Below, piece by piece: positions 1 to 25,705 of a DNA stretch of 25,705 nt (positions are counted from its first letter, which is position 1; the number at the start of each line of letters is the position of its first letter). The notes beneath the pieces were generated by a model, which had not been told where the DNA came from, searched no databases, and worked only from the letters and a program-made list of their open reading frames with translations. This DNA comes from a virus. The stretch spans positions 1 through 25,705 of the IMG/VR virus record IMGVR_UViG_3300025864_000047. One strand, 5' to 3'. Position numbers and translations under genes: made by a program.

Positions 1-229
1 TCCATTTGCGGCTCGTGGTGGTTTCGGAGCCCCAGCCGGGGCTGTCGAAGTCGCCGTCGTCCTCGGTCGAGGGCTCGATGGTGCACACGAAGTCGTTCGT
101 GGCGAGGATGTCGACCCATTCGGGGAGCTCGAACGTGCCGCCGCCCACGCCTTCTGTGTCGTTCACTTGCACCCACCACTTGTGGACGAACGTGCTGGCG
201 CCGAGGGGTACTCTGGCTGTTACTGGCAT
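1..229 (-). CDS. Major tail protein, N-terminal part (cut by window edge)
   Basis: An open frame begins with ATG at 229 and runs without a stop to the left edge, giving 76 residues (MPVTARVPLGASTF, then a VHKWWVQVN segment). The start is set by a strong AAAGGAG Shine-Dalgarno about 7 bases upstream, and it lies 12 bases after the stop of the tail-terminator gene. Tail-terminator followed by major tail tube protein is the normal order in siphoviruses, and the N-terminal style fits tail tube proteins. If correct, the product polymerises into the tail tube. The assignment rests on gene order and general resemblance; the C-terminal portion lies outside the window. Confidence 0.6.
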   Translation of the reverse strand, partial: MPVTARVPLGASTFVHKWWVQVNDTEGVGGGTFELPEWVDILATNDFVCTIEPSTEDDGDFDSPGWGSETTTSRKW

Positions 230-241
230 GGTCGCGCTCCT

Positions 242-697
242 TTACGTGCGGTTGGCTGAGGGCCGGTGGGCCGAGACGGAGTAGTTGGATGAGGTGGACC
301 ATCTCGAGTTTCCGTCTTGCCCGAGGCTGGCCGGTCCTGACGCGCGGTGAATCTGCCCGACCGTGACGCCCGTTGAGAGCGTGATGTCGAGCTTGTTCTG
401 GAGCAGGTTGAAGATGGCGTCTTCGAGGTTGTCGACAAGGCGCTTATCGGCCCCTTGGGCGCGGCAGCGGACCTGTACGCGCACCGCTGAATCGGACAGC
501 GCCGGATCGTCGTCGGAATCGTAGACCGTGAGCGTTACGATCCGGTCTGGCGTCTGCGGGATGCTGCCGAGCACGATGCCGGTTTCGAGCGCGGTGAAGA
601 CGCCGGACGTTCTATAGGTTGCCTCGATGCCGCCCGCCGCGAGGTGGACGGCGAGGCCGGTCAGGAGGTTGCTTTGGAATCCGGCGGCGAGGGTCAT
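242..697 (-). CDS. Tail terminator / minor capsid protein (Minor_capsid_3-like)
   Basis: This 151-aa protein starts at ATG 697, overlapping the upstream stop by ATGA, and ends with TAA at 242. It has the look of small phage neck proteins that cap the tail tube and join it to the head: an N-terminal helix (FQSNLLTGLAVHLA), a central beta region with PDRIVTLTVYDSDDD, then VRVQVRCRAQG followed by an amphipathic helix (DNLEDAIFNLLQNK). The 'RVQVRCR' strand followed by a helix is typical of the Minor_capsid_3 / DUF3168-type tail terminators. Position between the gp10-like gene and the major tail gene agrees. The family call is from resemblance, without a search. Confidence 0.65.
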   Translation of the reverse strand: MTLAAGFQSNLLTGLAVHLAAGGIEATYRTSGVFTALETGIVLGSIPQTPDRIVTLTVYDSDDDPALSDSAVRVQVRCRAQGADKRLVDNLEDAIFNLLQNKLDITLSTGVTVGQIHRASGPASLGQDGNSRWSTSSNYSVSAHRPSANRT

Positions 698-1077
698 CCG
701 AGCGCCGCCTTGATCTCGCGGGCGATGAGGTCTTCAACCTTGCGCTTCACGCCGGCATCGTTGATCGGCGTCTCGAGGTACTTGGCCTGGCGCTGGTGGC
801 CGTCGACGACGTCGTGATGCCATGTCAGTTCCTCGTGCTGGCGCCGGGCGTAGGGTGTGTCATACGTGACCGCCGCCTGCATGCCTTCGCCACCGACGAG
901 CCCGACCTGCTCGGGGGGCCACGGGTGGCCCGACTTGAGCAGGGTCGACTCTTCGATCGGCACAATCCGATTCGCCTCTTCGAGCACATGCTCGGCGCCG
1001 AGCATGAGCCCACGAGCGGTGCCGGCGCGCTCGCTGTCCTTCACCTTGGCGCCATACCATTTGAGGTGCAGGGTCAT
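694..1077 (-). CDS. HK97 gp10-like head-tail / tail completion protein
   Basis: The product is 127 aa. I chose ATG 1077 because it overlaps the upstream stop by ATGA; a GTG two codons further upstream (1083) is possible. The middle contains LGAEHVLEEANRIVPIEEST..LKSG and AAVTYDTPYARRQHE, which matches the pattern of HK97 gp10-like proteins (helix, 'P.ESG.LR.S' segment, then 'V.Y.TPYA..qHe'). These proteins act at the head-tail interface or in tail completion. It lies in the connector block between the head-closure gene and the tail terminator. Confidence 0.7.
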   Translation of the reverse strand: MTLHLKWYGAKVKDSERAGTARGLMLGAEHVLEEANRIVPIEESTLLKSGHPWPPEQVGLVGGEGMQAAVTYDTPYARRQHEELTWHHDVVDGHQRQAKYLETPINDAGVKRKVEDLIAREIKAALG

Positions 1078-1385
1078 GAGCACACGACCTTCAGATGGTG
1101 CATCTGGCCACGGAATGTCTGCGGGTTGGCTGCCAGCACTGTACTCGTGCGGCCGTCAATGGTGAGCCGCGATTCAGGCATGAACTGCGCAGCATCGTCG
1201 GGATGGGCTTGGCCGGTCCCCTCGGACACAACCTCTTCGCCGTTCGCGTTGCGCGCGAGGCGGCGCGTGCCGTCATAGTTCCAGCGAATGGTGACGGGAT
1301 CGGCGTACGCGGCACCGTAGGCGCCCTCGCCCGTCCACGTCTCGACGGTGACGGTGTCCTTGAGCATTGACCGCCGAATCTTCAT
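1074..1385 (-). CDS. Head-closure (stopper-like) protein
   Basis: A 103-aa product starting at ATG 1385, overlapping the upstream stop by ATGA. The sequence is mostly beta, with MLKDTVTVETWTG near the start, RWNYDGTRRLARNANGEE, and a final SRLTIDGRTSTVLAANPQTF then HHLKVVCS. Small beta-barrel proteins of this type (head-tail stopper, SPP1 gp16 / lambda FII-like) seal the portal channel after DNA packaging. Position after the adaptor and before the gp10-like gene fits that role. Identification is from size, strand pattern and gene order. Confidence 0.55.
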   Translation of the reverse strand: MKIRRSMLKDTVTVETWTGEGAYGAAYADPVTIRWNYDGTRRLARNANGEEVVSEGTGQAHPDDAAQFMPESRLTIDGRTSTVLAANPQTFRGQMHHLKVVCS

Positions 1386-1621
1386 GCGACGCCGCCCTTA
1401 GTGAAGTTGACGACGAACGAGTGCATCTGTGCCGTGAGGGCAGTGCGAAGCACGATGTAGAGCGCCTTCGGCCGGTCTCGCCATGCGAACTGCGCGACCA
1501 TCTTCAGGCCCTCTCGCATGAGCAGATACGGCTGCGCAAGACGCCGAATCTTGACGTCCACAACGATCTCGCCGCCGTCGTTTCGAGGCACCGAGACTTC
1601 AAGCCACCATGGCCCCTTCAC
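1382..1621 (-). CDS. Hypothetical connector-region protein, 79 aa
   Basis: It starts at GTG 1621 (GTGA overlap with the upstream stop) and ends at 1382, overlapping the next start. The protein begins MKGPWWLEVSVPRNDGGEI, continues with two likely helices containing LLMREGLKMVAQFAWRD, and ends FVVNFTKGGVA. I do not recognise a family. Being locked by overlaps on both sides into the head-tail connector block suggests a structural or assembly role. The GTG start is determined only by the overlap, since no better start lies nearby. Confidence 0.55.
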   Translation of the reverse strand: MKGPWWLEVSVPRNDGGEIVVDVKIRRLAQPYLLMREGLKMVAQFAWRDRPKALYIVLRTALTAQMHSFVVNFTKGGVA

Positions 1622-1986
1622 GGCGTCACCGGGTCGCCACGGTAGAGCCCCGCCGCCCGCAGGATGCGGCCTGCACGAGGCGCTAGCACCAGAGGGGCGG
1701 CGGGCATCGCCTTGACGTTGCCGATGGTCAGGTCCGATAGCGGCCCCAGCACGTCGTCCTCTTCGTCGCCGGCCAGCCAGAACTCGACCTGGGCGCAGGT
1801 GGCGTCGCGGAAGACGGCGATGTCCTCGGCCTCGGTAGGGAAGCCGTCCGTGTCGTGCTCGTAGACGGCCGTGCGCGTGAAGTCGTCAACGACCTCCCCC
1901 GCCCGGTCGATAAGGCGGGGGAGGTCGTCAGGAGTCGTGCCGCCAGCAAACGTGGCGTACTCATCGCTGGTGGCGTAGGCGGTCAT
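1618..1986 (-). CDS. Head-tail connector (adaptor) protein
   Basis: The product is 122 aa, starting at ATG 1986 with an ATGA overlap. It is largely helical: MTAYATSDEYATFAGG, then DLPRLIDRAGEVVDDFTR, a segment with AVFRDATCAQVEFWLAGDE, and a short C-terminal tail with ILRAAGLYRG. This arrangement, an N-terminal 'ta.y.t.eea...g' followed by helices with 'A...vd..tr' and 'al..A...qv..w', is typical of phage gp6/gp15-type adaptors that dock onto the portal. It is the first of the connector genes downstream of the capsid module, as expected. Confidence 0.65.
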   Translation of the reverse strand: MTAYATSDEYATFAGGTTPDDLPRLIDRAGEVVDDFTRTAVYEHDTDGFPTEAEDIAVFRDATCAQVEFWLAGDEEDDVLGPLSDLTIGNVKAMPAAPLVLAPRAGRILRAAGLYRGDPVTP

Positions 1987-2204
1987 GTCTCGATGACCTT
2001 CGTGGTGCCGGCGTCGATGTCATGTTCGATGGTCACGACCTTGCCGCCGGGCTGAGTGAACGGGTACCACTCGGTGCGCGCCGCGGCCTTCTTCTTGGAC
2101 TTGGGCGCGTTGGGAACCACGACCTCGCTGATGTCACCAAGCTTGGTGAGCATCGGCCCCTTGACTATTCCGCCGGTGGCGAACGGCTCGATCTTGTCAG
2201 TCAT
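1983..2204 (-). CDS. Small protein with tape-measure-like GGIVKGPM motif, 73 aa
   Basis: This gene starts at ATG 2204, 8 bases after the previous stop, and overlaps the adaptor start by ATGA. Its N-terminal third reads FATGGIVKGPMLTKLGD followed by SEVVVPN, close to the 'ATGGIV.GP....GE.GPE.V.P' motif seen in tape-measure proteins and other phage structural proteins. The second half has a basic patch (PKSKKKAAARTEWYPF) and an acidic end. It is far too short to be a tape measure itself. A minor head or connector component is a reasonable guess; the function is unknown. Confidence 0.55.
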   Translation of the reverse strand: MTDKIEPFATGGIVKGPMLTKLGDISEVVVPNAPKSKKKAAARTEWYPFTQPGGKVVTIEHDIDAGTTKVIET

Positions 2205-2212
2205 CGCCGCGG

Positions 2213-2509
2213 TCAGTCCTTCTCGGGCTTGGACGCGGCTGTCTCCACGCCGCCCTTGAGGCCCTTGGCATCACCGATGTCGTCGGCCTTGGGCCGCTGC
2301 GGCTCCGCGCCGGCGTGGGGCTGATAGCTCGACCCACCGATGCGGTCGCGGTAGTCCCCACGCTTGGGTCCGTCGCCGAGCGCATCCTCGGGGCCCTGGG
2401 GCTCCGACGGATCGCCGGGCAGCATCGGGACGCCCAAGTCGAGGGCATCGTCGCGGGTCGTGGTCTTCTTGGTCTTCGGCTCGGTCTCGGGCTTGGTCTT
2501 GTCATCCAT
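2213..2509 (-). CDS. Hypothetical hydrophilic structural-region protein, 98 aa
   Basis: I chose ATG 2509 because a GGAG Shine-Dalgarno lies just upstream; the frame stays open to 2671 but that part overlaps the end of the major capsid gene. The protein (MDDKTKPETEPKTKKTTTRDD...) is highly charged and proline/glycine rich, with no hydrophobic core visible, so it is probably disordered. It sits right after the major capsid gene, where head decoration or head-stabilising proteins often lie, but nothing in the sequence proves this. It ends at 2213, 8 bases before the next start. Confidence 0.55.
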   Translation of the reverse strand: MDDKTKPETEPKTKKTTTRDDALDLGVPMLPGDPSEPQGPEDALGDGPKRGDYRDRIGGSSYQPHAGAEPQRPKADDIGDAKGLKGGVETAASKPEKD

Positions 2510-2561
2510 GAGGTGCTCCTGTTCGGGAAGGGGAGAGGGCTGCCCCAGGGCGCACGTGGCG

Positions 2562-2577
2562 CACGCCCCGGGGCGTG
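2562..2577. other. GC-rich perfect palindrome after the capsid gene
   Basis: CACGCCCCGGGGCGTG is a perfect 16-base palindrome beginning 4 bases beyond the TAA of the major capsid gene. RNA from the minus strand would fold into a hairpin there. No U-tract follows, so I do not call it an intrinsic terminator; RNA stabilisation or attenuation is possible. Confidence 0.5.
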
Positions 2578-2580
2578 TGG

Positions 2581-3537
2581 TTAGGAGGCGAGGACGCCGG
2601 TGAGGCGAGCGGCGGCCTTGCCACCGAAGACGCCCAGGCCGACGAACCACTCGATCCGAGTGCGGAAACACGGCTTGACCTGCTGCTCGCCGAGGTCGCG
2701 CACGTCGAGGGTGCCGTTCTGCAGGCCGGCGACGGACTGGTCGTCGATGCCCTGGCCGAACTTGACGGCGTAGATCGAGGAGGCGATGGCGCCGGAGGTG
2801 CCCTGCGTCTCGGTCTGCGGGATGACGAGCGTGCCGTCCGCCTTGTTGCCGATGTCGAGCAGCGGGATGCCGTTGTACATCTGGATGTGGCGGCCGAAGC
2901 TGTCGACGGTCTGGTCGTAGGTGGTCAGGCGCCGCGCCGAGCTGGCGATCTTCGCCTTGACGGCGGCGTTCATGTACAGGACGCCGTTGCTGGCGTTGAT
3001 GCCGAGCACCTGAGCGATGAGGTTGTCGAGCTGGTCGAAGAACAGGTGGCGGGCGTTGTCGTCGGCGCCGAGCACGGCCAAGCCGTTGGTCGCGGCGGCG
3101 ATGACCTGAGCGCCGGTGAGGCGCTTCTTGATGCCGTCGAAGCTGTTCGCATCGCCAGCCGTGTCGCCGTTGATGAACGTGTCGTCGAACTTGTAGGCCG
3201 CGGCCTTGGCCTTCAGGTTGTTCTGCGTGGTGCGCAGGTCGGCGAGGTTGCCGCCGGTCTTGACGAGGAAGGTGTCTACGTCGGCGTCGCCGCCGAGGAT
3301 GACGATGGACTCCGTCTTCGGGTTCACGGTGCCGGTCGACTCCGCGTAGGCGGCGTTCACGGCGCGGAACTCGACGCCCGGGAGCGCCAGCTCCTCGTTG
3401 TACCTGTAGGCGTTGCCTTGGATGTCGACGAAGGGAATCCGGTCGATGACCGGGCTCTCCTTGACGAACGTCTCGACGACGCCGGGGACGATCGGGTTGT
3501 TGGTGAGCTTATTGGCTTCCGCCAGGGTCAGTGCCAT
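2581..3537 (-). CDS. Major capsid protein (HK97-fold type)
   Basis: A 318-aa product starting at ATG 3537 with a GAGGAG Shine-Dalgarno. It opens MALTLAEANKLTNNPIV and has the features of HK97-fold coat proteins: an early segment with FVDIQGNAYRYNEE, an E-loop-like region (VEFRAVNAAYAESTG), helix-rich centre, YMNAAVKAKI and a late P-domain/A-domain part with IQMYNGIPLLDIG and IYAVKFGQG. It follows the scaffold gene directly, the standard order. The product assembles the icosahedral head shell. GC-rich hairpins lie on both sides of the gene. Confidence 0.85.
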   Translation of the reverse strand: MALTLAEANKLTNNPIVPGVVETFVKESPVIDRIPFVDIQGNAYRYNEELALPGVEFRAVNAAYAESTGTVNPKTESIVILGGDADVDTFLVKTGGNLADLRTTQNNLKAKAAAYKFDDTFINGDTAGDANSFDGIKKRLTGAQVIAAATNGLAVLGADDNARHLFFDQLDNLIAQVLGINASNGVLYMNAAVKAKIASSARRLTTYDQTVDSFGRHIQMYNGIPLLDIGNKADGTLVIPQTETQGTSGAIASSIYAVKFGQGIDDQSVAGLQNGTLDVRDLGEQQVKPCFRTRIEWFVGLGVFGGKAAARLTGVLAS

Positions 3538-3562
3538 CTTGTGCTCCTCATGCTCGGCCGCC

Positions 3563-3578
3563 CCTGGCGTGCGCCAGG
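3563..3578. other. Hairpin between scaffold and major capsid genes
   Basis: CCTGGCG and CGCCAGG form a perfect 7-base-pair stem around a 2-base centre, 7 bases downstream of the scaffold stop codon. There is no U-tract. It resembles in position the palindromes after the capsid gene and before the scaffold gene. Confidence 0.45.
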
Positions 3579-3585
3579 CGTCGGC

Positions 3586-4209
3586 TTACTGGTTTGCTTG
3601 CTGCTCGTAGTAGTCGCGGGAACGCTGCTGCGGATCGTCGGACTGCTTGCCGGCGGGCGCGGCGCCGCCCACGTGGCCACCGGAGCGCGCAGGTGCGGCG
3701 AGCGCGCCTGCGGCCTTGAGGTTGGGGTTCGCGGTGAGCGCCGCCTTGATGGCCTCGCCGACCTGCGTGGCAAAGTCATCCGCCGCCGGATCGATGGCCT
3801 CCAGCGCGCGCATGAACGAGCGCGAGTCCACCAGGGACTCGGGGTCGGCGCCGAGCTTGCCGGCGGCGCGCAGGACGGCGTTCTCGACCTTCGTGGCCTT
3901 GGCCTCGAGACGGGCGGCGTCGCGCTCGTCGGCTGCCGTCTGGGCGGCCTTGACCGGGTCGTCGTCGTCCTTCAGGCTGAGCGCCTTGGCGATCGCGTCG
4001 CGCGTCGCCGTGAGCGCATCGTTGCTGGTCGTGGCCTTGGTGCGATTGGTCGCTGCTTCAGTGCGCGTCTTGCCGATGAGCTTCTGGGCCCAGTCGGGCA
4101 GGCTGGCCACGTCGTCAGGCGCGGCGGCAGCGGGGGTCTCGGGAGCGGGCGCCGGCGGGTCGACCGCGGCGACGGGCTTGGGAGTGACGACTTCTGCTAC
4201 TTCTACCAT
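3586..4209 (-). CDS. Capsid scaffolding protein
   Basis: The product is 207 aa, starting at ATG 4209 with an AGGAGG Shine-Dalgarno 8 bases upstream. It has the composition of a phage scaffold: an Ala/Pro-rich disordered N-terminus (residues 1-35), SLPDWAQKLIGKTRTEAATN, a long charged helical centre (DDDPVKAAQTAADERDAARL followed by KATKVENAVLRAAGKLG), and a polar C-terminal tail ending DYYEQQANQ. 'LPDWAQKLI..LR.EAA..R' is a signature of siphovirus scaffolds. It guides assembly of the coat protein encoded immediately downstream and is then removed. Confidence 0.8.
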   Translation of the reverse strand: MVEVAEVVTPKPVAAVDPPAPAPETPAAAAPDDVASLPDWAQKLIGKTRTEAATNRTKATTSNDALTATRDAIAKALSLKDDDDPVKAAQTAADERDAARLEAKATKVENAVLRAAGKLGADPESLVDSRSFMRALEAIDPAADDFATQVGEAIKAALTANPNLKAAGALAAPARSGGHVGGAAPAGKQSDDPQQRSRDYYEQQANQ

Positions 4210-4234
4210 GGGGGAGCCTCCTGGGCTGCCTGTG

Positions 4235-4253
4235 CCCCGACGCCAAGTCGGGG
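4235..4253. other. Hairpin in the leader of the scaffold gene
   Basis: CCCCGAC and GTCGGGG are perfect complements separated by 5 bases, in the 92-base gap between the split minor-capsid C-half and the scaffold. The same gap holds the scaffold's AGGAGG site. No U-tract is present. It may separate capsid/scaffold RNA from the upstream transcript. Confidence 0.45.
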
Positions 4254-4301
4254 ACGTGTAGGGGCAGTGTGACGGAGGCGGAAGTGCGGAGGCGCGTGCA
4301 G

Positions 4302-4628
4302 TTACAGAGCGCCGAGACGCTCGCGAACAGGCTGGCGCTTGGCCGTTGTGGATGCGACGTGGGCGCGTATCTTGGCCTGGTAGGCGCGCACCCGCACGCC
4401 CGCCGCCTGTGCCGCTACGTCGTCCATGGCGGCGGCCTGCACGCGCTTGGCGGCCCGTGTCTGACGCTCAAGGTAGCGGAGCTTCGTCGTGTCGGCGTAG
4501 CCCTGCGGGTCGGCAACGTCGCCCATGGGGCGCGTAATGCCCTCCTGGTAGGCGCTGACGCTGTGGCGACAGTTGCAGTGCATGAGGCCGGCGGCGCGGG
4601 CTTCGTCGAGGGTGGGGTAGGCGGTCAC
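4302..4628 (-). CDS. Minor capsid protein (MuF type), detached C-terminal part
   Basis: A 108-aa ORF with a GTG start at 4628 that overlaps the previous stop (GTGA). It begins MTAYPTLDEARAAGLMH and continues CNCRHSVSAYQEGITRP, RYLERQTRAAKRVQAAA and VRAYQAKIRAHVASTTAKRQ. In intact actinophage minor capsid proteins this is the segment that directly follows 'CPLCRPWEGKVLS', ending in '...AR.W...IR.H...tg..R...RE'. Here that upstream segment is encoded by the gene starting at 6312, with about 215 extra residues and a separate 58-aa gene in between. The usual GLMHPNCRH is here GLMHCNCRH. I infer that it completes the MuF fold in trans, or is a non-functional remnant. Confidence 0.75.
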   Translation of the reverse strand: MTAYPTLDEARAAGLMHCNCRHSVSAYQEGITRPMGDVADPQGYADTTKLRYLERQTRAAKRVQAAAMDDVAAQAAGVRVRAYQAKIRAHVASTTAKRQPVRERLGAL

Positions 4629-4801
4629 GGGCGCGGCTCGTACTGGATGCCGTTGTCGCCCTCGTGCGGCTGCGTGTGGTCGAAGGTGCCGTCGAGGATG
4701 TCTTCGGGGATGCCGTCGGGGAAGGCGAGGCAGACATTCTCAGTGCGGGTTTCGCGGTCAAAGTTCGCACAGTCTGCACATTGAGTGGTGACTATAGTCA
4801 C
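4625..4801 (-). CDS. 58-aa Cys protein with AFPDGIP motif
   Basis: It starts at GTG 4801, overlapping the metallopeptidase-gene stop by GTGA, and ends at 4625, overlapping the next GTG. The frame has CADCANF near residue 8, a third Cys at 24, then LAFPDGIPEDILDGTFDHTQ and GDNGIQYEP. The pattern Cys-x2-Cys...Cys-x-AFPDGIP..I..G..DH..P..GD.GI.YEP is a small family I know from phage genomes near minor head genes; its role is not established to my knowledge. Here it lies inside the insertion that splits the minor capsid gene. A role as a partner of, or immunity factor for, the preceding metallopeptidase domain is inference. Confidence 0.7.
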   Translation of the reverse strand: MTIVTTQCADCANFDRETRTENVCLAFPDGIPEDILDGTFDHTQPHEGDNGIQYEPRP

Positions 4802-6312
4802 GGCGTCAGCCCTCCGAGTTCGGCATACAAGCGCATGGCTTCGGGGCTGTACGAACGCCCGTCTATGAGGCCCACGAACGTCTCAGCCACGAACTCCAGA
4901 GGGTCAGCCGCTGCCCGACGCGATATCTCCGGACCGACGCGCTTGAGCATGGTTTCATAGCTCGTCCCGTATCGACTGAGATACAACTTCGCATACTGTT
5001 CGGGGTTCGTCTTGTCGTGAGCCGCATGGCCTAGTTCATGGATGAGTGGATGGTCGGCGCGGCCTGTAGACCAGAACCCGGATTCGTTCTGCGCAAGCGC
5101 CCGCGCCGCCGCCTCGCTCCCTCCCTTCGACCAGAATGACGCACTCGGGTTCACAATCACCCGCTTGTATGACGAGTCGTACATCGCTGGGGACAACTTC
5201 TTCAAATTCCCGGTGAATGGTGCGCTTGTGATGTCAAAACGACGCACAGAGTCGATACCTCGCGACTGTAGAAGGTCAGAAGCACCTCGCACGGTCTCCG
5301 TAAGTCCCGCTCCCCGCTTGCCAATGACGTTGACGCTCACTGTGGGCATTTCCACTGGCATCGGTGGCGCGGCCTCCACCCCCGGCCCCTCCGTCGCGAC
5401 CTGGAACGCAGCGTCCGCGTCCGGCGGCATCTCAACCGGCACGCCGCCTATCGACAGCACCTTCCCTTCCCACGGTCGGCACAGTGGGCACTCCCTCGGC
5501 GCATCCGAGACGATGACGAGGTCCAGCCCGTTAGCGGTCAGCCGATCGACGTGCCCCTGCACGGCAGCGCGCCCGCAGCCGGTGCGCATGGCCATTTCCG
5601 TGTAGGACTCCATCGACCAGCCGCGCCCGGCTGAATCGACGAACCCTGTTATGCCCTTCTGGGCGAACCTGTTGAGCGCCGCCTGCGCCGCCTGCCGCCG
5701 CGTCTGGTCGCCGAGCAGGACGCCGCTAGAGCTCTCGGCGATGACGCTACGGTAGGTGTCCATGGTCGACCTGAGGATGCCGGTGTGCGTCGCCAGCACG
5801 TTGCCCAGCGTCTCCTGCGTCAGTGCCTCGATGGCGCGCAGGCCGGCGAGGGGCTCAACGGCAGGCGCGGCTCCCATGTACGCTGGATGCTTGTCAACGA
5901 ACGCCTGCGCCTTCTCCGCCGTGTCGAATTTGTGCAGCACGCGCCCATCGGGTTCACGGATCTCCCACGGATTGCGCGGCATCGGCGACCACTGCACGGC
6001 GCTGTACTTCATCGCGGCGCTCATCTGCAGTTTCGACAAGTCGGCAACGGCAGACAGCCCACCCTGCTCGTAGGCGTCCGTGATGGCAGTGGCGACGCCG
6101 CGCGCCGCCTTCTCCTCGAGGTCAGCCAGCAGCCGCTTCGCCTGCCGCTCGTACTCCTGCATCTGCGCCAGCTTCGTCGCCGCCCACTCGGGCGCGTCCA
6201 GACCCTTACCCAGGTTCCGGGCGATGCGCGCTACCAGCGCCGCCTCGGCGTCCTGGTAGTGCGCGACAACGCCGGCGGCGAGGTGTTCGGCTTGGGCGGG
6301 GCTGACGGGCAT
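4798..6312 (-). CDS. MuF-type minor capsid protein with C-terminal HExxH metallopeptidase domain
   Basis: The product is 504 aa. ATG 6312 is chosen because it makes a TGATG overlap with the preceding small gene; the frame upstream is a shadow. Residues 1-290 match the phage minor capsid/head morphogenesis type: helical N-terminus, VDSAGRGWSMESYTEM (225-240), RTGCGRAAVQGHVDRL (243-258) and SDAPRECPLCRPWEGKVLSI (269-288). Instead of the normal continuation comes a linker (about 291-330), then a domain with HPLIHELGHAAH (HELGH at 425-429) and PLEFVAETFVGL (E477, a likely third zinc ligand). This is a zincin peptidase pattern as in MuF polymorphic toxins. The 3' part is markedly less GC-rich. The metallopeptidase could act in the injected head contents or as a toxin. 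Confidence 0.8.
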   Translation of the reverse strand: MPVSPAQAEHLAAGVVAHYQDAEAALVARIARNLGKGLDAPEWAATKLAQMQEYERQAKRLLADLEEKAARGVATAITDAYEQGGLSAVADLSKLQMSAAMKYSAVQWSPMPRNPWEIREPDGRVLHKFDTAEKAQAFVDKHPAYMGAAPAVEPLAGLRAIEALTQETLGNVLATHTGILRSTMDTYRSVIAESSSGVLLGDQTRRQAAQAALNRFAQKGITGFVDSAGRGWSMESYTEMAMRTGCGRAAVQGHVDRLTANGLDLVIVSDAPRECPLCRPWEGKVLSIGGVPVEMPPDADAAFQVATEGPGVEAAPPMPVEMPTVSVNVIGKRGAGLTETVRGASDLLQSRGIDSVRRFDITSAPFTGNLKKLSPAMYDSSYKRVIVNPSASFWSKGGSEAAARALAQNESGFWSTGRADHPLIHELGHAAHDKTNPEQYAKLYLSRYGTSYETMLKRVGPEISRRAAADPLEFVAETFVGLIDGRSYSPEAMRLYAELGGLTP

Positions 6313-6485
6313 CAGCGCCGGCCGTACCAGCCGTGCCAGAACTGCCACCAGGGGATGCGCTGCAGCCTCACAGTGATCTTGAACGACTGTGCGCCCGGGA
6401 CTCTCGGGAGGATCTCGCCGGAAGACACGTACCACCTGCAGAGCCGGCGGCGGATGTAGTAGGGCTTGAAGAGGGAGACGCCCAT
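6312..6485 (-). CDS. Small basic aromatic protein, 57 aa
   Basis: ATG 6485 overlaps the previous stop as TGATG, and the stop at 6312 overlaps the minor capsid start the same way. The protein reads MGVSLFKPYYIRRRLCRWYV, then VPGAQSFKITVRLQRIPWW and ends WHGWYGRR. It is rich in Trp, Tyr and Arg. I do not recognise it; the tight coupling on both sides, and the absence of any other use for this stretch, support that it is translated. It may be a small head-associated protein. Confidence 0.5.
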   Translation of the reverse strand: MGVSLFKPYYIRRRLCRWYVSSGEILPRVPGAQSFKITVRLQRIPWWQFWHGWYGRR

Positions 6486-6619
6486 CACTTCTTCGGGAAC
6501 GGCGGCGCCTTCTTGCCGCCAAACGCGGGCATCTTCTTCGCCGGCTGCTTCTTGCCGGCCGCCGGCTTGTTCGTCTTCAGTCGCTTGTCCTTGGGGGTGC
6601 CTTTACTGGGGAAACCCAT
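6485..6619 (-). CDS. Lysine/proline-rich small protein, 44 aa
   Basis: ATG 6619 has an AGGAGG-type Shine-Dalgarno 8 bases upstream and overlaps the previous stop as TGATG; its own stop overlaps the next ATG as TGATG. The protein (MGFPSKGTPKDKRLKTNKPA, then repeats of AGKKQPAKKMPAFGGKK) is about one third lysine with Pro-Ala spacing, resembling histone-tail or DNA-binding tails. Small lysine-rich proteins next to portal genes are common in actinophages; I know of no demonstrated function. Confidence 0.6.
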   Translation of the reverse strand: MGFPSKGTPKDKRLKTNKPAAGKKQPAKKMPAFGGKKAPPFPKK

Positions 6620-6786
6620 CAGTGTCCTCCTGCGAGTCTGTCGTCGATCTTGAATGAATGCCCGAACCACATCCGCCAGACGACCGAATGCCGCTGGACG
6701 TCTTCCCCTCCTGAGAGCACCTCCCCATACTCAGTGCGGTACTTGAGGGGAAGCAACTGCTTGAAATACCACCGGACTCTGCTCAT
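6619..6786 (-). CDS. Small portal-adjacent protein, 55 aa
   Basis: ATG 6786 overlaps the portal stop as TGATG. The 55-aa product has MSRVRWYFKQLLPLKYRTEY, a short acidic stretch (GEVLSGGEDVQRH) and VVWRMWFGHSFKIDD. The combination 'YR..Y......W.MWFG..F.id' recurs in small proteins of actinophages. Function is unknown. It is the first of three consecutive small genes between portal and minor capsid genes, all joined by TGATG. Confidence 0.6.
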   Translation of the reverse strand: MSRVRWYFKQLLPLKYRTEYGEVLSGGEDVQRHSVVWRMWFGHSFKIDDRLAGGH

Positions 6787-8429
6787 CACACGACCTCCGC
6801 TGTCACGTTGTCGGGTTGTCCTTGACCGTTGCCGCCGAACGGCGGCGGCGCCCCGATGTCGGGGACGCTCATTCCGCCCTCGGCAATCACCAGCGCCACC
6901 TCTGCCTCGATGGCGGCTTCGTCCCAGTCCGGGTGAATCATCGCCACCTTGGTCTTCACCGACACCGCCACCGCGCGATTCAGAGTCTCGGCGGTGCGCG
7001 CCAGGACCTCGGGGTCGGGCTGCGACACGTCCGCCCACTCGACCTCGACCGCGCCCTTGGCGCCGGTCTTGAAGATCTGCGCGTCGAGCTCCAGCCACGT
7101 CGTCAGTAGCGGCTCCAGCGCCTGGCTCCAGTAGCGCGTCTTCTTGTCCCTCGTGCGGGCACTCTTGCGCTCACGGGAGACGACTTCCGTAGCCGTCGTT
7201 ACGCCTTCGTTGCCCTTGCCGAATGTGCTAGGGCTGTAGCCGGCGGCGTCGAGGATCTGGTCAACGAGCGCGTCGGCGGTCTGCTGGTGATCGGCGCAGC
7301 GAATGTCAAACTGCTGCGGCGTGATCGCCTGCGGCGTCTCCTTCGCCTGCATGATGTTCAGGCCGACGAAGATTTCCTGGTCAACGTCGAAGGTCGCGCC
7401 CCGCCCCTTGCCGAGGTTCTGCAGCATGTCCTCAGGCACCAGCAGCCGCGCCTTGGCGAGCCGCACGTCACGCATCCACGAGGTGTACGTCTCGTCGAGC
7501 GCGTCCATCATCGGCTCACAGCCGTCATAGTCGCTGCGTCCGAGACGGTTCAGCTCCGGCACCTTGCGCCACCTGCGCTGCGGGCGCATGTTCGCCGCGT
7601 AGGCGGCGGTGATGTCCTCGACGCCGGTCAGGATCGCGCCCTCTTCGTTGACGAGGTCGACATACGGCTCTGTGCTCGGGTGGTCGCCCAGTGCCTCGAC
7701 GTGGCCCAAGGTCTTCGCGTCGCCGCGGTACAGGCCGTGTAGAATCACGCCCGGCTCATGCCGTTCGAGATGCCTGATCACCTCCTGGTTGCCGCTGCCT
7801 TCCGTGTATTCCGTGAAGAAGGTCACGGCCTCGAGCCGTCCCCAGCGCCACTCGCCAATTGCGGCGTCGGCGCCCACGGCGTCAATCATCACGTGCTCGG
7901 CAACGTCGGTATCCCAGACGAGGCGCAGCCAGGCACCGCCCAGCGCCGCGGCGATCTCCGCCGCTTCGATCATGTCGGCGTGGAAGTCGCCGCAGTTGAG
8001 AATGTCGTCGATGCGCTTCTCCGTCGGCGTTGGCGTGTGCGTCACCGTCACTCCCTCCACCTTCTTCGGCTTCGGTGGAGCGTCCGGCCAAACGAACTGC
8101 GGCGGCTCGGAGAAGAGCAGGTCGCTTGAGGCGGTGGCGATATCGGCGGCGAGCGGCACGTGAAGGTGCTGCTTACGCTGGCCGCCGACTGACGGGCGGC
8201 TCCAGAAAAAGCGCGCCACGCGGTTGACCACGCCGCCTTGCTGGAGGTTGCCCGCCCTGCCGTTCTCGTAGCTGAAGGAACTGTTGGCGGCGACGCCGCT
8301 CTCGGCCCAGGCGTAGGCGGCCGCGAGGCCTTCGGGGTCGCCGATAAGCCAGGCGCTCCACAGCGATTGCTGCGCCAGTGCTACGCCGTGGGGATACGGC
8401 GGCCACGGGCCGCCTTGGGGCAGGCTCAT
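6786..8429 (-). CDS. Portal protein
   Basis: A 547-aa protein starting at ATG 8429 behind a GGAGAGG Shine-Dalgarno. It has the character of SPP1 gp6-type portals: an N-terminal region with RVARFFWSRP and LHVPLAADIATASSDLLFSE (residues about 70-107), AAALGGAWLRLVWD, IGEWRWGRLEAVTFFTEY, then DETYTSWMRDVRLAKARLLV and the helical C-terminal part with GYSPSTFGKGNEGVTTATEV and SARTRDKKTRYWSQALEPLL. The portal is the dodecameric DNA-entry vertex. Length and place after the large terminase are as expected. Confidence 0.88.
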   Translation of the reverse strand: MSLPQGGPWPPYPHGVALAQQSLWSAWLIGDPEGLAAAYAWAESGVAANSSFSYENGRAGNLQQGGVVNRVARFFWSRPSVGGQRKQHLHVPLAADIATASSDLLFSEPPQFVWPDAPPKPKKVEGVTVTHTPTPTEKRIDDILNCGDFHADMIEAAEIAAALGGAWLRLVWDTDVAEHVMIDAVGADAAIGEWRWGRLEAVTFFTEYTEGSGNQEVIRHLERHEPGVILHGLYRGDAKTLGHVEALGDHPSTEPYVDLVNEEGAILTGVEDITAAYAANMRPQRRWRKVPELNRLGRSDYDGCEPMMDALDETYTSWMRDVRLAKARLLVPEDMLQNLGKGRGATFDVDQEIFVGLNIMQAKETPQAITPQQFDIRCADHQQTADALVDQILDAAGYSPSTFGKGNEGVTTATEVVSRERKSARTRDKKTRYWSQALEPLLTTWLELDAQIFKTGAKGAVEVEWADVSQPDPEVLARTAETLNRAVAVSVKTKVAMIHPDWDEAAIEAEVALVIAEGGMSVPDIGAPPPFGGNGQGQPDNVTAEVV

Positions 8430-8454
8430 GGCCTCTCCTTTGCATTGCGGACAC

Positions 8455-8520
8455 TCAACGGAACGCCTTGACGACGAGGATGATGATGGCGACGCAGACG
8501 ATGAACCAGAGGACGGTCAC
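8455..8520 (-). CDS. 21-aa single membrane-segment microprotein
   Basis: GTG 8520 overlaps the stop of the large terminase gene as GTGA and the frame ends with TGA at 8455, leaving 25 bases with the portal's ribosome site. The product, (M)TVLWFIVCVAIIILVVKAF plus a final Arg, is almost entirely one hydrophobic helix followed by a Lys/Arg anchor. The stretch between terL and portal would otherwise be empty in a genome where genes overlap throughout. Expression is inferred only from the GTGA coupling and the clean membrane-helix profile. Confidence 0.5.
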   Translation of the reverse strand: MTVLWFIVCVAIIILVVKAFR

Positions 8521-9761
8521 GCTGCCTCCTCAATCTCGATGGGCATGGTCAGAGGCACCTCGTGCCTCCATCTGCTCTGCGTGGTCACGACGCCGTAGCG
8601 CAGCGCGTCGCACCAGTGGTCGTTCTGCTTGACCGGCGCGTCCTGCCCCTTGGCGGTCGCCTTCGGGTCCCATGCATAGGACGGCAGCTCCGTGAGCAGG
8701 TGCGTGCAGGCCGACGAGACGACGAGCCGGCCAACGGCCAGCAGCGAGGCGACCGTGCGGATGCCGTCGATGACGGCGTTATCGGCAAGAACGACGCCGG
8801 GCACGCCGTCCGCCCAGAGCTGCTTGTGGAAGCTCGCGGCGGACGGGTCGACGATGACGCGCTCCGGCTGGCGCGGCGTGATCCACTTGCGGTAGTCGAC
8901 GGACAAGCCAGCGTCGGTCAGCGAGGGCGGTGCCCACTCGTCTACCACCACGAGCCGGGCGTGCTCCTCAGCACTGATGCCGATGAGTAGGCCGGCGGTT
9001 GGCGCTGTGGTCCCGTAGTCAATTCCGACTGCCAGCAGGCGCGATACAGGAGGGAAGTAGTAGTCGGGGCGGACCACGTGCTGCTCCCCCCACATCTCGT
9101 AGACCGCGCCCTCGGCGACGCACCACTCGCCGTCAATCATGCGCCGTGCCCACAGCCCCGTGATCTCGCGGCGCAGGTTCTCGACGAACGACGTCGGCAG
9201 GTAGGGGTTGTCAGGAAGACGGAACTGGAAGCGTGCCAGGGACAGCTCCTCGGCGCGCTGCAGGTACTTCACGTTGAGCCAGTGCATCGGGCTGTCAGGG
9301 TTCGTGGTCGCCAGCAGGCGCGCCCCCTCAAGCGAGAGGCGGGAGAGCAGCATCGTGAAGAAGGATTCCGGCACGGTGCTCAGCTCGTCGACGTAGGCGC
9401 CGATCAGCGTCAGGCCGCGTATCTTCTCCTCGGCGCGTTCGTCGTTCGCGCCGACCAGGTACACCCGGCGTGGCCCACGCGGTCCCGGCATCCAAAGCTC
9501 GCCGCTACCGCCCACGTAGCGGCAACGCTTGCTGCCGAGAATCTCGATGAGCGGGTCGACGATGTTTCGCTTCAGGGTGCGCTCCGTCTTCCCCGCCATG
9601 AGCAGATTGCCGTCCGAGGCGTGGCGGCAGAAGTCGATCCAAGCCACGTCGGCGCCTACGCTCTTGCCGGACCTGACGGAGCCGTCGGCTATCGTCATCC
9701 GGTGGGTCTTTGTGGCGTCCCAGACGGATTGCTGCTTTGAGGTAAGCGATGCGAGGTTCAT
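8517..9761 (-). CDS. Terminase large subunit
   Basis: The product is 414 aa. The start ATG 9761 overlaps the small-subunit stop as ATGA; the open frame further upstream is a shadow of that gene. Near the N-terminus are SKQQSVWDATKTHRMTIADG and the Walker A-like GSVRSGKS, then LTLIGAYVDELST as Walker B, and LATTNPDSPMHWL as the coupling motif. The nuclease half carries AVGIDYGTTAPTAGLLIG, RVIVDPSAASF and DALRYG, giving the acidic residues of the RNase-H-like fold. It cuts and pumps phage DNA into the procapsid through the portal. Confidence 0.92.
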   Translation of the reverse strand: MNLASLTSKQQSVWDATKTHRMTIADGSVRSGKSVGADVAWIDFCRHASDGNLLMAGKTERTLKRNIVDPLIEILGSKRCRYVGGSGELWMPGPRGPRRVYLVGANDERAEEKIRGLTLIGAYVDELSTVPESFFTMLLSRLSLEGARLLATTNPDSPMHWLNVKYLQRAEELSLARFQFRLPDNPYLPTSFVENLRREITGLWARRMIDGEWCVAEGAVYEMWGEQHVVRPDYYFPPVSRLLAVGIDYGTTAPTAGLLIGISAEEHARLVVVDEWAPPSLTDAGLSVDYRKWITPRQPERVIVDPSAASFHKQLWADGVPGVVLADNAVIDGIRTVASLLAVGRLVVSSACTHLLTELPSYAWDPKATAKGQDAPVKQNDHWCDALRYGVVTTQSRWRHEVPLTMPIEIEEAA

Positions 9762-10093
9762 CCGCGGCCCAGACCCTTCAGCCAGCGGTCGACCACGGCG
9801 CCGGAATCGTCGGCGTACTCGTGGTGATCCTTCTGTCCGAGCCACTGCTTGCCCAGCCAGATGAGCATGGTCTTGTCGCCGGCGTCGGCGCGCTGCTTCT
9901 GCGTGCGGCGTAGGCTGATATTGCCCTTGGCCCAGCCCGTCTCCCACACCTGCTTGAAGGGCTTAATCCGCAGCTTGTAGCTGATGGTCTTCTGCGTGAC
10001 GCCGAACCAGGCGGCGGCCTCTTCCTGCGTGCAGTGCATGACGGCGAGCTTCTCGAGGTTGTCGAGGTCGATGGGGACGGGCTCACGGGGCAA
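9758..10093 (-). CDS. Terminase small subunit
   Basis: A 111-aa protein with a helix-turn-helix at residues about 20-45 (CTQEEAAAWFGVTQKTISYK), then GNISLRRTQKQRADAGDKTM and LIWLGKQWLGQKD. 'sLrr.q...A..GdktMLIwLGKq.LGQkd' is a signature of small terminase proteins of this class. The best start in frame is TTG 10093, with GGAG 7 bases upstream; an internal ATG at about 10039 would remove part of the DNA-binding helix. It overlaps the methyltransferase stop and the large-subunit start. It recognises the packaging site. Confidence 0.82.
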   Translation of the reverse strand: MPREPVPIDLDNLEKLAVMHCTQEEAAAWFGVTQKTISYKLRIKPFKQVWETGWAKGNISLRRTQKQRADAGDKTMLIWLGKQWLGQKDHHEYADDSGAVVDRWLKGLGRG

Positions 10094-11561
10094 GGGCCAG
10101 CTCCGGCGTGAGGATGGTCTCGCGGACGTGCTGAGCGATGGCGCGCATGAAGAGGGGCGGAACGGAGTTGCCGATTCGCTGCCAACGCTGTCCAGGACCG
10201 CCTGTCAATCGAAAGTGATCTCCGAAAGATGCGATCCGCATAAGTTCAAGAAAGGTCAAGGTGCGCTGCTCCAGTGGGTGCCAATAGTGATAGTGACCGA
10301 ATCCGGCGTCAGCAAGAACAGCGGGAGACGGCTTATCCATGGGTAGCCTCAAGTGTGAATGATGACGTGGCTGAGACTGTCCAGGCGCAACCTTAAGCAT
10401 GTCCTGATAGATGTTAGTTTCAGGCTTGACGTGAAAAGCGGTTGGATCTTCCGGGACATTCAGCAACGCCTGTCTTACGGTTACCGCCCGTCCCGCCGCC
10501 CTCGGATGACTAGGCTCCCCGTCTAGGTCCTCCCGCACTCCCACGAAGATGAGCCGCTGCCGCGACTGCGGGACGCCGAAGTACATCGCGTTGAGCAGGC
10601 GCGCCGAGACGCGGTAGCCGCACGCCTTGAGCTCGCGCAGGATGTCCACGAAGATGAGGCGCATCTTGCCCTTGACCATGCCGGAGACGTTCTCCATGAC
10701 GAAGGCGCGCGGCTGCAAGCCAGCGAGCAGGCGCGTGAACTCGCGGAAGAGTTGGTTGCGGTCGTCGTCCATATCGCGCTTTCCAGCCATCGAGAAGCCT
10801 TGACAAGGTGGTGAGCCGTCCAGCACGTCAAGCGCGCCCACGGTCATCCCAGCGAGCCCACAGGCATCCTCTACGGACAGCGCCGCGATGTCGCCATGGT
10901 AGACGGGAACCTCAGGAAAGTTGAGGCAGAAGGTCGCGACCGCGTTGTCGTCCCACTCGACGGCGAGTAGTTCACGGAAGCCGGCCATGCTGTAGCCGAG
11001 TGACGATCCGCCGCAGCCGGCGAACAGGCTGATGACGGTCGGCGCGCCCGGCTCGCGCGGCGCGAGGTGGTCTCGCCACGCAGCATCGAGCAATTCGACG
11101 TAGGTCATCTTCGGCGTCCTTTCGTCAGTGCCCCGAATGTGTCTGGCGATGGCGCGGAGAAACAACGGCGGGACGCTGTTACCAATACGCGCCCACTGCT
11201 CCCCGAATGAACCAACAAACCGAAACTCATCGGGGAAACTCCCGATGCGCGCGAGCTCGGGGATTGTCGGGCGACGCATATCGGTGGGGTGCATCAGCCC
11301 TGCCATAGACGCCGACTGCCCGTGCGTCTTTGCGATAGTTGGGCAGGGACCATCCCAGGGCGCTCGGACGAGATTGAAGAACTTTCCTTCTCGGCTGGCG
11401 GACTGCCCCGGCCTCAACCTCGCCGCTACTTTGGCGACTGCGTATTCTGGTTTGACGGCGGCCTCGGCAAGATCGACCGTACTGTTGACCACGCCAGTCC
11501 ATGCCTTCCTTACCGTCACCGGCCGACCTTGCGCCACGGGATGCCCACCAACAGGATTCAC
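10083..11561 (-). CDS. DNA cytosine-5 methyltransferase with extra N-terminal recognition block
   Basis: A complete C5-methyltransferase of 341 aa is encoded from ATG 11108 (AAAGGA site 9 bases upstream): motif I TVISLFAGCGGSSLGYSMAG, catalytic GSPPCQGFS, ENVSGM, motif VIII QSRQRLIFVGVR, recognition region, motif IX LEQRTLTFLELMRIASF and motif X RIGNSVPP. The same frame stays open upstream to GTG 11561, which overlaps the ParB-gene stop as GTGA, giving 492 aa. The extra 151 residues are a second recognition domain with their own motifs IX (PTIPELARIGSFPDEF) and X (RIGNSVPP), but no motifs I-VIII. It probably methylates phage DNA against host restriction. Which start is used is unresolved; the short form is certain to be a full enzyme. 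Confidence 0.85.
   Translation of the reverse strand: MNPVGGHPVAQGRPVTVRKAWTGVVNSTVDLAEAAVKPEYAVAKVAARLRPGQSASREGKFFNLVRAPWDGPCPTIAKTHGQSASMAGLMHPTDMRRPTIPELARIGSFPDEFRFVGSFGEQWARIGNSVPPLFLRAIARHIRGTDERTPKMTYVELLDAAWRDHLAPREPGAPTVISLFAGCGGSSLGYSMAGFRELLAVEWDDNAVATFCLNFPEVPVYHGDIAALSVEDACGLAGMTVGALDVLDGSPPCQGFSMAGKRDMDDDRNQLFREFTRLLAGLQPRAFVMENVSGMVKGKMRLIFVDILRELKACGYRVSARLLNAMYFGVPQSRQRLIFVGVREDLDGEPSHPRAAGRAVTVRQALLNVPEDPTAFHVKPETNIYQDMLKVAPGQSQPRHHSHLRLPMDKPSPAVLADAGFGHYHYWHPLEQRTLTFLELMRIASFGDHFRLTGGPGQRWQRIGNSVPPLFMRAIAQHVRETILTPELALAP
11109..11561 (-). other. In-frame C5-methyltransferase fragment: recognition domain plus motifs IX-X
   Basis: Translation of this stretch gives HPVAQGRPVTVRKAW, PGQSASREGKFFNLVRAPWD, then PTIPELARIGSFPDEF and GEQWARIGNSVPPLFLRAI. 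It aligns with the C-terminal half of the complete methyltransferase immediately downstream (HPRAAGRAVTVRQAL ... RIGNSVPPLFMRAI), but the recognition region differs strongly. It begins just after where motif VIII would end. It is either the remainder of a tandem second methyltransferase whose catalytic half was deleted or a functional extra recognition module. Confidence 0.75.
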
Positions 11562-12079
11562 TTCGGCCACTTGTGCCCGCACTCCGGGCACTCAAGATAC
11601 TCAACGCCGTCGGCGGCGTCCTCGCCGTACTCGGGGAACTCGGGAAGGTCGCCGGTAAGATTGCTAAGCTCGTCCGCGTCGAACCCCGTCAGCGACAGGT
11701 CGATGTCGAGCCCCGCCAGGTCCTCCAGCTCGATGCCGAGCAGCTCGAGGTCCCATGTCGCCTCTTGCCCGGTGCGGTTGTCGGCAAGGCGGTACGCCTT
11801 CACCTGCGCCGGCGTGAGGTCGTCGGCGACCAGGACGGGCACCTCGGCCAGGCCCAGCCGTTCGGCTGCCAACAGCCGCGTGTGCCCGGCGACTATGACG
11901 CCCTCGGCGTCGACCACGATCGGCTGCTTGAAGCTGAACTCTTTGATCGAGGCGGCCACCTTGCCGACGGCGGACTCGGGGATGACGCGGGCGTTGCGGG
12001 CGTAGGGGATGCAGCGGGAGGGCTCCCACATCTCGACGAGGGGCTTTCCTTTTATGGATATACCTTTCACGTCCGGCAA
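11558..12079 (-). CDS. ParB-like nuclease-fold protein
   Basis: The product is 173 aa. The N-terminal half is a ParB/Srx-type fold: MWEPSRCIPYARNARVI, VGKVAASIKEFSFKQPIVVD, GVIVAGHTRLLAAERLGL (the GHTR motif at about 64-67), EVPVLVADDLTPAQVKAYRL and ADNRTGQEATWD. The C-terminus carries a small CPECGH zinc-type motif. Such proteins lie beside methyltransferase genes in many phages and prophages, as here. The start is uncertain: TTG 12079 is the furthest upstream, GTG 12070 is an alternative, and neither has a clear ribosome site. Confidence 0.8.
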   Translation of the reverse strand: MPDVKGISIKGKPLVEMWEPSRCIPYARNARVIPESAVGKVAASIKEFSFKQPIVVDAEGVIVAGHTRLLAAERLGLAEVPVLVADDLTPAQVKAYRLADNRTGQEATWDLELLGIELEDLAGLDIDLSLTGFDADELSNLTGDLPEFPEYGEDAADGVEYLECPECGHKWPK

Positions 12080-12088
12080 GCGTGACTG

Positions 12089-12559
12089 CTACCGGACGGC
12101 TGAGGCGCGTGCAGTCTGACGCTTGCGATTGCGCGGGGCGAGCCGCAGGTAGCAGTACGTCCCGTCATGCGCCCCAAGGATGACGTGGCCATGCCGGCGG
12201 AAGCGCGCCACGTGGTCGCGCACGCAGCGCCAACCGGCGAGGCCGCAGTGCTCGATGGACAGCGCGCGATAGACGTTGACGGGCTTGCGACGGTTGGCGA
12301 TGAGCAGGGCGAGCAGGCGGTCGCCGAAGGTGGGATCGTGGCGCGGGTTGTAGTCGCGCCGGGAGCGCCCGCAGGGGCTGCAGAAGCGGGCGCCGTCGTG
12401 GTCGTGGGCGAGTCGGTTACCGCAGGCGCGGCATGTGCTGCCTGGCTCGGCACTCCCAACAGATGACGAGCCGCTCGCCGGGCGTGACGTCGACGAGCAG
12501 GCTGAGGCCTTCGACGGATGACTCGACCTTGGGTTCGAGCTGCGCGATGACCTCGCCAT
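12089..12559 (-). CDS. Zinc-ribbon plus winged-helix-like protein (start unresolved)
   Basis: The convincing part is about 12089-12435: STCRACGNRLAHDHDGARFC followed by SPCGRSRRDYNPRHD, then FGDRLLALLIANRRKPVNVY and a winged-helix-like end (CVRDHVARFRRHGHVILGAH then YCYLRLA). Four Cys (CxxC...CxxC) would bind zinc. No ATG, GTG or TTG lies in frame near 12435; the nearest starts are ATG 12559 and 12589, inside the neighbouring gene, where the sequence looks like a Ser-rich shadow. A frameshift from the 12647 gene, or a non-standard start, would explain this. A DNA-binding role is inferred. Confidence 0.5.
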   Translation of the reverse strand: MARSSRSSNPRSSHPSKASACSSTSRPASGSSSVGSAEPGSTCRACGNRLAHDHDGARFCSPCGRSRRDYNPRHDPTFGDRLLALLIANRRKPVNVYRALSIEHCGLAGWRCVRDHVARFRRHGHVILGAHDGTYCYLRLAPRNRKRQTARASAVR

Positions 12560-12647
12560 CGTCGCCGATCTCACGGCCGCAGACCGCACAGGTCGAGCGG
12601 GGGACGAAGAAGCGGGCGCCGAGATTGGCGGTCAGCGGTGGAGTCAT
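12417..12647 (-). CDS. Cys-rich small protein, 76 aa
   Basis: ATG 12647, TAA at 12417. It contains STCAVCGREIGDDGEVIAQL near residue 18 and LVICWECRARQHMPRLR at the end, so two CxxC pairs could form one zinc site around a beta region (EGLSLLVDVTPGERLV). Ribosome site is weak. It overlaps by codon phase the following zinc-ribbon ORF and may form a single product with it through a +1 shift near its 3' end. I know no function. Confidence 0.55.
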   Translation of the reverse strand: MTPPLTANLGARFFVPRSTCAVCGREIGDDGEVIAQLEPKVESSVEGLSLLVDVTPGERLVICWECRARQHMPRLR

Positions 12648-12662
12648 GTTCGCAGCCTATCA

Positions 12663-13025
12663 TCACACCAGCAGGCGGGCCTCAAGCGCGGCCAGTTCAT
12701 CGGTGTATTGCGGACCCTTGTACCTCCCGGCATGAGCCTGCCATAGCGTCCAGACAGCCTGATACGCAGCCGAATCGTGAACATGGTGGAGCTTGTTGAC
12801 GAGTGCCTGAGCGTCATCCTGGACGGCATCAGCACGGTGACGCTCGGCGTCAAGAGCCTTCTGTTTCGCATTCTCAGCCCGGTGAGCCGACGTGACCAAA
12901 TTTCTCTCGACAACAAGCGCGGCCTCCAGCTCGGCGATGCGCCGTCTCAGGTCTGCCTTGCTCGCCCGTCCTGACAACTCATGCCTCGGCCCGTACTGTT
13001 CAAGGCCGCTTCCAAAGTCGCTCAC
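12663..13025 (-). CDS. Coiled-coil protein with MSDFGSGLEQYGP N-terminus, 120 aa
   Basis: GTG 13025 is preceded by GAGGAGG; the ATG at 13049 is a less likely start because the paralogue at 22608 begins at the same codon. The first 31 residues (MSDFGSGLEQYGPRHELSGR, then ASKADLRRRIAELE) are nearly identical to that paralogue, and the DNA matches at 89 of 94 positions. The rest is a charged helix (LVVERNLVTSAHRAENAKQK...), followed by HDSAAYQAVWTLWQAHAGRY. The shared N-terminus probably docks to the same partner. It is the first gene after the attP region. Function unknown. Confidence 0.7.
   Translation of the reverse strand: MSDFGSGLEQYGPRHELSGRASKADLRRRIAELEAALVVERNLVTSAHRAENAKQKALDAERHRADAVQDDAQALVNKLHHVHDSAAYQAVWTLWQAHAGRYKGPQYTDELAALEARLLV
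12931..13024. repeat. Duplicated gene-start segment, copy 1
   Basis: These 94 bases match 22514-22607 at 89 positions without gaps. The segment covers the first 31 codons of the coiled-coil gene and stops at the start codon, after which the similarity falls away apart from a short flanking motif. Confidence 0.9.
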
Positions 13026-13102
13026 TTCGTCCTCCTCTGTCGCAGCCATCCACGCGCCGAGCGTATCTGGCGGCGTTGTTGGAGGAGGACGGGGGCCGGC
13101 GG

Positions 13103-13128
13103 ATGTAGCAACAATGTAGCCGACTCTG
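13103..13128. repeat. Candidate integrase arm-type sites (left arm)
   Basis: ATGTAGC occurs at 13103-13109 and again at 13114-13120, the second extending to ATGTAGCCGACTCTG. A third copy, ATGTAGCCGATTCTG, lies at 13337-13351, so the set brackets the tRNA-derived core. Short direct repeats flanking a core are what tyrosine integrases use as arm sites; the assignment is inference. Confidence 0.45.
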
Positions 13129-13229
13129 TCGGGCGGGGGCGTTGACGAGAGGTGCCGGCCTCTCTGCCGGGACGGGCTCAGTCAGGCTCTCTCTGCAGGG
13201 GTAGTGTGGACACTGCGCTATCCCGTCAG

Positions 13230-13278
13230 CGGTCTACGGAACCGAAGGTCGCAGGTTCGAGTCCTGCCGTGCGCGCCA
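13230..13278 (+). other. attP: attP core: 3' half of a tRNA-Arg(ACG) gene
   Basis: The stretch runs from the anticodon stem-loop (loop CTACGGA, anticodon ACG, 13234-13240) through the variable loop, a perfect T-arm (GCAGG TTCGAGT CCTGC), the 3' acceptor strand CGTGCGC, discriminator G and encoded CCA. No matching 5' acceptor strand (GCGCACG) or D-arm lies upstream. A tRNA 3' half beside int and xis is the classical attP identity segment: on integration it restores the host tRNA-Arg. It lies about 0.9 kb from the int 3' end. The host tRNA is predicted to be tRNA-Arg(ACG). Confidence 0.8.
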
Positions 13279-13336
13279 TCCTTTTCCCTGCACCTGAGAT
13301 CAAACTGCGCGTTGCCGCTCGAGACCCTCGCCAGTG

Positions 13337-13351
13337 ATGTAGCCGATTCTG
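13337..13351. repeat. Candidate integrase arm-type site (right arm)
   Basis: ATGTAGCCGATTCTG matches 13114-13128 at 14 of 15 bases. It is 58 bases beyond the core and 9 bases before the xis stop codon. The intervening stretches 13026-13229 and 13279-13359 contain no ORF that I can support. Confidence 0.45.
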
Positions 13352-13359
13352 AACCCGTT

Positions 13360-13390
13360 TCAGGGCACAAGTCGCTTCTGTAGGCTCGCC
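13360..13390. repeat. 31-base repeat at the 3' end of xis
   Basis: Matches 14200-14230 at 27 of 31 positions. It spans the stop codon and the last nine to ten codons of the excisionase-like gene. Confidence 0.85.
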
Positions 13391-13545
13391 AGCTCCGCGT
13401 CCACCCACGTCACTCTCACCCGCCAGCGACCACCCTGCCGCGCGGCCGGCACTTTGCCCGCCGCGATCCAGCGCGTCATCGTCGACTTGTTCACGCCGAG
13501 GCGGCGGGCGGCTGCGGCGGCGGTCATTGTCTGGGGGCCGGTCAT
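13360..13545 (-). CDS. xis: Excisionase-like HTH protein
   Basis: The product is 61 aa from ATG 13545, which overlaps the upstream stop as ATGA. It is a single MerR-type winged helix: MTAAAAARRLGVNKSTMTRW, IAAGKVPAARQGGRWRVR, then WVDAELASLQKRLVP. This is the HTH_17/excisionase domain with almost nothing else. Its position, last gene of a short operon and directly beside the attP region, fits a recombination directionality factor that works with the integrase. Its last nine residues (ASLQKRLVP) repeat the C-terminus of the integrase. A small transcription regulator is the alternative. Confidence 0.7.
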   Translation of the reverse strand: MTGPQTMTAAAAARRLGVNKSTMTRWIAAGKVPAARQGGRWRVRVTWVDAELASLQKRLVP

Positions 13546-13766
13546 CGGCGCGCCTCTTCCCAATCGTGTCCGCAGGATTGGCAAACCCAGTAGTCGCTCA
13601 GTCGTCCCACGTCGATGAGCTTGGGGCCGCGCGGCTTCTCGTCATACACAGTGCGGCCGAGGGTGAATCCCGGCGCGAGCTCGCGCACGTTGATATCGCG
13701 CCGGCCGCGTCCATCGAACGTGGGCGATTCACACTGGGGGCAGATGTGGGCGGCCGCGACGGTCAT
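13542..13766 (-). CDS. Zinc-ribbon small protein, 74 aa
   Basis: ATG 13766 overlaps the previous stop as ATGA. Two CxxC pairs, HICPQCESPTFDG at the start and YWVCQSCGHDWEEARR at the end, flank a beta region (INVRELAPGFTLGRTVYDEK), giving a likely four-Cys zinc ribbon. Function unknown. It is the third of four tightly coupled genes that end with the excisionase-like gene, so it is transcribed with it. Confidence 0.65.
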   Translation of the reverse strand: MTVAAAHICPQCESPTFDGRGRRDINVRELAPGFTLGRTVYDEKPRGPKLIDVGRLSDYWVCQSCGHDWEEARR

Positions 13767-13900
13767 CGCGTGCGAGCGAGTTCGGCGTCGCGCTCTTCGT
13801 CCTCGGGCCTGACGAGGCTGCAATCATCCTCGGGGACGCTGTAGTAGTGGATGGACACTGTGCCGTCGTCTTCGGTGTGATTGTGCTGGTACAGATCCAT
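13763..13900 (-). CDS. Acidic small protein, 45 aa
   Basis: ATG 13900 follows a perfect AGGAGG with 6-base spacing, and the stop overlaps the next ATG as ATGA. The product (MDLYQHNHTEDDGTVSIHYY, then SVPEDDCSLVRPEDEERDAE) is strongly acidic. I do not recognise it. The optimal ribosome site and the coupling argue that it is real. Confidence 0.65.
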   Translation of the reverse strand: MDLYQHNHTEDDGTVSIHYYSVPEDDCSLVRPEDEERDAELARTR

Positions 13901-13921
13901 GGTGTCCTCCTGGGTAGTTGG

Positions 13922-14113
13922 TCACGGAAGAGTGACGATTACGGTTGCGCCGAGCCGGCGGGCTTCGCGCTTGGCCTCGGCCTTGGCCTCGGTATAAGTA
14001 CCATGCGTCCAGAAGATTCCTGCAATGCCATTGAAGGAGAAAGCCCACTGCCCTTTGCCGCGCGGAGTACGACCGTGACTGAACTCATACTTGCTGGTCT
14101 CAACTCTGCTCAT
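13922..14113 (-). CDS. Small protein, 63 aa, promoter-proximal in xis operon
   Basis: ATG 14113 follows AGGAGG; the frame upstream is open but non-coding in character. The protein has KYEFSHGRTPRGKGQWAFSF, then a short helix with TYTEAKAEAKREARRLGA and TVIVTLP. The beta strands followed by one helix resemble small DUF-type proteins of phages, but I know no function. It is the first gene behind the promoter-like site at 14148-14175. Confidence 0.65.
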   Translation of the reverse strand: MSRVETSKYEFSHGRTPRGKGQWAFSFNGIAGIFWTHGTYTEAKAEAKREARRLGATVIVTLP

Positions 14114-14147
14114 GGTATCCTCCTTGGCGGGGTTGCTATCTGACCTG

Positions 14148-14175
14148 AGTATACCACGTCCCGCAACCTTTGCAA
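14148..14175 (-). promoter_or_regulatory. Sigma-70-like promoter for the xis operon
   Basis: On the minus strand TTGCAA (14170-14175) and TATACT (14148-14153) are separated by 16 bases, matching 4 of 6 and 5 of 6 consensus positions. The start codon of the 63-aa gene lies about 35 bases downstream. AGGTTGC occurs twice in tandem around the -35 element, a possible regulator site. Confidence 0.5.
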
Positions 14176-14199
14176 CCTCTAGGCTCGTGCTTAACAATC

Positions 14200-14230
14200 T
14201 CAGGGCACAATCCTCTTCTGCAGGCTCGCC
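14200..14230. repeat. 31-base repeat at the 3' end of int
   Basis: Matches 13360-13390 at 27 of 31 positions in the same orientation and codon frame. It holds the integrase stop codon and the codons for ASLQKRIVP. Confidence 0.85.
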
Positions 14231-15348
14231 GCCGCCGGGCCCTGGACGGCCAGCTTGGAGTGCAGGTAGCCCTCCGTCGTCTTCACGTCGGCGTGTCCCT
14301 GACGGTCGCGGATCGTCAGCGGGTCAATGCCGTCGTCGCGCAGCCAGGTGGCGTGCGTGTGGCGCAGGGTGTGGAAGTCGGCGTCAGCGATGCCGAGCTC
14401 GGCAAGCAGGTCGGCGAAGTGGTGCGTGAGTGTGTCCGGGACGCGCCACGTGCCGGCCTTGCTCGGGAACACGACCCCCTGCGGGTTCCAGCCGCGCTCC
14501 CGCAGTGCCTTCTCCTTCTGGCGCAGCCGCTCGGCGCGCAGCGCGTCCACCGCCACGGCCGGCAGCAGGACCGGGCGCACCTCTTCCCCGCTGGCCTTCG
14601 TCGGCTTGAGCACCGGCCCTCTGCCCTTCTTCTGCACAAGGTTGTGACGGGCGTAGAGGGCGCTGGCCGCCAGGTCGATGTCGCGCCACCTGAGGGCCAG
14701 CACCTCGCCGCGGCGCAGACCGGCACAGAGGCCGGCGAGGGCCGGGCCGTAGAGGTCGTCGCGCTCGCCACCCTTGCGCCTGGGGACGCTACCCCGCAGG
14801 GCAAACGCCCCATCGAGCAGCTTCTTCACCTCGTCCTGCGAGAGCGATCGCCGCGGGTTCCCGGCCCGCGGCTTCTTGCCCTTCACGGCCTCGGCGGCGT
14901 TCCACTCAAGGCGCCGGGTGCGCACGCCAAAGGACAGCACGGAGCGCAGGCAGGAAAGGTGGTGTTCGACGGTCATCGCCGAGAGGCCGGCGCGGCGCTT
15001 GGCTGCCTTGAACTTCAGCACCTCAGTCGGGTCGATGTCGGCGGCGACGTCCTTGCCGAAGTAGGGTTCGAGGTGACGGCGCAGGATCGACTCATAGCCG
15101 TTCTGCGTGGTCGGTGAGAGCTCGGCCATGTGCAGGTCGCGGTAGTCGCGGCAGAGAGCGGAGAAGGTCTCGCCAGAGTGCGACGGGCGGCCGTGGCGCT
15201 TGAGCTTGTCCGTGAGACGGATGCGGGCCGCGGCGACGGCGTCATGCTGGAGTCGGCGGATCGCGTTCGCCTGCGTCCTGCCCGCTCCACTACCCTCCGA
15301 CTCGAACGCCCTCCAGCGTCCGTCCGGCAGCCGATGCGTCCACCCCAT
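14200..15348 (-). CDS. int: Tyrosine-type integrase
   Basis: The product is 382 aa from ATG 15348. It has a short N-terminal arm-binding region (MGWTHRLPDGRWRAFESEGS), a core-binding helical domain (about 60-160; FSALCRDYRDLHMAELSPTT) and a catalytic domain with AGLRRGEVLALRW (first Arg), HTLRHTHATWL (His/Arg pair), GHADVKTTEGYLH (final His and the tyrosine nucleophile). It catalyses integration at the tRNA-Arg attB and, with the excisionase, excision. The start has no clear Shine-Dalgarno, and the 26-base gap upstream is short. The last residues repeat those of the excisionase. Confidence 0.92.
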   Translation of the reverse strand: MGWTHRLPDGRWRAFESEGSGAGRTQANAIRRLQHDAVAAARIRLTDKLKRHGRPSHSGETFSALCRDYRDLHMAELSPTTQNGYESILRRHLEPYFGKDVAADIDPTEVLKFKAAKRRAGLSAMTVEHHLSCLRSVLSFGVRTRRLEWNAAEAVKGKKPRAGNPRRSLSQDEVKKLLDGAFALRGSVPRRKGGERDDLYGPALAGLCAGLRRGEVLALRWRDIDLAASALYARHNLVQKKGRGPVLKPTKASGEEVRPVLLPAVAVDALRAERLRQKEKALRERGWNPQGVVFPSKAGTWRVPDTLTHHFADLLAELGIADADFHTLRHTHATWLRDDGIDPLTIRDRQGHADVKTTEGYLHSKLAVQGPAAASLQKRIVP

Positions 15349-15374
15349 GGGGGCAGTCTAGCAGGAAAACGAGG

Positions 15375-15662
15375 CTAGTCAGACTCCTTGATGTCCTGAT
15401 TGAACGGGGCTCCGTCTCCTCGGGGGACGCCTGAGAATCGGCAACAGTGAGCACAGCGAGGCAGGCCCATGCGGCTGAGGATGCCGGGCATAACCAGGAA
15501 CCCCTTGCAACCGCACAGCGTGGTGCCGGCGCCTTGGCGCATGTCTTCGCCGTCCTCCCACATGATGTCATCTGAGACCCGATGCAGCCGGTCCCAACTC
15601 GGCAAGACGAGCCAGCGGGAATGCCAGTGCTCATCCGGGAGCGGTAGAGGTATCCTGCTCAT
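15375..15662 (-). CDS. Cys-rich conserved phage protein, 95 aa
   Basis: ATG 15662 overlaps the rusA stop as ATGA. The C-terminal half carries TTLCGCKGFLVMPGILSRMG, then PRCAHCCRFSGVPRGDGAPF; the pattern CG...G...MPG..SRMG.PRC.HCC...G.P.G.G.P.N recurs in actinophage genomes. The Cys cluster probably binds zinc. Function unknown. It is cotranscribed with rusA and sits directly before the integrase gene. Confidence 0.7.
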   Translation of the reverse strand: MSRIPLPLPDEHWHSRWLVLPSWDRLHRVSDDIMWEDGEDMRQGAGTTLCGCKGFLVMPGILSRMGLPRCAHCCRFSGVPRGDGAPFNQDIKESD

Positions 15663-16033
15663 CCTGCGCCTCCCTCCTGCCGCACGACGACCTCAGTCCG
15701 CGGGTGTTCGCGGTCGAGCCACCTGATCACGTTCGCCAGAGCCACCTGCGAGTCGTCGTGGTAGGCGACGCCGTTCATGCCGTCGAGCACAGCCTTGAGC
15801 ACGTTGTCGATATCGCGAATATGGAGATCGGGGAAGTAGCAGGCAACCTCGACGCTGACGGCCCCCGAGAGGCGCCAGCCACGCGGCCGGCGAGCCTTTG
15901 CCGCCCAGGCGATGGACCGTTCATAGCGGCGCGTCTCCGTCGGCGTGTAGACGCAGCCGCCCTTGCCGAGCCGCGGACGCTGTTTGCCCTGGGGCTTGCC
16001 GTCGACCACAAAGACAATCTCCTGGAGGCTCAC
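15659..16033 (-). CDS. rusA: RusA-like Holliday junction resolvase
   Basis: The product is 124 aa from GTG 16033, which overlaps the upstream stop as GTGA. The N-terminus is IVFVVDGKPQGKQRPRLGKG, then YTPTETRRYERSIAWAA, and the catalytic part is RDIDNVLKAVLDGMNGVAYH followed by DDSQV. The acidic residues of DIDN, LD and DDSQV are the metal-binding triad of RusA endonucleases. The protein cuts four-way junctions made during recombination-dependent phage replication, in keeping with the ERF and SSB genes upstream. Confidence 0.92.
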   Translation of the reverse strand: MSLQEIVFVVDGKPQGKQRPRLGKGGCVYTPTETRRYERSIAWAAKARRPRGWRLSGAVSVEVACYFPDLHIRDIDNVLKAVLDGMNGVAYHDDSQVALANVIRWLDREHPRTEVVVRQEGGAG

Positions 16034-16191
16034 GGCGCGGCCTTCAGGTTCGCCGCCAGCACGGTCTTGACAAGCTCGAAGGACTGCGTCTCGGTGAACC
16101 CGGCGCTCTGATACTCCAGGTACAGCTGGTGCATGGTGACGGCGGCCTCAGCCAATCCGACCAGCGGGTCTTCCGGTTGATTGTCGCTCAC
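16030..16191 (-). CDS. Small helical protein, 53 aa
   Basis: GTG 16191 overlaps the previous stop and is preceded by a GGGGGA-rich site; its stop overlaps the rusA GTG. The product is MSDNQPEDPLVGLAEAAVTM, HQLYLEYQSAGFTETQSFEL and VKTVLAANLKAAP. 'LY.eyqsaGFte.qa.eLvk..l' is a small conserved phage pattern that I have seen, without a known role. The start region is one copy of the boundary repeat described at 16183-16207. Confidence 0.65.
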   Translation of the reverse strand: MSDNQPEDPLVGLAEAAVTMHQLYLEYQSAGFTETQSFELVKTVLAANLKAAP

Positions 16192-16207
16192 TTCGTCCCC
16201 CTCTCGG
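16183..16207. repeat. Gene-boundary repeat (start-associated), copy 2
   Basis: GTCGCTCACTTCGTCCCCCT plus CTCGG; the other copies lie at 22902-22926 (25 of 25 identical) and at 13017-13041 (close match over the first 20). Read on the minus strand it holds a G-rich ribosome site, the codons for the end of one protein (RGTK) and the next GTG start. Confidence 0.75.
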
Positions 16208-16466
16208 CCCAGCGGGACAGCTCCCCGTCGATGAACTTGACCAGCGCCGGGATGTCCTCATGTTCCTCGCGGATCGCTCGTAGGGAGTTCGTCATTTGTC
16301 GAATGGTGGCCTCGGCCTGCTTCCGTTCTGTTTCTTCTAGTCGTCGCGCCGTGGTGAGGATCTCATTCTGCTTGCGCAGTTCGGCGTTCCCCACCTCCAA
16401 CTCGGCGATACGGGCGTCTTTCACTTTGTCGCGGCGAATGAGTAGCTCCCTGCTTGGACCGCTCAC
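16188..16466 (-). CDS. Coiled-coil protein, 92 aa
   Basis: GTG 16466 overlaps the upstream stop as GTGA. It is a heptad-type helix for most of its length: SRELLIRRDKVKDARIAELE, VGNAELRKQNEILTTARRLE, then TIRQMTNSLRAIREEHED and a C-terminus LSRWAERGTK. The final RWAER segment also ends the coiled-coil protein of the gene at 22225-22608 (ARWAERSTP), so the two may be assembled from shared parts. Function unknown. Confidence 0.65.
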   Translation of the reverse strand: MSGPSRELLIRRDKVKDARIAELEVGNAELRKQNEILTTARRLEETERKQAEATIRQMTNSLRAIREEHEDIPALVKFIDGELSRWAERGTK

Positions 16467-17155
16467 GTCGCCACCTTCTCAGCCGGAACCCCCGTCACGC
16501 TGCCCTGCTCGAGCGCCACCACGAGCAGTTCCTGGCCATAGTCTGCGGGGGTGATGATGTCGTGCAGGCTGCGGAATCCGCCACCCTTCTGCGCCAGTTC
16601 GCGCAGGGCATCGACCCCCCACTCGTCGGCGTCGACCTCGGCGCAGAGGCCGGCCTCAGTGAAGTAGTCAGCGACAAGCTCTGAGTAGCGCGTGCGGTCG
16701 CCGACCGCGGTCTCGTGGGGCTCGTCGTCGCCGGGATAGAAGGCGAAGACGGTGGCGGGAGCGACCTCGCCAGTGATCGGGTCGAGCAGGAGGTTACGCT
16801 CGTACTCGACGCTGGCCTCATCGAGCTTGGCGGCGATCTCGTCGGTGAAATCGGCCGGCGTGAAGTTGGCGGCGGCGACGGCTGCCTGCAAGACACTCTC
16901 GCCGGTGCTCGGATCGATGGCCGGCAGCAGGTCTATCGTTCTCAGCTCCGCGATCGCCCGGTCGATGTCGCGCACCAGGTCACGGGCGGCGGCGAGACGC
17001 TCCTCGGCCTTCTCGTAGCGGCGGGCGACCTTCTCGTCATCACTGAGGTTGTCGAGAGCCGTCCCGGCCTTCTCAACGTCGGCTGCGTGGAAGGCGCGCA
17101 GGGACTCAAGCACCTCCATCGTCGTCTTCGGGAACATCTCGGTCTGCGTGGTCAT
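16463..17155 (-). CDS. Hypothetical protein next to the repeat array, 230 aa
   Basis: ATG 17155 has an AAAGGA site; it is the first gene downstream of the iteron-like array. The N-terminal half is helical and charged (MEVLESLRAFHAADVEKAGT, RRYEKAEERLAAARDLVRDI). The middle (NLLLDPITGEVAPATVFAFY) and C-terminal part (YSELVADYFTEAGLCAEVDA) look globular and acidic. I do not recognise a family. Its place between the array and rusA suggests a role in replication or recombination, but this is position only. Confidence 0.6.
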   Translation of the reverse strand: MTTQTEMFPKTTMEVLESLRAFHAADVEKAGTALDNLSDDEKVARRYEKAEERLAAARDLVRDIDRAIAELRTIDLLPAIDPSTGESVLQAAVAAANFTPADFTDEIAAKLDEASVEYERNLLLDPITGEVAPATVFAFYPGDDEPHETAVGDRTRYSELVADYFTEAGLCAEVDADEWGVDALRELAQKGGGFRSLHDIITPADYGQELLVVALEQGSVTGVPAEKVAT

Positions 17156-17240
17156 CGGGTCATCCTTTCGTGAGGGTTGCGGGGACGCGTGAGGCGACGG
17201 ACGTCAGGGGTCAGAGCACTTCGCAAACGTCGGGCGCCAG

Positions 17241-17470
17241 AAGGTGCGCAGGGGTCCCTCTTTAAAGAGAGGGCCCCCCCTGTGCGCATCTTCCGGCTGT
17301 GTGCCATGAAAAAGATGCGCAAGGTGCGCAGAATGAGCCTGCGCACCTTTATTGTGCCTGTTTGCAGGTACTTTCTAGAAAGGTGCGCAAGGTGCGCAAG
17401 ATGCGCTGCGCACCTTTTGTCAGAAAAGGTGCGCAAGGTGCGCAAGGTGCGCAAAGTAGCCTGCGCACCT
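17241..17470. repeat. Iteron-like array of AAGGTGCGCA repeats, candidate replication origin
   Basis: Seven direct copies of AAGGTGCGCA start at 17241, 17321, 17380, 17389, 17426, 17435 and 17444; the last three and the pair at 17380 are in tandem with a 9-base period. Two exact inverted copies lie at 17340-17349 and 17407-17416 and one 9-of-10 copy at 17462-17471. Variants AAGATGCGCA occur at 17312, 17398 and inverted at 17283. Direct and inverted copies form hairpins. The perfect palindrome CTTTCTAGAAAG lies at 17371-17382. The array fills the 336-base gap between the helicase gene and the 230-aa gene, which holds no ORF that I can support. Confidence 0.75.
17251..17276. other. Strong GC hairpin in the repeat region
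   Basis: GGGG(T)CCCTCT pairs with AGAGGGCCCC, ten base pairs with one bulged T, around TTAAAG. It contains the 12-base palindrome CTCTTTAAAGAG (17258-17269). It is GC-rich with an AT-rich centre; no U-tract follows on the minus strand. Confidence 0.5.
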
Positions 17471-17491
17471 ATGAACGAGCGTTCAGATGAA

Positions 17492-18757
17492 CTACTCATT
17501 GTCGCCCTGCAGCCAGTAGCCGTAGGCGTGTTGGCCGCGTTCGCTGGTTGTATGTCCGCGCTTCACAACGCCCTCGCGGATGAGCCGTCCAAGGACGCGC
17601 TCGGCCGCCCGGCGACTTACGTTGCCACTCGCGACCGCCATTGTGACGGCGCCACTCTCGCCGTAGTTGAGGTTGTCGATGACCTCGCGCTCTTGCTCCA
17701 GGCGACGCAGGTCGGTGGGGTCGCCAAGGTTGCGGAAGGTGCCTTCATCGAACTGGACGATGGTCTCTTCTGGGGTATCGTCGTGACGGCCTACGGCGGC
17801 CACCATGCGCTTGGTCTTCTCGCCGGCCATGCGCCGCACGGCGACGATCGTGTCCATCTCGCCGGTGAAGGCGCTGGAGCCGCGGCCGGCTTGCCCGACG
17901 GACCCGCCGGACTTGCGCTCGTGACGGATGACGGCCACGCCGATGCCCTTGCTGGCGAGGTGCTGCAAGGGGGTCATGGTGGCCATGGCGACGCCGGAGG
18001 ATTGCTCGTCGTCGCCGTGCATCCCTGCCCACTTAGCCAGGGTGTCGACGACCACGAGCGCCGCCTTGATCTCCTGCGCGTGGCGCGTGATCTCGGCGAC
18101 AATATCGGGCCATGACAGGCGCCAGGCGGACTCGTGCAAGAGCATGATGCGCAGGTCTTCGCAGGCCCCGGCACCGACGCGCTTGAGCACGTCCGAGAAG
18201 GTGCCGCCGCGCTCCTCCGTGCAGTAGAGCACTGGGCCGCCCTGCGTCTGTTGGTCAAGGAAGCGGCCGTGAGACGCGACGGCTGCGACGAGCGAGAGCA
18301 CGAACGTCGTCTTGCCGTCCTTAGGCGGCGACTCGAAGGACACCACGTCGCCCTTGGCGATGTAGGGCCAGCAGACCCAGTCAATCGTCTCGGGCTGGAG
18401 GGCGAAGAGCTCGGCCGGGGTGTAAATGCGCGTGAGTGACTCTGGCAGCAGCAGGCCGGCGCGCGTCAGCGCCGCCTTGATCTCGGCCCCGGCGTCATCG
18501 CACACGGGGGCGATAAGCTCGATCGTCTCGGTGATGCTGTGAGTGATGGCCTCCGGCGTCTGCCCGGCCAGGCGCTCGGCCCAGTCGTCGAGGCCCATCT
18601 CGAGATCCTGCTGCCTCAGTGGCGGCAAGGACTTCGCCGCGGCGGCGATGATGCGCGCCGTCTCCAGGGGGTCGAAGGAGCTGCCGCCGTTGCCCTGCGC
18701 CGGCGGGGCCTCCAGGATGGCCTCCTCGAAGGCTTGCGTGAGCTCGTCGTCAGCCAT
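17492..18757 (-). CDS. RecA-fold helicase/ATPase (AAA_25, RepA-like) with C-terminal winged helix
   Basis: The product is 421 aa. ATG 18757 has GGAAGAG upstream and overlaps the previous gene; the frame open to 18835 is a shadow. Residues 1-110 are a helical extension. The ATPase has Walker A ESPPKDGKTTFVLSL (about 142-156), CTEERGG, Walker B AALVVVDTLAKWAG and VAVIRHERKSGGSVGQAGRG, as in RepA/RSF1010-type hexameric helicases. The C-terminus (GAVTMAVASGNVSRRAAERV) then LGRLIREGVVKRG is a winged helix, possibly for origin recognition. The repeat array begins about 20 bases beyond its stop, fitting a replication-initiation pair. Confidence 0.85.
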   Translation of the reverse strand: MADDELTQAFEEAILEAPPAQGNGGSSFDPLETARIIAAAAKSLPPLRQQDLEMGLDDWAERLAGQTPEAITHSITETIELIAPVCDDAGAEIKAALTRAGLLLPESLTRIYTPAELFALQPETIDWVCWPYIAKGDVVSFESPPKDGKTTFVLSLVAAVASHGRFLDQQTQGGPVLYCTEERGGTFSDVLKRVGAGACEDLRIMLLHESAWRLSWPDIVAEITRHAQEIKAALVVVDTLAKWAGMHGDDEQSSGVAMATMTPLQHLASKGIGVAVIRHERKSGGSVGQAGRGSSAFTGEMDTIVAVRRMAGEKTKRMVAAVGRHDDTPEETIVQFDEGTFRNLGDPTDLRRLEQEREVIDNLNYGESGAVTMAVASGNVSRRAAERVLGRLIREGVVKRGHTTSERGQHAYGYWLQGDNE

Positions 18758-18923
18758 CAGTCTCTTCCAGCCACGCTGGGTCCGCCGAGAAAGCCGGGTC
18801 CTCAAAGAACGCCCGCCTACAATCCCGGCACTCATCCTCCCGCCGCCCGGCGGCCACCATGCCCGCGAGGATGACGCCGAGGGCGGCGCTGGCCATGAGC
18901 GCGAGGATGACCAGGGCGATCAT
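18750..18923 (-). CDS. Small membrane protein with CxxC, 57 aa
   Basis: ATG 18923 overlaps the upstream stop as ATGA, and its 3' end overlaps the helicase start by 8 bases. The N-terminal 24 residues (MIALVILALMASAALGVILA) form one hydrophobic segment, followed by RREDECRDCRRAF and an acidic tail (FFEDPAFSADPAWLEETDG). A single membrane anchor with a short cytoplasmic Cys pair is predicted. I know no function. Confidence 0.6.
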   Translation of the reverse strand: MIALVILALMASAALGVILAGMVAAGRREDECRDCRRAFFEDPAFSADPAWLEETDG

Positions 18924-19465
18924 GATGCCACCGCCCGTATCGCTAGATCCCGCAGCACTTGGAGCCGTCGCATGGTGCGCAGCGTGCAGCGCTCCCCGTC
19001 AGGGATCTGCAGCGCCGGTGACTTGTAGCCGAGGGCCCGGGCCAGAGCCGTCTTCGTGAAGCCCATCTGCCGGAGCTCCGCTACAATCGCGCGTGCTGGG
19101 GCGGCGTCCATCCGGCTTCGCATGAACACGTGGTCGGTGGTACCTACGGACATGATGGCCCTCTCCGTCTCGCGATGGACGCGGCGCACCCTCCCCGTGA
19201 CGATCTTCCATTGGGCGGTGTGGCCGACCCCGGACAGTTTCTCGATCTGCAACCGGCCTATGCCCGCCGCGCGAAGTAGCAGGATGTGTTCGCGGGTGTC
19301 CGTGGCGTCTATGAGGATCGGCGGCCGGACTCCCCAGGCGCGCTCAGTGTTCTCCCGGTTCAGCCGGCGTGCGTGGCGACGACAGGTATCACGGCACTCC
19401 TCACAACGACAGCGTTCGACGACGTACTTGGCGTAGGTTCCGTGCGGGCGGACCTTGCGGCTCAT
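18920..19465 (-). CDS. HTH protein with CRCxxCR motif, 181 aa
   Basis: ATG 19465 overlaps the upstream stop as ATGA and follows GAGGTGA. It opens RPHGTYAKYVVERCRCEECR, a motif common in actinobacterial phage and host proteins ('HGT...Y...gCRC..CR.A'). Residues 65-95 look like a helix-turn-helix (ILLLRAAGIGRLQIEKLSGV), and 130-165 like a second (MGFTKTALARALGYKSPALQ). A DNA-binding or regulatory role fits two HTH units plus a Cys cluster. Its target is unknown. Confidence 0.7.
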   Translation of the reverse strand: MSRKVRPHGTYAKYVVERCRCEECRDTCRRHARRLNRENTERAWGVRPPILIDATDTREHILLLRAAGIGRLQIEKLSGVGHTAQWKIVTGRVRRVHRETERAIMSVGTTDHVFMRSRMDAAPARAIVAELRQMGFTKTALARALGYKSPALQIPDGERCTLRTMRRLQVLRDLAIRAVAS

Positions 19466-19704
19466 GGCGTCACCTCATACAGCCGACACGCGGCCCACTT
19501 CAGCCGGTGGTCGGTGCCCTGCCCGTGTGTGATGCCACGGCGGTCGCACTTCCAGTAGGTGCGGTTCGTGCGGTAGCTCGTGGCAACGGTGTGGACGCAG
19601 GTGCGACACATCTTTCCCTCGGGGCCACGTCCGTGCCTCACGACCATCGGGTTCGCGTCGTAGTTGTTGGCGATGTCGCCGACGGGCAGGATGAGGTCGC
19701 TCAC
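19462..19704 (-). CDS. Cys/His small protein, 80 aa
   Basis: GTG 19704 (GTGA overlap) is supported by AAGGATGGTGA upstream. The protein has KMCRTCVHTVATSY, TYWKCDRRGITHGQGTDHRL and AACRLYE. The pattern CxxC...W.KC..RGITHG.GTDHR..W.AC..Y recurs in small phage proteins and indicates a zinc-binding domain. Role unknown. Confidence 0.65.
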   Translation of the reverse strand: MSDLILPVGDIANNYDANPMVVRHGRGPEGKMCRTCVHTVATSYRTNRTYWKCDRRGITHGQGTDHRLKWAACRLYEVTP

Positions 19705-19982
19705 GGCGTCACCATCCTTGTACCAGTCGCTAGCCGCCCGGCCCGGTGGTCCTCGTTCAAACCTTTCAAGAACACTGTGACGTCGCGGAGGCATCCGGCG
19801 CTGTACATCGTAAAGTCGGCCGGGTTGTACACGTACTGCCGCCACGGGCCGTGCCAGTGGATCGTGCCGAGCTCGTCGCTGGAGCGGCGGTTGCGGACCG
19901 AGAAGGCGAGAGTCTTGCCGCTCTTGCTCGTGCCGGTCTGGAAGACGTCGATGTACTCGTAGCCTGCGCATCGGGTGTTCAC
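19701..19982 (-). CDS. Conserved phage protein, 93 aa
   Basis: GTG 19982 overlaps the preceding stop as GTGA; the longer open frame upstream is a shadow. The protein reads CAGYEYIDVFQTG, FSVRNRRSSDELGTIHWHGP, WRQYVYNPADFTMYSAGCLR and DVTVFLKGLNEDH. 'LG.I.WHGPWRQY.f.P......GCL.D...FL..LN' is a pattern I recognise from phages and integrated elements, in which the function is not known. Confidence 0.65.
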   Translation of the reverse strand: MNTRCAGYEYIDVFQTGTSKSGKTLAFSVRNRRSSDELGTIHWHGPWRQYVYNPADFTMYSAGCLRDVTVFLKGLNEDHRAGRLATGTRMVTP

Positions 19983-20128
19983 GACGCCACCTCCGCCACC
20001 ACGAACTGGTGGCAGCGGCAGCACTCCCAGTAGCGGAAGGTCTGCGGCGGGGTCACGTCCTTGTATACGATGTCGGCGTGCCACGTCGGGTCCATCTCGA
20101 TGTGGCAGTCGGGGTTCGGGCAGGTCAT
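19979..20128 (-). CDS. Zinc-ribbon microprotein, 49 aa
   Basis: ATG 20128 lies 9 bases after the ssb stop; its own stop overlaps the next GTG. The product is MTCPNPDCHIEMDPTWHADI, VYKDVTPPQTFRYWECCRCH and QFVVAEVAS. CPNPDC and CCRC provide four or five Cys for one zinc ribbon. Start site is supported by GAGGGTGG immediately upstream. Confidence 0.6.
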   Translation of the reverse strand: MTCPNPDCHIEMDPTWHADIVYKDVTPPQTFRYWECCRCHQFVVAEVAS

Positions 20129-20139
20129 GTCCACCACCC

Positions 20140-20571
20140 TCAGAATGGGATATCCGCGTCGGCGAAGTCCCCGGCGCTGAGCGGTGCCGCCGCCGGCGCG
20201 GCCTTCTGCTGCGCGGCCTGGCGCGGCTGCGCCTCACCGTTGCCGGCGCCGTCACTCTTCGGCGGGAATGACCACTGCGCGTTGCGGATCACGAGGTTGG
20301 TGCGCGGCTCGCCGTCCTTCGTGGTCCAGTGGCGCTCCTGGAGCTCGCCGGCTACCTCGATGCCGGAGCCCTTGAAGAAGTACTGCGCCACGGCGTCGAC
20401 GCTTCTCCACAGTTCAACGTCGAAAAAGAGAGCCTGCTTCTCATACTCGCCGTCGTCGTTCTTCGCGGAGTAGTTGCCGGCGACGCGCAGGTTGGCGACC
20501 TTGGCGCCGCTCGGGGTTTCGTTGATGCGCGGATCGGCGCACAAATGACCCGACAGGGTGAGCTGAATCAT
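20140..20571 (-). CDS. ssb: Single-stranded DNA-binding protein
   Basis: The product is 143 aa from ATG 20571, with AAAGGA upstream and an ATGA overlap with the previous gene. The OB-fold shows LTLSGHLCADPRINETPSGA, VANLRVAGNYSAKN, ALFFDVELWRSVDAVAQYF, KGSGIEVAGELQERHW and LVIRNAQWSFPP. The Ala/Gln-rich tail ends DFADADIPF, the acidic tip through which SSB proteins bind partners. It protects single-stranded DNA during phage replication and works with the ERF annealing protein. Confidence 0.93.
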   Translation of the reverse strand: MIQLTLSGHLCADPRINETPSGAKVANLRVAGNYSAKNDDGEYEKQALFFDVELWRSVDAVAQYFFKGSGIEVAGELQERHWTTKDGEPRTNLVIRNAQWSFPPKSDGAGNGEAQPRQAAQQKAAPAAAPLSAGDFADADIPF

Positions 20572-20822
20572 GGAAGAATCCTTTCGGTGGTCGCAGCCTC
20601 GGGCTGCGGGGATGACTTGACTGGCCAGGACGTGATGCGGCGCAGCACGTCTCCGCCGCACCTTCTGACGGTATCCAGCCACTCCATGGCCTCTGCGGTT
20701 GTCAGCTCGCGGTCCATGTCGCGGTCACGCACGTAGGTATGCATCACGCTACGGCCGTCGTCCTTGCGCACGAGCTCGTGCATCGAGTCGTTCCCGATGA
20801 GACGGGCGATAACGACGGTCAT
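20568..20822 (-). CDS. Hypothetical protein, 84 aa
   Basis: ATG 20822 overlaps the upstream stop as ATGA, and its stop overlaps the ssb ATG. The protein has VVIARLIGNDSMHELVRKDD, SVMHTYVRDRDMDRELTTAE and AMEWLDTVRRCGGDVLRRIT. It is a small alpha/beta protein that I do not recognise. Strict coupling to ssb suggests a DNA-replication role. Confidence 0.6.
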   Translation of the reverse strand: MTVVIARLIGNDSMHELVRKDDGRSVMHTYVRDRDMDRELTTAEAMEWLDTVRRCGGDVLRRITSWPVKSSPQPEAATTERILP

Positions 20823-21205
20823 GACGTCTCCCATCCCCAGCACCGGCAGTTGAGCCCGACGTGCGGCCAGTGAGTGCGGTTGCAGGCCGACGTCCCCAGC
20901 TCGCGGTGCCGGCAGTTCGCGCACCGCTCGGCGCCCAGCGTCGGCATTGGCACGAGCTTCACGTAGCCGCCACCGCTGCCGGGCATGCCTTCGATGGCGA
21001 TGTCCCGCCTGAGCCTGACTGCGGCGTTGCCCACGGCTCCGCGGCCGACCTCGTAGCCGAGCTCCTCGCAGACGTCGGCCGTGGTCACGATCTCGTTTGG
21101 CCGGCGCTCCGTGAGGCGCAGGAGGGCGCGGCGAGTGGTGAGGGCGTCGGAGTGGCGGGTGGGCGCAGGGATGGTGAATCGCGTGGTTGCCGTGTAGGTG
21201 GTCAT
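20819..21205 (-). CDS. Winged-helix protein with C-terminal Cys cluster, 128 aa
   Basis: ATG 21205 fits an overlap with the preceding stop. The first 85 residues look like a helix-turn-helix (RRALLRLTERRPNEIVTTAD, VCEELGYEVGRGAVGNAAVR). The end holds AERCANCRHRELGTSACN, and LNCRCWGWETS, a second Cys set. The protein at 21842-22228 has the same plan (HTH, then Cys cluster), though the sequences differ. It could be a regulator of early genes. Confidence 0.6.
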   Translation of the reverse strand: MTTYTATTRFTIPAPTRHSDALTTRRALLRLTERRPNEIVTTADVCEELGYEVGRGAVGNAAVRLRRDIAIEGMPGSGGGYVKLVPMPTLGAERCANCRHRELGTSACNRTHWPHVGLNCRCWGWETS

Positions 21206-21435
21206 GGAGAGTCCGTCCGATGCATCTCTTCCCACGCCGCCTCAGTGTCGCAGATGAGAATGCTCGCTTCGTTGTCGACGGACGTCTGGTTGACGATAAT
21301 GTCGAGATGGCGGAAACCCTCGGCTTCGCAACGCTGCGCGAGGTTCCACGCCACGTCATGCCACTTGTCCCGCTCGCGAGTTAGTTCTGCCTTCGTCGGT
21401 GTTTCGGGACTCATCGGCTGACCGGGGCGCGTCAT
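21202..21435 (-). CDS. Hypothetical protein, 77 aa
   Basis: ATG 21435 overlaps the methyltransferase stop as ATGA; MSPETP at 21414 is an alternative. The N-terminal half is a charged helix (PTKAELTRERDKWHDVAWNL), the rest (RHLDIIVNQTSVDNEASILI) likely beta. I do not recognise it. Confidence 0.55.
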   Translation of the reverse strand: MTRPGQPMSPETPTKAELTRERDKWHDVAWNLAQRCEAEGFRHLDIIVNQTSVDNEASILICDTEAAWEEMHRTDSP

Positions 21436-21845
21436 GGGGCCACATCCTCGGGAGGCTCAAGCACGAACGCCGCGATGAAGCGTCCGGTCCCCTTACCGGG
21501 CTCGCCGTCTTCCGTGGCGCACCACTTGATGTCTTTCAGGTTGCGGATGTCGGCGCCGGCTTCGACTAGGTAGTGGATCCATTTGTCGATTGGGAAGACG
21601 AAGACGACGCGCTTCCCCTTCGCGTTCTCGGCGATGGCCTTCCGTACCCAGGCGGTCGGTCCCTTGAAGGGTGGGTTGACGTAGTTCGATTGCCCCCATT
21701 CCACTTCCAGGCCGTCGAAGTCATCGGGCCGCGGATAAGGACACGGGTCGAAGTCGAAATGGAACTCGTCGTCTAGTTCGGCCAGCAAGTCCGGCGGTGT
21801 CAGCCAATAGTGCCGCCCGTCTCCTGCACATTCGTAGGGAGTCAT
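21432..21845 (-). CDS. Phage N6-adenine DNA methyltransferase (Dam-like)
   Basis: The product is 137 aa from ATG 21845, overlapping the upstream stop as ATGA. The sequence YWLTPPDLLAELDDEFHFDF, then DPCPYPRPDDFDGL, WGQSNYVNPPFKGPTAWVRK and VVFVFPIDKWIHYLVEAGAD has the DPC-P and NPPF elements of the phage DNA N-6-adenine-methyltransferase family (Dam, PF05869). It is somewhat short for the family, because the C-terminal part is compact (GTGRFIAAFVLEPPED). It would methylate adenine in phage DNA, probably against host restriction. Confidence 0.85.
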   Translation of the reverse strand: MTPYECAGDGRHYWLTPPDLLAELDDEFHFDFDPCPYPRPDDFDGLEVEWGQSNYVNPPFKGPTAWVRKAIAENAKGKRVVFVFPIDKWIHYLVEAGADIRNLKDIKWCATEDGEPGKGTGRFIAAFVLEPPEDVAP

Positions 21846-22228
21846 GAGGCCACCATCGCATCCCAAAGCGTTGGAGGAGCCAGCATCTCGAGCTCGGCGT
21901 CGAGCCCGCTGTGTTGGCAGGGCCAGCAAACCCCGTCGTTGTTCCAGCGGTTGAGCCGGGCGTGGCAGACGGGGCAGGTGTCCTTGCGTGACGCCGGGGA
22001 GGCTTCCTGCCGTGGCCGCTTCGTCAGCGCGTAGTAGGCGCCGCGCTTCGATCCTCGGGGGTTGTAGTTGTGGAAGCCGTAGCCACGGCCGGCGAGTCGC
22101 CCGAGCGTGAGGCTCACGTAGTTGCTGCCGCGGGCGCCGGCCTCGTAACCGCAGGCGGTCGCCAGCTCGCGCATGGTCCGGGGGCCTTCGCCGAGTAGGT
22201 CGACGATGGTTTGTTGGCGGGGGGTCAT
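21842..22228 (-). CDS. Winged-helix plus zinc-ribbon protein, 128 aa
   Basis: ATG 22228 overlaps the upstream stop as ATGA. A winged helix occupies about residues 1-70 (MTPRQQTIVDLLGEGPRTMR, ELATACGYEAGARGSNYVSL, LGRLAGRGYGF). The C-terminal part has DTCPVCHARLNRWNNDGVCW followed by PCQHSG, a CxxC...CxxC zinc ribbon. A phage transcription or replication regulator is plausible. Confidence 0.65.
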   Translation of the reverse strand: MTPRQQTIVDLLGEGPRTMRELATACGYEAGARGSNYVSLTLGRLAGRGYGFHNYNPRGSKRGAYYALTKRPRQEASPASRKDTCPVCHARLNRWNNDGVCWPCQHSGLDAELEMLAPPTLWDAMVAS

Positions 22229-22608
22229 GGCGTGCTCCTCTCGGCCCAGCGGGCAAGGATGAACGCGATGGCGGTATCGTTGCGTTCACACAGATTGGGC
22301 CGGTCCATTAGGCTAGGCCGGTCGGCATGGCGGGCCACCCACTCCCATTTGTCCCGCTCGGCCTCGGCATCTTCGTATCGCTTCTGCGCGATCTCGACCT
22401 CACGGCACGGGAGCCTCTTCTCATACAGAGCGTCAGCTCGGGCCTCGGCCCGCCGCCGCTTGGCGTCTTCGTGTTCAAGGTTGGCCCGCAACTGCGCGTT
22501 GAACTGCTCCAGATCGGCGATGCGCCGTCTCAGGTCTGCCTTGCTGGCCCCTCCCGACAACTCATGCATAGGCCCGTACTGTTCAAGGCCGCTTCCAAAG
22601 TCGCTCAT
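22225..22608 (-). CDS. Coiled-coil protein with MSDFGSGLEQYGP N-terminus, 127 aa
   Basis: ATG 22608 overlaps the previous stop. Its first 31 residues (MSDFGSGLEQYGPMHELSGG, then ASKADLRRRIADLE) match the gene at 12663-13025; after that the two diverge. Here a charged coiled coil (QFNAQLRANLEHEDAKRRRA and DAEAERDKWEWVARHADR) leads to a C-terminus ILARWAERSTP, whose end resembles that of the 92-aa coiled-coil protein. Function unknown. Confidence 0.7.
   Translation of the reverse strand: MSDFGSGLEQYGPMHELSGGASKADLRRRIADLEQFNAQLRANLEHEDAKRRRAEARADALYEKRLPCREVEIAQKRYEDAEAERDKWEWVARHADRPSLMDRPNLCERNDTAIAFILARWAERSTP
22514..22607. repeat. Duplicated gene-start segment, copy 2
   Basis: Matches 12931-13024 at 89 of 94 positions without gaps. 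It carries the 5' end of the 127-aa coiled-coil gene. Confidence 0.9.
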
Positions 22609-22910
22609 GCCTTCACCCTCGCCGCGCGACTGGCCATCTTCTCGAGCGCGTCGACGATGCGGCGCATGTCGGCTGCCGTGGGGGCCGTCTCGCGCGTCAC
22701 GAGCGTGGTCGACACGCCCTCGAGGTGCGGCTGGCGGTCGGGATGCTCGCCGCACCAGTCGTCCTCATAGATGGCGGGCCACCATGCCGGGGTCTCTTCG
22801 GCACTCGCTACCTGCGGAGCATTGCGACGGCATTCTCGCAGTTTCGTCTTGTTTCTCGTCCGAAGTGGAGCCCAGCACCATGGGCACGTCTTGCAGGTTG
22901 CGTCGCTCAC
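22605..22910 (-). CDS. Cys-rich phage protein (CxxC...CRRxAP...WCGEH), 101 aa
   Basis: GTG 22910 overlaps the upstream stop; the start region is a copy of the boundary repeat. It has CKTCPWCWAPLRTRNKTKLR, ECRRNAPQVASAEETPAWWP and AIYEDDWCGEHPD. 'C..C.........CRR.AP.v......WP.v..ddWCGE' is a well-known small metal-binding pattern of phages and prophages. The second half is a helical tail (ADMRRIVDALEKMASRAARV). Four Cys (and a His) probably bind zinc or an Fe-S cluster. Role unknown. Confidence 0.7.
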   Translation of the reverse strand: MSDATCKTCPWCWAPLRTRNKTKLRECRRNAPQVASAEETPAWWPAIYEDDWCGEHPDRQPHLEGVSTTLVTRETAPTAADMRRIVDALEKMASRAARVKA

Positions 22911-22926
22911 TTCGTCCCCCTCTCGG
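22902..22926. repeat. Gene-boundary repeat (start-associated), copy 3
   Basis: Identical over 25 bases to 16183-16207. It contains the last codons of the 59-aa gene (ERGTK, stop) and the GTG start of the 101-aa gene. The copy at 13017-13041 differs in its last positions. Confidence 0.75.
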
Positions 22927-23086
22927 TCACACGGAGGAAGAAGTCCCCACTGCCGACCTCCACGAGGACGAGCGGCACGTCAATCGAAAGCTTCAACAGA
23001 GCCAGCATCTCGCTGTTGGTGCTATGCAGGGTAAACGCGGCGGCGTTGTCGAAGCACTCAGCAGTGACTTTCATGAGTTCGCTCAT
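22907..23086 (-). CDS. Small protein, 59 aa
   Basis: ATG 23086 overlaps the ERF stop as TGATG. The protein (MSELMKVTAECFDNAAAFTL, HSTNSEMLALLKLSIDVPLV, LVEVGSGDFFLRVTERGTK) is mixed beta/helix. I know no family. Its last codons form the boundary repeat. Confidence 0.6.
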   Translation of the reverse strand: MSELMKVTAECFDNAAAFTLHSTNSEMLALLKLSIDVPLVLVEVGSGDFFLRVTERGTK

Positions 23087-24285
23087 CACGCCACCGCCTT
23101 CTCGCCGGGCCCACGGACGCCGGTCTTCACGTCCGTGACCCACCTTTGGAGGTAATCGATCACCTTCGGCGCCTTGGTCTTCACGAGCTCGTCGCGGTGG
23201 GCAATGCCGAACTCCTCGGCCAGCGCGTAGCGCCATTCGTCGGTGCCGACGCCGAGCCGCTCCAGCTCGCTGCACTGCGCGCCGATGCGCGTCAGCTGCG
23301 GGGCCGTGATGCTGCCGACCTTGTAGGGCTTCTCCTTGGGCGCCTTGGCCTCCGCCGCCTTGTCCAGCTCGGCGTCCAGGTCGCCGAATCCGTCGTCATC
23401 GGCCTCGGGGGCATGGGAGGCCGCCGCAGGTGCGGCGACCTCCTCAGCGGGCTCCTGCGTGGACGTGGCAGGCGGCATGAAGTCGGCAGCGGAGACGTCC
23501 GGGTAGGTCGGGAATGGCACGGCAGCCGGGGCGGTCGGCTCCGGGGGCGGCGGATCGGCGAATCCGGCGACGATCTCGAGCAGGCGCTCGTACTCGGCGG
23601 CGGGGAGGCTCGTCAGGTGCTCGCCGTCGCCGACGTCTCTGCCGCTGAGCACGCCAAGGAACCAACTGGACGCGCGGCCCTTGGCGAAGAGGTCCTCATG
23701 GAGCCGCCGGGCTTGCGCCTGGGTGATGGTGCCGTTTCCGGGGAGAGCTGGGGTCGCGGCGACTGGGGGCGGCGGCGGCGCTGCGGCCTGCTCACGCTGC
23801 TGGTCTTGACGGACGGCCTGCGGTTGTGCCGCCGACTCCTGTGTGCCCGCCTCGTTGTCGGCCTCGTCGCCTGCCTCGATCATGAAGGTCTTGAGCAGGC
23901 CGTTCTTGAGCGCGTAGGAGAGTGCCTTGCCGCTGCCCTTGTCGTCCGTGTCGACGCCCTCGCCCGGGAAGCTCACGCTGTAGGCGTCGGTCGGGTCGTC
24001 GACGTTCATGAAGGTGAGGCGCAGCACGAGCGTCGTCTTGTAGCGCGCGGCGCCCTTCGCCGTCGCGCCGATCTGCTCACAGCCGACAGAGCTCTCGTCG
24101 ATGCCGGTCATGAATCCGACGCCATGCTTGACGAGGGCCGGGCGCACAAGCGCCACCACGTCATCGTGCTTCACATACTTGAAGCTCGGGCCGCTCTGCG
24201 TCTTGCCTCCTTTTTGAATGTATGGCACTTCGCCCATCACGGCCAAGAGGCGCGCGGCGAGCGTGGGTGGTCTGATCTCAGTCAT
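23086..24285 (-). CDS. erf: ERF-family single-strand annealing recombinase
   Basis: The product is 399 aa from ATG 24285, behind GGAGGT. The first 150 residues are the ERF domain: LAARLLAVMGEVPYIQKGG, FKYVKHDDVVALVRPALVKH, TLVLRLTFMNVDDPTDAYSV, FPGEGVDTDDKGSGKALSYA and LKNGLLKTFMIEAGDEAD. A proline/alanine linker is followed by two similar helical units, ITQAQARRLHEDLFAKGRAS and ITAPQLTRIGAQCSELERLG, which may be tandem copies of a small C-terminal domain. It anneals complementary single strands during phage recombination; SSB and RusA are encoded downstream. Confidence 0.9.
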   Translation of the reverse strand: MTEIRPPTLAARLLAVMGEVPYIQKGGKTQSGPSFKYVKHDDVVALVRPALVKHGVGFMTGIDESSVGCEQIGATAKGAARYKTTLVLRLTFMNVDDPTDAYSVSFPGEGVDTDDKGSGKALSYALKNGLLKTFMIEAGDEADNEAGTQESAAQPQAVRQDQQREQAAAPPPPPVAATPALPGNGTITQAQARRLHEDLFAKGRASSWFLGVLSGRDVGDGEHLTSLPAAEYERLLEIVAGFADPPPPEPTAPAAVPFPTYPDVSAADFMPPATSTQEPAEEVAAPAAASHAPEADDDGFGDLDAELDKAAEAKAPKEKPYKVGSITAPQLTRIGAQCSELERLGVGTDEWRYALAEEFGIAHRDELVKTKAPKVIDYLQRWVTDVKTGVRGPGEKAVA

Positions 24286-24310
24286 GGTGTGTACCTCCGT
24301 GAGCCGCGCG

Positions 24311-24976
24311 TCAGTGCGTGCGCGGTGAGTAGGTGATTTCTTCTTCGCAGCCAGGAACGTCGCCGCCGTCCCTGTACCACTTGGCGATGCGAGCGGTGTC
24401 GAGAATCCAGTACGCGCGCGGGATCTTCGCCTCGTCGACGACCTTGTAGTCGCGGTGCTTGACCATGCCGACAGTGCCGGCCTCGGTCTTCACGACAGCC
24501 TGGACGACGGGGATGACCGCCGGCGGGGCGACCTGGACGGGTGCAGGCGCCGGCTCCTCGCCGCGCTTGACTGCCGCAGCCGCCTCGGCCTCAGCCTTGG
24601 CGCGGGCGACGAACGCCTCGCGCTCGATACGCTCGGCCTCGCGGCGGGCGGCCTCGTCGGCGTCGATCTTGGCCTTGTGATACACGCCGGTCTTCTTGCC
24701 GATGGTGTCTTTCGCGGTCTTGAAGGGTTCGTAGGCGTCGTTGAACGCGGCGTCGATCGCGTTGCACTTGGCGAGCGGCTCCGCCTTCACCTCGTCGTGC
24801 CGGGCCTTGGCCTGCTTCAGGCCCTTGGTGACGATGGCCAGCACGAACTTGGCGCCGGCGTCGGTCACGTCGTCATGGATGACGAGGGCCTCGGCCTGCG
24901 TGGCGAGCTCTAGGCCGGTCTCGCGGATCTGTGCTGCTTCGAAGTCGTAGCTCTGGATCTCAGTGCTGGGAGTCAT
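24311..24976 (-). CDS. Coiled-coil protein next to ERF, 221 aa
   Basis: ATG 24976 overlaps the previous stop as ATGA. It is largely helical: SYDFEAAQIRETGLELATQA, FVLAIVTKGLKQAKARHDEV, then EAARREAERIEREAFVARAK with a long coiled coil, an Ala/Pro linker (PVQVAPPAVIPVV), and a C-terminal part MVKHRDYKVVDEAKIPRAYW. Proteins of this shape occur beside ERF or exonuclease genes in phage recombination modules; I know of no proven activity. Confidence 0.7.
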   Translation of the reverse strand: MTPSTEIQSYDFEAAQIRETGLELATQAEALVIHDDVTDAGAKFVLAIVTKGLKQAKARHDEVKAEPLAKCNAIDAAFNDAYEPFKTAKDTIGKKTGVYHKAKIDADEAARREAERIEREAFVARAKAEAEAAAAVKRGEEPAPAPVQVAPPAVIPVVQAVVKTEAGTVGMVKHRDYKVVDEAKIPRAYWILDTARIAKWYRDGGDVPGCEEEITYSPRTH

Positions 24977-25230
24977 CGGTCTTTCCTCCAGTCGTCTTCA
25001 TTCATGCAGTCGGCGCAGCCGCCGCGCCCGTGACAGGTCGGGCAGTTGCCGTCGAGGTCCGTGACGGTGACGTGGACCTTGGCCCAGGCGCGAAACTCGG
25101 GGTTTGAGTTCAGGCGGCGCGCGAGCGCGATGCCGAACCCTTCGGGGGGGGCGTGGCCGGCGAGCGCATCTTCAGCCTCGGCCTCATCACTTGCCTTCAT
25201 CACGTCGGGATAGTTGCGGGGCTCGTTCAT
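24973..25230 (-). CDS. DnaJ-type zinc-knuckle small protein, 85 aa
   Basis: ATG 25230 overlaps the next stop as ATGA. The end of the protein is NCPTCHGRGGCADCMNEDDW, resembling one zinc knuckle of the DnaJ Cys-rich domain (CPTCHGRG..C). The first half is acidic (YPDVMKASDEAEAEDALAGH). A small metal-binding protein; role unknown. Confidence 0.65.
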   Translation of the reverse strand: MNEPRNYPDVMKASDEAEAEDALAGHAPPEGFGIALARRLNSNPEFRAWAKVHVTVTDLDGNCPTCHGRGGCADCMNEDDWRKDR

Positions 25231-25403
25231 GCCGCCTGCTCCCGAATCGAGCAGGGACAGGCCGTGGCCGTGAGTGACTCGCCGAAGAGGGCGAGCTCCA
25301 TGGCGATCTGGCAGTGCGGATCGTCGCAGGCATCGGTGGTGACGAAGATGCAGGAGGCGCAGCCGAGCTCGTGACCCGCCTGCCACGGGGACAGGGCGAT
25401 CAT
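25227..25403 (-). CDS. Cys-rich small protein, 58 aa
   Basis: ATG 25403 overlaps the upstream stop as ATGA; the frame further upstream is a shadow of the membrane-protein gene. The sequence LGCASCIFVTTDACDDPHCQ, followed by SLTATACPCSI, has six to seven Cys and could bind one or two metal ions. I do not recognise a family. Confidence 0.6.
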   Translation of the reverse strand: MIALSPWQAGHELGCASCIFVTTDACDDPHCQIAMELALFGESLTATACPCSIREQAA

Positions 25404-25675
25404 GGCGTCGGCCACACGATCGCCAGCAGGACGCACAAGGCGATGAGTCCAGCGGCCGTGAGCAGGAAGTAGAACGTCCACACGGCGGCGTCTGAGAGGG
25501 TGAAGCGAGGCTTGCGATTCCAGCGGCGACGGGCGGTACGCGAGGCTGGGATATTGCGCAGAGCCGTTTTCGTGCTACTGTTAACGGCAACTGCCTGGGG
25601 TTCTTTGCGGTTCTTCGGGTCAGCTAGGGCCGGGCGCCGTACCAGCGGCTGCTCGGCCCGTCTTTTACGGGCCAT
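25400..25675 (-). CDS. Basic protein with C-terminal membrane segment, 91 aa
   Basis: ATG 25675 follows AGGAG at 7 bases. The N-terminal 60 residues are strongly basic (MARKRRAEQPLVRRPALADP, RTARRRWNRKPR), followed by a membrane segment (VWTFYFLLTAAGLIALCVLL then AIVWPTP). A tail-anchored membrane protein with a cytoplasmic basic domain is predicted. Function unknown. The last 30 bases of the window upstream show only its ribosome site. Confidence 0.65.
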   Translation of the reverse strand: MARKRRAEQPLVRRPALADPKNRKEPQAVAVNSSTKTALRNIPASRTARRRWNRKPRFTLSDAAVWTFYFLLTAAGLIALCVLLAIVWPTP

Positions 25676-25705
25676 CTCTTGCTCCTATCGGTCGTTCACC
25701 CCTAC

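Follow-up and report, generated by a model that had tools for sequence, protein, structure and literature searches.

MuF head proteins of temperate phages carry polymorphic toxins, and 20% of putative MuF toxins have a metallopeptidase domain (Jamet et al. 2017, PMC5576092). Zincins on phage head proteins have also been described among polyvalent and virion proteins (Iyer et al. 2017, PMC5512222). C-terminal cargo on MuF proteins, metallopeptidases included, is already known, and the initial annotation of the present locus had likewise described C-terminal toxin domains as known; what it proposed in addition was a split in the middle of the fold with a coupled distal gene. We assessed such a split in a metagenomic virus record of 25,705 bases, referred to here over its whole length as the window. 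A MuF protein split mid-fold with its distal part as a coupled gene was not found in the searchable literature, most subscription journals being outside the search.

Two halves of a MuF protein in separate genes

Genes on the minus strand of the window follow the order portal, MuF, scaffold position and major head protein, so that the Phage_min_cap2 / MuF gene sits between the portal gene and the scaffold/major head protein genes (Table 1). Three consecutive minus-strand genes encode proteins of 504 (6312-4798), 58 (4801-4625) and 108 aa (4628-4302). The 504-aa chain is a minor head protein (Pfam Phage_min_cap2, MuF-like) as far as CPLCRPWEGKVLSIG, followed by ~215 residues of linker and zincin-like domain. 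All elements named in the initial annotation were present, namely the 504-aa gene with CPLCRPWEGKVLSI at residues 275-288, HELGH at 425-429 and E477, and, at the places it had given, the 58-aa Cys gene and the 108-aa distal ORF. Its proposal that the MuF gene is split, with the distal segment as a separate ORF, was borne out by PF06152 (Phage_min_cap2), which matched both halves in order (proximal residues 1-291 and the 108-aa protein), the best stretches covering profile positions 115-247 and 266-366, respectively. In tblastn searches, both halves fell inside single genes of actinophages, e.g. SV1, GMA1 and TinyDot.

Table 1 Features of the split MuF locus and its neighbours in the window
Feature	Position	Strand	Evidence
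MuF / Phage_min_cap2 proximal part, residues 1-288 of 504-aa gene, ATG at 6312	5449..6312	(-)	PF06152 E 1.7e-41; phrog_12049, phrog_581; alignment with relatives
CPLC, residues 275-278, first half of conserved CxxC...HxxC site	5479..5490	(-)	equivalent Cys invariant in 57 intact proteins
Linker (GGVPVEMPPDADAAFQVATEGP...) common to three split lineages	5368..5448	(-)	alignments; linker scan matched these lineages only
Zincin-like cargo domain, residues 316-504	4801..5367	(-)	profile match to MuF-linked zincins 95.6%, control 0.1%; plain profile search E 0.017; GC 0.596
HELGH, residues 425-429	5026..5040	(-)	sequence
E477 in EFVAET, candidate third metal ligand (motif also has E473)	4882..4884	(-)	aligned to conserved E..AE of linked zincins
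GGAGGG, ribosome-binding-like site, 8 nt before GTG of Cys gene	4810..4815	(-)	sequence
GTGA overlap, 504-aa gene stop / Cys gene start	4798..4801	(-)	sequence
58-aa Cys protein gene, phrog_33375 family, zincin-cargo companion	4625..4801	(-)	phrog_33375 E 3.4e-13; zincin-bearing gene upstream in 15/16 loci
GTGA overlap, Cys gene stop / distal MuF gene start	4625..4628	(-)	sequence
MuF / Phage_min_cap2 distal part, separate 108-aa gene	4302..4628	(-)	PF06152 266-366 E 6e-14; dN/dS 0.067 vs L001
HCNC, residues 17-20 of 108-aa protein, second half of CxxC...HxxC site	4569..4580	(-)	His and Cys invariant in two alignments
Portal protein gene (context)	6786..8429	(-)	phrog_533 E 1.4e-95
Gene in scaffold position (context)	3586..4209	(-)	phrog_8952, function unknown, E 8.6e-33; scaffold role inferred from position
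Major head protein gene (context)	2581..3537	(-)	phrog_212 E 2.2e-84

The MuF of the window is not a single polypeptide: its first gene ends in a stop, and the second lies in a different frame beyond an intervening gene. The zincin-like domain is C-terminal on its own chain, but the MuF domain ahead of it is incomplete by its PF06152 match. Read-through of the first stop was rejected, the next in-frame codons being CTA TAG, with TAG two codons on, and there was no clear ribosome-binding site ahead of the start of the distal gene in the window sequence.

The break also divides a conserved set of residues over the two chains, the proximal chain holding CxxC and the distal chain HxNC of what is probably a zinc site. 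These four residues were invariant in 57 intact proteins and retained in the split ones. A model of the protein from the closest intact relative, contig L004 (mean pLDDT 83, pTM 0.80), maps the break to a loop that follows a strand (251-253) and precedes a helix (264-269), where it parts CxxC (241, 244) from HxxC (274, 277). Comparison of this intact model with the PDB using Foldseek returned nothing significant, and a BFVD search matched it to minor capsid proteins along almost its entire length. A second variable loop was seen in the proximal part, at about 5861-6040 (-) of the window, where DNA similarity to L001, L003 and L004 is broken. The window and L001 have a much longer sequence here than do L003, L013 or L006, and the matching loop of the L004 model was predicted with low confidence.

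Intact relatives

Scanning viral and bacterial contigs for the distal part turned up 162 loci in which the two parts share a frame, 134 of them distinct in sequence, and CxxC-to-HxxC spacing was 33-65 residues where the motifs could be measured automatically. All 13 PF06152 genes were also unsplit in an independent sample of 395 genomes, which represents one bacterial class. The long stretches of the gene that match L004 had 84.6% and 88.5% DNA identity, identity from the distal part onwards was 89.7%, and the inserted stretch lies at about 5452-4620 of the window, some 830 bases. The initial annotation would have been abandoned had there been no intact single-gene relative, or had the 108-aa ORF failed to align with intact homologues; intact relatives exist, L004 being the closest, and the ORF aligns to their C-terminal part with 45-89% identity.

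Two other loci were considered as further split cases, and neither was clear. In L098 (2094-3318), the proximal and distal MuF parts are in different frames without an insert, through a frameshift, sequencing error or decay. In L120 (about 2990-3315), from a Thermoleophilia MAG, a lone distal MuF part with a GTG start (VTDYPTLEEARAAGLFHCNCRHS...) occurs shortly after a terminase fragment. The proximal part is absent from that stretch, and the gene is either a remnant or another stand-alone form.

Zincin-like cargo and a small Cys protein

The insert of the window contains HELGH and, downstream, the glutamates of EFVAE. Pfam and NCBIfam searches gave no name for it, and AlphaFold2 modelled the 504-aa chain too poorly for fold assignment (mean pLDDT 44.8). 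When aligned with the insert of L003 and compared as a profile with 13 zincin-bearing sequences, which were those adjoining Cys genes elsewhere, it matched with a probability of 95.6% (pairwise E 1.1e-8), versus 0.1% for an unrelated control. Among 18,708 ORFs searched with a plain profile, E-values were 4.9e-7 for L003, 0.017 for the window and 0.073 for L001, with the first ORF not bearing a zincin ranking below these three at 0.25. The MuF-linked zincin family has sequence similarity to M34-type lethal factor (E about 1e-8) and Pro-Pro endopeptidases, matching structures of the latter weakly. By motif and profile, the insert appears to be a zincin-like, distant member of this family.

GC content of all three cargoes found in split genes was below that of their carriers. 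The counts first reported for the window were exact (31/60 at 4981, 5161 and 5221; 43/60 at 6061), and 60-base blocks over 2581-9700 had a mean GC count of 40.1 (s.d. 3.6), with 5 of the 119 at or below 31. The description of a lower-GC HExxH cargo that interrupts a capsid-associated fold mid-domain, with the distal half kept as a coupled cistron, was upheld.

We then examined 16 loci (L020-L035) picked solely by similarity to the 58-aa Cys protein, near-duplicates included (L029/L030 and L031/L032). The gene directly upstream of the Cys gene ended in an HExxH domain in all but one of them (15/16); in the exception, L020, the upstream domain appeared ART-like by eye. Among the intact relatives, 43 had C-terminal extensions of 120 residues or more, and none of these had an HExxH...E domain or a Cys gene. 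From this difference we conclude that the zincin and the Cys gene form a two-gene cargo unit, usually located after the carrier and here inside it. The inserted part had been described as a zincin plus a separate Cys ORF; the zincin signature stands, and the pairing beside many other zincin-bearing phage genes places the Cys ORF with the cargo. Candidate roles for the phrog_33375 Cys protein are to inhibit head-carried zincins, to confer immunity to them or to act as their chaperone.

In L022 (3600-4660), a single zincin-bearing MuF gene is followed by five successive stretches that resemble the 58-aa Cys protein. In L026, a portal-like gene (1782-3881) and a MuF-like gene (4081-5664) each end in an HExxH domain, and the Cys gene is located after the portal-like gene, the first of the two.

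History of the split

Three lineages, all from metagenomic records, constitute the split set: the window, L001/L002 and L003. The break is at one position in all three, each running from CPLCRPWEGKVLSIG into a common linker (VPVEMP..D.AFQV..E.P) after which the sequences diverge, and a scan with the inserts and the shared linker detected no further split lineage. Borders of the divergent stretch are sharp at the DNA level, with similarity between the window and L001 ending at 5372 and restarting at 4735, and that between the window and L003 ending at 5388 and restarting at 4638. Different HExxH domains follow the common linker, such that the cargo is exchangeable on a constant carrier.

Split sequences clustered together, though not strongly (support 90/74), and intact L004 and L013 fell outside this cluster, suggesting that the unsplit state is most simply ancestral. 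On either side of the insert, the split genomes differ pairwise by a dS of about 0.25-0.74, and the break itself is thus not very recent. Because break and linker are common while the HExxH domains differ, the history looks like one older split with later cargo exchange. The initial annotation had proposed a recent cargo insertion; cargo within a capsid-associated fold was supported, but a single recent event does not agree with three lineages that share break and linker at these dS values, and what looks recent is the exchange of cargo at sharp borders.

The Cys gene is absent from L003, which has the same CCCGTGACC junction as the others, and we infer from the junction that L003 formerly had the gene. 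In L003 (2926-3351), the distal MuF chain is also extended at its C-terminus, by about 140 residues that had no database match, and extra domains thus occur on both chains in this lineage.

Proposed mechanism and alternative explanations

The best explanation overall, which we consider reasonably probable, is that a cassette moved into a loop of the carrier, the distal half was rescued by coupling and the halves reassemble in trans. A head-carried zincin cassette (zincin domain and small Cys gene), of the kind located elsewhere at the 3' end of muF-like genes, would have entered the loop that separates CxxC from HxNC, such that the zincin now forms and closes the C-terminus of the proximal chain. 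The distal 108-aa chain would be made by termination-reinitiation, its GTG start overlapping the Cys gene stop. The two chains may reassemble around the shared Cys2-His-Cys site, which would bind zinc, and a small beta sheet; the particle would then keep a complete MuF carrying the zincin, which may enter the host cell with the DNA and act there as an enzymatic effector. Cargo appears to have been exchanged at the break site, with the linker and distal gene left in place. Conserved Cys and His residues and purifying selection have been retained, which makes two-chain assembly plausible, and packaging and delivery with the DNA are suggested by analogy with published MuF work (PMC5576092, PMC5512222).

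Interruption of a single-chain fold mid-domain, when 134 relatives are unsplit, could also mean that the cargo inactivated MuF and that the distal ORF is a decaying remnant. However, the distal gene is under purifying selection between two split genomes (window vs. L001, dN 0.024, dS 0.353, dN/dS 0.067), which led us to reject a pseudogene, conserved residues are retained, and all three split lineages keep the distal gene with its start codon at the same place, leaving a broken gene very unlikely. We also regard it as unlikely that the halves work apart, with the proximal part and zincin as a virion-carried effector that has no need of the distal chain, and the latter with its own head role and no MuF fold. 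Retention of the Cys/Cys/His/Cys set on both chains, expected only if the chains meet or each is constrained otherwise, argues against this, although portal or scaffold could be bound by either part on its own, and two long helices make up most of the distal part in the L004 model. A metallopeptidase that works within the phage, for head maturation or self-cleavage, and is not a delivered effector, is fairly unlikely. It has been proposed that zincins within large phage proteins process the polypeptide that carries them (PMC5512222), and database records give several homologues the label 'capsid maturation protease', but intact L004, a close relative, lacks such a domain, indicating that maturation does not need one, and cargoes differ between close relatives.

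Location within an otherwise conserved coding sequence would also fit an intron, intein or excisable DNA element removed before assembly. The insert had no Rfam match and no useful flanking repeats, stops and frame changes exclude an in-frame intein, and a nuclease or recombinase was not recognised in it, making removal extremely unlikely. An assembly artefact or chimera, which has to be considered for a metagenomic virus record, is scarcely credible and is practically ruled out by independent records, as the same break occurs under other sample ids (L001, L002 and L003) with colinear flanking genes.

Returning to the cassette inserted into the carrier loop, we see an even chance that the MuF fold is permanently split across the Cys/His (probable zinc) site into two translationally coupled chains, with the break as an exchange site for zincin effectors and their dedicated Cys companion. 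If so, effector cargo on phage head proteins would not be limited to the tail end of the carrier gene, and a cassette with its own stop codon would be tolerated mid-fold provided that a coupled gene rescues the distal part. The locus would provide a natural two-part carrier for studying how MuF proteins are built and loaded, and it flags the small Cys proteins of the uncharacterised phrog_33375 family as partners of head-carried zincins, which they might inhibit or chaperone.

Comparison with known systems

The window resembles the MuF polymorphic toxins (PMC5576092) in combining a MuF head protein with an exchangeable effector-like domain, but there the cargo follows a complete MuF domain, whereas here it breaks the fold and leaves the distal part as a separate gene. 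With the actinophage Phage_min_cap2 proteins (SV1, GMA1, TinyDot and contig L004) it shares the family over both halves, the gene order and CxxC...HxxC; those proteins are one chain, with 33-65 residues between the motifs where measured, in contrast to the two chains of the window. HExxH with a downstream E..AE on a phage head protein is common to the window and the zincins of polyvalent and virion proteins (PMC5512222), from which the window differs in that its carrier is split by the cargo, a 58-aa Cys gene is paired with it and the domain appears to be a distant member. The best match of the insert among phage records was likewise on a MuF gene, the MuF-like protein of Halorubrum phage Hardycor1 (E 3e-3), in which the domain is near the C-terminus of one unsplit gene, while the carrier in the window is split.
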